Assembly: GCF_963664135.1 (NCBI RefSeq)
Contig: NZ_OY760905.1
Location: 744,001 to 808,000, forward strand
Direction: 5' to 3'
Length of the DNA stretch: 64,000 nucleotides
DNA from: an uncultured Acetobacterium sp.
GTDB lineage: Bacteria; Bacillota; Clostridia; Eubacteriales; Eubacteriaceae
The notes beneath the pieces were generated by a model. The model made no database searches. It was given only the letters and a program-made list of their open reading frames with translations, and was not told the origin of the DNA. Position 1 is the stretch's first letter. Each line of letters starts with the position of its first letter. Made by a program: the position numbers and the translations under genes. Positions 1 through 64,000 of this stretch are shown one piece after another.

Positions 1-159
1 CCCCAATACAACTATACCTGGGCCGCCAAAACCGGTTACCCATTAAAGATCATCCCCCATGCCGGCCATAATGCCAATGTGGACAATCCTGCAGTTTTTA
101 ATGCGGTGGTTGAGGATTTTCTGGTTAATTATCGTCTAAATAATCATCTAGACCAATGA
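1..159 (+). CDS. Alpha/beta hydrolase, C-terminal end (partial)
   Basis: The frame is open from the window edge to a TGA at 157-159, giving 52 residues. It contains HAGHNANVDNP, which fits the catalytic-histidine loop of alpha/beta hydrolases, followed by a closing amphipathic helix (FNAVVEDFLVNY). The rest of the protein lies outside the window, so the substrate cannot be judged. The gene ends 18 bases before the MerR regulator in the same direction, so the two may be co-transcribed. Family assignment rests only on the histidine loop. Confidence 0.6.
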   Translation, partial: PQYNYTWAAKTGYPLKIIPHAGHNANVDNPAVFNAVVEDFLVNYRLNNHLDQ

Positions 160-177
160 AAAACAAGGAGCAGCAAA

Positions 178-1032
178 ATGGAAAATGACCCAAAAAAACA
201 TATCGACGACATTGATCTTAATAACCAGAGCAACACTTTTCAAACCGGGGAACTGTTCCGTTACCTCGGTTTTACCCGGGATACGCTAAGACATTACGAA
301 GCCATGGGGGTTTTAAAGCCCTGCCATGATCAGACCAATAACTATCGCCAGTATGGTTTTGATGAAATTTATAAGCTGCTGGTTATCGAATTTTATAAAA
401 AAAGAGGTTTCGCCCTGGCTGAAATCAACCAGCTCATTGCCAATGAGCAGCTCATCCCTTTAACGGAGAACCTTGTTCAAAAGCAGATCGCCATTGAACA
501 AGATATCAAAAAGCAACAGCAGCTACTGTTAAAATTAGCCGACACCCAATCATTTTGTCAGTCATTGCCCCGACACCTTAATCAGTTTTCAGTGATGAAC
601 TTTCCGCTTTATGAGATTGTCAGCTCCTTTTCTGCCATTTCCGCCTTTGACGAATACCAAGAAAAGGTTCTTTCCCATATAAACCTCGCTGACGAGGATT
701 TGCTTTCCAATATGATCCGCTGTGTTACCTTTGATGCCGACCAGTATCACGATACCCAGATGCATCTAGTCGCCCCGGCTGCCCATCGGGAAATCGACAA
801 AGACTATCTGGACGCTGGCCCGTGTCTTCACATTGTCGTTGAAAGTGGCCGGTACAATGATGCCACCAATCAGGTCATTGAAAAAACACGACTGGCGGCC
901 TATGAGTGGGCAAATAAAAACCAGCTCCAATTAACGGGCACCGTATATCTGCATGTCCGTCTGATCCTCTTTCATGACAATATCGAACAGGCCTTTGTGG
1001 AAGCCTGGGCGCCCATTGATCAAAATAGTTGA
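178..1032 (+). CDS. MerR-family transcriptional regulator
   Basis: The 284-residue protein has a winged helix-turn-helix at about residues 20-95 (TGELFRYLGFTRDTLRHYEA, then the NYR wing), a linking helix rich in Gln and Lys at 95-120, and a C-terminal domain from about 135 to the end that probably binds an effector. MerR proteins activate promoters whose -10 and -35 boxes are 19-20 bp apart by twisting the DNA. Exactly such a promoter, with a G/C dyad in its spacer, lies directly downstream at 1058-1088, before two flavodoxin-fold genes. I infer that this protein controls them. The start has an AAGGAG site 8 bases upstream. The inducer is unknown. Confidence 0.9.
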   Translation: MENDPKKHIDDIDLNNQSNTFQTGELFRYLGFTRDTLRHYEAMGVLKPCHDQTNNYRQYGFDEIYKLLVIEFYKKRGFALAEINQLIANEQLIPLTENLVQKQIAIEQDIKKQQQLLLKLADTQSFCQSLPRHLNQFSVMNFPLYEIVSSFSAISAFDEYQEKVLSHINLADEDLLSNMIRCVTFDADQYHDTQMHLVAPAAHREIDKDYLDAGPCLHIVVESGRYNDATNQVIEKTRLAAYEWANKNQLQLTGTVYLHVRLILFHDNIEQAFVEAWAPIDQNS

Positions 1033-1057
1033 TCGAAATAGAAGATCAAAATAATTG

Positions 1058-1088
1058 TTGACCTGGGGGCTGCCCCCGGCTTTATACT
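1058..1088 (+). promoter_or_regulatory. MerR-type promoter (19-bp spacer) with operator dyad
   Basis: TTGACC at 1058-1063 and TATACT at 1083-1088 are separated by 19 bp instead of the usual 17. The spacer holds the near-perfect dyad CCTGGGGGC-T-GCCCCCGGC. Long spacer plus central dyad is the signature of promoters activated by MerR proteins. It lies between the MerR gene and the flavodoxin-fold pair. Confidence 0.85.
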
Positions 1089-1117
1089 CTAGACATATCA
1101 TTAATAAGGAGTCGCAA

Positions 1118-1585
1118 ATGAAAACAATGATTGTCAGAGAATATCACGATTTTATCCTTCCTGATTCATATACCCTGGATCTAAGCAAGCAAAATATAAA
1201 AGGTTGCACCGGCTGTTGGACGTGCTGGTGGAAAACACCAGGGCGCTGTATCCATCATGATTTGGATCTCTTTTACCATCACTATATCACCTCAGAAAAG
1301 GTCAGCTTTTATCTCACAGTATCCCAGGGGTTTGTCAGTGGCAAGCTGAAAACCCTGTTTGACCGGATGATCCCCCTTTTTCTGCCCTACACCAATTATG
1401 CTTCGGGCGAGTCCATGCATGATAAGCGCTATGACCGTTATCCTGATATCGAAATTCACTATCAGGATACTTTTTTAGATCCAGCCGAAAAAAAAGTCTT
1501 CGAAGACTATCTGCAGCGAACATTTTACCAGTTTCATAGCAAAAATATCACCTTAACTGGGGACAAGCAAGGAGCTCGACCATGA
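1118..1585 (+). CDS. Flavodoxin-fold NAD(P)H oxidoreductase-like protein, short form
   Basis: This is a 155-residue protein. The ATG at 1118 is preferred over an upstream in-frame start because AAGGAG lies 8 bases before it and because it then follows the MerR-type promoter. It carries the CTGCWTCWWKTPGRC segment of NAD(P)H-dependent FMN reductase-like proteins and the following region (VSQGFVSGKLKTLFDRM). The usual N-terminal flavin phosphate loop (NGSPR...NT) is missing. The next gene has that loop but lacks the Cys segment, and overlaps this gene by four bases (ATGA), so the two are translationally coupled. They may act as a heterodimer, which is inference. No substrate can be named. Confidence 0.7.
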   Translation: MKTMIVREYHDFILPDSYTLDLSKQNIKGCTGCWTCWWKTPGRCIHHDLDLFYHHYITSEKVSFYLTVSQGFVSGKLKTLFDRMIPLFLPYTNYASGESMHDKRYDRYPDIEIHYQDTFLDPAEKKVFEDYLQRTFYQFHSKNITLTGDKQGARP

Positions 1586-2223
1586 AAACACTGATCCTTA
1601 ACGGCTCCCCCCGGGCTGATCACGGGAATACCCAATTATTTATTGACCATTTTCAATCAGGGCTCACCCAACCGCTGCCGGTTCGCTATATTCTCCAGGA
1701 GAACCCAGAAATATTAGCGCTGGAGATGAATGATTATGACACGATCCTGCTGGTGATGCCACTGTACATCCATTCCATGCCCGGGATTGTGATGAAGCTT
1801 TTTGAGGAACTGAACCCTCATCCCACCAATCACAAAAAAATCGGTTTTATTGTTCAGGCTGGTTTTATTGAAAGTTCAACCGCACGATATCTGGAACATT
1901 ATCTTTCATCTTTAGCCCGCCGTTTAAATTACACCTATCTTGGCACCGTCGTTAAGGGGGATGCAGCCGCCTGTTCGATCCTGCCACATTTTTTCTTTGG
2001 CAAACTGTTTAAACAGCTCAACGCTTTGGGTGCCGAGTATGAAAAAAACGGATCTTTCGATCCGCACTTAGTCACAAAGCTGGGTAATCCGGTTGATTTA
2101 TCAAAATTTCAGGTATGGCTATTGGAATCGCCTCTTGTTAAACGACTCAATCAGATTGGGTGGAACTGGATTCTCAAAAGAAACGATTGTTTTGAAAATC
2201 GCTTTGATCAGCCTTATCTTTGA
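1582..2223 (+). CDS. NADPH-dependent FMN reductase / flavodoxin family protein
   Basis: The 213-residue protein opens with MKTLILNGSPRADHGNT, the FMN phosphate-binding loop of the NADPH-dependent FMN reductase family. The segment LLVMPLYIHSMPGIVMKLFE follows, as in that fold. Such proteins reduce flavins, quinones or nitro/azo compounds. The ATG overlaps the stop of the upstream gene, so expression is coupled and probably under the MerR-type promoter at 1058. The C-terminal 60 residues are not recognisable as another domain. Confidence 0.8.
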   Translation: MKTLILNGSPRADHGNTQLFIDHFQSGLTQPLPVRYILQENPEILALEMNDYDTILLVMPLYIHSMPGIVMKLFEELNPHPTNHKKIGFIVQAGFIESSTARYLEHYLSSLARRLNYTYLGTVVKGDAAACSILPHFFFGKLFKQLNALGAEYEKNGSFDPHLVTKLGNPVDLSKFQVWLLESPLVKRLNQIGWNWILKRNDCFENRFDQPYL

Positions 2224-2299
2224 TGGGATGCCGATTATTATCGCTCAATAGTTTTTGATAGTTACCCTGGAGTTTTGATTAGGTTGGGGGATGTCGCAA

Positions 2300-4486
2300 T
2301 CATGCCTCATCCCCCAGAACCTCCAGCTCGCTGAAGGCTTTGACAAAATCCTTGATCCCATAGTTTTCAAAGTCTACCTCAATCATAGTTTCATCTTCGC
2401 TGATGACCTGGCCGATGCCGTATTTTTTGTGGCTGACCTGGCGAAGGGCTGGCGGGACTGCTGATGCGGTGGGCTCGGCTTGGTTTTTGATTTGCGCTTC
2501 ACGCTCAAACTTTTGGGTGTCTTTTTCTTCGCTCTGAACCACCTGAACCACCTGCGCCGCCTGGATCTGCCGCTTCAGTTCCTGCAGATTAACGGGCTGA
2601 CTGGTAACCGATTGATTCTCGACCAACTGAGACGGAATCATATTGATATACCGGCTTTCGCCGGGGATCACCCGGTAGTCATCGGGATTGGTATAATAGG
2701 AAAGCTCCAGATAATCCCGGGCCCGGGTCATGCCCACAAAAAACAACCGCCGTTCTTCGGCTTCCTCGGCGGGAGTTTTCAGATGCAATGGGATCAGGCC
2801 ATAATTGATGCCGGTGATAAAAACCCGGTCAAACTCCAGCCCCTTGGCGGCGTGGAGAGTCATCAGTTTAACGGCGTCGGTCACTGCGTCGGTTCTGGTC
2901 TGATTTGGTTGATTTGATGCATTCGATTGAGTTGGCTGATTTGGTTGGCTGGTCAGATCGATACCATACAGTGCCGATGAATTAATAAAATCGCTCAGGC
3001 TGTCCAGTAAGGGCAGCTGTTTTTTTGCTGCATCCTCGATGATCCGATTTAAAAAATCCCGGATCACTTGTTGATCGGCCTGATAGCTGGCGGCGTTGGG
3101 ATGGATGTACTGGTCAAAATCAAAATAACCTTCCAGTTCCGCAGCCGTTTTGATGTTGGCACATTGCTCACGAAAACCTTGGATTCTGTCAAACAGTAGC
3201 GATTGTTCAACCAGTCCTTCGGCGACAATTTTCCGGGCTTTTTTCTCGGTAATTTTCTCGCCGTACTCTTTGTGAGCAAGCACTTCCACCGCCGAAGATA
3301 AGTCCTGATGATTCAGGCTCGCCCGCAGCAATTTGATCAGCCAGTTAAGCACCGGCACATCGCCGATTTTTTTCTTCAGAGACACTTCAAAGGGAATCTG
3401 GTTTTTGGCAAAGACATCTTCAAAAACCTTGGACTGGTTCTGGGTGCGGTAAAAAACCGCCATCTCACCGTAGGGCACCCCATCCTCATGGAAGGCCTGA
3501 ATCTTGTCGGCCAGATAGCAGGCTTCGTTAAAGGGGTTGTACTGTTTTTTCACCACTATTTTGCTGCCCGGTTCCCGAATGCCCTTGAGGTTCTCACCAT
3601 TTTTGAGAAAACACTTGGCCGCATCCAGGATCGAAGCGCTGGAACGGTAATTAATCGGCAGGGTCTTTTCAACGGCCTGGTATTTCTGTTTGAGGGTGTC
3701 AAAGACGTTGAGGATGCTGCCCCGCCAGCTGTAAATCACCTGATTGGGATCTCCCACCGCAAAGAGTCGGGTGTCTTTATTTTTCAAACCATGGATAAAA
3801 TCCAGTTGCAGCTGATCGCAGTCCTGAACCTCATCGATAATAATCCAGCGGGGGCAAAGCGCCGGGGTTTCGCCAATCAGAGTGGTGGCGTTCTGGATCA
3901 GATCAGAAAAGGACATCTTGTTTTGTCTGGTTTTTTCGTCTTTCAGTAAGACTAACAACTTGAGAATCTCGTCTTCATAAGCATCCCCGGAAGAAATCGG
4001 GCTGTCTGCCGAACAAATCCGGGCCGTTTCCAGCCGCTTTTTTAGGCGGTTTTTGTATTTAATCTTGAGCTTCTCGGTCTTGATAATCGACAGCGCCAGA
4101 TCCTGTTCTTCATCTGGGGTGATCACCTGAAAGGCGCTGGTATAGCCCAACTTTTCTAATGGCAGGCGGTTTTTGAGCAAGTGTAGAGCCACTGAATGAA
4201 AGGTGCCAAAGCCTTCCAGGTCTGCCTTGGGGATGGCAGGGTCAGACACCTTCAGCCGTTCTTTGATTTCATTGGCGGCCTTGTTGGTAAAGGTCAGCAC
4301 AATTATCTCTCCATAGCTAATCCCCACAACCTCATGAAGATGGCGGATCTTGGCGATCAGTACCGTAGTTTTGCCACTACCCACATGGGCATTGACCAGG
4401 CAGGTCTCACTTTCATCCCGGACGGCTTCTTTTTGATAGGCGTTTAACTGTTCCCATTCTTGTTCGTGATTTTCGAGCGCTCTCAT
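2300..4486 (-). CDS. UvrD/PcrA-like superfamily 1 DNA helicase
   Basis: A 728-residue helicase with the SF1A motifs in order: AHVGSGKTT (Walker A, about 33-41), LTFTNKAANEIKER (Ia), IIDEVQDCDQ (II), GDPNQVIYSWRG (III), NYRSS (IV), LMTLHAAKGLEFDRVF (V) and VGMTRARDYL (VI). The C-terminal VSHKKYGIGQVISED segment resembles the Tudor-like domain that ties PcrA/UvrD to RNA polymerase. Several motifs differ slightly from the consensus (EVQDCD for EFQDTN, DPNQ for DxDQ), and the protein looks like a paralogue rather than the housekeeping PcrA. It starts 10 bases after the MrfA-like gene, its AGGAG overlapping that gene's stop, so the two form an operon, probably for DNA repair. Confidence 0.9.
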   Translation of the reverse strand: MRALENHEQEWEQLNAYQKEAVRDESETCLVNAHVGSGKTTVLIAKIRHLHEVVGISYGEIIVLTFTNKAANEIKERLKVSDPAIPKADLEGFGTFHSVALHLLKNRLPLEKLGYTSAFQVITPDEEQDLALSIIKTEKLKIKYKNRLKKRLETARICSADSPISSGDAYEDEILKLLVLLKDEKTRQNKMSFSDLIQNATTLIGETPALCPRWIIIDEVQDCDQLQLDFIHGLKNKDTRLFAVGDPNQVIYSWRGSILNVFDTLKQKYQAVEKTLPINYRSSASILDAAKCFLKNGENLKGIREPGSKIVVKKQYNPFNEACYLADKIQAFHEDGVPYGEMAVFYRTQNQSKVFEDVFAKNQIPFEVSLKKKIGDVPVLNWLIKLLRASLNHQDLSSAVEVLAHKEYGEKITEKKARKIVAEGLVEQSLLFDRIQGFREQCANIKTAAELEGYFDFDQYIHPNAASYQADQQVIRDFLNRIIEDAAKKQLPLLDSLSDFINSSALYGIDLTSQPNQPTQSNASNQPNQTRTDAVTDAVKLMTLHAAKGLEFDRVFITGINYGLIPLHLKTPAEEAEERRLFFVGMTRARDYLELSYYTNPDDYRVIPGESRYINMIPSQLVENQSVTSQPVNLQELKRQIQAAQVVQVVQSEEKDTQKFEREAQIKNQAEPTASAVPPALRQVSHKKYGIGQVISEDETMIEVDFENYGIKDFVKAFSELEVLGDEA

Positions 4487-4495
4487 GGCCGTCTC

Positions 4496-7273
4496 CTACT
4501 CTTCCTGATTTTCTTTGGTTTTATTCTCTCTGACTTTATGATCACTTACTAGATTTTCATAACGCCGCTGCAATTTCTTTTTCTTGTCGGACGGATCAGC
4601 ACTCGGATCAGCATTGATATCAACATGCAAATCATCACGCTGTGCATCAATCCGGATCGCCAGCTGCAGATTTGCCGGGGCATCGGTATAATAACTGAAC
4701 AGATTGATCAAACTTTTTTTATTGGTGGCATCCATCACCCACTCCCGGTAAAAATCAAGCTGCATCACCAGAGTCAGCCCCTGACCGTCAACTTCCACCG
4801 CCGCAACAGCACTCAGAAAAGACCCAAAGCGCTCGCCTTTTTTTAGGAGATAATCGCAAAAGGCAGTCCAGTTTTCCGGAAGAGTGTCAAAACCAAAGGG
4901 CTTGTTCATTACGGGCACTAGCGGAGCAAATCCCGGATTGGTCAGTTTGATGCCCTTTGGCACCGCCAATTCTTCCAGAAAATTTCGCAGTCCCCAAAGC
5001 ACCAAGCTTTTGTCGAGATGATAATCCCCGATACAGGCGGCGCAGCCTTGTTCACAGGGGCAGCCACTGACCATCCGGATAGCATTGTTGATAATGGTTG
5101 CAATCAGATCAAAGGCTTTTTCAGCATAGCCCAGACCGCCGATGTAGCGGTCATAAAGATAGAGATAGATGTCCTCGTCAGAATCGGCACCCAAATCGAT
5201 GGCATTGTTTGAGACCGCCACCCCGATATCTTCCCGCTCGGTCATGGTGGCCATCATGGTCGCATTTTTAATGGCATAGGCCACCCCTTCAAAGTGATTG
5301 TTCCGGATGATCTGGCCGTTTTGACTCCATTGGATCAGACACCGATAAATACTGACCACATTGGCCGGGAGGTTGATCCAGGTGCTTTCGGTGTCGTAAT
5401 CCTTGGCCAGCGGGTTTTCGAACTGTTCATAGCCCAGATTCTGATGGTTGTGAAACTGGAGTTTTTTATACATATAGACCATTTCGTTGACATTGACATC
5501 ACCAAATGCTCCGCTGATTCGTTTTTCGATTTGTTTTTCGCTCGGTATTTCATTTAGTTCCCGGCTGGCCGCAATGATGCGGATCTGGGAGTGGCTTCCC
5601 GGCATGGTGTAATAATTGCCGTTAAAAGGAATCGCAAAGGCGGTGTGGCTTTCCAGATCCAGCTGGATCACCTCGAAGAGCACCCCGTCGTGCATGTAGA
5701 TGGCACCCTGATGGAGCTCCCGGAAGGCCTGCATTTCATCCATCTCAGTAATCTCCTGGTTGTTTTCCTGATTGATCAGTTTGTAGCGGGACTGGTCGAT
5801 GTTGCGCAGACTGAAATCGCCGGCGGGAAAGGCCTGGCCAGTCCAGGCGAACTTGCCGTTCTGGCTGGTCAGTTCATGGGCTTGTAACAGCACCGGAATG
5901 GTCTCTCCCAGATCGGGAAACAGGGCGATATCATCCAGGGTCAGCGGGATTTCGGCAGCCGCCGCCCGGATATGAGCCAGCTGAATCAGCAGATTGTTGG
6001 GATCGATGACGGCATTTTCACTGCTGCTTTCAAAAAGCCAGTCCGGATTGATGGCGATATACTGATCAAAGGGCAGATTATCCAAGATCAAATAATTGGT
6101 ACAGCCTTTACCACTTCGGCCGGCTCGGCCGGTCTGTTGCCAGAAAGATGCCCGGGTGCCCGGATAACCCACCAGCACGGTGGTATCTATTTTGCCGATA
6201 TCGATGCCCAGTTCCAGCGCATTGGTGGACACCAGCCCCCGGATAGCCCCGGTGATCATCTTGTTCTCGATTTCTTTTCGTTCCAACGGGGTGTAACCGC
6301 CCCGGTAGCCGGAGATTTTATCGGTCAGCGAGGGGCCGAAAAAACTTTCAGTTTCCAGCTTGTCCCGGGATTCTTTCAAGATGATTTCGACATTTTTCCG
6401 GGATTTGGCAAAAGCGATAAAGCTGTGCTCACCTTCCACCAGATCGGGAATCAGATCGGCGGCAATGGCGGTTGGCTTCAGTTGCCCCAGATCTTGCTGA
6501 TCCCGCCCGACAATCCGGGGTGGCTGCACCAGCAGATAGGTTCGCTGCGCAGCTGGGGAGCCATCCTGATCGATCTGAATAAAGGGCTGCCCGCAGATGC
6601 CTTCGGCCAGCTCCAGCGGATTGGCAATAGTGGCCGAGCTGCAGAGATATTGGGGGGCGGCATGATAATAGCGGCAGATCCGTTTCAACCGCCGAAAAAC
6701 ATTGGCCAGATGGGAACCAAAGGCGCCCCGGTAGGTATGGAGCTCGTCAATGACCAGGTATTTGAGATTGGAAAAAATAAAATCAAAACCAAATTTACTG
6801 TGGTTGGATAAAAAGGCACTGTTTAGCATTTCCGGATTGGTTAAAATAATATTGGCATTTTTGCGGATCCGGCTGCGTTCATTCACCGGGGTGTCCCCAT
6901 CATAGACCCCGGCGGAGATCCGGTTTTCGCCAAAGTATTCCAGATAGGGCACCAGCGCCCGGTACTGATCGCTGGCCAGCGCCTTGGTGGGATAGACAAA
7001 AACGGCCCGGGCAGTGGGATTAGACAAGATTTCCTGCAGCACCGGCAGCAGAAAACTCAGGGTTTTGCCGCTGGCAGTGGCGGTGGTGATGACGATGTTT
7101 TTCTGCGCCTGAGCCGCTTCAAACATTTCCGCCTGATGGCTGTAAAGTCTGGTGATGCCCCGGGTTGACAAGAAATCCCCGATTTCGGCGGACAGGCTGG
7201 CGGGAAAATCGGCATAACACCCCTCCCGTTTGGCAATGGTCTTTTGGTAAATGATTAAATCCTGGATATCCAT
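4496..7273 (-). CDS. mrfA: MrfA/YprA-like DEAD/DEAH-box helicase with DUF1998 zinc domain
   Basis: The 925-residue protein shows SF2 motifs: TTATASGKTLSFLLP (I), TNPEMLN (Ib), VIDELHTYRG (II), SSATIANP (III), STNALELGIDIG (V) and QQTGRAGRSGKG (VI). Near the C-terminus CPCEQGCAACIG supplies the clustered cysteines of the DUF1998/MZB zinc-binding region. This order is that of MrfA/YprA, which in Bacillus subtilis excises mitomycin adducts with the nuclease MrfB. No mrfB is visible here. The protein is longer than B. subtilis MrfA, with a charged C-terminal tail. Start chosen at the ATG with CAGGAG 8 bases upstream. It is followed by the UvrD-like gene in one operon. Confidence 0.88.
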   Translation of the reverse strand: MDIQDLIIYQKTIAKREGCYADFPASLSAEIGDFLSTRGITRLYSHQAEMFEAAQAQKNIVITTATASGKTLSFLLPVLQEILSNPTARAVFVYPTKALASDQYRALVPYLEYFGENRISAGVYDGDTPVNERSRIRKNANIILTNPEMLNSAFLSNHSKFGFDFIFSNLKYLVIDELHTYRGAFGSHLANVFRRLKRICRYYHAAPQYLCSSATIANPLELAEGICGQPFIQIDQDGSPAAQRTYLLVQPPRIVGRDQQDLGQLKPTAIAADLIPDLVEGEHSFIAFAKSRKNVEIILKESRDKLETESFFGPSLTDKISGYRGGYTPLERKEIENKMITGAIRGLVSTNALELGIDIGKIDTTVLVGYPGTRASFWQQTGRAGRSGKGCTNYLILDNLPFDQYIAINPDWLFESSSENAVIDPNNLLIQLAHIRAAAAEIPLTLDDIALFPDLGETIPVLLQAHELTSQNGKFAWTGQAFPAGDFSLRNIDQSRYKLINQENNQEITEMDEMQAFRELHQGAIYMHDGVLFEVIQLDLESHTAFAIPFNGNYYTMPGSHSQIRIIAASRELNEIPSEKQIEKRISGAFGDVNVNEMVYMYKKLQFHNHQNLGYEQFENPLAKDYDTESTWINLPANVVSIYRCLIQWSQNGQIIRNNHFEGVAYAIKNATMMATMTEREDIGVAVSNNAIDLGADSDEDIYLYLYDRYIGGLGYAEKAFDLIATIINNAIRMVSGCPCEQGCAACIGDYHLDKSLVLWGLRNFLEELAVPKGIKLTNPGFAPLVPVMNKPFGFDTLPENWTAFCDYLLKKGERFGSFLSAVAAVEVDGQGLTLVMQLDFYREWVMDATNKKSLINLFSYYTDAPANLQLAIRIDAQRDDLHVDINADPSADPSDKKKKLQRRYENLVSDHKVRENKTKENQEE

Positions 7274-7928
7274 AGGCGTTACTCCTGTTTTATTTATGAT
7301 AAAATCATACCAGTTATATTCAGGTTTGCAAGAGAAAAACGGTTTTGTTTATAGATGAACCTTTTATGGCTAAACTCATGTAAAATTGTCGACTCATTTG
7401 TCTGAATAAAAGCTGTCCACAATCGTATACGATTTTTATACAAACGTTTACATCTTGTCTATTTACTTTCTGGTGCACCGTGATATAATAGCTTCATATC
7501 AAAGATCAACTCAATCATTTTCAGGAACGAGTGATAAGTATCAATGTGTCAACCGCTCAACAACAATTACGACGCTGGCATTAAAATCAATGTACCGACC
7601 CGAGGTTGAAAGTGAAAATTTGACCATGATGAAATAATTGATTGAACGGCCGGGAAAACAATCTGCAACAAGCCAGATCTTCCAACCATTAAAAAGCGAA
7701 ATCTTTTTAACAGATGGATATCCCCTAATAAGTGTGTAATCTATAAACTGAGAAGTGAAAAAGAAGGTTTTTGATAAAATCAAAAGAAGGAGTCCAAAAG
7801 GATGACGACTGAGATTGTGAACTAGGCCGGTTTCGCAGGTTAAATTGTGGAATCGGCGCTAGTTCTTTTTTGAGTTGATTTTGGGTTATTTTTGGGGGTA
7901 AAAGAACCAGCACCGACAAATAAAAGAC
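7274..7928. other. Long region without a convincing gene
   Basis: These 655 bases separate the mrfA-like promoter region from the end of the HTH gene. Short open frames of 60-80 codons exist on both strands, but none has a good ribosome binding site or a recognisable product. The central part (about 7480-7640) has fewer A/T tracts than the flanks and may be the remnant of a gene, but I could not identify it. A small palindrome CGTATACG lies near 7426. Confidence 0.4.
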
Positions 7929-9386
7929 TTATTCACGTTCAAATTCATCAATCATCTCATCCAGTTGAGCGATGGTCTCTTCCCGGGACAGCACATAATT
8001 ACTATTGGGCAGATCGATGAAAAAATCGACAAACAGTTCCCTGATTCGCTCTTCTTTGAGTTCAATGGCTTTGTAAATAACCTCCTCAGCATCTTCATAA
8101 TGAAAGATCAGACGAATGGCTTCATTGGTCTGGAGAATTTCAAAAAAACCATAATTAGCGTAAAGCTTGTCCGACATCGCATATGCCTTGATCTCACCAT
8201 TTACCAAGTCATCCCTGGTTTTTCTGAGAAACATGAGCCCTTCTTCCCGGGTAAAGGGGTGGCAGATATCCGGTGGGAAGAAAATACATTGCCCCAGAAT
8301 AAAACCGCGGAGATAATCCAACGAAAAATAGGTGGTCATGGTCGACTTACCTTTCTGAAACTGGGCATATGTTGCCACGACAGCATCCAGAAATAGTTCA
8401 TAATGAGGTAGCTGCTGATTGATTTTAGATTGAATCAGTTCTTTTGTAAAATACAAGCCAATCGCTGGAAGCGCATTCATAAACTGATGGGTGACGGCGA
8501 ACTGATCCAGCCCGAAAATTTCATACAGATCCCGACTTTCAATAATAAATGAACCCGTCTTTTCCAGCAAACTCAAAAAATCATCGCTATAAAGCTTATA
8601 CATACAAGGATCATCATAGATGATCAGCTGTGAAAAATCCGATGAAATGGTCAATAACCGGTCGGAGGTCAAAATATAATAGGGAAACAGGGCACTGTGT
8701 TCAATCGCTTCGCTTTCTGAAAAATAAGCGTAGTTGGACTGATAGGACACATTTTTTAAAACCGAAATCGAAATGAGATATTTCAGTGCCGATAGGTATT
8801 TCGCGGTCGATGTCTCATCACTAATCCGGGGCAGATGGATAACGTCCTCCAACGCCAGGTGTTTTTTATTGCCCATCATTTGCTGAAAAATATGGTTGTA
8901 AACCAGCTCCTTTTCCCCAGGAATAAACATCCGGATTTGGGGAACCTCGGCGTTGAATAATTCCCGGTCGATGGCATTGCGAATCCTTTCCCCCACGGCT
9001 GTTTCACCAGCAATAATCTTCTGTAAAATTGTCGGATCCTCAGTGACCATCCTGTTTTCTTTTCTTGACATTTCTTTCGAAAATTGGATTTCCTGTTCGG
9101 TCAGTTCAGTAATCGTTTCAATCAGCTCGATAATTTTCTGGCGGTTATCATAGCGACTGGCACCCATTTTCTGGATCTCATACAGTTCGTATAGTTCAGC
9201 TTTCTCAACTACCGATAAGCGCAGGGTTTTAATAAATTTCCCTAAAAATTCTTTTGTGGGCAACCGTTCACCGGTTTTAACCCGCTGCAAGGTGGTTCGG
9301 TTGATATCGCCAATCCTGGCTAGTGACTGAACATTTTCACCGTTTTCATCTATCAGACTCTCAATTTTTTCACTGAATTTTGACAT
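7929..9386 (-). CDS. Helix-turn-helix (XRE-like) regulator with large unknown C-terminal region
   Basis: A 485-residue protein. Residues 15-55 (NVQSLARIGDINRTTLQRVK, then ERLPTKEFLGKFIKTL) form an XRE-like helix-turn-helix in which a helix reads LARIGDINRTTLQRV. The remaining 400 residues are soluble, rich in aromatic and acidic residues, with no transmembrane segment and no motif I recognise. It may be a ligand-sensing or oligomerisation region. GGGAG lies 7 bases before the ATG. It stands alone, with a 540-base gap before it and 655 bases after it, so no target is obvious. Function beyond DNA binding is unknown. Confidence 0.7.
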   Translation of the reverse strand: MSKFSEKIESLIDENGENVQSLARIGDINRTTLQRVKTGERLPTKEFLGKFIKTLRLSVVEKAELYELYEIQKMGASRYDNRQKIIELIETITELTEQEIQFSKEMSRKENRMVTEDPTILQKIIAGETAVGERIRNAIDRELFNAEVPQIRMFIPGEKELVYNHIFQQMMGNKKHLALEDVIHLPRISDETSTAKYLSALKYLISISVLKNVSYQSNYAYFSESEAIEHSALFPYYILTSDRLLTISSDFSQLIIYDDPCMYKLYSDDFLSLLEKTGSFIIESRDLYEIFGLDQFAVTHQFMNALPAIGLYFTKELIQSKINQQLPHYELFLDAVVATYAQFQKGKSTMTTYFSLDYLRGFILGQCIFFPPDICHPFTREEGLMFLRKTRDDLVNGEIKAYAMSDKLYANYGFFEILQTNEAIRLIFHYEDAEEVIYKAIELKEERIRELFVDFFIDLPNSNYVLSREETIAQLDEMIDEFERE

Positions 9387-9513
9387 CGTCTTGCTCCCTG
9401 TTTTATGATCTATTTTTTGCCGTTAAACCACTCAACACAACATTGCGGATCTTTGGATTTGATTATAACATAGTTGGTTTTTAAGGACTAGCAGGTTTGT
9501 GAGGGATGTATTC

Positions 9514-9545
9514 AAAAAGCGCCATTCATTTTTAGAATGACGCTT
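9514..9545 (-). terminator. Rho-independent terminator
   Basis: On the minus strand AAGCGTCATTC pairs with GAATGGCGCTT across a short A-rich loop and is followed by a T run. It lies about 60 bases after the stop of the small gene at 9607-10017. Confidence 0.75.
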
Positions 9546-9606
9546 GGTCTTGATGCGGATTGATTCCGTATTTTACAATATTTGATTTTTTCGTTGTTGA
9601 AATGGC

Positions 9607-10017
9607 TTATGCTGTTTTGAGTAAACCTTTTTCGCCGCACAGCTTGGACAGATCTTCTCCGACGATCCGGGTCATTTGATTGAGGTCAATGTTTTCACTA
9701 TTGAGCACATCATACCAGCCGCCAGTCACAGCATCACCGACGGTTTCTTTGAGGATCCCGCCAACCCCGTTGTAAATTTTTGTAACGGTTACGGTGGTTC
9801 CGCTTAAGGCAACCTGGATAACATATTTGTCAACCGGAGGAAACTGAATGCAATGCATGATCCCTTTTCCCACCAACTGAGGTTCCCCACAGGGATAGCT
9901 ACCCGCTTTCATAATCTCATGAAGCTCTTCATAACTCAGTTTTTGGTTGAGTTTCACCTTGTCATAACTTTTAATCATATCTTTCGATCCCTGTTTAAAT
10001 TTGTCAAAAAATCCCAT
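9607..10017 (-). CDS. Small soluble protein of unknown function
   Basis: A 136-residue protein starting MGFFDKFKQ. This ATG is preferred over one 15 bases upstream because GAGGAG lies 9 bases before it. The N-terminal amphipathic segment (FFDKFKQGSKDMIKSYDKVK) is typical of small proteins that contact a membrane or a partner. The rest is predicted alpha/beta with two cysteines (SYPCGEP, MHCIQF), and there is no signal peptide or membrane helix. I do not recognise the family. It has its own terminator and is monocistronic. Confidence 0.65.
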   Translation of the reverse strand: MGFFDKFKQGSKDMIKSYDKVKLNQKLSYEELHEIMKAGSYPCGEPQLVGKGIMHCIQFPPVDKYVIQVALSGTTVTVTKIYNGVGGILKETVGDAVTGGWYDVLNSENIDLNQMTRIVGEDLSKLCGEKGLLKTA

Positions 10018-10230
10018 TATTCTACTCCTCACTAATTGAAATGGTTAAGGTTCATTTTAAAAATGCCCTTCTATACAAAGTGTAACCCTTTCAACAGCCA
10101 TTCACAACAGCAGTTCACACCGAAAATCAGCCATTCGCGAAGTCGTTTAAGTAACACCATCGAATTATTATGATTCCTGCATCTCAACCGTAACAACCGT
10201 GCCTTTTGCCATCACTCCCTTGACATGCCC

Positions 10231-10259
10231 TTGACGCTATCAAAGTGTTTCGATATAAT
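10231..10259 (+). promoter_or_regulatory. Sigma-70-type promoter
   Basis: TTGACG at 10231-10236, a 17-bp spacer and a consensus TATAAT at 10254-10259. Transcription should start near 10266, at the first base of the inverted repeat that follows. Confidence 0.8.
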
Positions 10260-10267
10260 CGTAACTA

Positions 10268-10314
10268 TTAGGACTACCGAAAGGATGCGAGGTGTTGAAA
10301 AACACTAGTCCTAA
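10268..10314 (+). promoter_or_regulatory. Structured 5' leader element (three stems), unknown class
   Basis: TTAGGACTA (10268-10276) and TAGTCCTAA (10306-10314) pair perfectly as an outer stem. Inside lie a minimal hairpin CCGAAAGG (10277-10284), an unpaired ATGCGAG, and a second hairpin GTGTT-GAAA-AACAC (10292-10305) that abuts the outer stem. The element starts at the predicted transcript 5' end and lies 44 bases before the hydrolase start codon. It does not match any riboswitch consensus I know. It may be a cis-acting RNA, an mRNA-stabilising cap or a dyad operator. Confidence 0.55.
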
Positions 10315-10358
10315 AAATAAATACTCTTAGAAATTTACTGTGAAAGGGTCGAAAAATC

Positions 10359-11405
10359 ATGCTTGCTTTTCTTGTTGTTTTGTTAACCTTCATTGTTGCA
10401 ATCACATCGGTTCTGCTGGTTTTCAGTACCGGCAAAATGATCCCCTACAGGGATGCCGCGGGGAATGTGCTGCGAAGCAGCTTGTCGGAAAAATCCTGGG
10501 TGAAAATTAACGGGGTAGAGATGGGCATGATCATCAAATCCAAAGATATAACCCAACCGATCCTACTGTTTGTTCATGGCGGTCCGGGAATGCCCGAATA
10601 TTGGCTTAACGAAAGCTACCCCACCCATCTGGAGAATTTGTTTACGGTGGTCTGGTGGGATCAACGAGGTGCCGGACTATCTTACTATAACGACATTGCC
10701 CCAGAAACCATGACTACCGCCCAAATGGTCGATGATACTATTGCTGTTTCCAATTATCTGCGCCAACGATTTCATCAGAACAAAATCTATCTGATGGCGC
10801 ATTCCTATGGCACCTATATCGGCATTCAGGCAGCAGCCAAAGCGCCAGGGCTCTACCATGCCTATTTCGGAGTCGCTCAGGTTGTGAACCTCGATCTTTC
10901 TGAAGCGTTAGCCTACGAGTTTATGCTGGACTACTATAAAAGTGCCGATGACAAAAAAATCGTTAAACAACTTGAAGAATCCCCTTACGACTCGGAAGAC
11001 TATCAAAAGATCCGGGATCGTTTAATGCACCAAGCCGGTATTGGCACCATCCACAACATGTATTCAGTAATCAGCGGGATTTTTCTCGGGGTAATGAAAA
11101 ACCGGGAGTACATGTTGTTGGAGAAGATCAATATTTGGCGAGGTAAAAATTCTTCAAAAAACACCGTGCTCAACGAGGAATTCCGACAATGTGATCTGGG
11201 TGAAACGTTAACCCGGGTGGATGTCCCTCTCTACTTTTTTTCCGGAGCTTATGACTACACCGTCAATCGCTACCTGTCTGAAGCCTATCTGGATGAAATC
11301 CAGGCTCCGAAAAAACACTTTTACCTTTTTGAAGATTCTGCCCACAGCCCGATCTTTGAAGAACCGGATGCGGTAACGGCGATTTTGAAGTGTTTAATCC
11401 GCTAA
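10359..11405 (+). CDS. Membrane-anchored alpha/beta hydrolase (proline iminopeptidase-like)
   Basis: The 348-residue protein begins with a hydrophobic segment (residues 2-22) that should act as an uncleaved membrane anchor. The fold follows: HGGPGMPEYW supplies the oxyanion hole, WWDQRGAGLSY is the strand-turn typical of S33 peptidases, MAHSYGTYIG holds the nucleophile serine (about residue 148), SGAYDYTV the acid, and EDSAHSP the catalytic histidine. S33 enzymes cleave N-terminal residues or hydrolyse esters; the substrate here is unknown. It is monocistronic, behind a strong promoter and a structured leader, and is closed by a bidirectional terminator. Confidence 0.85.
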   Translation: MLAFLVVLLTFIVAITSVLLVFSTGKMIPYRDAAGNVLRSSLSEKSWVKINGVEMGMIIKSKDITQPILLFVHGGPGMPEYWLNESYPTHLENLFTVVWWDQRGAGLSYYNDIAPETMTTAQMVDDTIAVSNYLRQRFHQNKIYLMAHSYGTYIGIQAAAKAPGLYHAYFGVAQVVNLDLSEALAYEFMLDYYKSADDKKIVKQLEESPYDSEDYQKIRDRLMHQAGIGTIHNMYSVISGIFLGVMKNREYMLLEKINIWRGKNSSKNTVLNEEFRQCDLGETLTRVDVPLYFFSGAYDYTVNRYLSEAYLDEIQAPKKHFYLFEDSAHSPIFEEPDAVTAILKCLIR

Positions 11406-11446
11406 AGAACCATCAATCCCGATCATACATGTATCATTAAAGCGAC

Positions 11447-11482
11447 TAAAAAACCTGAAAGTTTTTAACTTTCAGGTTTTTT
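11447..11482. terminator. Bidirectional terminator
   Basis: AAAAACCTGAAAGTT and AACTTTCAGGTTTTT form a long stem with a tiny loop, flanked by A and T runs on both sides. It serves the hydrolase on the plus strand and the chemoreceptor on the minus strand. Confidence 0.9.
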
Positions 11483-11514
11483 CATAATTTCTGGCTATCG
11501 CGAATAGCGATACA

Positions 11515-14500
11515 TCAGTATTTATCTATTTCTTTGTCATCTAAAAAGATATCAATTTGAGGTGACGTTGTCTTTACCTGCTTTGGAGGCAGTTGCGACA
11601 TCGTTCTCGTGCCGCCTTCTGAGCTCTTTCCTTTTAGTCGGAAAGCGCCAACCATCTGTTTAAGAATTTCGGCCTGTCCAGAGAGTTCTTCGCTGGCAGC
11701 GGCGCTTTCTTCAGCGGTAGCAGAATTAGTTTGCACCACCTGAGAAACCTGTTCAATCCCCTGATTGATCTGGGCAATTTCCGATGCCTGGTCATTGGAA
11801 GCCCGGGCAATATCGCCAACAAGACTAGTAACCTTCTCAATTTGATTGAGGATTTCTTTTAGGCTGTCTGCAGTTTGTCCAGCTATTTTTGAGCCCGCTT
11901 CGGTTTTCAAAATCGAGCCCTCGATCAATGCGGTTGTTTCTTTGGCGGCGTCAGCACTTCGGGCCGCCAGGGTGCGCACTTCTTCGGCCACCACCGCAAA
12001 ACCCTTACCATGTTGTCCAGCCCGGGCAGCTTCAACCGCTGCATTCAGTGCTAGAATATTGGTCTGGAAAGCAATGTCGTCAATAACCTTGATGATTTTT
12101 GAAATGTTGCTGGAGGCTTCGTTGATTTCCACCATAGCTGATACCATCTGGGCCATTTGTACATTGCCTACTTCGGCATTGGTTTTAACTTCAGAAGCTA
12201 ATTCATTGGCATTATTGGCATTTTTGGCGTTGCGCATGGTTTCACCAGCGACTTCTTCGATGGAAGCGGTCAGCTCCTGAATCGAGCTGGCCTGTTCAGT
12301 AGTACCTTGTGACAAAGCTTGTCCGCCATCTGAAATCTGGATGGCACCAGCTTCTACCTGACCAGCGGCCTCATTAATGTCGGACATGGTGGTACTAAGA
12401 TTGGTGGTAATCTCATTGAGAGCTATTTTAATGGCCTGAAAGTCACCCAGATATTCCCCGGTTATTTCCAGATCCAGATTGCCTGCGCCAACTTCTTTTA
12501 ACGTATCAGCGATCTCATCGACATAGCGTTTCAGGAAGGTAACAGTCTGGTTCATATCCTCTTTGATTTGGGTATAATCGCCGTTGTAATTCCCTATCAT
12601 CCCAGTGTTGAGGTTCCCCTGGGCCAGTTCTTTGAGGGTTGCCGAAGCTTCCTGAACCGGTGCTACGACCGCGTCCAACGTGGCATTGACGCCGTCCACA
12701 ATTTTAGCAAAATCGCCCTGATGGCGACTGGCATCGGCTCTGGTGTCCAGTTGGCCTTCAATCCCCGCCTGGGCTAACATGGTAGCATCACTGATCAGGT
12801 TGTCAACTGAGTCTTTTACATCCGATAAGCTATTGCGAATTTCGGCAAATTGAGCGCTGACTTCAGAAGTATACTCATCCGCTTCGCCGATCATCAAGTC
12901 AAACTCCAGATTACCTTCTGACAGATGAATTAGATTATTGGCCAATCGGGCTACTTCATTGCTGGTATAATTGCTTACGCGGATCATCGGGGTTAAATCC
13001 GTTATAATCTCCACAAAACCGACGTTTTCGCCTTTGGCATTTTTCAGATAAGCCGTGTCTTGCTTGTTGTTTCGACCATACCAGTCAAAATAAGTCTCAC
13101 CGATGCCCTGATCAACCAAGCGACGGATACCGCAGCCTTCAGTCTGACAAATGTTCGTTCCGGCATTGTGGCAATCCATCCCAACGGCAGCTTTTCGATC
13201 CTTGATCACCTTACCATCAATCATCAATTCTTCAAAAGCTTTGTTCATAAATGCCCATTTCATATCATTATCAGTAACATGCAGAGGGAATGGAACCGAA
13301 TCAATGATTGCTTCATACCAGACCATCTTGTCAACCACCGTATCCAGCGTGTCATTAACACCTTGCACGATCTCCTTAAACCCGCCGTCAAAAGCATCCG
13401 CATCGCCCCGGGTGTCCCAACGCCCGGCCAGTGCTGCATTGGAGAGCATCGTGGCTTCAGCGATCAATCCCCTAACGGTTTCCACGGTCTGTTTAAGCAC
13501 CGGGGTTACTTCATTTGTTGGATCTGTCACCTCAATAACCGATGTCACGTCACCGTTTGAAATTTTCTTCAACAGACCAATAATCCCAAACTGGAAAGTA
13601 TCTGCCAGCTGATTGAGGGAATCGGTCATTTCACCAACCTCGTCCTTGGAGGTAATTTCCAGTCGTTCGCCGAGATGGCCCGCATTGATTTCCTTGATCA
13701 TCGTATTAGCTGCGATCACCGGCTTGGCAATCCGTTTGGAAATAAGATAAGAAATCACCGCTCCGGCAACCAGAATTCCGAGTGCAAACATGATAATAGT
13801 ATTACGCAACTGCACAATTGGTGCCAACATCGCTGCTTGAGATTCGGTGATGACCAACGTCCATTCGGTTTTCGGAATGGGTGCCACATAGGCTAATTTG
13901 GTGTCACCGTTGTATTGATATTCAAAATCAGCAACTTCATTTGATCCGAGTGCCTTGAACATGGCGCCAAAGCCCTGGGGTCCGTCTTTTTCAATGTTGT
14001 CAAAGACATTGGTCTGGTTCTGAACGATTTCTTCACTGGGGTGAGCCATCATTCCGCCGCTGGCACTGATCACATAACCATATTTAATCTTGCCATCGCC
14101 AAGGGTATTGGTAATCGCACTTAAGAAATTGGCATCCCGTCTTCCCAGCAGCACGCCGACAACCTGATTGTCTTTTTTTATGGGCACTACTTCAAAAACT
14201 GCCGATTTTTTCGTCACCTGGCTGATGGCAACATCCGATATGTACGCATTGCCCTTCAATGCTTCCTGATACCAGATCTCATTGGGTACATCGAACTCGC
14301 CGCCGCTGACAACATACTTACCGTGGCCATTCGTTCCAATCACGGCCATATCCTGATAGCCCAATCGGTCCACGTCAGCAGAAATGGATGCCACCTGGGC
14401 GGCAAAATCTGTACCCGTGGTTTGATCTCGGAGGGCGATCTCATTCAGTGTTTCCAGATTGCCTGAGATTTCAGCTCCAATCAGACTGGCTGATTTTTCC

Positions 14501-14700
14501 ACGTATTCCAGGGCATCGGCTTCTGTACCCTGATCAATAATCGCCGCACCAGCATTGACAACCAAAATTCCCAGCGTGATGATGGCTGCTGCCAGTGTCA
14601 GCACTGTTAAGAGAATCAACTTTGTGGTCAGGCGCATTTTCATGACAAAACTCTCACCTCCATTCTGATTGTTCTGTGAATCATTTCTTTCTGCCTTCAT
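11515..14700 (-). CDS. Methyl-accepting chemotaxis protein with dCache-like sensor, HAMP series and Cys-rich PAS
   Basis: A 1061-residue receptor. Order: cytoplasmic leader (1-25), TM1 (about 27-49), extracellular dCache-like domain (50-300), TM2 (about 302-322), HAMP (325-378), further HAMP-like repeats ([26 protein letters not shown]), a PAS domain near 460-560 with C-X7-C-X4-C, and the signalling domain ending near 1020 with the conserved hairpin tip ([18 protein letters not shown]). It controls CheA activity in response to a ligand. Two starts are possible: ATG 14700 with AAGGAG, or ATG 14643 (residue 20) with GGAGG 13 bases upstream. It is a close paralogue of the receptor at 47943-50231. 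Confidence 0.92.
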
Positions 14701-14864
14701 TTCTGTTACTCCTTTCGAATTTTTTCGGATGCAGCTGCGGTTTTTTACTTTTCATTGAAAATATATTACTCTTTGATGCCAAATAAATCTAAAACGTAAC
14801 GATATTTGAATATTTTTAGCAAAGATTAAGAAAAAAACGGTTAGGAATTATTCATATTTAACTC

Positions 14865-14893
14865 TTGAAAGCCACAATGTTTAGGATTATACT
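14865..14893 (+). promoter_or_regulatory. Putative sigma-70-type promoter
   Basis: TTGAAA at 14865-14870, a 17-bp spacer and TATACT at 14888-14893 point toward the PAS/SARP-like regulator. Confidence 0.55.
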
Positions 14894-14930
14894 ATAATAA
14901 ACTCAACAAATTCTAAACAAAGTAAAGCGA

Positions 14931-14970
14931 AATACAATACAATGCAATACCGTACAATACTGTACGATGC
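14931..14970. repeat. Four tandem degenerate 10-bp direct repeats
   Basis: The block reads AATACAATAC, AATGCAATAC, CGTACAATAC, TGTACGATGC, each exactly 10 bp, so every copy falls on the same face of the helix. A TAAAAT box follows 2 bp later. SARP/AfsR-type activators bind direct repeats spaced about one helical turn apart just upstream of a -10 box. The adjacent gene encodes a protein of that architecture, so this is a candidate operator. Confidence 0.55.
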
Positions 14971-15011
14971 CATAAAATCCTATATCATCGTGTTACGGAG
15001 GTAAGTGATTA

Positions 15012-16280
15012 ATGAGTAAACAATTAATCCACGATTCAATTATCGATTTTCAGCTTCTGATCGATGAACTCAAAGAATGCGTCTGGGTCTTCGATCTCAA
15101 CCTAAAGAAGTTCTTGTATATCAGTCCAGCCGTTTACCAGTTAAGAGGCTTAACCGTAGCTGAAGCCATGGCGGAAAAATTGGAAGATAGTTTAACCGTT
15201 GAATCCCTGCAAAAACTAAAAAACGATAGTCATCACCGTTGTCAGCGATTTATGGACGGTGACCGCAGTGATGACATTGTCTATAATCTTGATGCGTATG
15301 AACAATATTGCAAAGATGGCTCCACTAAAATTATCGAAATTTCTACTCGATTAAAAATGAGTACGGAAACAAACAGCATGCTGGTGATCGGTGTTTCCCG
15401 AGATATCACCAAACGTAAGCTGCATGAAAAAAAACTGATTGACACCATCAGAAACCAGCAGAAATTTATAAATAGGCAAAAATTGAGCAAAGAATGTAAG
15501 CCTGAACTATATTTGCATTTTTTTGGAAAATTCAGAGTATTCGCTGACAATAATAACAAACCAATCAAATGGCGAACCACTAAAACAGAAGAGTTGTTTG
15601 CATTTTTATTGCAGAAAAAATGCCAGTATGTTTCAAGAGATGAAATACTGGAATCCCTATGGCCGGAACTTGAACTGGAAAAAGCCATCAAATACCTCCA
15701 TACCTCCATTTATAATCTAAAGAAAGATTTGAAATCGGTTGGTGTTTCCTTTCAACTGGAACTGATCAATGGCTTTTACTGCTATGATGAACATCGTTTT
15801 TATTCTGATTTAGGTGAACTAAAAAATTTAATCAAAACCTTCGTGAACCCTTACGATTCCTTTGATGAAGAGACAATACAAAAAACTGAGCAAGCGATAA
15901 TATTATATGAAGGCGATTATCTGGCTGAGAATGATTATCCCTGGGCTAAATCCCAATCGACTTTCTATCGACATCAGTTTGAAAAATATGTTTTTGATCT
16001 GGCAAGACATTATTTTTTTAAGCGTGATTATATTTCAACAAAGCGTGTCTTATCAAAATTGATATCGATTGATAATCTCAATGAAAGATATCACGAACTC
16101 TTGTTGAACGTCTTTCTTTTTGATGATGATTATCTTTCGTTTGTCCGACATTATGATCATTTGAAAGCGTTGCTTCAAAATGAACTGGGTCAATTACCCA
16201 ATGGTTCCATCCGGACTATGAATGAGCAATATCGTAAATTCGCTGAAGAATGCATCAAAAACGAGAAAGTCCATTTTTAA
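15012..16280 (+). CDS. PAS domain fused to SARP-like transcriptional activator (wHTH + BTAD)
   Basis: A 422-residue protein. Residues 15-140 form a PAS sensor (VWVFDLNLKKFLYISPAVYQ ... VIGVSRDITKRK). Residues about 165-255 form an OmpR-like winged helix (LHFFGKFRVFADN, KTEELFAFLLQKKCQYVSRD, EILESLWPE). Residues about 265-415 form a bacterial transcriptional activator domain of helical repeats (YEGDYLAENDYPWAKSQ, RYHELLLNVFLF). wHTH plus BTAD is the SARP/AfsR architecture. An N-terminal PAS in place of an ATPase suggests direct sensing of a small ligand or redox state. GGAGG lies 10 bases before the ATG. It is divergent from a chemoreceptor, and the 10-bp repeats between them are the likely binding site. 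The target genes are not certain. Confidence 0.8.
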   Translation: MSKQLIHDSIIDFQLLIDELKECVWVFDLNLKKFLYISPAVYQLRGLTVAEAMAEKLEDSLTVESLQKLKNDSHHRCQRFMDGDRSDDIVYNLDAYEQYCKDGSTKIIEISTRLKMSTETNSMLVIGVSRDITKRKLHEKKLIDTIRNQQKFINRQKLSKECKPELYLHFFGKFRVFADNNNKPIKWRTTKTEELFAFLLQKKCQYVSRDEILESLWPELELEKAIKYLHTSIYNLKKDLKSVGVSFQLELINGFYCYDEHRFYSDLGELKNLIKTFVNPYDSFDEETIQKTEQAIILYEGDYLAENDYPWAKSQSTFYRHQFEKYVFDLARHYFFKRDYISTKRVLSKLISIDNLNERYHELLLNVFLFDDDYLSFVRHYDHLKALLQNELGQLPNGSIRTMNEQYRKFAEECIKNEKVHF

Positions 16281-16356
16281 TGACATTCACATGTTCGTTA
16301 ACAACTTTTTTCTATTACCGATTCCCAGTTCGATTAACACCTATCCCAAATAACGC

Positions 16357-16400
16357 AAATCCGGATAAGATGATATCATTTCAAGTCTTATCCGGGTTTT
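16357..16400. terminator. Terminator between convergent genes
   Basis: CCGGATAAGA (16361-16370) pairs with TCTTATCCGG (16386-16395), followed by GTTTTA on the plus strand. It lies between the stops of the PAS/SARP-like regulator and the MFS gene. Confidence 0.75.
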
Positions 16401-16420
16401 ATGTTGGCGATCTGACCAGA

Positions 16421-17947
16421 TTAAACCACGTCTTCATTCATCTGATCGATTGTCTCATTCTTATCTACACACGCTTTATTCTCACATTCTTTTTTCACAG
16501 TTTCACTGGTTTTTGGTAACAATACCGAAAACACTAACGCTACAAAAACCAGCGCTGCCAGAATAATAAACACCACATGCAGCGATGCATTCAATGACAA
16601 AATGACCTGTTGGCCAGTAAGCGTAATCCCCTGATCCGAGGATCCATATAAGTCGTTGGGATTAACGCCCCGGATACCTTTGTCATTGAAATATTGAACA
16701 ATAAACAGATTAAACACCGATCCGAAGATGCTAATACCAATCGTCTGCCCCAATGTCTTCAGTAATGTGTTGGTCGCCGTCGCCGCACCCCTCTGGCTGT
16801 AACCTACTGACTCCTGAATCAAGATGGTCAGGATCGTCAGGGCTCCCCCCATTCCAAAACCGATGACCCCAACATAAAGGATCACTAAAATTAGCGGGGT
16901 ATGGAGTCCCAGGGTGGGCAGCAACAGAATCCCCAGCAGCAAAATTACATTGGCAATGATGGTCACCGTTTTGCCGCCACGCCTGATGATCATCTTGCCC
17001 AAGACCACCGCTGAAATCAGCCAGGTGATGGTCATCGATACCAATGCCAAACCAGAAACCGTGGGGCTGAATCCCAACACATTCTGGAGATAAATTGGCA
17101 TATAGACATCAATCCCGATTAAAACAGCAGCCAATAAAAAGCTGATAGCATTCACCATTTGATTGGTTTTGGTGAGAATTTCCAGCGGCACAATCGGCTC
17201 AATGGCCTTTTTCTCAATGCGATAAAATGCTGCCAGTAATAAAAGCGTTGCCGCAACCGATACCCCGATAAAAATGCGACTGTAATCCATATATTTTGCT
17301 GACAAAAAAATATTGAAAAATAACAGCATGGCTGCTGATAAGGTCACAATCCCGGCATAGTCGATGATCTGTTTTTTCTTTTCGAAGGATTCCTTGAGAT
17401 TTCGTTGGATCAGGAAAATTGACAAGATCCCGAAGGGAATATTAATAAAAAATATCCAATGCCAGGAAAGCAGATCAATAAAGGCGCCGCCCATTAAGGG
17501 TCCCACCAGACCGGCGATCCCCCAGACGGTTCCCAAGCTACCCTGTATTTTAGGTCGTTCTTCCAATGTAAAAATATCACCGACGATGGTATAGGTCAAA
17601 GTAAAAATTGCGCCAGCACCCAATCCCTGGATGGCCCGAAAGCCGATCAGCATATTCATGCTCTGGGAGAATCCGCAGAGAGTACTCCCCACCAAAAAGA
17701 TAATGATCCCTATCGAAATCACATTTTTTCGGCCATAAAGATCTGCCAGTTTACCATAAATTGGTGTTGCAATAGCTGAAGTTAATAAGTAGGCTGAAAA
17801 AACCAGACTGATATTTTCAAATCCATTTAAATCTTTGGTAATGGTGGAAGCGGCAGTGGTGACTACCGTCCCTTCCACCGCCGCCAGAAACATTGCCACC
17901 ATTAAAGCGATGGTAATCTTTTTTTTACTACCTTCTTTTTTCATCAT
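16421..17947 (-). CDS. MFS multidrug exporter, DHA2 (EmrB/QacA) family
   Basis: A 508-residue integral membrane protein with about 14 hydrophobic segments. It has the DHA2 features: VEGTVVTTAASTITKDL in TM1 (family motif D1-like), GKLADLYGRKNV as motif A in loop 2-3, and AIQGLGAGAIFTLTYTIVGD as motif C/B. A long acidic cytoplasmic tail ends the protein. Members export drugs or metabolites in exchange for protons. It is monocistronic. No regulator lies directly beside it: the nearest plus-strand neighbour is the NRAMP gene across a 344-bp divergent gap. Confidence 0.9.
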   Translation of the reverse strand: MMKKEGSKKKITIALMVAMFLAAVEGTVVTTAASTITKDLNGFENISLVFSAYLLTSAIATPIYGKLADLYGRKNVISIGIIIFLVGSTLCGFSQSMNMLIGFRAIQGLGAGAIFTLTYTIVGDIFTLEERPKIQGSLGTVWGIAGLVGPLMGGAFIDLLSWHWIFFINIPFGILSIFLIQRNLKESFEKKKQIIDYAGIVTLSAAMLLFFNIFLSAKYMDYSRIFIGVSVAATLLLLAAFYRIEKKAIEPIVPLEILTKTNQMVNAISFLLAAVLIGIDVYMPIYLQNVLGFSPTVSGLALVSMTITWLISAVVLGKMIIRRGGKTVTIIANVILLLGILLLPTLGLHTPLILVILYVGVIGFGMGGALTILTILIQESVGYSQRGAATATNTLLKTLGQTIGISIFGSVFNLFIVQYFNDKGIRGVNPNDLYGSSDQGITLTGQQVILSLNASLHVVFIILAALVFVALVFSVLLPKTSETVKKECENKACVDKNETIDQMNEDVV

Positions 17948-18291
17948 TTATATGTCTTCCCTGCTTATTCCCATTTTTAAATTATAAAAGGCTGTAATAT
18001 TTTCATTCATCACTGCCTTTTCCGTCAATTTTTATATTATAACAGACAAATCGGGGTAAAGCCAGCAAAGCTCATGGCACTTCGGTTATCGATTATGTTA
18101 TCTACCATGAAAACATCGTCTTTTTATACTGGTTCTTCTTGACACATCCTTCTTCATTCGTTATATTTAGACTATCGAAAAATGATTATCAATCAACCTA
18201 ATTTGTCTCTATTATAGTTACTTTAGGTAGCTTTACCAATTAATTGTATTTTATTAATTGACAAATATCAGTGTCACAAGGAGGTATCACA
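17948..18291. other. Divergent control region of MFS and NRAMP genes
   Basis: These 344 bases hold the plus-strand promoter at 18139-18167. Just after it come a Fur-box-like sequence (ATGATTATCAATCA, near 18181-18194) and, near 18219-18240, a short dyad GGTA-N4-TACC embedded in TTTAGGTAGCTTTACC that loosely resembles a DtxR/MntR operator. Metal control of the NRAMP gene would fit, but both sites are weak matches. Confidence 0.4.
18139..18167 (+). promoter_or_regulatory. Sigma-70-type promoter for NRAMP gene
   Basis: TTGACA at 18139-18144, a 17-bp spacer and TATATT at 18162-18167, directed at the metal transporter. A Fur-like sequence starts about 14 bases after the -10 box. Confidence 0.75.
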
Positions 18292-19554
18292 ATGAATTGG
18301 TTTTCAAGACTCATGGGAACAAACCATAAGCCAGCACTGGGCTTTAAAAATCTACTAAAATATCTTGGCCCAGGACTCCTCGTTACGGTCGGTTTTATTG
18401 ACCCGGGAAATTGGGCCTCTAACATTGCCGCCGGTTCTTCTTATGGTTACGCCCTGCTTTGGATGGTCACCCTATCTACCATTATGCTGATCGTGCTGCA
18501 ACACAACGTCGCCCATTTAGGGATTGTCACCGGGGATTGTCTGGCTGAATCAGCTGCCAGACACCTCCCTAAACCATTAGCTCGATTTACACTGGGAACC
18601 GCTATGGTAGCCTCGGTTTCAACCGCCCTTGCCGAAATTCTTGGTGGCGCCATCGCTCTGCAGATGCTTTTTAAAATCCCCATCGTTATTGGCTCCGTAT
18701 TAATGCTGGCATTGACTCTATGGCTGGTATTCAGTCATTCCTATGGTCGTCTGGAAAAGCTGATTATCGGTTTTGTTTCCATTATTGGTTTATCTTTTCT
18801 ATATGAACTAACGCTAGTGGATGTCAACTGGCCGGCGGCCATTTCCGGCTGGACGACAATTAGTATTCCAACTGGTTCGATGCCGATTATTATGTCGGTA
18901 TTGGGCGCAGTGGTCATGCCTCATAATCTGTTTCTTCATTCTGAAATTATCCAGAGCCGTCAATGGAATCTGGAGGATGATGAAGTTATAAAAAAACAAC
19001 TTAAATATGAATTTTTTGATACGCTTTTCTCCATGATCGTTGGTTGGGCGATTAACAGTGCAATGATTATTCTGGCGGCAGCAACCTTTTTCAACCAACA
19101 CTTTCAGGTTACCGAGCTATCCCAGGCTCAGAAGATGCTAATCCCACTGTTAGGGGATTGGGCTGGACTGGTATTTGCAGTGGCCTTGCTTTTTTCTGGC
19201 ATCTCCTCCACCACAACTGCTGGTATTGCCGGCGGCACGATTTTCGCTGGGCTCTTTGGCGAACCCTACGATATTAAAGACAACCATACCAAGTTTGGTG
19301 TTTTTCTGATTCTTATTCTGGCAACATTGGTTATTTTTCTCATTTCAGATCCGTTTAAAGGGCTAATCTACAGTCAGATGCTGTTAAGTATTCAACTGCC
19401 GATCACGGTTGTGTTACAGATTTATCTGACTTCATCCGAAAAGGTAATGGGCTCCTATAAAAACTCTTTGTTTACCAAAACAATCCTGCTTGCCATTGCA
19501 ATTATTCTCACGATTTTAAATATGATGCTGCTATTTTTCGCATTATTCAACTAA
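18292..19554 (+). CDS. NRAMP-family divalent metal (Mn2+/Fe2+) transporter
   Basis: A 420-residue protein with about 11 hydrophobic segments. TM1 carries DPGNW and TM6 carries VVMPHNLFLHS. The Asp and Asn of the first and the Met and His of the second are the metal ligands of NRAMP proteins; keeping the Met points to Mn/Fe rather than the Mg-selective relatives. It imports divalent metal with protons. The ATG at 18292 is chosen because AAGGAGG lies 7 bases upstream; a GTG 21 bases earlier is in frame but precedes that site. It is monocistronic and may be metal-regulated. Confidence 0.9.
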   Translation: MNWFSRLMGTNHKPALGFKNLLKYLGPGLLVTVGFIDPGNWASNIAAGSSYGYALLWMVTLSTIMLIVLQHNVAHLGIVTGDCLAESAARHLPKPLARFTLGTAMVASVSTALAEILGGAIALQMLFKIPIVIGSVLMLALTLWLVFSHSYGRLEKLIIGFVSIIGLSFLYELTLVDVNWPAAISGWTTISIPTGSMPIIMSVLGAVVMPHNLFLHSEIIQSRQWNLEDDEVIKKQLKYEFFDTLFSMIVGWAINSAMIILAAATFFNQHFQVTELSQAQKMLIPLLGDWAGLVFAVALLFSGISSTTTAGIAGGTIFAGLFGEPYDIKDNHTKFGVFLILILATLVIFLISDPFKGLIYSQMLLSIQLPITVVLQIYLTSSEKVMGSYKNSLFTKTILLAIAIILTILNMMLLFFALFN

Positions 19555-19557
19555 AAT

Positions 19558-19599
19558 ATCACTTTCATATGGTTTTCATGATAACCATATGAAAGTGAT
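19558..19599. terminator. Long perfect inverted repeat, probable terminator
   Basis: ATCACTTTCATATGGTT (19558-19574) and AACCATATGAAAGTGAT (19583-19599) form a 17-bp perfect stem directly after the NRAMP stop. The T run comes about 11 bases later, so termination may be weak. An operator role for the next gene is possible. Confidence 0.6.
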
Positions 19600-19663
19600 G
19601 CTTAGTTGTTCCTTTTTTATATCAAATTTTAGTTTTAATTCTAATTTTAATTGAAATGCCTCC

Positions 19664-19694
19664 TTGACACTCACCTTAGGTCATAGCTTATGAT
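19664..19694 (+). promoter_or_regulatory. MerR-type promoter (19-bp spacer) of the TipA-like regulator
   Basis: TTGACA (19664-19669) and TATGAT (19689-19694) are 19 bp apart. The spacer contains the small palindrome ACCTTAGGT. The layout predicts activation by the MerR-family protein encoded just downstream, that is, autoregulation. Confidence 0.8.
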
Positions 19695-19761
19695 AGACTC
19701 AGGTAAGGGCAACACTACTTACCGAAATTAGCTGAAAAACAGTTCTGCAAGGAGAATCAAA

Positions 19762-20499
19762 ATGAAGATGACAGTTAAAGAAGTCGCTAACCTCACCGGC
19801 GTCAGTGTGCGCACTCTTCACTACTATCACCGTGAAGGAATTCTGATGCCATGTGAGATAACTGAAAACAAGTATCGATACTATGATGAAACTAATCTCG
19901 AGCAACTCCAGAATATTCTATTCCTGCGCGAGTTGGATTTTTCCATCCAGGAAATCAAAGGGATACTGGCCAATCCCAATTATGATGAAATGGACTCGTT
20001 TAAAAAACAGCGACATCTGCTCCAACTCAAACGTAACCGTCTTGATAAACTCATTGCATTACTGGATCAAAAATTACAAGGAGAAGAAACCATGAATTTT
20101 AAACCATTTGATATGAAAAATATTGAAGAAAATCAGAAGAAATATGCCAAAGAAACCAAAGAACGTTGGGGAAACACCGACGCTTATCATCAAAGCAAAC
20201 AGAAAACAAATGGATACACCCCTGAGAACTGGGCGACTATCCACAACGAAACTGAAGCTATTTATGCCAGCTTTGTTGCCAATATGGATAAGGAAACATC
20301 TGACCCGGCTGTTCAGGATCTGATCGCTCAGTGGCAGAGCAACATTACCAAACATTATTATGACTGCACCAAAGAAATTTTAGCGGGATTGGGACTGATG
20401 TACGTTCATGACAATCGCTTCAAGGAAAATATCGATGAACACGCACCCGGATTGGCTCAGTTTATGAGCGATGCCATTGGAATTTATACGTCCAATTAG
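19762..20499 (+). CDS. TipA-like MerR regulator with TipAS drug-binding domain
   Basis: A 245-residue protein. Residues 3-72 form a MerR winged helix (TVKEVANLTGVSVRTLHYYH, then NKYRYYDE), residues 75-110 a coiled coil, and residues about 112-243 a TipAS domain (KERWGNTDAYHQSK, the terminal helices with HAPGLAQFM). TipA proteins bind antibiotics covalently or tightly and activate their own promoter; a MerR-type promoter precedes this gene. In Streptomyces a second start yields the TipAS domain alone. Here codon 111 is an ATG with AAGGAG 8 bases upstream, so the same dual product is likely. No exporter follows: the gene is closed by its own terminator. Confidence 0.88.
   Translation: MKMTVKEVANLTGVSVRTLHYYHREGILMPCEITENKYRYYDETNLEQLQNILFLRELDFSIQEIKGILANPNYDEMDSFKKQRHLLQLKRNRLDKLIALLDQKLQGEETMNFKPFDMKNIEENQKKYAKETKERWGNTDAYHQSKQKTNGYTPENWATIHNETEAIYASFVANMDKETSDPAVQDLIAQWQSNITKHYYDCTKEILAGLGLMYVHDNRFKENIDEHAPGLAQFMSDAIGIYTSN
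20078..20094 (+). promoter_or_regulatory. Internal ribosome binding site and start for a free TipAS domain
   Basis: AAGGAG at 20078-20083 is followed after 8 bases by ATG at 20092, in frame with the regulator (codon 111). Initiation here would give a 135-residue TipAS protein without the DNA-binding domain, as known for tipA. Confidence 0.65.
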
Positions 20500-20859
20500 G
20501 GTATTTGAACCATATTCCATTATAATATTCAAATAATTAAGAACCATTTTGGGATTTTGTACCACATTTTCCTCAAAATGGTTCTTTTTTTCCTAATCGG
20601 TCTATTATCTCATTGTGCAAACCCACTACAATTTCCACTTCTTAATATCCACTTAAAATACCGGATTATTAAAAAGTTCAATAAATCTTAATCTTTTGTT
20701 AACATAACGTTCACATTCATCTGTTATTATTTATTCAATAGATCAATTCAGGCACCATATGTCTATTTGAAACCTTTGCCAAATATTTTTTCAGTAAACA
20801 GAAAATCGAATCCGGTTGCTAAAAAATCTGGCCAATAAATAATGTTTAGGAGAAATAAA
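20500..20859. other. Intergenic region
   Basis: It contains the terminator at 20540-20592. The rest (20600-20850) is A/T-rich with no gene; a promoter for the small gene at 20860 must lie here but no clear consensus pair was found. Confidence 0.5.
20540..20592 (+). terminator. Rho-independent terminator
   Basis: AGAACCATTTTG pairs with CAAAATGGTTCT, followed by a run of seven T. It closes the TipA-like gene. Confidence 0.88.
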
Positions 20860-21252
20860 ATGAACCAATTAACTATAAATAATTACTTACCCATGGCCGA
20901 TATCGAAAAGAAAGTCCGAATGATCAGTCAGAATTTCAATAGCTCACATATCAAAGAAGTATTTGAACAGCCGCAAAAAACTTGCATGAAATTTTTAAAA
21001 AGTCTCTGGTCAGATGTTAACATTGAAAACCACTGTAATCTGACTAATATTGATTTTAATCGGATTTCCAAAACTGCGGACATTCAGATTCCCGAAACCA
21101 TCGATGCGCAGTGTTTAGGTTGCCTCAATGAAAGCAAACATAAACTTTCGGCCTTTGAACAATTATTCCTTTCCAACTACAGCTTAGCCATGAATGACTT
21201 TGAAGACGGCAAGATCAAGGAATCCTATTCCGATTATGACCGCTATTTATAA
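20860..21252 (+). CDS. Small protein of unknown function
   Basis: A 130-residue protein starting MNQLTINNYL; the ATG has AGGAG 8 bases upstream, better than the in-frame ATG 18 bases earlier. The sequence is helical and hydrophilic, with cysteines in NHCNLTN and AQCLGCLNE that could bind a metal, and ends SYSDYDRYL. There is no signal peptide or membrane helix. I do not recognise the family. It is monocistronic and convergent with a decayed alcohol dehydrogenase. Confidence 0.6.
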   Translation: MNQLTINNYLPMADIEKKVRMISQNFNSSHIKEVFEQPQKTCMKFLKSLWSDVNIENHCNLTNIDFNRISKTADIQIPETIDAQCLGCLNESKHKLSAFEQLFLSNYSLAMNDFEDGKIKESYSDYDRYL

Positions 21253-21254
21253 TC

Positions 21255-21706
21255 CTACGGCATTTTAAAGAGACATAATCGGGTTTGCAGCTCAGAATTT
21301 TTGCCAGCAAGGCGTTAAGTTCTTTGATGCTCCCATTGGGATTGATGGCCTGGATAAGCGCATCAATTGAACTGGTGGCAAAACGCTCATGGGCAGTTCA
21401 TCCAGAAGCTCTGGAAGCAACACGGCGAAATCGGCATACAGTTCATCGACAGCCAGTCCGAATTTTGACTGAATGGCAGTTAGTTCCAGAATCGAAATAT
21501 TGGTGACCTCACTACCGGTACCGCAGGTGGTGGGGATCAGAATCAATTCTTTATCTCTGATAATTTCCAGCTCTTTATTAAACAGATCTACTACCGGTAC
21601 GGTCACTGATAAAAACTAGATCACCTTGTCCGATCTGAAAGTGTTCACACAGTTCACTACAGTCTTCAAACTCCAGAATTTTTGGCTTGATTCTAAATTG
21701 TTTCAT
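21255..21706 (-). pseudogene. Remnant of an iron-containing alcohol dehydrogenase (4-hydroxybutyrate dehydrogenase-like)
   Basis: The start is intact: AGGAG before ATG 21706, then MKQFRIKPKILEFEDC up to FISDR. The frame then jumps near 21600 to VPVVDLF...LILIPTTCGTGSEVTNISI, the GTGSE segment of group III (iron-containing) alcohol dehydrogenases. A second frame change near 21385 leads to FATSSIDALIQA, and a further deletion joins this to NPNGSIKELNALLAKIL, which belongs near the C-terminus. About 150 codons remain from a family of roughly 370-390. The iron-binding histidines are gone, so no activity is possible. Multiple internal deletions argue for real decay rather than sequencing error. 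Confidence 0.85.
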
Positions 21707-21886
21707 CTTTTCTCCTATCTGTAAGTATTTCCACCAGGTCATTCGACCCGGAAAATTAAAATAGTTAATATTATGATAGCTTTTAACCATTATTTACAAT
21801 AAAATAAATGAGTACTATTTCTGAAAAATCGAATGATTATTAAATTCCTTTCGTGTTTTAATCTAAAAATAATCTTTGGAGGAACC

Positions 21887-22411
21887 ATGTTAAAAGACAA
21901 AATTATTAACGCCATCAATGAGGTCGGGTTCGACGAGTACAAAGAAATTTCGTCAGCCGACATTATTTTTGCCGACGCTGTTTTTGCCAGCTGCAAAACA
22001 AACACCTGTGGAAATTTCGGACAAAACCATTCCTGTCCACCGCTTTCAGGCGACATGGAGGCTAATAAACAACGGTTCTTAAATTATGATCACGCCATAA
22101 TCCTCAATAAAATTATGTTTCTGGGGGAATATTATGAAAAAATGGAATCGAGTATGACTGAAGTTTTTGAATTATTGGATCAACTGCGCAACAAACTTGA
22201 AGATGAACCCATTATGATTGCTGGTCCCGGCGGCTGTAATCTTTGCGCAGAGTGTTCCGCCAAAACATCCGAGCCCTGCCGTTTTCCAGAACAGAAGCGT
22301 TATTCCATGGAAGGCAGTGGCATGGATATTGTGACCATGTCAAGAAGTCTCGGGATGACCTACAATGCCGGAGAAAAGAAGGTCGGGTTTTTTATGATGG
22401 TGCTTTATTAA
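21887..22411 (+). CDS. DUF2284-type cysteine-rich metal-binding protein
   Basis: A 174-residue protein. The ATG at 21887 has GGAGG upstream. Cysteines are grouped as in DUF2284 proteins: ASCKTNTCGNFGQNHSCPP near residues 34-54, then GGCNLCAECSAKTSEPCRFP near 115-135. This spacing suggests one or two iron-sulfur or zinc sites. The C-terminal GMDIVTMSRSLGMTYN is also typical of the family. The biochemical role is not known; relatives are common in anaerobes and may shuttle electrons or bind corrinoid-related ligands. It is monocistronic, divergent from the alcohol dehydrogenase remnant. Confidence 0.75.
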   Translation: MLKDKIINAINEVGFDEYKEISSADIIFADAVFASCKTNTCGNFGQNHSCPPLSGDMEANKQRFLNYDHAIILNKIMFLGEYYEKMESSMTEVFELLDQLRNKLEDEPIMIAGPGGCNLCAECSAKTSEPCRFPEQKRYSMEGSGMDIVTMSRSLGMTYNAGEKKVGFFMMVLY

Positions 22412-22565
22412 TTTAACCACCTCAACTGTTACGAGCATCGGCGACTTTATTAATGGCACTATCATTAAATCAATTAATTAAATACTTAAACTCTAGCCTC
22501 TGTCGTCGCTGTCAGGGGCTGCTTTGTTTCTTTATCCAAATCTTCTCATGATCCTAATCATGTGC

Positions 22566-23873
22566 CTACCACATATTATTCAATTTTCCCATGGCTTCTT
22601 GAGTTTCTTTAATCCGTCGTTTGAGCCAGCTCTCATCAAATTCACTTTGAAACAGAAAACGGGTCTCGTTCTCAATAGTCCAGTCATCGTCAGAAATACC
22701 GGATACACGTTGAAAAAGCTGTGAACCAGGTAATGGATAAGGTACGTTAAATGAGCTTTCTTCAAGATCCAGGGATAACGAAAATGCCAGGGTTTCTTCG
22801 ATGGTTTCAATGGTTTCCCCGGGGTAGCCCACAATAAAAAAACCGGCACATTTAACATTATTCCGTTTAAATACCTGAACCCCTTCTCTAATCCCCTTAA
22901 TCGTGGTTTTCTTGTTCATTAGTTCCAAAATCCGATTATTACCGGATTCAATTCCCAGATATACTTTGTAGCAGCCCGATTTCTTCATCAGGCTGACAAT
23001 TTCGTCGGTTATCCCATCAACCCGAGACAAGCAACTCCAGGTAATATTCAACTTCTGATCAATTAGTCGCTGACAAAAACTTTTGATAAATTTCGGATTA
23101 AAGGTAAACAGATCATCGGCAATCCATAAAGTATCATAACCATAAGATAGGATATCTTCGATCTCTTCGAAAATTTTATCCAGATCTCTGAAGCGAACCC
23201 GGTTTCCAAAAATTGGTTTTGAACAAAAATCGCAGGAAAACTTGCAGCCATAGGTCATCATAATCGATGCTCTTTTATGGCCAGTAACCTGATGACACAA
23301 TTCCTGATACCTTTTATGGTCAAAACCATCCCGATCAGGTTTCGGGCAAGCATCAATTTCCTGGCTGCTGAGATAACCATGGCTTAAATCATTCAAATCC
23401 ATCATTTGCTTATAAAGTCCGGGATACCTATCCGTCTGAAGATTTTTTAAAAAATCTCTGGCATCCGATGCCTTGAAGTAATCATTACAAAATTCCGGAA
23501 AGCTTTTCGCAGCCTCGCCCACGAAAACATGATCGAATTCCCTGGCAAATTTTTCCGGATACAGCGACGGCAACGGCCCGCCGGTTACATAATGACTGTT
23601 CGGATTCACTTCTCTGAGGGTCTTCAGCAATTCAACAGCATTTTTTGCCAGCGTCGTCATCACATAGATACCGGTAATGTCCGGTTGATAGGCCTGGGCT
23701 TTTTTAATGGCCTCATCAAAGGTCATAAAGGTACAATCCAGTTTCATCACATCAATCTGGTGTTGTTTTAAGATCCCGGAAAGAATACTGATCCCGAGGG
23801 GTGAAAACAATTGGTCTTTAACCATACCGGTATAAAAATATGGATAAATTAATAGAACTTTTTTTTGTTTCAC
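22566..23873 (-). CDS. B12-binding radical SAM protein
   Basis: A 435-residue protein. Residues 5-130 form a cobalamin-binding Rossmann domain (PLGISILSGILKQH, GIYVMTTLAKNA, TGGPLPSLYPE, VFVGEA). Residues about 200-400 form the radical SAM barrel with CKFSCDFC (C-X3-C-X2-C) binding the [4Fe-4S] cluster, and YLGIESGNNRILELM and GYPGETIETIEETL further on. Such class B enzymes methylate unreactive carbons or rearrange and cyclise rings (BchE/HpnP group). The substrate is unknown. It overlaps the upstream unknown gene by four bases (ATGA), so the two are translationally coupled and probably act in one pathway. Confidence 0.88.
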   Translation of the reverse strand: MKQKKVLLIYPYFYTGMVKDQLFSPLGISILSGILKQHQIDVMKLDCTFMTFDEAIKKAQAYQPDITGIYVMTTLAKNAVELLKTLREVNPNSHYVTGGPLPSLYPEKFAREFDHVFVGEAAKSFPEFCNDYFKASDARDFLKNLQTDRYPGLYKQMMDLNDLSHGYLSSQEIDACPKPDRDGFDHKRYQELCHQVTGHKRASIMMTYGCKFSCDFCSKPIFGNRVRFRDLDKIFEEIEDILSYGYDTLWIADDLFTFNPKFIKSFCQRLIDQKLNITWSCLSRVDGITDEIVSLMKKSGCYKVYLGIESGNNRILELMNKKTTIKGIREGVQVFKRNNVKCAGFFIVGYPGETIETIEETLAFSLSLDLEESSFNVPYPLPGSQLFQRVSGISDDDWTIENETRFLFQSEFDESWLKRRIKETQEAMGKLNNMW

Positions 23874-24664
23874 TGAGATACCTCTTTAAATTTTATGACA
23901 TATTTATAATGGTCGAACTGTTGGGTGTTCCATGAAAGTTCACTTTCGAAACCTGACCAACAGTAACTGTCACTGATTGACTCCCGACCCCAGTACAGTG
24001 TGCTCGCAACATTTTGGGGAATCTGTTTTTCTGCCATGGAAAAGGCTAATTTTAATTTCTGACTATAAAGTTCCACGTTCTCTTCAATTTTTTGCCATCC
24101 AGTCGGGGGTGATGTCAGCTTTCCATTAGAGAGGCCTTGATCAAAGTAGCTGCCGCCTAATTCATTCATGATGAAAAATTTTCGGTTGTTATGATTTGCC
24201 GTCGTTTTCAGACTTAAATCCAATGCGATGCTATTGTCCCGAAACTCAGCCAGTATCACACCCTCTGCCAGCGACGGAACTGTTAAAAAAGATGATTTAA
24301 CCTTAAATATTTTCCGAAACTTGCTTCCTAATTTGAGAAAAGCCATTTGTCTGTTTTCCTGTTTCATGTAAACAAGTGTTGTGAATTTCTCTAACATTCG
24401 GGTCAAAAGATGGGTGCTCACTCCAAAAAACGCCCACACCAGTTGTTGATCAATTTCGAAGCGGATTTCAAAGCTATTGTCTATTTTGTTAATGCTTTTT
24501 ACGGAGGAAAAATAGGTATATCCATTAGTCTGCAATGCGCAGGCTCCCAGTCCCATTCCTTCTTCCAGGAGCAGAGTGCTGCCATAAAAGACCAAAATCC
24601 CCCGATCCAGTCCGCTGGAAACCCCCATCCCCTTGTAAGTATCCGTCATATCAAAAGTCAGCAT
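23870..24664 (-). CDS. Unknown protein coupled to the radical SAM gene
   Basis: A 264-residue soluble protein without signal peptide or membrane helix. The sequence is rich in beta strands and aromatic residues (SGLDRGILVFYGSTLLLEEG, NELGGSYFDQG, SDSYCWSGFESELSW). The N-terminal part suggests an all-beta, lipocalin-like or jelly-roll fold. I do not recognise the family. AAAGGA lies 5 bases before the ATG, and the stop overlaps the start of the B12-binding radical SAM gene. It is probably a substrate-binding or partner protein of that enzyme (inference from gene order). Confidence 0.6.
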   Translation of the reverse strand: MLTFDMTDTYKGMGVSSGLDRGILVFYGSTLLLEEGMGLGACALQTNGYTYFSSVKSINKIDNSFEIRFEIDQQLVWAFFGVSTHLLTRMLEKFTTLVYMKQENRQMAFLKLGSKFRKIFKVKSSFLTVPSLAEGVILAEFRDNSIALDLSLKTTANHNNRKFFIMNELGGSYFDQGLSNGKLTSPPTGWQKIEENVELYSQKLKLAFSMAEKQIPQNVASTLYWGRESISDSYCWSGFESELSWNTQQFDHYKYVIKFKEVSQ

Positions 24665-24997
24665 AGGAATCCTTTCTTTTCAGGAAGATCTCTCTTTGTA
24701 TTCCGTCATTCTTCCTGACTATTACATACCCATTTTTATGCAAATTAATAAATTCCGCTTTTCCAACTTTCAATTTAAGTTATCACGTAAGCACTAAACA
24801 TGCAAAGCCTCCGACAGATAAAATCCGTTGGAGGCTTTCGTTCAATCTTGGTCTCTGATAATGCGAGACCGATTTCTCATTCATCTCTTTATTATTCTCT
24901 AGGTTTACAAGGTGTTCGGGCAACCATGTACCAACGCAACGGCATGGTGTGGATTGCCCAGGATTTTCCAGATCACATAATGGTATGTGTCTTCCTC
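24665..24997. other. Intergenic region with one stem-loop
   Basis: The only structure is the stem at 24804-24838. The sequence from 24840 to 24997 is less A/T-rich than expected for a spacer and follows the end of the frameshifted ChW gene, so it may be residual 3' sequence of that locus. No gene is supported. Confidence 0.4.
24804..24838. terminator. Probable terminator stem
   Basis: AAAGCCTCC and GGAGGCTTT pair across a 17-base loop. T runs on both sides are short, so it is a weak or bidirectional terminator for the minus-strand ChW locus. Confidence 0.5.
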
Positions 24998-26170
24998 TTA
25001 ATATCCAAAATCAGTAAAGTTATGATCCAGATGATATTCGATATTGGCATCATGCAATTTGGCATTGGTGGTTTCAACCAGTTCCCCGAACATGACATTT
25101 GGAAATGCATACAAATCACCCCCAAGGGGTTGCGCGACTGTCCACTCGTTGGTGCTGTCAATGTCATAGGGGGCATCACTTGCTCCGCTCTCAGTGACAA
25201 TAATTTTGTTATCACCGGGACTGCCAAAATCAAATTTTAAATACAGCGGATCTTTGGGATGAATGTCCCATACCGTTGACTTCCAGAGATGACAGGTACT
25301 GATTTTAATCGTCCCGCCATTTTGGGTTGTTGCGACCACCTCATAATAGCCACCCAGGTTCTGACCCAGTGATGCGGCAAAGGTTCGGTCAATGCAATAG
25401 CTGTCGGTGAAATAGATAATGTGAGTGCTGGGTTCAGTGTAAGAGTACCAGAGCCCATTCATTTTGCTGATAAAATCTTCGCTGGTCAGGTTTCCAATAA
25501 AGGGACGGACAGTGGATCCCGGTGCCGCTGCACCTTTATTGACGATCACGATCCAGATCCCTTCCAGCCGATAGGATAGACCAGAGGTTCCGGCACTTTC
25601 CCCGTTTTTCGCCCAATCCAGCCAGCCCACATTCTGGGCATGAACCTGATAGTAGCCAACATAATTTTCCGCATCTGCGCCGGTATTACGATACTGGTTA
25701 GCAGGTCACAGCGGGCAAACACCCCGTAACCGATGGATTTCACCGTATCCGGAATGACCATGTTTTCCAACGCACTGCATTCCCAAAAGGCGTTGGGGCC
25801 GATGGTCTCAAGCTTTTGTGGCATCTCGATGTTTTTCAGTCCAGTGCATCCCCAGAAGGCCGCTGCCAATCGACAGAACCCCTTCTGGCAGAACAATGCT
25901 TTTAAGACTAATGCAATGTGAAAAAGCGTATTCACCAATGCTGACAACTGCTTTTCCATTCAGTGTTGATGGCACGGTCACATCGCCGCCGCTGCCAAGA
26001 TATTTGACAATCCTGACTCCAGTCAGATCATCTTCAACTTGAAAATCCGCTTCAACCGCATTTGCTGGAATACCCGCTGTTTCATTTTGAGCCAGCGCCG
26101 TAACTGGTAAGAAACAGATCAACATCAGGGTTGCCAGCAAACAAACCCATTTCTTCAGTTCCGTTTTCAT
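24998..26170 (-). pseudogene. Frameshifted secreted leucine-rich (BspA-like) / ChW-repeat protein
   Basis: Three consecutive frames make one gene. It starts at ATG 26170 (AAGGAGG upstream) with a signal peptide (residues 1-28, ending ALAQ). Leucine-rich repeats of the BspA type follow (VPSTLNGKAVVSIGEYAF, NIEMPQKLETIGPNAFWECS, VIPDTVKSIGYGVFARCD). Near 25862 the frame shifts, consistent with loss of a GC pair, and near 25680 it shifts back. It continues as a ChW repeat (HAQNVGWLDWAKNGESAGTS) and a C-terminal domain of unknown type. The two shifts compensate. Decay or assembly error are both possible. Intact relatives are surface or secreted adhesins. Confidence 0.75.
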
Positions 26171-26266
26171 TATCATTTCCTCCTTGTTGTTTTGAACCAT
26201 CCGTCCATTCCATACAATCAGCTGATCATCACCCATTTTCCGCCGCTTCCCAACGCCGTCAACTCA

Positions 26267-27694
26267 TCAATTCAATAAAACTGTCCCGTTAAGATCAACC
26301 GTTAAATATTCCCCCGGTGCCAGGGAAACATGACCAGATTGGTAGAGCTTATTATCAATGGTTAACAGCACTCGATCCACCCCATAGTATTTTCCAAAAG
26401 TATTGGCAATGGACTGCAGCATCATTGCCTCCAATTCCGCCCCGGCATTCATTTCAGTCAGGTAATCACCGCTCAAATCCAGATAAACCATGCCATCCTG
26501 ATTTAAATATAGGCTGTTGATTTTGGTATTGGGCGAAAATACAACAAAGGGGGCATCCGCTTTATAGGCATTGGCCAAGGTATCCCGGGTAATGTCGTTG
26601 GTGTGAAAACCGATCTCTTTTATTTGATAATAGATCTTATCATCATTGATATTGGGATAGAAAAAAGAAATGGACTTTGTCATCACTGCCCCTTCTTCAA
26701 TGGTTTTAAGGGACGAGGTAATTTCGGTCCCATTCCCAGTATTTTTAAATACCGACTTCACCAAACCAAGATCCTTCACATAGTAATCCAGCCACTGCTC
26801 AGTGGGGTGATCCGCCGTTGTGGTGGTCACTTCAATCGCCTGATAATTGCCATAGGGGGTGGTTACCCCCGCAGCAAGATTAGTAATGCTTCTAGTTCTA
26901 CCATCCGCCAGTGTCCAGGTCGTGCCAACTTTGATCGGTTCCATTAACAAAATTTCTTCCCGATTGACTTTCCCCAGCATATTTTCCCGGTAGTAAGTTT
27001 CCGGTTGCGACATGGTTTTTACCAGTTCATGGTCAACCTCTTCAATGACATCTACCGTTACAGTGCCACCATTATTAATACGCTGCTGAACCTTGGTTGG
27101 GGTCGTATAGTCAATGAAAACATCATAGGATGCAAACTCATTTCCCTGCCCCTCATAAACAGAATGGATATTTTCTCGGATCGGAAAATAATCTCCAATT
27201 CGAAGCGTTGCTGCATTGACCAGCCGGATTTCAATGGCTTCCAGCCGCAGACTCTGACCAGTGGTTCCGACTATTTCCCCGTCAGTGACCCAAGGCATCC
27301 AACCGATATTCTGAACATGACCGCGATATTCCAGGGAATAACCGGGCAGATTTTCCAGGGTTATTTTAAGCGCTTCCAGCCGCAGGCTTTGCCCGGTGGT
27401 GCCTGCCTCCTGGCCGTTACTGACGATGCTCTGCCAGCCAATATTTTGAACATGAGCCTGATATTTAATACCAGCCTCACCAGGAGCATTGGCAAACTGC
27501 AGCTTTAGGGCTTCCAGTCGCAGGGATTGTCCCGTGGTTCCAGCCGTTGCCCCGTCAACTGCGGCAGACTGCCAGCCGATATTTTGAACATGGGCCTGAT
27601 ATGAGACGCCCAGCTCAGCACTTGCCAAAATAGGCGCAGGAACAAAGGCCAACATCATAAAAAACGTCCATATGCAGACTAATATTTTTCTCAT
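26267..27694 (-). CDS. Secreted protein with three ChW repeats and a C-terminal GerMN-like domain
   Basis: A 475-residue protein with a signal peptide (1-25, ending ILASA). Three clostridial hydrophobic-W repeats follow at about 30-155, each with HVQNIGW and GTTGQSLRLEA. The middle (160-340) is unrecognised and resembles lipoprotein-type beta domains. Residues about 375-470 look like a GerMN domain (NSLYLNQDGMVYLDLSGDYL, QSIANTFGKYYGVDRVLLTI), found in spore germination and cell-wall proteins. There is no anchor motif (no LPXTG, no S-layer domain), so attachment may rely on the ChW repeats. GGGAGGATG precedes the ATG. It belongs to the ChW gene cluster of this window. Confidence 0.8.
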   Translation of the reverse strand: MRKILVCIWTFFMMLAFVPAPILASAELGVSYQAHVQNIGWQSAAVDGATAGTTGQSLRLEALKLQFANAPGEAGIKYQAHVQNIGWQSIVSNGQEAGTTGQSLRLEALKITLENLPGYSLEYRGHVQNIGWMPWVTDGEIVGTTGQSLRLEAIEIRLVNAATLRIGDYFPIRENIHSVYEGQGNEFASYDVFIDYTTPTKVQQRINNGGTVTVDVIEEVDHELVKTMSQPETYYRENMLGKVNREEILLMEPIKVGTTWTLADGRTRSITNLAAGVTTPYGNYQAIEVTTTTADHPTEQWLDYYVKDLGLVKSVFKNTGNGTEITSSLKTIEEGAVMTKSISFFYPNINDDKIYYQIKEIGFHTNDITRDTLANAYKADAPFVVFSPNTKINSLYLNQDGMVYLDLSGDYLTEMNAGAELEAMMLQSIANTFGKYYGVDRVLLTIDNKLYQSGHVSLAPGEYLTVDLNGTVLLN

Positions 27695-27831
27695 AACGCC
27701 ATCCTCCCTTATTCATTTTTACTAACCCTTTACCCAGAAATCAACGCTTTAAACACAAAGATAGAAAATTATTGAGCTATTATTATTGAGTTATAAAAGA
27801 CTTATTAAACGCAAACAAAATAAGGCATCCG

Positions 27832-27888
27832 CGATCAAACCTGATGGTCTATTGCTAGACCTTCAGACGGTTCAATTTTGGATGCCTT
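27832..27888. terminator. Two-tier stem-loop terminator
   Basis: AAGGCATCC (27832-27840) pairs with GGATGCCTT (27880-27888). Inside, GGTCTA-TTGC-TAGACC forms a second stem. Both flanks are T/A-rich. It serves the MFS operon on the minus strand. Confidence 0.7.
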
Positions 27889-27932
27889 TCTCATTTTATC
27901 TTTACCAGTCACTGGCTCAGCCTTTTGAATTC

Positions 27933-28005
27933 TTAAACCAACGTACCCCGGGATAATCACCGACCCTTCCCGCCCGGCCTGCTGGGTAAAGACCACATTG
28001 ACAGC
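27933..28005 (-). pseudogene. Tail fragment of a ChW-family surface protein
   Basis: On the minus strand GTGGTCTTTACCCAG is identical to the 3' end of the gene at 32327-34726, and similarity continues to the same GGTTTAA stop, with one inserted base. The peptide NVVFTQQAGREGSV matches NVVFTQNAGQEGPV there. Nothing of the 5' part is recognisable. It marks a lost paralogue. Confidence 0.7.
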
Positions 28006-28092
28006 AGTGTTCAATCAGCTCAATTTTCAGACTGCTGATCTGTAAATTCTGTTTGAAAAACCGAAGCACATCAGCGGTATCCCCGATCCAAT

Positions 28093-29334
28093 TTATTCCT
28101 GTTCCTGGACCTGCAGCGCTGCTTCTTCTTTTCTGCTTTTGATCGTTAACACCAGTGAGAGGATTCCACCGACTAGCGCAGCGATACTCAATAACGGTAA
28201 AATACCAACAATCGTGGCTGCCCCAGTCAGTGCTTTTAAATAACTGGCGACGAAGGTGGAAAGAAAGATGGCCACACCACTAGTCGCACTCACGGCGCCG
28301 ATAGCGGTGGCGGTCAGGTGAGACGGTACCACAATGGTAGCGCGTACATAATAATATGAATAAGCATTGCCCCAGGCTGCCCCAAGTAGAGTACAACAGA
28401 TTGCGCTGACAAAAACATCAGTGGATAAATAGAGCGCTATAAAGGTCATGGCAATGACAAAATAGGTTGGGATAATCGTTGCTCGCTGGAGTTTGCCATA
28501 AATCAATCCAAAACAGAGACCGATCACACACGACCCAACGGTTCCCAAGGAGCTCAATGTCCCGATAACTGCTTCGTTTCCAATGCCGGTGGCTTCCACG
28601 TAAAGAGCAATTTGATAGTAAATAATGTAGTAAATAATCCCCAGCATAAAGAAAGCCGATAACAATGAAATCAGTTTTCGCACCCCATTTTTCACATCCG
28701 CTGCATTTTCCGTAACACTTCCTGCTATCGCTTCTTCAACAACATTCAGATTTAGTTTTTTAACCTTATCAAGATTTGGGACAAATAAAATCACCAAAAT
28801 CAAAATCGGCAGACTGATCCAATAGGTGTTAAAAGCATTCTGCCAGGAGTTTACCGCGAGTAGCCCCCCGACAATACTTAAAACAGCGCCAATTGCTGCC
28901 ATTGCCGCATTGTACCAACCCATCACGGTGCCCCGTTTATTTTCATCCACGTAAACTTCTGCAACAATTGCCAGCGCCGCTGAGCTGGTGAATCCCCATG
29001 AAATTCCGCCGGAAAAAAGACGCAAGATCAAGACATACCAGACATTATCGAAGGTTGCTCCGAGAATCGATGTTGCCGTGAATAAGGAAAAACCGAAAAC
29101 CAGCAGTAGTTTTTTGTTGTATTTATCGGCCAGACGACCACCCAGGATACAGAAAAATACACCTGCCAATGCTGGACCGGTAATAATTAAATTGACCATC
29201 GTCACGTTATCAAATGCTTGGAACAAACCACCAACAGCGGGAATTATAACCATGTCTGCCATCGTACAGACGTTCGTCAGAAAGATTGCCAGCAAAAATA
29301 AAAAAGCTTTCGGTTTGGACATTTCAATATTCAT
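28093..29334 (-). CDS. MFS transporter coupled to a UroD-fold methyltransferase
   Basis: A 413-residue protein with about 12 hydrophobic segments. GGRLADKYNKKLLLVFG is motif A between TM2 and TM3. Its ATG follows the stop of the methyltransferase gene directly (TAA then ATG), with its GGAGG inside that gene, so the two are translationally coupled. It most likely imports the methylated substrate or exports the demethylated product. The substrate is not predictable. Similar MFS genes lie next to the other methyltransferase (38981) and at 46526. Confidence 0.85.
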   Translation of the reverse strand: MNIEMSKPKAFLFLLAIFLTNVCTMADMVIIPAVGGLFQAFDNVTMVNLIITGPALAGVFFCILGGRLADKYNKKLLLVFGFSLFTATSILGATFDNVWYVLILRLFSGGISWGFTSSAALAIVAEVYVDENKRGTVMGWYNAAMAAIGAVLSIVGGLLAVNSWQNAFNTYWISLPILILVILFVPNLDKVKKLNLNVVEEAIAGSVTENAADVKNGVRKLISLLSAFFMLGIIYYIIYYQIALYVEATGIGNEAVIGTLSSLGTVGSCVIGLCFGLIYGKLQRATIIPTYFVIAMTFIALYLSTDVFVSAICCTLLGAAWGNAYSYYYVRATIVVPSHLTATAIGAVSATSGVAIFLSTFVASYLKALTGAATIVGILPLLSIAALVGGILSLVLTIKSRKEEAALQVQEQE

Positions 29335-30426
29335 TTATTCAACCTCCACAAATAAGTTTTTAATATCGGCGATCTGTTTAAAATATTCTCGGGAAACTCG
29401 GTAAATTTCGGCATTAGCTTGCACTTCAATTTCCATGTTTTCCGAATAAGGCCAGACAATATATTTCTGGTTTTTTCCATGTTCGGTTATACGCTTTAAA
29501 ACATTTTCTTTCATGACGCTTTCATCCGATCCGGTGTCAAAGGCACTGACTATTCCGATTTTATCCTGATATTTATCAATGACAGCGGCAATGTTATTGG
29601 CGGAATCCTGTCCTTCCCAAAAGTCAAATTCACACTCGATAAAAGCATCCAAGAGATTTTCAACATGACCGCAGGAATGATAGTTCACATATAATCCCAT
29701 TTTATGGGCGGCCGCCACCAGTTTTTTAGTGTGTGGTACAATCAGCTCTCTGAAGGTTCTTTCAGACATAAATGAGTTTCTCTGGGTGCCCATATCATCA
29801 TGATAGGTGATGATGTCGGCGTGATAATACTCTTTAGCGATTGCCATCAATTCTATATGAAAATCAGTGAATTTGTCAAACAGTCTGGCGACTTCTTCCG
29901 GCTCTTCCAGTAGCGAACAAAGGGTATCCTCAAAATTTGTCAAATCCGCCAATCGTTCAAAACATCCATTGACAATCACAAACATGGTCGCTTTATCTGA
30001 TGATACATAGGGCGCATAATTTTTTTCAAAATCAACGGCCCAATCAATGGCCGCCAAATCCGGCCAGATCAGTTCTGCTTCCCAATTGCAAACATCTGTC
30101 AGTCTTCTTGTCCTGGGCTTGACCATGGCGGCTTGAGATAATTCTTCATATTCCCAGTGAATCCCAAACCAATCGACACCGCCCCGATTCCTGGCACTGG
30201 CATCCGGCATAATCTCCGGCTGAACTAAATTGAAGTCGCAATTGATATTGGGAACCCACAGCGGTTTTTCTCCGGCAAACATCCGCAGAACATTTTCCCG
30301 CGGAGTAATCGGGGTCTGGTATTTGGGCACTTGATAGGGCAGAAAATCATAGCCATATGCCTGCACAACTCTCTGATACGATTCTTTTGTTGCCATTTCT
30401 TCCTGGACAGTCTTAAATTTTTCCAT
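29335..30426 (-). CDS. Uroporphyrinogen-decarboxylase-fold methyltransferase (MT I-like)
   Basis: A 363-residue protein of the UroD superfamily, a fold used by corrinoid-dependent methyltransferases (MtaA, and O-demethylase MtvB-type). Visible family features are YHDDMGTQRNSFMSE, the strand YVNYHSCGHVENLLD with HxCGH able to bind zinc, and FDFWEGQDSANN. Such enzymes move a methyl group between a substrate and a corrinoid protein. The ATG at 30426 has GGAGG upstream. It is co-transcribed with an MFS gene and divergent from a PucR-type regulator. No corrinoid protein adjoins it; the nearest is at 41317. A role in O-demethylation is inferred. Confidence 0.82.
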   Translation of the reverse strand: MEKFKTVQEEMATKESYQRVVQAYGYDFLPYQVPKYQTPITPRENVLRMFAGEKPLWVPNINCDFNLVQPEIMPDASARNRGGVDWFGIHWEYEELSQAAMVKPRTRRLTDVCNWEAELIWPDLAAIDWAVDFEKNYAPYVSSDKATMFVIVNGCFERLADLTNFEDTLCSLLEEPEEVARLFDKFTDFHIELMAIAKEYYHADIITYHDDMGTQRNSFMSERTFRELIVPHTKKLVAAAHKMGLYVNYHSCGHVENLLDAFIECEFDFWEGQDSANNIAAVIDKYQDKIGIVSAFDTGSDESVMKENVLKRITEHGKNQKYIVWPYSENMEIEVQANAEIYRVSREYFKQIADIKNLFVEVE

Positions 30427-30665
30427 TTTTTCCTCCATTATTTTATACAAAACATATAAATAAATTATTTTTTTAACATTTTTCACAAGCCATCATTTTG
30501 ATATTTTTGTAAATTATGTTAAACTATTAAATAATTACTGCGCAATAACCGCTTATTAAAGTGATATTATCATAAATTAGCGAAATCTGTAATTCTCTAA
30601 ACTATATATAATTTTATTATTAATTTATACATTTTATATAAATTCTATCGATTGGAAATGAGTAA

Positions 30666-32201
30666 ATGAAATTCAATTTATCCCTTATTGCTGATTACCT
30701 GAATGGCTTTTCATTCAAAACACAATTTACCGCTGATATGAAAACCAGTTCGTTGAAGGGCATATTATTGTTTAATCCGGGCATGACTTTAGCTGCCGAT
30801 CAGTTATACCTTGTCCATACACGAGATCTTCCTGACTCAATGATTGACGATGAACCTTACAGCTTGATCTGTATCGGCTCACCACCAGCCGCTTATTTTA
30901 AAAAAAATCTAAATTTTTTGTATTTGAGCGAAGACGTCTCGTTGATCCAGGTTTTCAACGCGGTCGGAGAAATTATCCAACGATTCAATCAATGGGAAGA
31001 AAAGCTGCAAACCGTTTTTTTTGCCCAAAAAAGCATCAAGGCCTTATGTGACGCCAGCCTTGATATCTTTGACAATCCGATTTCTGTCTACACCTCTGAT
31101 CTCAAACTTATTTGCTATACCGAACGCGAAAAGCCCGACCATCTGATGCTCTTTAACATCGCGGATCATCAGAAATACCTGAGTATCGATGAAGTCAATG
31201 CCTTGAAAATTGATTCCGATTTTATTCAAACCATTCATACTACGGAACCGGAACTTTTTCCCAAAGACATCTTTGGCTATCGGATTCTGATTCATAATCT
31301 GCACATTCAAAATGTTTATGTGGCGCGGATCTGTATCAGTGAAACAGACCGGCCCATAAAAAACAGCGACATTTTACTGATTCGAACCCTGGCCTTTTAC
31401 AGCGAATTGTGTTTGCGCGACCAAGACGCCCAACAGTACAATAATCATCCCAAAGATTTTGACAATGTCCTAATCAGTCTTTTATCCCATGAGGATGTTG
31501 CACCTGGAGCAGTTGAAAAATGTCTAAACTATTATTCTTGGGCTCCCCATGACGCCTATTTCTGTTGCCAGCTTCCCATTTCAAGCTATGAAAAATCCAC
31601 CTTGACTTCCAATGCCCTGTCATTTCAGCTTTCTACCCATATTACCGGAAGCTGTGTGACTCAGTTTAACAATTCAATTGTTCTGATTATTAATCTGACC
31701 CAATCCGGCAAAACCAGAAACCAGCACCTGGCGAACCTGGCATTTTTTATCCGGGAAGGCATCACTAAGGCTGGGGTGAGCAATGAGTTTTACGATTTCG
31801 CAAAACTGGCCCGCTATTATCAGCAGTCAAAAATCGCTTTTGAAATCGGCTCGCTTTATGACGAAAACGTCTGGTGCTATCGCTATGAAAACTATGCCCT
31901 GCAATTTTTAATTGACCGCGCATCAGCAGGCTATGAACCGGAAGTGCTTTGTAATTCTGGATTATTGAGTTTAAAAGCATATGATGAGAAACGAGGTCGA
32001 AATTATTGCGAAGTTTTAAAAGTTTATCTGGAGAATAATATGAGTATTGCAAAAACGATCCGAATTTTGTTCTTGCAGCGGGCGACATTTCTCTACCAGC
32101 TCAAACGCATCACCGAAATATCCCATTTAAATTTATCAGACTATCAAACCCGGCTCCACCTGATGCTCTCGTTTCAAATTTTAGCGAATCACAAAGGTTG
32201 A
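30666..32201 (+). CDS. PucR-family transcriptional regulator
   Basis: A 511-residue protein. The C-terminal 65 residues are a PucR-type helix-turn-helix (VLKVYLENNMSIAKTIRILF, then RATFLYQLKRITEI). A central GGDEF-like fold region is usual in this family and would correspond to about 280-410. The N-terminal 270 residues are probably the sensing part. PucR proteins activate catabolic genes in response to a substrate. It is divergent from the methyltransferase/MFS operon across a 239-bp A/T-rich gap, so it probably controls that operon. The ribosome binding site is weak (GGAAATGAG). A terminator follows. Confidence 0.82.
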   Translation: MKFNLSLIADYLNGFSFKTQFTADMKTSSLKGILLFNPGMTLAADQLYLVHTRDLPDSMIDDEPYSLICIGSPPAAYFKKNLNFLYLSEDVSLIQVFNAVGEIIQRFNQWEEKLQTVFFAQKSIKALCDASLDIFDNPISVYTSDLKLICYTEREKPDHLMLFNIADHQKYLSIDEVNALKIDSDFIQTIHTTEPELFPKDIFGYRILIHNLHIQNVYVARICISETDRPIKNSDILLIRTLAFYSELCLRDQDAQQYNNHPKDFDNVLISLLSHEDVAPGAVEKCLNYYSWAPHDAYFCCQLPISSYEKSTLTSNALSFQLSTHITGSCVTQFNNSIVLIINLTQSGKTRNQHLANLAFFIREGITKAGVSNEFYDFAKLARYYQQSKIAFEIGSLYDENVWCYRYENYALQFLIDRASAGYEPEVLCNSGLLSLKAYDEKRGRNYCEVLKVYLENNMSIAKTIRILFLQRATFLYQLKRITEISHLNLSDYQTRLHLMLSFQILANHKG

Positions 32202-32233
32202 TCGACCCATCAACTAGCACCGTTAAATAAACT

Positions 32234-32272
32234 AAATCCCACCGACAAATAATTTCGTCGGTGGGATTTTTA
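32234..32272 (+). terminator. Rho-independent terminator
   Basis: AAATCCCACCGAC pairs with GTCGGTGGGATTT and runs into TT. It closes the PucR gene and may also act on the minus strand. Confidence 0.9.
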
Positions 32273-32326
32273 AAAAATGAGCGCAATGTTAATAATCAAC
32301 GGCCTTAATATCGACTTGATTAAGCT

Positions 32327-34726
32327 TTAAACCAGTGAGACGTTAATCGTCACCGGCCCCTCCTGTCCGGCATTCTGGGTAAAGACCACGTTTGCGGTAT
32401 CAGCAGTTACTGTGTATTTTGCCGAAATCGCGGTGTCCCCAGCCAAGGCACTGGCAATGGCGGTGGCAACTGTGGTGGTGGAATCTCCGGCGGCTACCGT
32501 GACGGTTACGTCTTTAGTAATGGCTCCGTCTTCAAAACGGACGGTGATGGTTCCGGCATTGGTTGCTCCGGCTGTGATGGCGGTGGTGTTAATCCCCGGT
32601 ACTGCCGTCTCGCCATAGGCGCCATGGACAATCGTCAGCTCAGGTCCGAAAGTGACATCCACACTGCCCACAGCAACAATCGGGAAATCCACTTTTGCTG
32701 ATCTGGCTGTAAAAGTGACGGTATCCCCAGTGACACTTACCGTCCAATAGTTGAAATCATGGGCGCCAATTTTTGCTGCCACCAGCTCAGGCGTGCTTTC
32801 ATTAGACTGGGATACATAGATCGTTTCGCCATTGATTGCGAGCGTTCCAGATCCGGTCGCCCCAGTTAAAACCTGAATGGTCGTAACCTGTTTGACGCCC
32901 GGGTTTCCGGTAACTCCTATCCGGGTTTCGGTGGTCGCCCCGACAACAACGCCGGTCGGCAAGTCCGGTACGACAACAGCCACATCCGTAGTTCCGACGA
33001 TCGGTTTGCCGGATGTCAGGCTGTCGATCACTTTAAAGGTGATGGTTCCCTTATTTCCGGGGTTTGTAGCCTGTCCGGCGATAACGTCAAGCGGTTTTAT
33101 GGCGATCCAGGCGGAGCTTCCGGTGTCTTCGGTTAAGACCGCCAATAAGGCTCCCAGTATAATATCGGAGCCGCTATCAAAGTGACCATTGGGATTTTTA
33201 TCCAAATATATCTGTCCGGTGGTGATCCCGGTCTGGTTAGTGATGGCAATTCGGACGCCGTAGCTGGTGGTCATGTTAGTGGTAATCCCGCTGACGATCG
33301 GATCTCGGCTCGGTGCCTGGTCGGCCAGAGCCAGAACCGTTTCATAATTGACAATTCCGGTAGTGATGGTTCCCGGTGTCAAGAAGGTCATGCCGGCAAT
33401 CTTGACTACACTTTTGATAACTGTAATTGAGCGGCTTTCCACAAAGGTTCCATCCGCCATCCGGACTGACAGCATCGTTGTTCCGGTTTTTAATCCATTA
33501 ATCACAAAGCTGTCCCCAGTTCCCAGGGTATAGCCAGTTGCCGTTTTTGTGGCCCCGGGAATATTGATAACGGTATTGTCACAGGTAACTGTATAGTTGA
33601 GTAAATCCGGGATGGTTCCCACCAGCACATTGCTGCTGTCAAACTCGCCGACCTTAAAGGTAATCGCAGTTTTGTCGGCACTTTCCAGATCCAGAACATT
33701 GTTTGTCGGACCACTCGTTACCATCAGTTTTTTAGTGGCGCCAGCAATGGTATAGCGGACGATGTATTCGGTGGTGGCACCATTAATGGTCGCTGTGACT
33801 TTTACATTGGTTTCAAGCGGCAAGCTCGACCCCAGGGTGATGGTGGCGGAGGTACCCGCCGCATCCGGGGTCACAGCGGTGATGGTATTGTTCTCGACGG
33901 TGAGCTGACTGATTGTCCGTTTTGCCAGTGCTTCCCCGGTAATAGTGATTGTTTTTTCACCGGTAGCCGTGACTGAATAAATCACCGGTGCTTTGACCAG
34001 ATGCGCCTGAGCGGCGATAATGGCGGCGGTGGCCGCATCAATGTCGTCCTGAATATTCGCATCAGTCACTACATTGGCTTTGACAACGGTCTGATAAATC
34101 GTCCAGGAGGATGGCGTGTAGTCGGCTTCGGTTACCGCTGCCAAGGCGGCTTGATATGCCTTCAGATCAACAGGATCTTTATCCAATTTTATCTGCAGAC
34201 CTTCAAGTCTTAAACCCTGTCCCTCTGTTCCGGCGGCCTGGCCATCTTCAAACCAGGCTGAGGAATCATCCGGATCTCTTAACCACCCCTTGTTCTGAAC
34301 ATGGACATTGTATCGCAAGGTATACCCGGGCATATTTTGCAGGGTTAAGACGATTTCTTCCAAGCGCAGACCAAGCCCATCAGTACCGGCTTCCTCGCCC
34401 ATGTCAAAGGGACCGAGGTTGCCCAAATTCTGAACATGAACGGCCGCCGCTATGTTGGCATCAGAAGGATAGCTGCCAGTCAGTTCAACAAAAAACGCTT
34501 CCAGTCGCAAGCCTTCCCCGACAGTTCCAGAAATGGCGCCGTTGGTCTTCCAGTCAGTTTCCCAACCCAGATTCTGAATATGTGTTTGATATTGAACTCC
34601 TGGGGCTTCCGCTGATGTCATCATGGTTTCTGAGTCTTCCTGATTGGCTGCCAAAACACTTGTAGAAAACACCATTGCCAACATGATCATGGCTGTAAAT
34701 ACAACCACTGACACTCTCTTCTTCAT
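32327..34726 (-). CDS. Large secreted ChW-repeat protein with FIVAR-like and Ig-like regions
   Basis: A 799-residue protein with a signal peptide (1-26, ending VLAAN). Three ChW repeats follow (IQNLGW..., VHVQNLGNLGPF..., VHVQNKGW..., each ending LRLE). A FIVAR-like helical segment comes next (about 195-245: YTPSSWTIYQTVVKANVV, IDAATAAIIAAQAHL). The rest is low in cysteine and rich in Thr, Val and Gly, typical of tandem Ig-like or cadherin-like beta domains. There is no LPXTG or S-layer anchor. It is probably a cell-surface adhesin. AGGGAG lies 6 bases before the ATG. A tail fragment of a close paralogue lies at 27933. Confidence 0.8.
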   Translation of the reverse strand: MKKRVSVVVFTAMIMLAMVFSTSVLAANQEDSETMMTSAEAPGVQYQTHIQNLGWETDWKTNGAISGTVGEGLRLEAFFVELTGSYPSDANIAAAVHVQNLGNLGPFDMGEEAGTDGLGLRLEEIVLTLQNMPGYTLRYNVHVQNKGWLRDPDDSSAWFEDGQAAGTEGQGLRLEGLQIKLDKDPVDLKAYQAALAAVTEADYTPSSWTIYQTVVKANVVTDANIQDDIDAATAAIIAAQAHLVKAPVIYSVTATGEKTITITGEALAKRTISQLTVENNTITAVTPDAAGTSATITLGSSLPLETNVKVTATINGATTEYIVRYTIAGATKKLMVTSGPTNNVLDLESADKTAITFKVGEFDSSNVLVGTIPDLLNYTVTCDNTVINIPGATKTATGYTLGTGDSFVINGLKTGTTMLSVRMADGTFVESRSITVIKSVVKIAGMTFLTPGTITTGIVNYETVLALADQAPSRDPIVSGITTNMTTSYGVRIAITNQTGITTGQIYLDKNPNGHFDSGSDIILGALLAVLTEDTGSSAWIAIKPLDVIAGQATNPGNKGTITFKVIDSLTSGKPIVGTTDVAVVVPDLPTGVVVGATTETRIGVTGNPGVKQVTTIQVLTGATGSGTLAINGETIYVSQSNESTPELVAAKIGAHDFNYWTVSVTGDTVTFTARSAKVDFPIVAVGSVDVTFGPELTIVHGAYGETAVPGINTTAITAGATNAGTITVRFEDGAITKDVTVTVAAGDSTTTVATAIASALAGDTAISAKYTVTADTANVVFTQNAGQEGPVTINVSLV

Positions 34727-34901
34727 ATTTATCTCCCTTTTAGAATTTATTTTTCACAACACAGTTAATTGAATGTATTTACCCAATTTATGAGTAACTC
34801 ATCATTTTATTCACTGGTTTGAAAATAATTAAGTCTGTTGAGTTAATCACTTCCGATAAAATAAATAAGGGTTCCTTTGGGAGCTAACCTCTTGACTATC
34901 G

Positions 34902-35498
34902 TCAGTCAGCCTTCTCAACAACAACCTCCGAACAACCGGGGTAAATCGAAAGAATCCGGCAGATTTCATAGGAAATTTCCTGAATGGTGTTATCCAGCCC
35001 ACCCCGGAGCCAGACCTGATAGAGATTGATAATGCCGCCGGCCATAAAATGCAAATGAATGGTAAATTCCGGTGATTTCTTGATATCTTCAGGAATATCA
35101 CTGTCTGTTTCCATCTGCCGGATGAATATCTCTTTTAGTTTGGTCAAAAAAGCCTCAGATCCCCGTGCATTAACCAGAATGCGATAGTATTCCAGGTCTT
35201 CCTCCAGCCAATCCGATATTTTCATTAACAACGGCAGCGGGTCATGCAAAAAATTCTGAAAGTGGAATTCATCCAACACACCGACAACTTTAGCAATGAT
35301 CTCATTACCAATCTGCTCCATCAGATCCCGAATATCCTGATAATGAGCATAAAAAGTCCCCCGATTGATGTCGGCTCGTGAAATAATATCTGTTACCGTA
35401 ATTTTTTCGACATCCTTTTCCTGGATCAGTTCCAGAAATGCCTGCCGGATCATCCGCCGCGAACGGATGGCACTTTTATATTCAGCTTTTTCTCCCAT
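34902..35498 (-). CDS. TetR/AcrR-family repressor
   Basis: A 198-residue protein. Residues 10-55 form the TetR helix-turn-helix (IRQAFLELIQEKDVEKITVT, DIISRADINRGTFYAHYQDI). The remaining helices form the ligand-binding and dimer domain. It is divergent from the MMPL exporter gene, and a perfect palindrome sits between them at 35551-35566, a likely operator. GGGGGAG precedes the ATG. It probably represses the exporter and itself until an inducer binds. Confidence 0.9.
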   Translation of the reverse strand: MGEKAEYKSAIRSRRMIRQAFLELIQEKDVEKITVTDIISRADINRGTFYAHYQDIRDLMEQIGNEIIAKVVGVLDEFHFQNFLHDPLPLLMKISDWLEEDLEYYRILVNARGSEAFLTKLKEIFIRQMETDSDIPEDIKKSPEFTIHLHFMAGGIINLYQVWLRGGLDNTIQEISYEICRILSIYPGCSEVVVEKAD

Positions 35499-35550
35499 GG
35501 TTTATTCTCCCCCAATTAATTTTCTCAAAATTGTACAAAAACTTATCTAT

Positions 35551-35566
35551 TGTTCAATTTTGAACA
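35551..35566. promoter_or_regulatory. Candidate TetR operator
   Basis: TGTTCAATTTTGAACA is a perfect 7-bp-arm palindrome with a TT centre, located between the divergent TetR and MMPL genes. Confidence 0.65.
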
Positions 35567-35699
35567 TTTATTGCAAATCTGATGATTGTGTCATTAGATA
35601 AGAATTATTATAATACAAATAGAGGCAAAATTCAATACATGTTCTATTTTGCTATTATATGCATTTTTAAACATGTGATCATTTTAGAAGGAGAACTAA

Positions 35700-38600
35700 A
35701 TGCAGAAATTACTCAAATACCGTTACCTGGTTTTGGCCATCTGGATTGTCGCAACCGTCCTGTTTGCCATGAACCAACCCAATTTAAATCAGATTATCAA
35801 TCAAAAAGGTGAAGCTACCATTTCTGACAGCGAACCCTCTGTCATCGCTGCGGAAATGCTCAATAAAATGGGAACCTCCAAAGGTGAATCAATGCTACTG
35901 GTTTTCAATAATGAAAATCAACTGTCCAACAGTGATATGAAGGTCATTGAAACCGGCATCAATGAGCTGAACACCCAACGGAATCAACTTCAGATCACCA
36001 ATCTAATCGATCCGTTTACCACCCCGGAAGCCAGGGATCAGCTCTTATCAGATGACCAGACCACCCTGATCATCCCGATTTCCTTTGAACCGGGAACCCG
36101 GGACAGCCAGACCGTTATGAGCGATTTCGAGACTGCAACTGAAAACATGACGGTTAGCCACTATTTCACCGGCTCCACCGCCATCGGTAACGACTATGTT
36201 ACAAACGTCGCCGAGGGTGTTGAAAAAAGTGGGATCATCACCATCGGGTTTATCCTGATCGTGCTGGTGCTGATGTTCCGCTCGGTGGTTACACCGCTGG
36301 TCAGCCTCTTATCAGTGGGGGTTGCCTATCTCTGTTCGATGGGGATCATCGGCTTGCTGGTAAACCAGTTTAATTTCCCGGTAACCAGTTTTACCCAGAT
36401 GTTTATTATCCTGGTGCTGTTCGGCATCGGCACAGATTATCACATCCTGCTGTTTAACCGCTTCAAGGAAGAGCTATCCCACGGCCTGTCCATTGACGAC
36501 GCGATCCTGAAAAGTTTTAAAACCGCCGGCAAAACTATTTTTTATAGCGGGTTGACCGTCTTTATGGGCTTTGCCAGCCTAACCTTTGTGCAGTTTCCGG
36601 TTTACCGCTCAGCCAATGCGGTGGCCATTGGGATAGGAGTGCTACTGGTGGTGATGCTGACCCTGACCCCGCTGCTGATGAAATTTCTGGGCGCTAAACT
36701 ATTCTGGCCTTCCAAAAGTACCGCCGGTCATAAAGACAGCCGCCTTTGGGGTACAGCAGCGTCGATATCAGTCAAGTACCCGGTGCGCTCATTAGTGGTT
36801 GTGGCGCTGGTATTGGCGCCGGTGATTCTCTTCAACCCAGCTCAGTTATCTTTTGACAACATTAAAGATTTAAGCGACGATAATCCCTCGGTGATCGGCT
36901 TTAATCTGGTGGCTGATAAATTCGGATCTGGCCAGGTGATGCAGACCACCGTGGTCATTGAAAACGACAAAGCCATGAACAACAATGCCGACCTGGCAGC
37001 TCTTGATGGCTTAACTGCAAAACTTCAGAGCATGGACGGCATCAGCGCTGTAGCCGGGCCGACTCAGCCTAAGGGCGAAATGATTGCCGACTTATACACT
37101 AACACCCAGACCAGCACCGTGGTCAACGGACTGACCGCCACCAACAACGGCGTCAACCAGATCAACAATGGCCTGGGCACCATGAATAGTAGCCTGACAT
37201 CACCGGATTTCTCGCCGGTGCAGGAATTATCCCAGGGTACCGGCTCGCTGAAAAACGGCATTGATTCGGTGACTCTTGGACTGGAAGCGATCAACCAGGG
37301 CATTGATGCCGGCTCTAACGGTGCCGATCAGCTAGCGGCGGGAATCGCCCAACTTAGAGATGGGGTGGCCTCAATCAATGGCGGTCTGACCAGCGTCTCC
37401 GCTAATCTATCTGATATCAATAATGGTTACACCACCCTAGGCGCTGGCTATGGCTCAATAGCAGCATCCATTGAACAGTTGAACCAGATGACTGCGATGA
37501 TGCAGGTCAATATTGCCAATCTCGATACCAAGCTCCCCAACGATCCGGACGTGGCAGCCCTCGGCGAGTTGACGGCCACCCTCTCCGCTTCTCTGGACAG
37601 CCTGAATGCGGCCATGAATTCGGCTAACGCCAACTATGACACCCTGACTGCCGGCCTCGCCCAGGTCAACGGCGGCGTACAGTCCCTGATGGATGCCACC
37701 AGCTCCCAATCTCAATTAGTGACTGGCATTAATGATCTGGAGACTGGGGCTAAAGCCCTGTCTGACGGCCTCAATCAGGGTGCCGCCGGACAACAGCAAG
37801 TGATTGCCAGCATGGCGCAGTTAAGCAGCGGTGCCGATAAAATAAAAACCGGTCAGGATAAGCCTCTACAGCGGACTGACCACCCTCAGCAGCGGTATGA
37901 CGCAATTAAAAGACGGGATCAACCAGAGCAGCGACGGCTTGACAGCCGTTTCTGACGGCATCACACAAAGCGGCAATTTCCTGAATCAGCTTACCAGTAC
38001 CCAAAGTTTTTATATCCCGACGGAAGCGTTGGGCAGCAGCGACATTAAAAAAATGCTGGACATGTACATGTCCGAGGATCGAAAAACCGCAAAACTGACG
38101 ATAACGCTGGATTCGGAACCCTATGCTGAAGAGTCCATCGATCTGATTGCCGATATCAATACCACAGTGCAAAGCCAATTGACCGGAACCATCCTTGGTG
38201 AAGCCCGCTTCGGGGTGGCCGGAGCCACCGCAACTTCCTATGATATGAAAAATGTCGCCACCCATGATATCATTTTTACCCAAATTATTGTTTTAATGGC
38301 CATCTTTATCTTGCTGATTGGTGTAACCAAATCGATTCGAATTCCGGTGTTTATCGTCGGATCCCTGTTGACCGCCTACTACACAGCTTTATCAGCAACA
38401 GCGTTTGTTTCTAAGTTCCTGTTCAGCAGTGCTGCCGTTGGGCTATCCTGGAACGTTCCCTTCTTTTCATTCGTGATGATTGCCGCTTTAGGGGTTGATT
38501 ACAGCATCTTCCTGATGGATCGTTACCGGGAATATCCGGATCTGCCGCCCCAGGAAGCCATCGTTCTGGCTGCCCGCAACATTGGCGGGGTGGTAATGTC

Positions 38601-38829
38601 CGCCGCCCTGATCCTGGCCGGCACCTTTGCTACTCTGTATCCATCAAATATTATCGTGCTGATGGAGCTGGCCATTTGTGTGGTGATCGGATTGTTCCTA
38701 CTCGGGTTTATCCTGTTGCCAGTGGCGATCCCGGCGTTGATTGCCCTGACTGATAAAATGACGGGAAAAGACCAAGCAACCGAATCAGCGTCAACTGAGC
38801 CAACGGTTGTCATCAACTCGCTGACATAA
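35700..38829 (+). pseudogene. MMPL/RND-superfamily exporter, single frameshift
   Basis: One gene of about 1042 codons read in two frames. The first frame (35700 onward, AGAAGGAGA before the ATG) has TM1 at 8-27 and an SSD-like membrane block (about 178-345, with FGIGTDYHILLFNRF). Long repeated coiled-coil stretches follow (about 460-720: NGLGTMNSS, NGGLTSVSANLSDINNGY). Near 37858 the frame shifts by one base; the second frame resumes at SLYSGLTTLSSGMTQLKDG and holds the second membrane block (LGVDYSIFLMDRYRE). Relatives export lipids, peptides or drugs. With the shift the second half is lost, so the gene is inactive unless this is a sequencing error or programmed shift. It is divergent from TetR. 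Confidence 0.8.
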
Positions 38830-38905
38830 AACGGCTGTTATGGGATAGTTCCCCATTTCCATTAAATAATCACAACTATTATAAAGTTAGCTACCCCCTA
38901 AATAA

Positions 38906-38950
38906 AATAAGCCACCCATTTTATAATATAAATGGGCGGCTTATTTTTTT
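38906..38950. terminator. Bidirectional terminator
   Basis: AATAAGCCACCCATTT pairs with AAATGGGCGGCTTATT, followed by seven T. It separates the MMPL gene from the convergent MFS gene. Confidence 0.92.
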
Positions 38951-38980
38951 AAAATATCAGTTATTAAATCATACCTTCTC

Positions 38981-40153
38981 TTACTGTGCGCTACCAGGAC
39001 TTGGTTTTAATGGATTAACAACCAGATAGATTACGCAAAGCACGACTTGGACACCCATACCGACCATGATTGGTGCGGTCACAGCATCACCAGTGAAGCC
39101 AGCAATGGCGCCGATCCAGTATGTTGACAGGAATCCGAAAAGATTCATACCAGCAAAGAACAGAGATACAGCAAAGGCCATCTGAGCTGGTTTAGCAGAC
39201 ATGCCGATGATCATCATACAGGCTGGAATCAAGGTGGACATTGCTAACCCTTCGATAAATACACCAATGGTTAAGATGAAAACGTTTGATGCAAAAACCA
39301 CCATCGCCAGACCAATCGCAGCGCAACCAAATCCTAATGCCATTACAAATCGACCGGAAATTTTAAAAACCTTACCAAAAATAGATCCGGCAAGCATCCC
39401 ACCGATGGTCAGAAACGCGAGAACAATCCCGGCTGTTGCAGTTGTTCCTAATTCACGATTAACAATCAGGGTGGACATATTAACCAACATTGGATAAATA
39501 GTCAGGGTAAAGAGCCCATAGACCAGTACAGTAATCCAAACTTTTGCCGGCAGCTTTTCTTTGGGAACAACCTCGGTTTGAGCAGTAACTGGTGCTTTGG
39601 CTGGTTCTGGTAAGAAGAAGATAACCATAATTAGAGAAATAATACCAAGGGCATGAGGCAGGAAACTGTAATTCCAGCCGATAGAAGCAAAATAACCACC
39701 CATAAATTGAAGGACCATCCCCCCAATGTTCATGGCCAGGGTAACCATACCAGTCATCGTTGCAACTTTGTCGCCTTCATAAAGTCCCATGACCAGTGAA
39801 TTGGCCAGTGGTGACATAATCCCAAGACCGATACCAAAGACGGCACGTTCGATCAGAATGACAGTGAAGTCAGTTGCAAAATACGGGGCAACACCACCAA
39901 GTACAAAGAGGGTCATCCCCAGGATAGCCAAGGTTTTGTATTTGACTTTACTGCCGGCTACGGCTCCAGCGATAATAGTGGCTGGAATGACGAGCAATGA
40001 TGGCAGGGTTGACACCAGCAAAAGGGTGGTAATCGGCAAATCACTAAATTGTACAAAAATTGCATTAAGGGCTGGGGTAATTGTCCCAACACCCATTCCA
40101 AAAAACGCCAGGGCCAAGATGGTAAAAGCTGAGATTGGTTTTACTTGATTCAT
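38981..40153 (-). CDS. MFS transporter of the corrinoid/methyltransferase operon
   Basis: A 390-residue protein with about 12 hydrophobic segments. AGSKVKYKTLAILGM stands for motif A and GIGLGIMSPLANSLVMG for motif C. AAGGAGG precedes the ATG. It is the third gene after the corrinoid protein and the methyltransferase, with a hairpin in the 101-bp gap before it. It probably carries the methylated substrate or the product. The substrate is unknown. Confidence 0.85.
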   Translation of the reverse strand: MNQVKPISAFTILALAFFGMGVGTITPALNAIFVQFSDLPITTLLLVSTLPSLLVIPATIIAGAVAGSKVKYKTLAILGMTLFVLGGVAPYFATDFTVILIERAVFGIGLGIMSPLANSLVMGLYEGDKVATMTGMVTLAMNIGGMVLQFMGGYFASIGWNYSFLPHALGIISLIMVIFFLPEPAKAPVTAQTEVVPKEKLPAKVWITVLVYGLFTLTIYPMLVNMSTLIVNRELGTTATAGIVLAFLTIGGMLAGSIFGKVFKISGRFVMALGFGCAAIGLAMVVFASNVFILTIGVFIEGLAMSTLIPACMMIIGMSAKPAQMAFAVSLFFAGMNLFGFLSTYWIGAIAGFTGDAVTAPIMVGMGVQVVLCVIYLVVNPLKPSPGSAQ

Positions 40154-40183
40154 ATTAATCCTCCTTTATTAGTTGTATGTTCA

Positions 40184-40224
40184 GTATTTGCGAAAGTGCT
40201 GCGAACTTTGCACCCCGCAAATAC
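40184..40224 (-). promoter_or_regulatory. Intra-operon hairpin between methyltransferase and MFS genes
   Basis: GTATTTGCG (40184-40192) pairs with CGCAAATAC (40216-40224). Inside, AAAGT pairs with ACTTT. There is no T run, so it is not a standard terminator. It may mark an mRNA processing or stability point that sets transporter dosage. Confidence 0.6.
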
Positions 40225-40254
40225 ATGAATTTAAATTATTTAGATCTGGAAATT

Positions 40255-41232
40255 TTAGAAAAGAACAGTACTCATACGATCAATTTCTTTGCTGACGGTA
40301 GTGTATACCCCTTCAAAGTTATCAATGGGAAGACCAGATGTCTGACAGGGAATGAAGTATAGCTTCCCGTTATCGCGACAGGCTTTTTCTACAAAATCAG
40401 CGACAATTTCAGGAGTCCAGGCCGGGAAATCAACCTGACCACTGTGGATGCCGCCCATAAACGAAATTTTCCCGCCGTATTCTTTGATCAGTTCGGGAAT
40501 GTTGTTGGTGTTCATGACACCTTGCCAGATATCAATGCCCATGTCGATCATGAACGGCACCAGGTTGGCAGCATAGCTGTCACTATGGTGAACAACGAGT
40601 TCAACGCCGTTGGCTTTATAGAAGCCATAGATTTTTTTATAGGCAGGCAAGAAAAATTCTTCAAACATATCAGGCGAAACGAATGATGAAATCTGGCTGC
40701 CCCAATCATCATGGTGGAAAATGCAATCCGGTTTGATTTTTTCAACCATCACTGCGGCAAATTCCAATTCATAGCCAACCAGGTAATCAATGAGTTCATG
40801 CATCGCTTCCGGTTCTTCATAAAGAGCCATCAGTGCATTTTCCATTCCCATCAAGTGATGAGTCATTTCAAAGATGCCTGGAGCAAAGAAGCCAGCTACA
40901 TACTCTTCATTGCGATCAACAGTATTGGCATGTTCAATAGCAGCTGCCCAGGCTTCGTCTGATTTCGCAATTTCCGGTTTTTTGACATACTTCTGCCATT
41001 CGGTAATATCCTGAATAACAGCGAGTCCGTCATGATGGACCGGGAACATCCCCAACTGACCTTCAGGCCATTGCCAGGTAATTCCCCAATGATCTTTCCA
41101 AGTTTGTCCATAATTAAATGCCAGGCCAGTCGGAATTTCCATAATGATATTCAGAAATTCATATTGATTGACGAAACGATCAGGATTGCCACCCTTGATG
41201 GTTTCAAGCATATTCTGTCTTTTTGTTAACAT
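40255..41232 (-). CDS. Uroporphyrinogen-decarboxylase-fold methyltransferase, corrinoid operon
   Basis: A 325-residue UroD-superfamily protein. Visible features are FHHDDWGSQISSFVSPDMFE, the strand VELVVHHSDSYAANL, and GIDIWQGVMNTNN. Where MtaA-like enzymes have a zinc-binding HxCG, this protein has HHSDSY without cysteine, so metal binding or the substrate differs from the paralogue at 29335. It lies directly after a corrinoid protein gene, as expected for a methyltransferase that demethylates a substrate onto cob(I)alamin. ATG 41232 is chosen because AGGAGG lies 8 bases before it; the GTG two codons earlier is too close. Methoxy-aromatic or other methylated compounds are likely substrates. 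Confidence 0.85.
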   Translation of the reverse strand: MLTKRQNMLETIKGGNPDRFVNQYEFLNIIMEIPTGLAFNYGQTWKDHWGITWQWPEGQLGMFPVHHDGLAVIQDITEWQKYVKKPEIAKSDEAWAAAIEHANTVDRNEEYVAGFFAPGIFEMTHHLMGMENALMALYEEPEAMHELIDYLVGYELEFAAVMVEKIKPDCIFHHDDWGSQISSFVSPDMFEEFFLPAYKKIYGFYKANGVELVVHHSDSYAANLVPFMIDMGIDIWQGVMNTNNIPELIKEYGGKISFMGGIHSGQVDFPAWTPEIVADFVEKACRDNGKLYFIPCQTSGLPIDNFEGVYTTVSKEIDRMSTVLF

Positions 41233-41316
41233 TTTCACTACCTCCTAACGGTATGTGTGATACGTTTTCAGTGTAGATAATAATTAACAAGCGTTGCTTG
41301 TACTAATCTGAAGGTA

Positions 41317-41946
41317 TTATGCCGTAACCAGTTCTTTCGCTTTTACAGCAGCGCTTCCGGCATCTGGTGCATATCCGTCAGCACCAACTTCGGCAGCGTA
41401 ATCTGGTGTTACCGGTGCTCCACCAACAATGACTTTTACATCTGGACAAGCAGCTTTAATGGTCTGGACTGCTTCTTTTAACGCCGGCATGGTAGTGGTC
41501 AACAGACCAGAACAGGCAACTAATTTGACATTAGTATTATCTTTTGCAGCTTGTACGAAAGTATCAGCTGGTACATCTACGCCCAGATCGACCATGTCGA
41601 AGCCAGCACTTTCGATCATCATCGATACCAGATTTTTTCCGATATCATGTAAATCGCCGGCAACCGTTCCAATAACACAGGTACCAAGAGAAGCAGAACC
41701 GTCTCCAGCCATTAGTGGTTTTAATACTTCCACACCTTTTGACATCGCCTTAGCGGCGATCAGCATTTCTGGCACAAAGATTTCTCCTGAAGAGAACTTA
41801 TCCCCAACTACGCTCATGGATTCTACCATTGCTTGGAGAATCGCAGCTGGTGCTGCACCTTCATCGAGTGCTTCCTGAACCAGTCCGGGAACCAGTTTGG
41901 ATTTCCCTGCTTCAACCTTAGCTTTAACTTCTTCAATTTTTGACAT
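41317..41946 (-). CDS. Corrinoid (methyl-carrier) protein
   Basis: A 209-residue protein in the MtaC/MttC/MtvC family. Residues 1-88 form the helical cap (LVQEALDEGAAPAAILQAMV, FSSGEIFVPEMLIAAKAM). Residues 90-205 form the cobalamin domain with GDLHDIGKNLVSMM, whose histidine is the lower cobalt ligand, then GVDVPADTFV, CSGLLTTTMPALKE and VGGAPVTPDYA. It carries a methyl group between the UroD-fold methyltransferase next door and a second methyltransferase not seen here. GGAGG lies before the ATG. It is first in the operon behind a strong promoter flanked by inverted operators. Confidence 0.95.
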   Translation of the reverse strand: MSKIEEVKAKVEAGKSKLVPGLVQEALDEGAAPAAILQAMVESMSVVGDKFSSGEIFVPEMLIAAKAMSKGVEVLKPLMAGDGSASLGTCVIGTVAGDLHDIGKNLVSMMIESAGFDMVDLGVDVPADTFVQAAKDNTNVKLVACSGLLTTTMPALKEAVQTIKAACPDVKVIVGGAPVTPDYAAEVGADGYAPDAGSAAVKAKELVTA

Positions 41947-42128
41947 CTTTCTTCCTCCTGTTAAACAAATTCAAATTTCTTACGAAACAAGAAGCTTTTG
42001 ATGATTTATTATGATATCTATCGTTTTTATATTCGCATTATCAAATGCGTAATAATCCCATAATAGCCGCATATAATCGATAAAATCAGTGATATCATCA
42101 AACGCATTCTCCCGGTTTAATATCTTTA

Positions 42129-42205
42129 ACCGGTTCAATATTTGTATTGTAAACGGTTTTTTACGAATTGTCAATACATTTTACATCAATTTAATTTGAA
42201 CCGGT
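42129..42205. repeat. Pair of 10-bp inverted repeats flanking the corrinoid operon promoter
   Basis: ACCGGTTCAA at 42129-42138 and its exact reverse complement TTGAACCGGT at 42196-42205. The core ACCGGT is itself palindromic. One copy lies at the predicted transcript start, the other about 22 bp upstream of the -35 box, which is a looping-repressor or dual-operator arrangement. Confidence 0.65.
42146..42174 (-). promoter_or_regulatory. Sigma-70-type promoter of the corrinoid operon
   Basis: On the minus strand TTGACA (42174-42169), a 17-bp spacer and TACAAT (42151-42146). Transcription should start near 42139, giving a leader of almost 200 bases before the corrinoid gene. Confidence 0.85.
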
Positions 42206-42550
42206 ACAGTAAAATAATAAATCTGATTTGTCTGGTCAATAATCGGAACGTTTATACGAGTAGTTTTAACAACCAAAGCTCATGTTCAATCACCGCTGGT
42301 ACGGCTTCACCCTTGCGGAGCAACTATTACGAATTCTCTGCTCGCTTATATTGGCACTACTCCGATGGTTTACACTACTATACTCCTCGAAACCGCTTGA
42401 TAACAACCACCAAAAGAGCCTTTGATTCCACTTTAAATCCGGCGCTCCCTTTATCAGCAAAATCACTTAATTAAAATAAACTTGCATCCATCATCCGAAA
42501 GCGCTAAAATGAAGTAATATTCTAAAAATTCCAATACGAGAGAGATGACC
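42206..42550. other. Region between corrinoid promoter and TetR gene, no gene supported
   Basis: An open frame of 110 codons crosses it but runs through the promoter and lacks a ribosome binding site. The stretch 42280-42420 is less A/T-rich and could be a gene remnant; I could not identify it. No cobalamin-riboswitch core was found. Confidence 0.4.
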
Positions 42551-43210
42551 ATGAATAACCAGAAAGAACAAATTCTCCAGGTGGCCAGTAAGCTGTTTTA
42601 TGAACAGGGTTATAAAAAAACTTACCTGGATCAAATTGCCGAGATCTGCGAAATTACTAAACCGCTGATTTCCTATTATTATAAATCAAAATCCAGTTTG
42701 GCCCGGGCAGTCTCGGATACCTTCCTTTTTGATCTTAAAAATAAGGTCGCCTTTAAGCTCTATACGGACTATTTCAAAGAGCGAAAGGTTGACCTTCAAG
42801 TCAGCACCGCAGTAGAAATCCGACTGTACAACCAAATGTTTCTCGACGATCCCAAGGCCATGCGTTTTCTAAAAGAACTAGCTGATGACAAATACGAAGA
42901 TCTGTTCAGTCAGGACAGCATCCGGCTTTATAAAATCCATGATCGCCGTTATCATCTGAACATTCGTGACGATATTGATGAACTGGCCATGATCGCCAAT
43001 GCCGCCCGAGGAGCTGGTTTTACCGTTTTATGGGCTTACGACCGGGGCGAATTCAATTGTACTCAGGAAGATTGCCTTGATTATATTACTCGCCTTAATT
43101 TTGTGTTGATGCATATTGATCCATCACGTATTGATGCCATCCTTGAGGAAAGTAGACAAGTCCTTTCGCAGGTTCATTTTGAATTTAAGCCTTATTTTGA
43201 AATTGAATAA
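42551..43210 (+). CDS. TetR/AcrR-family regulator
   Basis: A 219-residue protein from ATG 42551; an ATG six bases earlier is equally in frame and the weak GAGAGA site does not decide. Residues 4-52 form the TetR helix-turn-helix (QILQVASKLFYEQGYKKTYL, QIAEICEITKPLISYYYKSK). The rest is a helical ligand domain. It is divergent from the corrinoid/methyltransferase operon, so it is a candidate regulator of it, possibly through the ACCGGTTCAA sites. A bidirectional terminator follows. Confidence 0.85.
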   Translation: MNNQKEQILQVASKLFYEQGYKKTYLDQIAEICEITKPLISYYYKSKSSLARAVSDTFLFDLKNKVAFKLYTDYFKERKVDLQVSTAVEIRLYNQMFLDDPKAMRFLKELADDKYEDLFSQDSIRLYKIHDRRYHLNIRDDIDELAMIANAARGAGFTVLWAYDRGEFNCTQEDCLDYITRLNFVLMHIDPSRIDAILEESRQVLSQVHFEFKPYFEIE

Positions 43211-43216
43211 AAAAAT

Positions 43217-43257
43217 AACAATCCCCCAGCAAATTTATACTTGCTGGGGGGATTGTT
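43217..43257. terminator. Bidirectional terminator
   Basis: AACAATCCCCCAGCAA pairs with TTGCTGGGGGGATTGTT, between the convergent TetR and GGDEF-EAL genes. Confidence 0.85.
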
Positions 43258-43263
43258 GTACTA

Positions 43264-46212
43264 CTAAATGTCACTGACCAATTGAGCGGCTTCAATGAAA
43301 TTTTGACTGTATACTTTCTCTACTTCTTCCGGGGCTAAAGGCTTGCTGAACAAGTAGCCCTGGATATAATCGCAACCGCCATCTTTTAGCCGTAAATATT
43401 TCCCCCATACTTCAACCCCTTCGGCAGTAATTTTCAGGTTTAAACTATGAGCCAGAAAAATTAAACTGCCCATTACCTTATTGTTTTCCAAATTCAAAAA
43501 CTTATCATTAATGGACTTATCAAGCTTGACCTTATCAACCGGAATATAAGTCAAATAATGCAATGATGAATATCCGGTGCCAAAATCATCAAGCGCAATT
43601 TTGAAGCCGGCAGTTTTTAGTTCGTGAAGAAAGTCCATGGTAATCTTATTGTTTTCCAGTAAAATACTTTCAGTGATTTCAATTTCGATCAACTCTGTTT
43701 TTACTTTATTTTCATCAAGCAGATTTTCCAGATATTTGACATAATCCTTATCTTTTAGCTGCTTACTGGAATAATTGATGGCGATCTTCTTTTCTCCTAA
43801 ACCTTTATCCCGCCATCTGACAAACTGTTCAACCGCCTCTTTAGTGACCCATCGCCCGATTTTAATAATCAAACCGGTTTCTTCCGCAATTGGAATGAAT
43901 TGATCCGGACGAATGGCATGCTCCTTCAATCTTAGCAACGCTTCAAATCCATCGATCATCCCTGTTTTTAAATCCACCTGCGGTTGATAGACTAACTTAA
44001 ACCCATCATTCTTTAAAGCATTCCGTAATATTTCTTCAATCCTGACTCTACTGTCAATATCCTTTTTCATATCATTCTGATAAAAAGCATAATTGTTTTT
44101 ATCACTATGTTTAACTGAATACATGGCGGTATCAGCGTGCATAATTAATTGGTCAATGTCGACACTGTCCTCTGGAAAACAGGTAACCCCCATGCTGATG
44201 CTGATATAATTCTCCTTCCGTTCAAGCCTGAAGGATTCATCGAAAATGGCAATGACTTTTTTTGCATAAGTGTTAATTTCCTGATGATTGTTGGTGTTTT
44301 TTATCAGAATAAGAAATTCATCGCCACCCAATCGGGCCGCAAACATCTTTTTGTCGACGTTATTTTTTAATCGTTCGGCAATGATCTTTAATAATTCGTC
44401 ACCATAGACATGACCCTGGGTATCATTGATGCCCTTGAAATTGTCAATATCAAAAAGGAAAACCGCCCCGGATTTGCCGTCATCTAATTCATTCGATAAT
44501 TGATTCAGAAAGTTCAATCGATTGGGGAGTTTCGTTAAATAGTCATGGGTGGCCAGGTATTTGATATAGTCTTCCTGTTCTTTCATTTTTGTGGTGTCCA
44601 TCAAAATACCATGGAGCTGCTTCACCTCTTGATTCTCCTGCTTAATACCCCTACCCCGGATTAAAATCCATTTTTTTTCCTGTTCCCCATTCATAATTGG
44701 GATCTGAATATTGATTTCTGAGATTTCCCCTCTCTGATAAGCATCAATCACATCACTTAATTGGTTTATGGACGTCTGATCCAACAGTAAATCCATTAAG
44801 GAGAAAATATTTTCCTTTTTTTTAATTTTATGGTTAACAATTTGAGAAAAGTTCTCAGAAATCATGATCTCACTGTTTGTCAGATTTAATTCCCATACAG
44901 CACTATTGGTTGTTTCTGTTGCAATGGCATATTTCTGGTTTAGAATTTCTGACTCAACCGCATTTACTTTAATAATTTCGTATTGATTTCTCAATTCCTC
45001 TTCTTTTTCTTCAAGTTCCAGGAATGTAGTTTTAAGTTTTTCATTACTTTCACCCAAAGCCTTTTGAATAGTCCGACGTTTTAGATTATCGGCAATCAGA
45101 ATTAACGTAACTAAAGTAAGGAAGATGACAGTGATTCCAATCGATGCAAGTATACCCCAGTACTTTTCCATGGGGTTTTCTTCCTTATTAACCAATACTG
45201 AACCAACCGGAATTAAGCGTTTATCAATATTAAATTTTTCAATTAAATCATAGTCAAAAATGTAATAATAGGGAGTTTCCTCGATCACATCGATAGACTC
45301 CACTGGTTTTCCCCCTAGAATTTCCATGACCAATTCGCCGGAAATCTTTCCAAAGGCCTCATAGTCAATTAGTTTTCCGCCCATCAGACCCGCTCCGACA
45401 CCTCCAAAAGTGGCATTATAAACCGGTATCTTGGTATGTTCCTTGATAAAGGCATACTCATCCGCCATATTCATATAGGTTCCGGTTTTATCTTGAGACA
45501 TACTTAAAAAAAGTAAAATGGTGTCTTCGTTTAATGTTCCCAAAATCGTTGAAAATTCCTCAAAGGTATAATCCGATACATTCAGGAGACTGAATTGTAA
45601 ATCAGCAAAAGTTTCCTGGACTTCATTAAACTGACGTTGATCACCCTGACCAGTGAGCGAGGAATCTACAATTGCAACTACCTTCGTGGCACCAGGTTTA
45701 AAGGACTTCGCTACGTTGATGGTTTCGACTAGCGAAAATTTTTCGAGGATGCCGGTAACAAGAGGATCTTCCGCCGCTTTCCGGCCACTTTCCCAATTAT
45801 TGATGCCAAAAAATACAATTGGCGTTTGTGGAAACAGTTCATCTTTGTGTTCCATTATAAATTGCAGGGCATTGTCATCCCCTACAATGACAGCATCATA
45901 GGCGGGTAAATTTTTTAATTTAAATTTAATCAATTCATAAAACAATTGTTTATTTTCTGCTGTATCCAATCGCTTTGTGTCCATGTATTCAATATCAAGC
46001 ATGACCTTGTCCCCAAGTACACTTTGAAGCCCTCTAATTTGATCGGGAACAGTGGCATAACTTTCATTGTAGGAACTAATAAACAAGATTTTTTTACTCT
46101 CATCCTTTGCTTGTATCTTCCAAGTCTGAACAAAAAATATAAAGAGGATAAATATGAATCCAGCCAATATCGATAAGAACTGACTTTTTTTTATTTTTCG
46201 CTTAACTCGCAT
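43264..46212 (-). CDS. Membrane GGDEF-EAL protein with extracytoplasmic binding-protein-like sensor
   Basis: A 982-residue protein. A signal anchor (13-30) is followed by an ABC-type substrate-binding-like domain (about 38-330: KILFISSYNESYATVPDQIR, YDAVIVGDDNALQF, PIVFFGINN). Then come a transmembrane helix (about 353-375), a coiled coil, a PAS region (425-550), a GGDEF domain with intact RLGGDEF, and an EAL domain with EALLRL, EITESILLEN, DDFGTGYSS and EGVEVWG. Both c-di-GMP synthesis and hydrolysis look possible. The ATG at 46212 follows AAGGAGA by 8 bases; a TTG just before it is less likely. The ligand is unknown. Confidence 0.92.
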   Translation of the reverse strand: MRVKRKIKKSQFLSILAGFIFILFIFFVQTWKIQAKDESKKILFISSYNESYATVPDQIRGLQSVLGDKVMLDIEYMDTKRLDTAENKQLFYELIKFKLKNLPAYDAVIVGDDNALQFIMEHKDELFPQTPIVFFGINNWESGRKAAEDPLVTGILEKFSLVETINVAKSFKPGATKVVAIVDSSLTGQGDQRQFNEVQETFADLQFSLLNVSDYTFEEFSTILGTLNEDTILLFLSMSQDKTGTYMNMADEYAFIKEHTKIPVYNATFGGVGAGLMGGKLIDYEAFGKISGELVMEILGGKPVESIDVIEETPYYYIFDYDLIEKFNIDKRLIPVGSVLVNKEENPMEKYWGILASIGITVIFLTLVTLILIADNLKRRTIQKALGESNEKLKTTFLELEEKEEELRNQYEIIKVNAVESEILNQKYAIATETTNSAVWELNLTNSEIMISENFSQIVNHKIKKKENIFSLMDLLLDQTSINQLSDVIDAYQRGEISEINIQIPIMNGEQEKKWILIRGRGIKQENQEVKQLHGILMDTTKMKEQEDYIKYLATHDYLTKLPNRLNFLNQLSNELDDGKSGAVFLFDIDNFKGINDTQGHVYGDELLKIIAERLKNNVDKKMFAARLGGDEFLILIKNTNNHQEINTYAKKVIAIFDESFRLERKENYISISMGVTCFPEDSVDIDQLIMHADTAMYSVKHSDKNNYAFYQNDMKKDIDSRVRIEEILRNALKNDGFKLVYQPQVDLKTGMIDGFEALLRLKEHAIRPDQFIPIAEETGLIIKIGRWVTKEAVEQFVRWRDKGLGEKKIAINYSSKQLKDKDYVKYLENLLDENKVKTELIEIEITESILLENNKITMDFLHELKTAGFKIALDDFGTGYSSLHYLTYIPVDKVKLDKSINDKFLNLENNKVMGSLIFLAHSLNLKITAEGVEVWGKYLRLKDGGCDYIQGYLFSKPLAPEEVEKVYSQNFIEAAQLVSDI

Positions 46213-46525
46213 CAATCATTCTCCTTGCCGGAATCCCGGTTATCAGTGCTTCGATAAAACTGGAAATAAATATTTTTGATGTTTTATAATATACCTTTTT
46301 TTATTTGTCTTAAACAATTAAGCTGTCACTTTATTACTATCGATGCCCTCTTTAAATTCTTGCTCAAATAAAAAAGAAATCCGGCGCTCAATCTGATTCA
46401 ACTCATGTTCCGGGAACATTCAGTAGTTAAGGATTAGCATGGCCGAACGCAAAAAAATCCAGCTAAAATTGCTCTTAGCTGAACTTTTGGTGATCATTCG
46501 ATTTTTTAATTCAGTGGTTGAAAAA
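46213..46525. other. Intergenic region with a possible short ORF
   Basis: It holds a possible 33-codon minus-strand ORF (46318-46419) and a weak minus-strand -10-like box near 46288-46293 for the GGDEF-EAL gene. No terminator for the MFS gene was seen. Confidence 0.4.
46318..46419 (-). CDS. Possible small ORF or gene fragment, unknown
   Basis: A 33-codon frame starting MFPEHELNQIERR and ending SNKVTA. The composition is coding-like, with an amphipathic helix, but there is no good ribosome binding site and a stop precedes the ATG directly. It could be the tail of a deleted gene. Confidence 0.2.
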   Translation of the reverse strand: MFPEHELNQIERRISFLFEQEFKEGIDSNKVTA

Positions 46526-47695
46526 TCATGCCCCAACCTGTTTTTTATCCAAAACCATATTGCCAAACCAGGACAACACGGCTACACTAAAGAGCCCCAG
46601 AGCGGCCAGCAGAAATTTAATTTCGATGTTCCCGCCGCTGGCGTTAGCTACAGCATTGGAAAGGATCGGTGAGACAAAGATCCCCACGCTAGTGGCTGCG
46701 GTAACGACGGCAATGGCTAATGAACTGATCGAAGGATGAACTGCGTTGGCCGCCAGAAATGTACCCGCCGGATTAATAGTCGCTAGACAGAAGCCACAGC
46801 ACATCGCGCCGATAAACAGCGATGGCAGCGAACCAACCACAAAAATGGCCAGCATCCCCAGTGCACCAACCAATAGCGATACCGGAATGACCAGTTGTTT
46901 AAGAACCCGTTGCATCCGTCCAAACAGCACCCCGGTGAGCATTCCGGCGGCTGACATAGAAGTATTGATCAGACCACTCGTTGAGGCATCGCCAAAACCT
47001 TTGCCGGCCACATACATGGCGACATTGGTCTGAAAAACAAACAGAAAAACGCCGAATAAAAACATGATCACGGCGGTAAAATAAACCCGGGCATTGAGTT
47101 TCGCGCTTTTTTCAGTTTGTTTATCTACTTCATGAGCTGGAGGCTGATCTTTGGGCAGGTTTCTCATGACAATGACAGTCACTGGAATAAAGACCAGATA
47201 AACCAGATAGGACATTTGCCACTGGATCCCGGCCAACATTCCCGAAGTAAACAGCAGCACCATGCTACCGCCATTGACGAAGGCCGACTGCAGGCCCATC
47301 AGGGCCCCACTTTCCTCGGCCACAAAATAATCGGCAATCAAGGCCATCGACATGGTCGAATTAATCCCCTGAGCAACCCCCAATAATAGACTGCAGCCCA
47401 ACAACACATAAATACTGAACGAACCAAAAAGCAGAGCGACCATCCCCCCGATCAATCCGCAGACCAATCCAAAGACAACCAGGTTTTTTTTCGGCATCCG
47501 CAGGGATAACGGGCCGGATGCAAAGGCAAAGACAAGCCCCATTAATGACGGGATGGTTAACACCATCGAAATCAGTGATGGATCCACGCCCACAAAAAAG
47601 GCCTGAATATCGGCCAGAATCGCTGATGCGGTCATTGAGATCATCAACAATGATGAGATCGACAAAATCGCAACCTTAATTTTTCTCTTTTCCAA
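46526..47695 (-). CDS. MFS transporter
   Basis: A 389-residue protein with about 12 hydrophobic segments. SLRMPKKNLVVFGLVCG sits at the motif A position and GVAQGINSTMSMALIADYF at the motif C position. The start is a TTG at 47695 with AGGAG 6 bases upstream. It is related in layout to the MFS proteins beside the methyltransferases (28093, 38981), so it may serve the same class of substrates, but here no methyltransferase adjoins. No regulator is adjacent. Substrate unknown. Confidence 0.82.
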   Translation of the reverse strand: MEKRKIKVAILSISSLLMISMTASAILADIQAFFVGVDPSLISMVLTIPSLMGLVFAFASGPLSLRMPKKNLVVFGLVCGLIGGMVALLFGSFSIYVLLGCSLLLGVAQGINSTMSMALIADYFVAEESGALMGLQSAFVNGGSMVLLFTSGMLAGIQWQMSYLVYLVFIPVTVIVMRNLPKDQPPAHEVDKQTEKSAKLNARVYFTAVIMFLFGVFLFVFQTNVAMYVAGKGFGDASTSGLINTSMSAAGMLTGVLFGRMQRVLKQLVIPVSLLVGALGMLAIFVVGSLPSLFIGAMCCGFCLATINPAGTFLAANAVHPSISSLAIAVVTAATSVGIFVSPILSNAVANASGGNIEIKFLLAALGLFSVAVLSWFGNMVLDKKQVGA

Positions 47696-47870
47696 AATTT
47701 TCTCCTAACAATGATAACTTTTTTTTACCGAACAAATTTATAACTCAATAAAATTTTACCGGTTAAATTGTGAATATTATATTATGTGCAATTTTTTCTG
47801 TCAATGAAATAATTAAGGTGTTAAATGTTTATCTTTCCAAGCAATCTAATCGATGCTTTTTTGATCATAA

Positions 47871-47907
47871 AAACCCACTCGGATCAGCAATTAATCCGGG
47901 TGGGTTT
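47871..47907 (-). terminator. Rho-independent terminator
   Basis: On the minus strand AAACCCACCCGGAT pairs with ATCCGAGTGGGTTT and is followed by TTTAT. It closes the chemoreceptor at 47943. Confidence 0.88.
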
Positions 47908-47942
47908 GGCCTTTACATTAATCCTGTTCTAACGCAGCTGTT

Positions 47943-50231
47943 TTATCTTCGCTTTAATTCAAACTGATTAATCATTTCTTTCAGCATTTCTGCCTGACTT
48001 GATAATTCTTCACTGGCGGCGGCACTCTGTTCAGCGGTAGCAGAATTCTGCTGAACAACCTGAGCGACCTGCTCAATGCCGGTGTTGATCTGGGCGATAC
48101 CAGTGGCCTGTTCATTGGATGCCACCGCAATATTCCCGACTAAATCGGTGACTTCGCCTATCCCTCCGACGATTTCATCCAGCGCCGCAGCAGTATCATC
48201 CGCAATTTTTGTCCCATGTTGCACCTTATTGATGGAACCTTCAATTAAAACAGTTGTTTCTTTAGCGGCTTCGGCGCTCCTGGCGGCCAGAGTTCGCACT
48301 TCCTCGGCAACGACGGCAAAACCCTTGCCATGCTGACCAGCTCTGGCGGCTTCAACAGCAGCATTTAACGCCAAAATATTCGTTTGGAAAGCAATGTCAT
48401 CAATAACCTTGATAATCTTGGAAATATCCTGGGATGACTGATTAATTTCAACCATGGCACCCTGCATTTCCGTCATCTGTGCATTTCCTTTGGCAGCATT
48501 CTCCCGGACATCCATGGCCAGTTCTTTGGCCTTGTTGGCGTTCATAGCGTTTGCTTTGGTTTGATCGGCAACCTCGGTAATCGATGCGGTCAGTTCCTGG
48601 ATCGAGCTGGCTTGTTCCGTGGAGCCCTGAGCCAACGATTGGCTGCCCATTGAAACCTGCGCTGAACCAGCGGTTACCTGTTGGGCCGCATCGCTGATAT
48701 CGCCGAGCAATTTATTCAATGAAGTTATAATGCCGTTTAAGTCATTGGATATTTTATGGAAATCTCCGCCATAGTCTCTAACCTGTTCTAGATTAAGATT
48801 TCCTTTTTCAATTTCTCCGGTAACAACGGACATTTCCTGAACAACATTCTCAATCCGGACAGCAGTGTAGTTGACGGACTTAACCAGTTCATCAAATTCA
48901 CCTTTATAGGTGCCGGATACTTCCACATGTAAAAAGCCTTTGGCCATTTCAACCATTACTTTGGCCACTTCTCGGGTTGGCTTGGCAATTTCATCAAGAA
49001 TGTTATTCATCCCACCAACCAGATCTTCCCAGGCGCCCTTAAATTTACCGGCATCTGCTCTGGTATCCAATTCTCCATCAATGGCGGCCTTAGTTAGCAT
49101 GGTGGCATCATTAATCAGATTACCAATTGATTTTTTCACCGCTGCTAAATTATCGCCGATTTCACTGAATTGACGATAGACCTCCCTAGTATATTCCCCG
49201 GCTGGAGCAATATTTGTATCAAGATCCAGGTCGCCTTCAGCTAAACGTAATAAGTTCTCTTCTAATCGTTTTATTTCGGTATTGGAGTATTCATTCACAC
49301 TGATAATCGATGTTAGATCCGTTACAATTTCAACATAGCCAACCTTCTCGCCTTTTTTATTGATCAAATAAGCGGTATCCTGTTTATTATTTCTGCCGAC
49401 CCATTCAAAATAACTGTCGGTCAAACCCTGATCAACCAGTCGTCTGATTCCACATCCTTCGGTATTACAGATGTCGGCATTGGCACTGCTGCATGGCATG
49501 CCACAGGCGGCATCTCGATTATTGATAACGCCGTTAGCAATCATTAGATCAGAAAATGGCTTGTTTAAGAAGGTCCAGTTCATATCATTATCAATAACAT
49601 GAACCGGAAACGGAATGGCATCCAGAATTGCTTCATACCATTGCATTTTATCAACAACAATATCCATCACCTGATTGGTATTTAAAACAGCTTTTTGGTA
49701 TGCTCCGACAAGATCAGTCGCTGGATCCCGCTTTGAAAATTCACCGCTTTCGGCCCACTCCACCAGCATTGCAGTATCACCGGCAAAGCGGTTAATGGAA
49801 TCCCTGATTGTCATTAGACTCGTTCCCAAGATATCCTTTTCCGATCCGGTAATGATGTCAACGGTCATATCCCCTTCAGCCAGTTTCTTTACTTCTGCCG
49901 TATGCGTCCTGATATTTTCGGCAATCTCGGCAAAGGCTTCACTGAGCTCTCCCAATTGATCCTGGGAATGATCAGCTGCAATCACGGTATCGAGATTACC
50001 CTTTGCCAACCGACTGGCCGCCAGGGTCAGCTCTGACAGTTTATTTGAAATCCCTTTTACCGACAAAATAAATACGCCCAGCATCGCAACAAAACCAATT
50101 CCAAAAATCAATGCACTATTGCTCTGGTTTCCCATTGATACAACCAGTCCGGCAACAATTAAAAAGATTACACCAATTGGCAATCCCACCGACAATACCA
50201 ACTTTGACAATAAACTCTTTTTTTGATTCAT
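47943..50231 (-). CDS. Methyl-accepting chemotaxis protein with Cys-rich PAS, without extracellular domain
   Basis: A 762-residue receptor. Two close membrane helices (about 11-31 and 37-57) leave almost no external loop. A HAMP series (60-200), a PAS domain (about 205-320) with C-X7-C-X4-C (CSSANADICNTEGC), further HAMP repeats, and the signalling domain ending near residue 758 with [18 protein letters not shown] follow. It is a paralogue of the receptor at 11515-14700, sharing PAS and signalling parts, but lacks the dCache domain, so it must sense inside the cell, probably through the PAS. GGAGGGG precedes the ATG. Confidence 0.92.
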   Translation of the reverse strand: MNQKKSLLSKLVLSVGLPIGVIFLIVAGLVVSMGNQSNSALIFGIGFVAMLGVFILSVKGISNKLSELTLAASRLAKGNLDTVIAADHSQDQLGELSEAFAEIAENIRTHTAEVKKLAEGDMTVDIITGSEKDILGTSLMTIRDSINRFAGDTAMLVEWAESGEFSKRDPATDLVGAYQKAVLNTNQVMDIVVDKMQWYEAILDAIPFPVHVIDNDMNWTFLNKPFSDLMIANGVINNRDAACGMPCSSANADICNTEGCGIRRLVDQGLTDSYFEWVGRNNKQDTAYLINKKGEKVGYVEIVTDLTSIISVNEYSNTEIKRLEENLLRLAEGDLDLDTNIAPAGEYTREVYRQFSEIGDNLAAVKKSIGNLINDATMLTKAAIDGELDTRADAGKFKGAWEDLVGGMNNILDEIAKPTREVAKVMVEMAKGFLHVEVSGTYKGEFDELVKSVNYTAVRIENVVQEMSVVTGEIEKGNLNLEQVRDYGGDFHKISNDLNGIITSLNKLLGDISDAAQQVTAGSAQVSMGSQSLAQGSTEQASSIQELTASITEVADQTKANAMNANKAKELAMDVRENAAKGNAQMTEMQGAMVEINQSSQDISKIIKVIDDIAFQTNILALNAAVEAARAGQHGKGFAVVAEEVRTLAARSAEAAKETTVLIEGSINKVQHGTKIADDTAAALDEIVGGIGEVTDLVGNIAVASNEQATGIAQINTGIEQVAQVVQQNSATAEQSAAASEELSSQAEMLKEMINQFELKRR

Positions 50232-50670
50232 TTTTCCCCTCCATGATGCTTTATTCAGTCTTTTATCTTCCTACATAACACACTCAAAACCAAAAATAAT
50301 CGCCGATAATACAACTCATCACCACGATCGATTCTAATTCTCAGGAATCTCATCGTCATTCAAAACAGAAGCAATTTTTTGTTTTTGAAAGTCCATCGCA
50401 AATAGCAATATTTTACCCATTCAGCAATTGATTACATTCATTATAATTTATATGAATAAATTAAACGACTACATTTATTATAACCTCATTTTTCAGAATA
50501 TTCCAATTTTTTTTACTGTTTTTTTTATCCTACTGATATTTTTTTGTGCATTTTGTATCGTTTCCACCGTATCATGAATTCTTATCTCTCGAGAGAATGA
50601 TTATGCTAAAAAAAGAACCCATCCGATCTACCACAACGTGGTTTAACGGATAGGTCCGATCTGGTGCTTT
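50232..50670. other. Intergenic region
   Basis: 439 A/T-rich bases. They hold the terminator of the redox operon (50608-50655), a 12-bp palindrome TCTCTCGAGAGA near 50585-50598, and presumably the promoter of the chemoreceptor, which I could not assign. No gene is supported. Confidence 0.5.
50608..50655 (-). terminator. Terminator of the redox operon
   Basis: On the minus strand CCTATCCG pairs with CGGATGGG around an inner ACCAC-GTT-GTGGT hairpin, then TTCTTTTTTT. Confidence 0.85.
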
Positions 50671-52125
50671 TTACTCAGCTAAAGCTTCTTTAATATAAGT
50701 TACGGCATTTTTTCCTGCCATTCGGCCGGAGTTTACCGCAAAGCCAAGGGTATTACCTGGCAGTACAAAGACGTAATCTGGATTGCAAACCGAATTGGCA
50801 TCGGTTCCGGCAGCGTAAAGACCAGGTATCGCATTAATGTTATTATCCACTACTTCAGTCATGTCATTGATGCGGATGCCGCCCAGGCTGCCATATGCGC
50901 TGGGGGCAAATTTCAGAGCATAGAATTTATTGCCATCAAGTGGGGTCATGTATTTCAGTTCTTTATTGAAATCCGCATCGCCAGTCTGACACATGGCGTT
51001 GTATTGAGTAATACCGGCAATCAGTCCGTCTTTGTCAATACCAGTTTTTTCAGCCAGTTCTTCCAGTGAATCCGCTACATAGAAAACATCACTGCCATTT
51101 TTCAGATGCTCTTCCATTTCCTGTTTGAAGTCATTCATGTCCATGGAAGAAGTAACGACGTTGATCAGATCGAAGCCGTTTTCTTCGTATTTCTTCATGA
51201 TTTTGTCGTCAACGATGGAGAAAGCTATCCGGTTTTTTTGACGAGAGATGGCATTCACTGAAAACACTGGGTTTTCGACCACGGCTTCGTTGTAGAAACG
51301 CTGGCCGTCGAGATTCACAAAGACGTTGGGCTGACGAAAGGGCAGTTCTATGGGGGCGTAGCCACCGGTATTGGGGGCAAAGAAAACCAGTTCCATATCC
51401 ATATAATCTTTGCCGGCACCGGCATCCCAAGCCATCTGAATCCCATCGCCAGTTAGACCGGGAATCCGATAGGAGTAAAGATCTTTGCCCCATTCATACG
51501 GTGTGTATTTTTCAATAAATTCCGGACTGTCCCCAAATCCGCCGGTGGTGATAATCACCGCCCCACCGAAGATTTCCAGGTCCCCTTCTTTATCTTTGGC
51601 TGCCACGCCGATGATTTCGCCGTCTTCTTTAATCAACTCTTTAACCGGTGTTTCCAGCATAATCTTAACCCCCAGTTCTTCAGCCCGTTCAGTCATGGCT
51701 TTGATCATGGTTGCCGCTGCTCGCAGACCCGGTTTGCCGGATTTTGGCTGAACAATGTGCCAGGTTGCTTCAGAGCCCGGGAAATATTTGGATGGCAGGG
51801 CAAACTCCACGCCCATGTCCTGAAGCCATTCAATGGTCCCTGCCGATTGATCGATGTATTTTTTTACCAGTTTGGCATCAGAACGCCAATGCGTGTAATC
51901 CATAAATTTTTCATAAGCCTGTTCCCGGGTAATTCCAATTAATCGCTCTTTCTGCAGTTTGGTTTCAACCCCCAACAAACCCATGGCCATGTTGGCACAG
52001 CCCCCGGTAGTGTTGGCTTTTTCCAGAATCGTTACCTCAGCACCGTTTTCGGCTGCAGTAATAGCCGCTGCCAAACCGGCAGCACCGCCGCCGACCACAA
52101 TTACATCTGTTTCAAATTCTCTCAT
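50671..52125 (-). CDS. FAD-dependent fumarate-reductase-like flavoprotein
   Basis: A 484-residue member of the FAD_binding_2 (fumarate reductase/succinate dehydrogenase flavoprotein) family. The dinucleotide fold VIVVGGGAAGLAAAITAAE is at 9-27 and TGGCANMAMG follows as in the family. The C-terminal GLYAAGTDANSVCN and NTLGFAVNSGRMAGKNA complete the FAD site. There is no Tat or Sec signal, heme or FMN domain, so it is cytoplasmic. Relatives reduce activated C=C bonds (fumarate, urocanate, acrylates) or oxidise the reverse. It is last in a three-gene operon whose other products look like an electron-delivery chain from NAD(P)H, so a reductase role is likely. The acceptor is unknown. Confidence 0.85.
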   Translation of the reverse strand: MREFETDVIVVGGGAAGLAAAITAAENGAEVTILEKANTTGGCANMAMGLLGVETKLQKERLIGITREQAYEKFMDYTHWRSDAKLVKKYIDQSAGTIEWLQDMGVEFALPSKYFPGSEATWHIVQPKSGKPGLRAAATMIKAMTERAEELGVKIMLETPVKELIKEDGEIIGVAAKDKEGDLEIFGGAVIITTGGFGDSPEFIEKYTPYEWGKDLYSYRIPGLTGDGIQMAWDAGAGKDYMDMELVFFAPNTGGYAPIELPFRQPNVFVNLDGQRFYNEAVVENPVFSVNAISRQKNRIAFSIVDDKIMKKYEENGFDLINVVTSSMDMNDFKQEMEEHLKNGSDVFYVADSLEELAEKTGIDKDGLIAGITQYNAMCQTGDADFNKELKYMTPLDGNKFYALKFAPSAYGSLGGIRINDMTEVVDNNINAIPGLYAAGTDANSVCNPDYVFVLPGNTLGFAVNSGRMAGKNAVTYIKEALAE

Positions 52126-52156
52126 TTTGTTTTCTCCTTCAACTTTATTATTTTAA

Positions 52157-52846
52157 TTATTGTTCGCTTTTTCGTCGTCGCTTCCGGGACATCAGCCCGC
52201 CGCTTTCTGCATCTGCCTGGAAGCTGCCCACTGGAACTGGTTCCTCCGGGAGTTTAGGCAAAACTGCTCCGGCCCGCAAAATTGCTTTATCACTACAGAC
52301 AGCTTCACAATCACCGCAGTGATTACAACGGGAGACATCAATCACATGGATGAGTCCCTCACCCCCAGCGACGGCATTGACGGGACAGACGTCCAAACAT
52401 TTGCCACAGCCGGTACACGTTTCCGGCGATACGTAAAAACTCACCAGCTTGTTGCAGACCAGCCCATCGCAGCGTTTTCGTTTGATGTGTTTGGTAAAGT
52501 CATCTTCGTATTCAGCAATATTCTGTCTGATAATCTTACCCACTTCTTTGCCATAGTCACAGCTGGATCCGATAATCAGATCATCAGAGATGTCCTGAAT
52601 AATTTCCACATCCTGTTCCCGGCCCAGTCCCTGGGTGATGCCAGCGGTAACCACCGCCAGTTGCAGCAGTCCTTCCCGACAGATCACACATTCCCCACAG
52701 CTGTTGCGTCGGACTGTGTCCGAGAACTGTTTCAGTTGATCCACCGGACAGCGCGTGCGGTTAACTGCTTGGTGTATTGATTCCACATAGTTGCCGATTT
52801 CGTCTGGCGAAGCTTTTCTCCACTGTTTGCGTATTTTATTTTCCAT
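52157..52846 (-). CDS. Iron-sulfur protein: NuoF-type cluster domain plus two [4Fe-4S] ferredoxin motifs
   Basis: A 229-residue protein. Residues 1-100 match the C-terminal iron-sulfur part of NuoF/HydB (RRNSCGECVICREG, later SSCDYGKE for the fourth cysteine). The FMN- and NADH-binding parts of NuoF are absent. Residues about 135-195 hold two ferredoxin motifs (CTGCGKCLDVCPVNAV and CNHCGDCEAVCSDKAI). A basic tail (RKRRRK) ends it. It should pass electrons but cannot itself oxidise NADH. It lies between the NAD(P)H-linked subunit and the flavoprotein in one operon, so it is probably the wire between them. Confidence 0.85.
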   Translation of the reverse strand: MENKIRKQWRKASPDEIGNYVESIHQAVNRTRCPVDQLKQFSDTVRRNSCGECVICREGLLQLAVVTAGITQGLGREQDVEIIQDISDDLIIGSSCDYGKEVGKIIRQNIAEYEDDFTKHIKRKRCDGLVCNKLVSFYVSPETCTGCGKCLDVCPVNAVAGGEGLIHVIDVSRCNHCGDCEAVCSDKAILRAGAVLPKLPEEPVPVGSFQADAESGGLMSRKRRRKSEQ

Positions 52847-52858
52847 CTTAACCCCTTC

Positions 52859-54973
52859 CTATTTAATCCCATAATTGGCCCAGAATTTGGGTTTGGTGAT
52901 GGCAACCCGCAGGTCACACTGGAAACAACGTTCGGCTTCCTTACAGGCACGATCGACACTAAAACAATCGGTGACTGCCGCAAATCCGTTGATCCGCATT
53001 TCGGGATTTTCCTGAGCAGGCTGCTCCCGTTTCTTATCCAGGAAAGTTTCGTCCCGGCCCAGCCAGGCTTCTGAAGCTTCTTCCGCCGCCAGTACATCCT
53101 CAATTTTTCCGTCACCGCCTAATGCCAAGTCAATGGCCACCGCCGCTTTCCGCCCCGAAGCAATAGCCCGGATAACCGAATGAGTACCATAAGATACATC
53201 GCCGGCAAGGAAAACACTACTATCCTTCACTTTGACCTCCTCAACTGACTCAATCAGATTGCCGCCAATTATCGGCAGATTCCAGCCGGCCGGTATTTCC
53301 GGACGCTGGCCGGCGGCAAAGATGATCGTATCAGCAGAAATTATATGTTCCGAATCTGGCACCAGCTTTAATTGCATCTTCCGGTTTTTATCAAAATTAA
53401 ATGATTCCACTTTGCGGCAGTTTACCCCGGTGGCATGATTATCATTATTTTCGATGGCGTAAAAAGAAGTGTCGTTGATAATCTGAATACCTTCTGCCAA
53501 CCCTTCTTCAATTTCGTCCAGACTGGCTGTCATCCCTTCCCGACTTTCCAGACAGACAATCGTCACCCCCGTTGCCCCCAACCGCCGAGCAGTTCGGGCA
53601 CAGTCAAAGGCCACGTTTCCGCCACCCAGAACCACAACATTTCCTGTCAATGTGGGGTGAATCGCCATGGCGGCATTTCTTAAAAACGCGATGTTTTCCA
53701 ACACATTGCCACAATCGGCGCCATCAATCGGCAGCCGTGTTCCCTGTCCGGCTCCAGTAGCAATCAGAATTTCATCGTAGCCTAATTCGCTTATTGCTTC
53801 CAGATCAATTATTTCCGTATCGGTCAGAATTTTTACGCCGCTATCGGTGATCACCTGAATTTCAGCCTGAACCGCTTTCCGGGGCAGCCGATAGGCCGGA
53901 ATCCCGGTGGTCAGCATGCCGCCGGCAACCGGCAGTTTTTCAAATACCGTTACCTCATGGCCAGATTTTTTCAGATAGTAAGCAGCAGTCAGTCCCGCCG
54001 GACCACTACCAATGATCGCCACTTTTTTTCCACTGGCCGGTTTGATCAGAACCTTGTCTTTCCAAAGCCCCTGATCCTGGGCGGCGGCAAATTTTTTCAG
54101 TTCTCGAACCGACAGCGCTTCATTAATCTCTTTGCGCCGGCATTCGTCTTCGCAGAAGGCCATACACACATACCCCAATGAGTGGGGAAAAGGTGCCCGC
54201 TCGCGGATTACGGCAATGGCTTCCTGGTAGTTTCCTTCTTTAATAAGCCGGATGTATTTGGGCACATTGATCTGTCCCGGACAGGCTGACCGACAGGGCA
54301 AAAGACCGATTTCCCGGTTTAGATCAGCCGCGAAAACCCCTTCTTTATCTTGAAGTGCCCCAGTCGGACAAACTTCGACACAGGTACCACAGAACCGGCA
54401 GTTTTCTTCATTCATCTGATGATGCTGGCGAACATCCACCATGATCCGGTCATCCTCCATCACTTCATAATCCAGTACATCTACGCCCCGCAAATCCCGG
54501 CAAGCCCGGACGCAGCGGCCACAAGACACACAGCGGTTTAAATCCCGGACAAACAAGGGATTTGATGTATTCACCGGCACCGCATTGAGGGTTCGCTTCA
54601 GCCGAGCCGTACTCACTCCCAGATACTGAATCAGCGACTGGAGCTCGCATTTTAAATATTTGGGACAGGTGGTGCAATCATCCACGTGATTAGCCAACAT
54701 CAGTTCCATCGACAGACGCCGCATTTTGTTCAGCGTTTCTGTTTTGGTATAGATGACCATATTCGCTTCTACTACAGTGGAACAAGCCGCTTTAACCCCC
54801 TCGATCCCTTCAATTTCCACCACACACAACCCACAGGCGCTGATGTCCGGCAGATCCGGATGGTGGCATAAATGTGGGATGTACAGGTCCGCCTTCAAGG
54901 CAGCTTTTAAAATGCTATCCTCTGAATCAACCGCCAGCACATGCCCATCAATGGTTATCGTTACCGTTTTCAA
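52859..54973 (-). CDS. NuoG/GltD-like iron-sulfur NAD(P)H oxidoreductase subunit
   Basis: A protein of about 704 residues. Order: a [2Fe-2S] domain (HLCHHPDLPDISACGLC), a His-Cys3 site (HVDDCTTCPKYLKC), two [4Fe-4S] motifs (CVSCGRCVRACRD and CRFCGTCVEVCPTG), a GltD-type helical domain (CRSACPGQINVPKYI), an FAD fold (GSGPAGLTAAYYL) and an NAD(P)H fold (VLGGGNVAFDCARTA). It should oxidise NAD(P)H and send electrons along the clusters. Start: TTG 54973 has GGGAG 8 bases upstream and fits the usual start of the domain (KTVTITIDG). ATG 54988 and GTG 55021 are in frame but lack such a site. It is first in the MerR-controlled operon. Confidence 0.85.
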   Translation of the reverse strand: MKTVTITIDGHVLAVDSEDSILKAALKADLYIPHLCHHPDLPDISACGLCVVEIEGIEGVKAACSTVVEANMVIYTKTETLNKMRRLSMELMLANHVDDCTTCPKYLKCELQSLIQYLGVSTARLKRTLNAVPVNTSNPLFVRDLNRCVSCGRCVRACRDLRGVDVLDYEVMEDDRIMVDVRQHHQMNEENCRFCGTCVEVCPTGALQDKEGVFAADLNREIGLLPCRSACPGQINVPKYIRLIKEGNYQEAIAVIRERAPFPHSLGYVCMAFCEDECRRKEINEALSVRELKKFAAAQDQGLWKDKVLIKPASGKKVAIIGSGPAGLTAAYYLKKSGHEVTVFEKLPVAGGMLTTGIPAYRLPRKAVQAEIQVITDSGVKILTDTEIIDLEAISELGYDEILIATGAGQGTRLPIDGADCGNVLENIAFLRNAAMAIHPTLTGNVVVLGGGNVAFDCARTARRLGATGVTIVCLESREGMTASLDEIEEGLAEGIQIINDTSFYAIENNDNHATGVNCRKVESFNFDKNRKMQLKLVPDSEHIISADTIIFAAGQRPEIPAGWNLPIIGGNLIESVEEVKVKDSSVFLAGDVSYGTHSVIRAIASGRKAAVAIDLALGGDGKIEDVLAAEEASEAWLGRDETFLDKKREQPAQENPEMRINGFAAVTDCFSVDRACKEAERCFQCDLRVAITKPKFWANYGIK

Positions 54974-55022
54974 TTCACACACTCCCATACATTTTTCATA
55001 AGATAAATAACAGTTCAACACC

Positions 55023-55052
55023 TTGACTGTTAAATATCAATCAATTTATAAT
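55023..55052 (+). promoter_or_regulatory. Promoter of the MerR gene
   Basis: TTGACT at 55023-55028, an 18-bp spacer and TATAAT at 55047-55052, directed at the MerR gene. The dyad at 55065-55081 lies at its start region, which would permit autorepression. Confidence 0.7.
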
Positions 55053-55055
55053 GTG

Positions 55056-55086
55056 ACTATAAGGTTTGCCCTAGGGGCAAAGTCAA
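55056..55086 (-). promoter_or_regulatory. MerR-type promoter (19-bp spacer) of the redox operon
   Basis: On the minus strand TTGACT (55086-55081), then a 19-bp spacer with the dyad TTTGCCC-CTA-GGGCAAA, then TATAGT (55061-55056). It drives the redox operon and sits between it and the divergent MerR gene. Confidence 0.88.
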
Positions 55087-55095
55087 GAGGAAAGC

Positions 55096-55923
55096 GTGAA
55101 AAAAATGAAAAAATTATATTCCATCGGTGAAGTGTCTCGAATTCTCAGTATTCCCTCCAAGGCGCTGCGTAATTACGACCAGCTGAATCTGATGAAACCG
55201 GAGCATGTGGATGAAGAGACCAAGTACCGCTATTATAGCTACGATCAGTTCTTCACCATCGATGTCATCCGCTATCTGAATAAGGTGCTTTTTGTTCCAC
55301 TGGAAGATATTAGAGAACTGATGGGTGAAAAAAAAGACCACCAGCAGCTTTTGAAACTGCTGGAAGCCCATAAAAATTCCCTAGATCAGAAAATCACCGA
55401 ACTGGAATATTCCAAGCGGGTTACTGAAGGATTGATTACCGATATTAAATATCGGGATAATAATGAAGAAGAAATAGAAATCCATGAAGCGTACCTGCTG
55501 ACCCGAAATCTCTATTACAACGAGCTGGATGTTTCCATTTATGACCTGGATAAGCATGTCAGCCGGATCGCTATTGACACCGGCCACATTGACAACCGGG
55601 AAAGCAATGTGATGTGCACGATTTATTCCATTGCCGATTATGAAACCAATCAGGCTCTGAATGTTAAAGGCTTTGGGATTTTTTCTGACAAAAAAATACC
55701 GGGATTAAAGTCGAAACTTATCCCGGAAGGGCGCTATCTGACCCAGCGCTTTCTGTATTCGGAAGAAAACTGCCTGGCTACCCTGAGAAACCTGATCCGT
55801 TATAGTCATACCCATGACCTTAAACTGGATGATACGGTTTATCTTATTTCTAAAATGGTCAATGTTTCTGCCGCTACCAAATACGATTATTATATGGATC
55901 TGCAAATTATGCGAAAATTCTAA
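55096..55923 (+). CDS. MerR-family regulator of the redox operon
   Basis: A 275-residue protein. Residues 6-75 form the MerR winged helix (YSIGEVSRILSIPSKALRNY, then TKYRYYSYDQF). A coiled coil spans about 85-118, and a C-terminal effector domain covers 125-275. The start is a GTG at 55096 with GAGG 5 bases upstream; the ATG three codons later is too far from it. It is divergent from the redox operon, whose promoter has the 19-bp spacer and dyad expected for a MerR target. The effector may be the operon's substrate, an inference. Confidence 0.9.
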   Translation: MKKMKKLYSIGEVSRILSIPSKALRNYDQLNLMKPEHVDEETKYRYYSYDQFFTIDVIRYLNKVLFVPLEDIRELMGEKKDHQQLLKLLEAHKNSLDQKITELEYSKRVTEGLITDIKYRDNNEEEIEIHEAYLLTRNLYYNELDVSIYDLDKHVSRIAIDTGHIDNRESNVMCTIYSIADYETNQALNVKGFGIFSDKKIPGLKSKLIPEGRYLTQRFLYSEENCLATLRNLIRYSHTHDLKLDDTVYLISKMVNVSAATKYDYYMDLQIMRKF

Positions 55924-55968
55924 AGGTAAAGCTTTTGTTTATCATCCCGCTTTTTGTATATCGCCTGT

Positions 55969-56814
55969 TTAATCCAAACATGATTTTTGTGAGAAACCAT
56001 TAAATAAATGCGCATAGATTTTAAAATCCACTTCTAAAAAGACATTAAAAATAATGCGATCAAATTGATCCTCATGTGTCTTGAGAAAATTCATCACCGT
56101 TCCCACTGCAATTTCAGCAGCCCGTTGATTGGGAAAGTGAAACACCCCGGTCGATATGCAGCAAAATGCCAGAGTGCGGATCTGATTTTCGACCGCAATT
56201 TCGAGACAGGAGCGGTAACAGTTGGCCAGATCCTGTTCCAGTTCCGGCGATAAACCTTCCTGAACGATCGGCCCGACTGTGTGAATCACATACTTGCTTG
56301 GCAGATTATAGGCACTGGTTATTTTTGCTTTTCCGGTTGGTTCTGGAAAGTTCTGTGCTGTCATTAAAGCAAAACAGGTTTCCCGTAACTGAATGCCGGC
56401 CGCGCTATGGATCACGTTGTCGATGCAATTATGGCCGGGGACAAAGCAGCCCAGCAGCTGACTGTTGGCGGCATTGACAATTGCATCCACTGCCAGCCGG
56501 GTGATATCGCCTTGCCAGAGGGACAGTTTGTCACCGAAACAAATCTCCCCCACGCCGCTATTTTTTAAGCCTTCATTCACCGTTGCTATTTGTGAAACCG
56601 TTACGATCCCCTTTTCCCGGACTTCTTTTTGGAGCAGTCGGTCCTGCATCACTAAAAACTCCGAATCGATGGGCCCCGGTTCTCGGACATTCATTAATCC
56701 CCGCAATAGCCGTCGTTTCTCATCTCGATCGGCAGGAATGGTCAGCTTCCGGTACTGCTCATTTTCACTTGATAATGTATTAATTAAATCGTCCAGTGTT
56801 TCTCGTTCTTTCAT
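55969..56814 (-). CDS. Zinc-macrodomain protein (ADP-ribose hydrolase, SirTM-linked type)
   Basis: A 281-residue protein. Residues 1-95 are a helical extension; residues about 96-275 form a macrodomain (WQGDITRLAVDAIVNAANS, YVIHTVGP, CCISTGVFHFPNQRAAEIA). The segment GCFVPGHNCIDN with Cys-His-Cys is the zinc site that marks the Zn-macro class. Members remove ADP-ribose that a class M sirtuin attaches to lipoyl carrier proteins. A class M sirtuin gene lies 3.4 kb away at 59383, separated by flavin enzyme genes, so the two probably work together. No lipoyl carrier is visible. Confidence 0.9.
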   Translation of the reverse strand: MKERETLDDLINTLSSENEQYRKLTIPADRDEKRRLLRGLMNVREPGPIDSEFLVMQDRLLQKEVREKGIVTVSQIATVNEGLKNSGVGEICFGDKLSLWQGDITRLAVDAIVNAANSQLLGCFVPGHNCIDNVIHSAAGIQLRETCFALMTAQNFPEPTGKAKITSAYNLPSKYVIHTVGPIVQEGLSPELEQDLANCYRSCLEIAVENQIRTLAFCCISTGVFHFPNQRAAEIAVGTVMNFLKTHEDQFDRIIFNVFLEVDFKIYAHLFNGFSQKSCLD

Positions 56815-56950
56815 CTTTTTATTCCTTTTCGGTAATTTCTTAATGTGAGATTTAAATCTGCTATACCCTCATATTACTTATTATAGATGGTAACCACTTG
56901 GAATTCAAACGTCAACACGCTAATTCATTGTCCAACATTTTCAATAAACA

Positions 56951-56990
56951 AAAACCCGTTTCCAACCATTGACTCCAGTTGAAAACAGGT
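56951..56990 (-). terminator. Terminator of the nitroreductase operon
   Basis: On the minus strand AACCTGTTTTCAAC pairs with GTTGGAAACGGGTT and is followed by TTTGTTT. It lies about 35 bases after the nitroreductase stop. Confidence 0.75.
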
Positions 56991-57025
56991 TCTGCATATT
57001 ATCAGTTCATCTAAATTTTTACAGT

Positions 57026-57517
57026 TTATTCAAAGTGAACACGGGTTGCATCAAAACGGTCTTGCTGTTTTGCATCCGCTACCGGGTAGCCAATCGGAAT
57101 GATGGCATAGGGTTGGAGATGATCAGGAACATTCAGAGCTTTGCGGACATTTTCCATCCGGTCTGCCAACGGCGCAATGCCAATCCAGACTGCTCCCAGT
57201 CCGAGTTCGGTAACTTCCAGCAGAATATTCTGGGTAGCGGCAGCCATATCGATGTCGGCAAAATCCGGCATCATCATTTCCTTGCGATAAACTGGCACAA
57301 TCGCCATGGCAGCATCCTTAATGCATCCGCCATAAGGGCTACAGTCGGCTAGGGCGGCCAGGGTTTCTTTGTTTTTAACTACAAAGAACTCCCAGGGCTG
57401 CTGATTGGCAGCTGATGGTGCAGCCATAGCAGCTTTTAATAACAACTCGATTTTTTCCGCTTCCACTTCTTTGTTTTCATACTTTCTCACACTGGTTCGA
57501 TTAAATATTACGCTCAT
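57026..57517 (-). CDS. Nitroreductase-family flavoprotein
   Basis: A 163-residue protein with nitroreductase features: NRTSVRKYENKEVEAEKIE with the FMN-binding Arg segment, AAPSAANQQPWEFFVV, DMAAATQNILLEVTELGLGA and IPIGYPVAD. These enzymes bind FMN as dimers and reduce nitro groups, quinones or flavins with NAD(P)H. The ATG at 57517 has GGAGG 5 bases upstream. It follows the flavin reductase gene by 35 bases in one operon and faces the macrodomain gene's start. Confidence 0.9.
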   Translation of the reverse strand: MSVIFNRTSVRKYENKEVEAEKIELLLKAAMAAPSAANQQPWEFFVVKNKETLAALADCSPYGGCIKDAAMAIVPVYRKEMMMPDFADIDMAAATQNILLEVTELGLGAVWIGIAPLADRMENVRKALNVPDHLQPYAIIPIGYPVADAKQQDRFDATRVHFE

Positions 57518-57552
57518 TTTTTCCTCCATATATTTTTTATTTTTACACATCA

Positions 57553-58062
57553 CTACTTTTTTAGAATCTCAATAATTTCGCCGATATAAAGGTCATGATA
57601 ATCTTTATCGGCATACCATAACTCATCGATGGACCCATCAATAAAGTTTCCCGGATCAATCGGCTGTCGACAGAGTTTTCGGCACAGCATCACGGTTTCG
57701 GCTTCCTTGAAATAGGGGATCCCCTCCTGATGTGCAACCGTCAGTCCCGATGCTTTAATTTTATCCTCATCCCGGCCGGATACGGTCCCCATATAGTTGA
57801 GTATTTTCTGGTGTTCCTTATGGTCAAAGAATGTCAGTGAAAAATGATCGGATCCATCCACAAATTCCTTAGTGAACCGACTTTTACGGATCACGATATA
57901 AGCCACGTTTTTGTTCCACAAAACGCCCATACCACCCCATGATGCTGTCATACTATTGATTTTTCCATCTTTTTCGGCGGTAATCAGCATCCATTCTTTT
58001 CCAATTAAACGAAACGGGCTGACATCAAAGTTATCTGCCTTAATTGTTTTAAAACTACTCAT
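57553..58062 (-). CDS. Flavin reductase-like FMN-binding protein
   Basis: A 169-residue split-barrel protein of the flavin reductase-like/DIM6-NTAB type: MLITAEKDGKINSMTASWGG, YIVIRKSRFTKEFV and FSLTFFDHKEHQKILNYMG. It probably binds FMN and reduces it or transfers electrons. AAAGGAG precedes the ATG. It is first in a two-gene operon with the nitroreductase and divergent from an HxlR regulator, the usual arrangement for HxlR-controlled redox enzymes. Confidence 0.85.
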   Translation of the reverse strand: MSSFKTIKADNFDVSPFRLIGKEWMLITAEKDGKINSMTASWGGMGVLWNKNVAYIVIRKSRFTKEFVDGSDHFSLTFFDHKEHQKILNYMGTVSGRDEDKIKASGLTVAHQEGIPYFKEAETVMLCRKLCRQPIDPGNFIDGSIDELWYADKDYHDLYIGEIIEILKK

Positions 58063-58168
58063 TCAAATTCTCCTTTATGGTGCTTTGGCAATCTCCTTGC
58101 TTCTCTTTTCATTCCATGCTATTATTTTATCAGTGATTTTCAATAAAACAAGTATGCACTTATTAGTC

Positions 58169-58194
58169 ACTTACTACCCAAAAAGATAGTAAGT
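58169..58194. promoter_or_regulatory. Candidate HxlR operator
   Basis: ACTTACTA (58169-58176) and TAGTAAGT (58187-58194) form a perfect inverted repeat with a 10-bp centre, between the divergent flavin reductase and HxlR genes. Confidence 0.7.
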
Positions 58195-58222
58195 ATCCAT
58201 TAAAATATAAAAGGAGTTCTAA

Positions 58223-58576
58223 ATGACCGAAAAAAAACATTTCTGCTGCCCAATTGATGCCACCATCAGCCTAATTGGTGGAAAATATAAAACCAAAATT
58301 CTCTGGCACCTGGTTGACAAGACCCTGCGCTTTAATGAACTGCAAAAAATTGTCCAGCACGCCACCCCTAAAATGCTCACTCAGCAGTTGCGGGAGTTGG
58401 AGCGGGATGGACTGGTTACCCGGACCGTCTATCCGGTGGTGCCGCCTAAAACCGAATATGCCCTGACCAGTTTCGGTCGGAGCCTTTATCCGATTCTGGA
58501 TTCGATGTGTGAATGGGGCAAAGATTATATGGCTGACGACGCCACCGACGACCTGGCTAAGGCTGTCAATCAGTAA
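58223..58576 (+). CDS. HxlR-family regulator
   Basis: A 117-residue winged-helix protein of the HxlR family: CCPIDATISLIGGKYKTKIL at the N-terminus, LRFNELQKIVQHATPKMLTQ, LRELERDGLVTRTVY and the wing. The adjacent cysteines near the N-terminus are typical of redox- or quinone-responsive members. It is divergent from the flavin reductase/nitroreductase operon across a dyad at 58169-58194. It is 45 bases from the flavodoxin-ferredoxin gene and may be co-transcribed with it. Confidence 0.9.
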   Translation: MTEKKHFCCPIDATISLIGGKYKTKILWHLVDKTLRFNELQKIVQHATPKMLTQQLRELERDGLVTRTVYPVVPPKTEYALTSFGRSLYPILDSMCEWGKDYMADDATDDLAKAVNQ

Positions 58577-58621
58577 TCAAAACATAATACTAGACGATGT
58601 AAAGAAGAAGAAGGAGTACCA

Positions 58622-59386
58622 ATGATATTTTATTTTTCAGCAACAGGAAATAGTCAACACGTCGCCACCCGGATCGCAGCAGCGACGCATGATGAAATCT
58701 TTTCGATGACCGATGGTTTGAAAAACGACTTGTCCCAGTTTCAAATCAAACCGGACGAAGCCGTTGGCATTGTTGCACCGACCTATTTTATTGGACTGCC
58801 AATTCTGGTTCGAGATTTTCTGGCCAGTCTTGAACTGATCACAAAGAAAAAGCCCTATACCTATTTTGTGTCCACTTATGGCACCACCTGCGGAAATACT
58901 GGAGCCGTAGTCAATGATATCATGGCTAAAAAAGGCTTTCCCCTGGATGCCCGTTATAGCATCAAGATGCCAGACACCTGGACCCCGATCTTTGATTTAA
59001 CCGATCAGGCCAAAATGCAAAAAATCAACAATAAAGCCGATTTACTAATTGATACAGTAATTGATCAGATCAAGCGCAAAGCAAACGGCGACATGATGAA
59101 GCGTAAAACCCCGGGCTTTCTGGCGCGGCGGTATTACAAATCCTATGACAAACAACGAACGACCAACCATTTTCATGTGGAAGATAGCTGTGTGGGCTGC
59201 AGTCTCTGTGCTGAGCACTGTCCGGTCGACGCCATTACGATGGAAAATGGGAAACCGGTCTGGATCAAAGAGCAATGTGTAATGTGCCTGGGCTGTCTCC
59301 ACCGCTGTCCCGTGTTTTCAATTCAGTATGGCCAGAACACCCAAAAACATGGTCAATATCGCCATCCTAATGTAAGTAGGATTTAA
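58622..59386 (+). CDS. EFR1-type flavodoxin-ferredoxin fusion
   Basis: A 254-residue protein. Residues 1-160 form a flavodoxin-like domain (MIFYFSATGNSQHVATRIAA, VAPTYFIGLPILVRDFL). Residues about 185-240 carry two [4Fe-4S] motifs (CVGCSLCAEHCPVDAI and CVMCLGCLHRCPVFSI). Such EFR1 proteins pass electrons from ferredoxin to flavin enzymes. AAGGAG lies before the ATG. Its stop overlaps that of the convergent sirtuin gene by four bases. It probably supplies electrons to the nearby flavin enzymes. Confidence 0.9.
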   Translation: MIFYFSATGNSQHVATRIAAATHDEIFSMTDGLKNDLSQFQIKPDEAVGIVAPTYFIGLPILVRDFLASLELITKKKPYTYFVSTYGTTCGNTGAVVNDIMAKKGFPLDARYSIKMPDTWTPIFDLTDQAKMQKINNKADLLIDTVIDQIKRKANGDMMKRKTPGFLARRYYKSYDKQRTTNHFHVEDSCVGCSLCAEHCPVDAITMENGKPVWIKEQCVMCLGCLHRCPVFSIQYGQNTQKHGQYRHPNVSRI

Positions 59387-60222
59387 AGTAGCGCCTTTAC
59401 CACTGTACCGATTGCTTCGTCAAACGAAATGGTTCGCCCGTCGTTTTCGGTTGGCCCCAAGGGGTAGTCACGGTTAAAGCGGATTAAGGTTGCCTGGTGA
59501 TTTTCATAGGTCATATTTTCAAAGGGATAGCGGATGATGCCGGGGGTGTTAAACCCCACTCCGAATTCCAGCAGCGTTATCTTTTTCCCCTGGCTGACTT
59601 CTAAAAATTCTTTGTATCGTTTATCGGCGGCATACCAGGCCGAATCCTGAACAAAATACTGATTATGACGGAGATTCACATCCATGCTACCACCACAAAC
59701 CGGACATTTGGGCACCATCGCAACGGGAATTTTGCAATCAACCGTCGCTGCCAGCATCTTTTTAATCATTTCGGCATTATCATACAAGGTATCGTGACAG
59801 GCTTTGGCACACTGCATAAAGGCATAATCACCCTGGACTTCAAAGACCTTCTCAGCCGGAAATCCGGCTTTGACAAACTGGCTTTCGACATTGGTAGATA
59901 AGACAAAGTATTCTTTCTGCCTGACCAATTCAAAGATCTCCTGATACAGTGATGTAGCCGGCATGGCGTAGCGATTAACGTCAATGTGTCTGGCCCAATG
60001 CGCCCAGGATTCCGCTTCGGTTTCAAAGGGATAGAATGATCCGGAGTACATGTCCGTGATCCCGTACTTCTCGATAAAATCGGCAAAGTTATCGGTAAAC
60101 CGTTTCCCGCCATAATCCAAACCAGCGGCTGCCGAAAGTCCGGCACCACCACCAATTAGAATAACTTCACTTTTTTTTATGGCTTCTCTGGCCGCATTGA
60201 TGCGCTGCTCTAAATTGTTCAT
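59383..60222 (-). CDS. Class M sirtuin (SirTM), protein ADP-ribosyltransferase
   Basis: A 279-residue sirtuin: GGGAGLSAAAGLDYGGKRF at the NAD site, STNVESQF where deacetylases have NIDxLH, and EVQGDYAFMQC where they have the catalytic HG. Gln in place of His marks SirTM, which ADP-ribosylates rather than deacetylates. Zinc cysteines are in QCAKAC and PKCPVCGG. In streptococci and staphylococci SirTM modifies lipoylated GcvH-L, and a macrodomain protein reverses it. Such a macrodomain gene lies at 55969. ATG 60222 has GAGG 8 bases upstream; an earlier in-frame start would add a basic tail. Confidence 0.9.
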   Translation of the reverse strand: MNNLEQRINAAREAIKKSEVILIGGGAGLSAAAGLDYGGKRFTDNFADFIEKYGITDMYSGSFYPFETEAESWAHWARHIDVNRYAMPATSLYQEIFELVRQKEYFVLSTNVESQFVKAGFPAEKVFEVQGDYAFMQCAKACHDTLYDNAEMIKKMLAATVDCKIPVAMVPKCPVCGGSMDVNLRHNQYFVQDSAWYAADKRYKEFLEVSQGKKITLLEFGVGFNTPGIIRYPFENMTYENHQATLIRFNRDYPLGPTENDGRTISFDEAIGTVVKALL

Positions 60223-60569
60223 TTCTAATCCTCTTAAATTTCTATTGATCATTTTCTTTTTTTTATTCCCAGATGGTTTTTTAGCCAATGGGACAACAGG
60301 TCATACAAGGGCTGCACTTTTCAACGCTGTGGTGTCAATTATCACTATTCAGATGAAGAGTTCAATCATATTGTGATATGGTTTATTCTAACACAAACAA
60401 AGGAACCATATGATGTCAAAATTGTGTGTAAAATAATATTGTTCTCCGGCCTGCAGATTTTTGTAAAAAAAAGCATCCGTTGTTTACTCTGACAACAGAT
60501 GCTTAATAATTATTTAAGACTTGTAAAAAATCATCCCAGAATCGCTTTTTTAAAATTACTCATCATCAA
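60223..60569. other. Intergenic region
   Basis: It contains the terminator at 60463-60504 and the unassigned promoter region of the sirtuin gene. No gene is supported. Confidence 0.5.
60463..60504 (-). terminator. Terminator of the XRE-cupin gene
   Basis: On the minus strand AAGCATCTGTTGT pairs with ACAACGGATGCTT, followed by eight T. Confidence 0.9.
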
Positions 60570-61130
60570 TTAGATTGATTGATCCGCATAATAAATCAAC
60601 ATGCTCAGATATGCCGTATTCTCACCGATATTCCGATAGGCATGTGAAACATCCGCTTTAAATCTAATGGAATCGCCTTTTTTCAGGCAGTGTGGTGTAT
60701 CGTTGATTAAAATTTCGACGACGCCTTCAAAAACGGTGACATACTCTTCAGTTCCCAGAATATGCGCCGGTGAGGACATCTTGCCCTCTGGCGCAATTTC
60801 AATCCGATAGGTTTCAAACAGTTTTTTTTCCTCAAAAGGGAAAACCGGGTAATTGATATATTTCCCATCATCTTCTATTAACGGAATAACTGATTCTGCG
60901 GAGATGATCATCGTTTCTTCGGATTGGATATTCAACAAAGAAGAAAATGAGGTTTTGTAGCCCTCAGCAATTTTCCATAAAACCGAAATAGTCGGATTGA
61001 CATCCCCTTTTTCAATCTGCGCCAACATGCTGCGTGAAACACCGGTCGTTTTAGCCGCAGCATCCAGGGTCAATTTTTTTGATTCGCGGATATTTTTGAT
61101 ATTTTTTCCCACAATTAAATTGATATTCAA
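60570..61130 (-). CDS. XRE-cupin regulator
   Basis: A 186-residue protein. Residues 6-62 form an XRE helix-turn-helix (LTLDAAAKTTGVSRSMLAQI, then EKGDVNPTISVLWKIA). Residues about 110-183 form a cupin barrel (LGTEEYVTVFEGVVEILIND, KGDSIRFKADVSHAYRNIG) that should bind a small ligand. The start is a TTG at 61130 with AGGAGG 6 bases upstream. It is divergent from a LysE exporter across a long palindrome, so it probably represses that gene and responds to an amino acid. Confidence 0.9.
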   Translation of the reverse strand: MNINLIVGKNIKNIRESKKLTLDAAAKTTGVSRSMLAQIEKGDVNPTISVLWKIAEGYKTSFSSLLNIQSEETMIISAESVIPLIEDDGKYINYPVFPFEEKKLFETYRIEIAPEGKMSSPAHILGTEEYVTVFEGVVEILINDTPHCLKKGDSIRFKADVSHAYRNIGENTAYLSMLIYYADQSI

Positions 61131-61160
61131 AAGAAACCTCCTAATTAATCGCTCGATGTA

Positions 61161-61189
61161 TTGACAATATATGAAACTAATAGTACAAT
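61161..61189 (+). promoter_or_regulatory. Promoter of the LysE gene
   Basis: TTGACA at 61161-61166, a 17-bp spacer and TACAAT at 61184-61189. The -10 box lies inside the left arm of the long palindrome. Confidence 0.85.
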
Positions 61190-61219
61190 ATATAAAATTC
61201 TTATATATTGTACTATTAG
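61177..61219. promoter_or_regulatory. 43-bp palindromic operator
   Basis: CTAATAGTACAATATATAA (61177-61195) and its exact reverse complement (61201-61219) flank a 5-bp centre. It covers the LysE promoter and lies between divergent regulator and exporter. Confidence 0.85.
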
Positions 61220-61250
61220 TATACTATATTCATCATCGGAGGTCAATCTC

Positions 61251-61835
61251 ATGTTCAATTTGTTCAATTTTTTAACCTATGCCGTGATTACCGCCATCAC
61301 ACCCGGCCCCAACAATATCATGTCAATGTCAATTGCCAGACAATATGGATTCAAACGTTCGCTACCTTTTAATTTTGGTGTCTTTGCGGGATTTTCGGTA
61401 GTGATGCTGATCTGCACCTATTTTTTCGCAACCCTTTCATCCGTGATTCCAATGATCAAGGCACCAATGATTCTAATTGGCGCAATTTATATGCTTTATC
61501 TAGCCTGGATAACTTTTAAAAGTACTTCCAAAATCGAAGAAAGCCATGTCAGTAGTGGCTTTCTCAACGGCTTGATGCTGCAATTTATTAATCCCAAAGT
61601 TTATCTTTACTGCCTAATCTCGATGGAGGTGTATATCCTCCCCAATTTTAGCAGACAACCGGGTATCCTTTTTGCTTTTGCCCTGTTATTAGCTCTGATC
61701 GGTTTTGGTTTTACCCTGTGTTGGTCGGTTTTCGGCACTTTGTTTCAGCGACTTTTCTCAACATATGCCCGGTTAATCAATACCATTCTGGCGCTGCTGC
61801 TTGTTTATTGTGCGATTGCGCTTTTTTTTGAATAA
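61251..61835 (+). CDS. LysE/RhtB-family amino-acid exporter
   Basis: A 194-residue membrane protein with about six hydrophobic segments. ITAITPGPNNIMSMSIARQ is the family signature near the N-terminus, and LMLQFINPKVYLYCLI the second conserved region. It exports amino acids or derivatives. The ATG at 61251 has GGAGG 7 bases upstream; earlier in-frame starts cross the operator. It is controlled from the 43-bp palindrome, probably by the XRE-cupin protein. The substrate is unknown. Confidence 0.9.
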   Translation: MFNLFNFLTYAVITAITPGPNNIMSMSIARQYGFKRSLPFNFGVFAGFSVVMLICTYFFATLSSVIPMIKAPMILIGAIYMLYLAWITFKSTSKIEESHVSSGFLNGLMLQFINPKVYLYCLISMEVYILPNFSRQPGILFAFALLLALIGFGFTLCWSVFGTLFQRLFSTYARLINTILALLLVYCAIALFFE

Positions 61836-61949
61836 TTGAGCAGAGGACGGTTTACTTATGTAGACCGTTAACGGATTACTATAAACGATTTTCCAATCCG
61901 GATTTGCCGCGGCTGGTTAATTCGAATGCTTACCAGTTTTACTGTTTTA

Positions 61950-62879
61950 TCAAAAAAACGACAGTTGCCCATCAACATAGGACAGCTGTCTGGCGGCTTT
62001 AATAATATCCCCATCCATGGCATTGCCAATTAAAAAGGACGAATTTGGATCGTGGCTGGCCATATTATGTTTGACGGTTTGATCGTCGTGATTGGCATAG
62101 CAGTAGCGACAGCCGTGACCGCAGCTATTGTAGACGCCGATATCACTGCCCAGCAGACAGTCACAGCCTTCTCGGCTGGTATGACGGTTTTTAGGGACCT
62201 TCAGGCTGGTGCCGATGGCCCGCTCCAGAACTGCTTGGGTCATACAGCCCGAGCAGTCAACTCCGTAGGGCGCCAGATCGATCCCTTCACTGCAGCTGCG
62301 CAGGGTCATCTGATTTTGTCTGGCAAGGGCGGCAAAAGCCTGGCCGATTTGAGATCGTTCAGCGGTTGTCACCGCCTGGACATCCCGGAAATTACGGCGG
62401 GTCTTTTGATAGAGATCAATAAAGCTGATCACACAGTGATCGGTATAGCCTTTAAGGCTACTGGCCATCCGCTCGAAGCTGTCCAGATGGAAATCCAGAG
62501 AATATTTTTCCGAAATAAAAATCGGATCATAGCGCCAACCCACTGCCCGGCTGTCCGACACGGTGGACAGCCGCTTAAATGCCTCGATGACCTGCGCCTG
62601 GTCTGGCACATGGGGTTCAATGTCTCGGCCATAGGGGGTGATGGTCACAAACCAAAACTGTTTGAAAGCGCTGATTTCTGACAATCGGTCAAGCATCGGG
62701 GCGGGATTTTTGGTGCAAAAGGCCAGACAGTCCACTACCTCCGGCGATAACCGATATTGGATGACCTGTTGGGGATAATAAGGATTGCGAACCAAGACAA
62801 AGCCGGCTCGGATGCGATTGTAAAACCATTTACTGTAAAATGCCGGGATATCGGTGCGATTGCCAGTGTTTAGGATCAT
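61950..62879 (-). CDS. DUF1848 protein with C-terminal CxxxCxxC
   Basis: A 309-residue protein of the DUF1848 family: MILNTGNRTDIPAFYSKWF at the start, KQFWFVTITPYGRDIEP, WRYDPIFIS and DCSGCMTQAVLERAIG. The C-terminal SCGHGCRYCYAN carries C-X3-C-X2-C, the spacing of a radical SAM cluster, but at the wrong end of the protein. The reaction is unknown; homologues look like circularly permuted or divergent radical SAM enzymes, which is inference. It is monocistronic between the LysE gene and an unknown membrane protein. Confidence 0.8.
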   Translation of the reverse strand: MILNTGNRTDIPAFYSKWFYNRIRAGFVLVRNPYYPQQVIQYRLSPEVVDCLAFCTKNPAPMLDRLSEISAFKQFWFVTITPYGRDIEPHVPDQAQVIEAFKRLSTVSDSRAVGWRYDPIFISEKYSLDFHLDSFERMASSLKGYTDHCVISFIDLYQKTRRNFRDVQAVTTAERSQIGQAFAALARQNQMTLRSCSEGIDLAPYGVDCSGCMTQAVLERAIGTSLKVPKNRHTSREGCDCLLGSDIGVYNSCGHGCRYCYANHDDQTVKHNMASHDPNSSFLIGNAMDGDIIKAARQLSYVDGQLSFF

Positions 62880-62979
62880 TGAAACTCCTTTCTGAATGTT
62901 GTTCGTGCCAATAACGAAACTGCCATAAGCTTAGTGACCAGTTTCGCACGAAACAATTTTTTCGATTTGATATGTTCTT

Positions 62980-63984
62980 TTATTTGAGCGATGCCGCCAC
63001 CATTTCCGGCATCGTGATCCGGCCAGTCAATTGGTATCGGCTACGAATTTCCTCATATAGCCGCTCCATCGGAAAGTTAGTCATTGTTTCATCTAACCGC
63101 CATTCCCCGTCCGCCAAGATTAGCCGCACGCCTAGTCCCAACTCCATGGGAGCATAACGCACCGCCCTCGTCATGGCCTCCCCACGATAGCGATAGTCCA
63201 CCGCCAAATCTCGGATCCGCGCCTGTTCCAGAACAACATCCTTCATGGCCGATGCCGGAATGTTCGTTACCCTGCCCCAGGAATGGCAACAGATTCCCCC
63301 ATCATCGAAGGTATAACGACGCCTAATGCGAAGCATCGCCCACACTCCCAAGGCCGCCCCAAAGACAAAAAATGTCGCAACTGTCCCTACCAGTATCGGT
63401 GACAGTCCACCTGGAATACCCAAAATCATTAGCATGGCGGCGGCTGAAAGCAACAGCAGAGTACTGCCTGCGATGGCACCGAAATGCTGGGTCCGGTTAC
63501 TATGAATTGTCACAGTTTTGTTTGACGGGAATAAACCAGATTGTGATGGTGACAGCCGGCTCCACACCAGTGGATAGCCGGGCAGGGCATTATAGACCAC
63601 GGCGCGTACTGTTCCGGCTTTGAGAGTCACACAGGGCTGGAAAATTCCACCGAATACTGGCGGTTCCATCTGCGTCCAGAGAAGTGTTTTTTGTTGTTTT
63701 CCCCGAAAAACGATCAGGCATTCTGAAGTAATTTCTACCCCGCCGCGGCCTGAACGGGACAGGCTCATGCCAGATAAAAAGAGCAGTATCATCAGCACGC
63801 TAATCACTCCGCCAGCGACTTGGGCCCAGAGATGCTCGCCAAATCCAACTAACAGAAAGAAGCTGAACAATAATTCGCCGGCAACCGCTGCCATTATCGC
63901 TGTAATTCCCCGTTTATGCCGGGTAACGGGATATATCAATTGGTTTGTTTCGCTTGTCATTTTTAAACCAACCCTACTTTCCAT
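62980..63984 (-). CDS. Membrane protein of unknown function
   Basis: A protein of up to 334 residues. Two hydrophobic hairpins lie at about 27-72 and 170-218, each followed by a soluble part of 80-100 residues that reads like a PH-like or photosystem-associated barrel (EITSECLIVFRGKQQKTLLW, RYTFDDGGICCHSWGRVTNI). This duplicated TM-hairpin plus barrel pattern occurs in PH-domain membrane proteins of Firmicutes, but the match is weak. Start uncertain: ATG 63984 near the window edge or ATG 63960; neither has a strong ribosome binding site. Confidence 0.6.
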   Translation of the reverse strand: MESRVGLKMTSETNQLIYPVTRHKRGITAIMAAVAGELLFSFFLLVGFGEHLWAQVAGGVISVLMILLFLSGMSLSRSGRGGVEITSECLIVFRGKQQKTLLWTQMEPPVFGGIFQPCVTLKAGTVRAVVYNALPGYPLVWSRLSPSQSGLFPSNKTVTIHSNRTQHFGAIAGSTLLLLSAAAMLMILGIPGGLSPILVGTVATFFVFGAALGVWAMLRIRRRYTFDDGGICCHSWGRVTNIPASAMKDVVLEQARIRDLAVDYRYRGEAMTRAVRYAPMELGLGVRLILADGEWRLDETMTNFPMERLYEEIRSRYQLTGRITMPEMVAASLK

Positions 63985-64000
63985 TACGAATAAGCTTTAC

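Follow-up and report, generated by a model that had tools for sequence, protein, structure and literature searches.

It is only partly known which enzymes of strict anaerobes reduce plant-phenol double bonds, and on which electron donors they draw. Ene-reductases described for this task are mostly single NAD(P)H-flavin enzymes. Members of the genus Acetobacterium are known to use phenylacrylates as electron acceptors, and the caffeyl-CoA reductase of this genus couples C=C reduction to ferredoxin.

As described in PMC10482914 and PMC7483475, the electron-bifurcating transhydrogenase StnABC of Sporomusa ovata combines a NuoG+GltD fusion as nucleotide unit with a NuoF-type partner and a chain of Fe-S clusters. 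Its subunit StnC (~1170 aa) has the GltD part inserted in NuoG and ends in an FdhF-like C-terminus; according to PMC10482914, the FAD of StnC is non-bifurcating, K170 is a cluster ligand where NfnB carries Glu (K170 and R239 being numbered in the Sporomusa protein), and ferredoxin is proposed to act at a ferredoxin-like domain of HydB/StnB. HydB belongs to the bifurcating hydrogenase HydABC. On the flavoprotein side, comparison is offered by the vinyl phenol reductase VprA (NF053717; PMC10295242), an enzyme that converts vinylphenols to ethylphenols, by the flavocytochrome c fumarate reductases and urocanate reductases, and by the flavone reductase FLR (7D38; PMC7862272), which is a different enzyme.

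In this study, we analyzed a window of 64,000 nucleotides (positions 744,001-808,000 of the 4.08-Mb, one-contig genome of an uncultured Acetobacterium sp.), in which three genes lie on the minus strand in the order A (52859..54973), B (52157..52846) and C (50671..52125), with intergenic gaps of 12 and 31 bp and ribosome-binding-like sequences in both gaps. A gene for a MerR-family regulator (55096..55920, plus strand; 275 aa) is divergent from them, an arrangement that agrees with the single MerR-linked operon proposed in the first-pass annotation. Behind gene C, a terminator-like stem-loop (50608..50657, minus strand) consists of an 11-bp outer stem followed by a T run; its z-score is −3.78 and none of 200 shuffles folds equally well, although it is absent from the consensus terminator scan, the loop exceeding the length which that scan permits. 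The mechanical open reading frame of A, from GTG 55021, comprises 720 aa and probably starts too early: because GGGAG lies 8 nt upstream of TTG 54973, and because the A relatives in the records L027 and L028 begin at the matching position, the true product probably starts at this TTG and has 704 aa. Two further Acetobacterium records (L027, L028) carry the complete MerR-A-B-C set as well, as do two genomes from other families (L052, L053), and a third Acetobacterium record, L026, contains MerR, A and B before its contig stops within B. This recurrence takes the association beyond chance; the gene set is real and conserved, and its products probably form one complex. Nitroreductase and flavin reductase genes are also found near A-B-C in the window.

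Relatives were collected with an A profile at a threshold of E<=1e-150, which gave matches in 7 of the 391 genomes sampled from the class, 4 of 398 in a phylum sample (the window genome among them), 8 of 67 in the window's order, 1 of 7 in the order of G233, and 24 of 299 in a sample of the family of G294. The distribution is patchy even within the genus, where the type I set (MerR, A, short B and C) occurs in three of 18 genomes (the window's, G003 and G005), and G010 and G013 carry a related set with a longer B. For comparison we used 39 loci, namely those around the A matches in the genus, class, phylum-sample and G294-family searches, plus L027 and L028; L026 (contig end), L113 (same species), a truncated match in G1031 and duplicates of the same places (L059, L112, L114, L115 and others) were left out. 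Neighbouring genes bear the names of similarity clusters, of which single members were checked by family search, and for AraC, Thl, AtoD, AtoA, Buk and the DgpA-like Gfo/Idh roles the labels were assigned by similarity or by visual reading.

Subunit A is a fusion of the N-terminal part of NuoG, with [2Fe-2S] and [4Fe-4S] sites, to a GltD/StnC-like FAD/NAD(P)H domain (Pfam Fer2_4, NADH-G_4Fe-4S_3, Fer4, Fer4_20 and Pyr_redox_2). It differs from StnC in that GltD follows the NuoG part and the FdhF-like remnant is missing. All 23 inspected Fe-S ligand positions are conserved in 37 of 38 loci, the exception, L030, being an incomplete piece without the first eight positions (counts for A refer to 38 loci, as an overlap filter dropped the A of L097, which the profile search does show). 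Lys309 aligns with residue 170 of the window genome's own StnC and is Lys in 38 of 38 loci, and R378 aligns with residue 239, so that A has equivalents of both K170 and R239. Behind the second glycine-rich motif, StnC has YRR, whereas 37 of 38 loci have C(L/M/I)E; the window protein reads CLE, and its E492, aligned to the Arg of StnC, is likewise acidic in 37 of 38. An acidic residue at this Rossmann position is the usual sign of NADH. Since NADPH-using StnC has arginine there, this residue suggests that A uses NADH, a preference read from a single residue being a rule of thumb. The NuoG/GltD-like NAD(P)H unit of the first-pass annotation was thus recovered and narrowed to one with an NADH-type sign.

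Subunit B (229 aa) is a C-terminal piece of the NuoF/HydB/StnB type, with an N3-type cluster site and two [4Fe-4S] sites. Pfam reports NADH_4Fe-4S (PF10589; 57.6 bits against a cut-off of 23.5) and ferredoxin-type Fer4 domains (two clusters) and finds no Complex1_51K FMN domain in it, as expected of the NuoF fragment, with its cluster kept and its FMN/NADH domain lost, that had been read from this gene before. It aligns to HydB (8a6t_B, E 1.4e-33) over about the final 165 residues of that protein, and the module differs from HydABC in having no HydA, HydC or FMN domain. We aligned 40 sequences, comprising 34 B proteins of the module, four NuoF/HydB/StnB references from the window genome, one duplicate and the true HydB L107_1. 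The NADH/FMN motif of NuoF, NADEG(D/E)PG, is present in all four references and in L107_1, and in 0 of the 34 module proteins. In the 505-aa class of G010 and G013, Pfam still reports Complex1_51K, and the glycine-rich loop is kept while the NADEG motif is gone; the long B proteins of L030 and L031 similarly retain the glycine-rich FMN loop and have no NADEG motif. Lengths range from 524 down to 191 aa across the relatives (the B of L106 may be cut by a contig end). At the CxxCxxC site the third Cys is missing in nine rows and the second in two, and the site is complete in the window. As none of the 34 proteins retains the motif, B looks like an electron wire, that is, a NuoF/HydB-type subunit minus its NADH/FMN motif with the clusters retained. 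Compared with StnABC, the FMN/NADH motif of StnB is thus lost, no NuoE/StnA-type domain was found by Pfam among the window neighbours scanned, and the output is a flavoprotein.

We consider it rather probable that A-B-C is a soluble, non-bifurcating NADH:ene-reductase complex for an aromatic alkene, induced via a BmrR-like sensor. The three subunits would assemble into one soluble complex, in which NADH would reduce the FAD in the GltD part of A and single electrons would run in the direction of C, first along the Fe-S clusters of A and from there over the N3-type cluster of B to its ferredoxin-like domain. The FAD of C would take these electrons and use them in the cytosol to reduce the C=C bond of an alkene that is aromatic and probably phenolic (VprA-type). 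This chain would be linear and free of branch points: neither known bifurcating flavin site looks competent, and the loss of the NADEG motif in B together with the StnC-like Lys ligand in A makes a linear course the most likely one. A BmrR-like MerR protein would bind a lipophilic or aromatic ligand and induce the operon. That the substrate would be aromatic is argued by analogy, from VprA, from relatives with similar C proteins and from the sensor type.

The regulator matches BmrR over nearly its full length (E 7.5e-27, residues 7-271) and is assigned to the BmrR type on that match, while the Pfam GyrI-like domain taken alone falls below its cut-off in 3 of 3 C-terminal parts (E 0.013-0.08). 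Its predicted structure model (pLDDT 51) is too poor to use. The candidate A-B-C promoter (55056..55086, minus strand) has a −35 box TTGACT (55086-55081), a 19-bp spacer and a −10 box TATAGT (55061-55056), and includes the dyad TTTGCCC-CTA-GGGCAAA at 55065-55081; on sequence it fits the MerR-activated type, with a spacer of 19-20 bp and a dyad between the two boxes. Position 55086, where the −35 box starts, is also the upper end of the interval delimited in the first-pass annotation. The 19-bp spacer recurs in six of six type I loci (window, L026, L027, L028, L052, L053), the dyad being altered in L052, with compensating changes on both arms, and imperfect in L053. A whole-genome search allowing up to 3 mismatches found the dyad site to be unique in the genome; the window contains one perfect dyad and one further copy with 2 mismatches (0.65 expected at up to 2 mismatches). 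A promoter-like site for the MerR gene (55023..55052, plus strand; TTGACT, 18 bp, TATAAT) is proposed on its consensus match (11 of 12) alone; sites of this kind are not enriched in the region (14 found vs 11.0 in shuffles).

Regulators of the BmrR type are known for multidrug sensing. Together with the neighbouring nitroreductase and flavin reductase genes, this would agree with a role of the same reaction in the detoxification of a lipophilic xenobiotic, instead of electron disposal or catabolism. Such a role is possible but, in our estimate, unlikely to be the right one, because the BmrR-like gene clustered at just the five type I loci among the 39, a PucR-type gene is close by in 8 others (by cluster label, one of them Pfam-confirmed), and many relatives of the module lie in catabolic clusters.

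These clusters also bear on the aromatic alkene that we favor as substrate. In 19 of 39 loci, A has at least one polyphenol marker no more than 9 kb away, namely PF18089 (phloretin-hydrolase family), PF19906 (C-glycoside deglycosidase), an FLR-like gene, BKACE or the cyclase family. For PF18089, 5 of 31 match rows are within 9 kb of an A gene vs 0.27 expected by random placement, and for PF19906 8 of 51 vs 0.31, in a control that assumes uniform placement, uses genomes picked for carrying A and ignores the clustering of catabolic genes. The FLR-like gene (E 4.7e-23 for one member searched) is near 10 of 39 loci as a neighbour outside the complex, and clustering did not find it at the window locus. 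Cupin, SDR, cyclase, BKACE and 3-hydroxyacyl-CoA-dehydrogenase-type genes are present in L103 and L104, and L103 additionally has genes that similarity labels as thiolase and CoA transferase; this content resembles the phloroglucinol pathway described in PMC10470551. Within the genus, the G010/G013 set has a URO-D family gene on one side and a gene for a corrinoid protein on the other. Genes of these two kinds occur in O-demethylase systems, a context again pointing to aromatic compounds; the URO-D protein itself matched no NCBIfam family at 1e-20. No polyphenol marker was seen at any of the five type I loci among the 39 or at the G010 and G013 loci, and neither PF18089 nor PF19906 has a match in the window genome. 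As the window clade is without polyphenol neighbours, its substrate class is carried over from the relatives and from VprA. An MFS gene downstream in the window is only 24-31% identical to MFS proteins at the relatives' loci, too weak for a transporter assignment, and a PHROGs search gave nothing useful.

Subunit C (484 aa) is an FAD_binding_2 flavoprotein according to Pfam. Since its FAD motif starts at residue 7, there is no space for a signal peptide in front of it, in line with the first-pass annotation. The best curated family is VprA (322 bits, below the 600-bit cut-off), ~110 bits ahead of the next, flavocytochrome c. VprA is also the best family for the C proteins of L030, L033 and L053 (314, 333 and 338 bits), hence in four of four scanned, all below the cut-off, and the true VprA of a Lactiplantibacillus plasmid scores 784 bits. 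The window protein is 31% identical to VprA and 40-48% identical to the C proteins of the relatives from which its substrate class is carried over. At L032, whose contig starts there, C is incomplete. H79, W122-H123 and Y451 are common to C and true VprA, and H79, W122 and Y451 are not seen in FccA. The shared residues may be catalytic; W122 is not conserved in the C of L105, L106 and L107. R276, E280 and N285 are also common to C and VprA, but R276 and E280 have FccA counterparts, and we give them little weight. The predicted structure model of the flavoprotein (pLDDT 29) is too poor to use. The VprA gene on L111 has an adjacent LysR gene and neither A nor B beside it, and C might therefore work without them.

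The expectation that the flavoprotein would be of C=C-reductase kinship is consistent with its closeness to VprA, and its earlier description as fumarate-reductase-like is right for the fold only: the flavocytochrome c/urocanate reductase fold is shared, and the closest solved structures are flavocytochromes c. This would allow the same complex to serve as a cytosolic electron sink with an unsaturated organic acid (of the fumarate, urocanate, acrylate or cinnamate type) as acceptor, which the use of phenylacrylates by Acetobacterium would also favor. However, C has no heme domain or export signal, and H365, R402, H504 and R544, which we take to be the catalytic residues of FccA for dicarboxylate binding and protonation, are unmatched at the aligned positions (alignments read by eye). 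With VprA as best family and polyphenol genes beside the relatives, we regard this acceptor as improbable, and it is the least supported part of the first-pass annotation; a hydroxycinnamate would fit both this proposal and an aromatic alkene as substrate, and a non-aromatic unsaturated acid is less likely.

The conserved co-occurrence of the three proteins was borne out by B homologues in 34 and C homologues in 30 of the 39 loci around A. No C homologue was seen near A in the remaining 9, and A-B may thus serve partners other than C. In L056-L058, moreover, a longer A (820-aa class) adjoins bzd-type benzoyl-CoA reductase genes (curated cut-offs are passed by bzdN, bzdO and bzdQ in L056 and by bzdO in L058), with no B or C seen beside it; the A of L056 has the NADPH-type YRR, and these loci indicate that A can feed other reductases. 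One could accordingly picture A and B as supplying electrons from NAD(P)H in general, with C and other reductases simply as neighbours, but we find this doubtful. The genes are adjacent in most loci, and B and C are fused into one protein of 922-982 aa in four of the 39 (L097, L098, L100, L101; the fusion of L101 is Pfam-confirmed). A fusion of this sort is usually a sign of contact between the separate proteins, and these four give independent support to the three-component complex that had been proposed. The type I module forms one clade in both the A and the C tree (SH-aLRT 100 in both, five rows, quick method), and distances in the two trees are correlated (r=0.64, 28 loci), a value reached in 0 of 5000 label shuffles that ignore shared ancestry.

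It is very unlikely that the complex bifurcates, with exergonic C=C reduction powering the reduction of ferredoxin at the ferredoxin-like domain of B. Although this domain corresponds to the proposed ferredoxin site of HydB/StnB and caffeyl-CoA reductase offers a precedent in Acetobacterium, 34 of 34 B proteins have lost the NADEG motif, which belongs to the bifurcating flavin site of the NuoF type, the scanned window neighbours showed no NuoE/StnA-type domain, and the GltD part shares its Lys ligand with StnC, in which the FAD is non-bifurcating.

Returning to the non-bifurcating A-B-C complex, the module would separate nucleotide oxidation, wire and reductase in a conserved assembly with natural fusions and, in the window clade, a dedicated sensor; with relatives placed in C-glycoside and phloroglucinol clusters, this would make it readily testable in acetogens and in members of the G294 family. 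Caffeyl-CoA reductase (CarCDE) was rejected as an equivalent, as its parts differ. The isoprene reductase of A. wieringae, an alkene reductase of the same genus, was likewise rejected, consisting, according to PMC10134865, of one oxidoreductase, Hyp chaperones and a ferredoxin. The literature searched (titles and abstract starts, with most subscription papers outside the coverage) gave no description of the A-B-C trio, and the flavonoid-enzyme list in section 17 of PMC11170127 does not name the module. The first-pass remark that no complex of exactly this composition was known is compatible with this search, while in its build the module varies the modular Stn/Hyd type and is not wholly new. 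A far bolder picture, to which we attach very little probability, would be that of an undescribed class of cytosolic multi-subunit ene-reductases for anaerobic phenol catabolism, in which a bifurcating Hyd/Stn core, stripped to a wire, is combined with diversifying VprA-like flavoproteins. At its boldest, this picture would have exergonic C=C reduction still driving ferredoxin reduction by way of B and its ferredoxin-like domain, in which case the acceptor would yield energy. The window genome also holds a separate Stn-type gene set (L036).

The short form of gene B, which encodes the C-terminal part of NuoF, extends beyond the window clade, the loci that combine a MerR gene, gene A, a short gene B and gene C. 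B proteins of 191-230 aa are also encoded at L086, L106 and L107, three loci outside this clade, although the B gene of L106 is possibly cut by the contig end; the NuoF N-terminus may therefore have been lost more than once among B proteins. At L105, three tandem copies of gene C, the flavoprotein gene, are followed by one A and one B.

In the Acetobacterium-genus genome G010, gene A, which joins NuoG-N and GltD parts, is broken into two open pieces (L030, 7936..10072), and its relative in G013 (L031) is unbroken. The A-type proteins of L056-L058 are longer than that of the window (820-826 aa), and bzd-type benzoyl-CoA reductase genes lie close to their genes.

A chemoreceptor with MCP signalling and two HAMP-type domains is encoded in the window at 47943..50231, where its gene is flanked by gene C and an MFS gene; the middle part of the protein holds a cysteine-rich stretch, CGMPC...C...CGI. 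The same gene order is present in the Acetobacterium locus L027 but not in L028, from another Acetobacterium record.

A macrodomain protein-ADP-ribose hydrolase, which exceeds its NCBIfam cut-off, is encoded near a protein that resembles a sirtuin by eye and has no Pfam match at 0.001 (55969..56814 and 59383..60288). Nitroreductase and flavin-reductase genes diverge from two others, which encode an HxlR regulator and the ferredoxin-flavodoxin protein EFR1; together they form a block (57026..59386) conserved in L027 and L026, a further Acetobacterium locus. The 95-nt tRNA-Val called by ARAGORN at 59317..59411 overlaps the EFR1 gene end and the adjoining ORF, and is possibly spurious. Finally, a 983-aa protein with an ABC-substrate-binding-like part and GGDEF and EAL domains (43264..46215) has a relative at the same place in L027.
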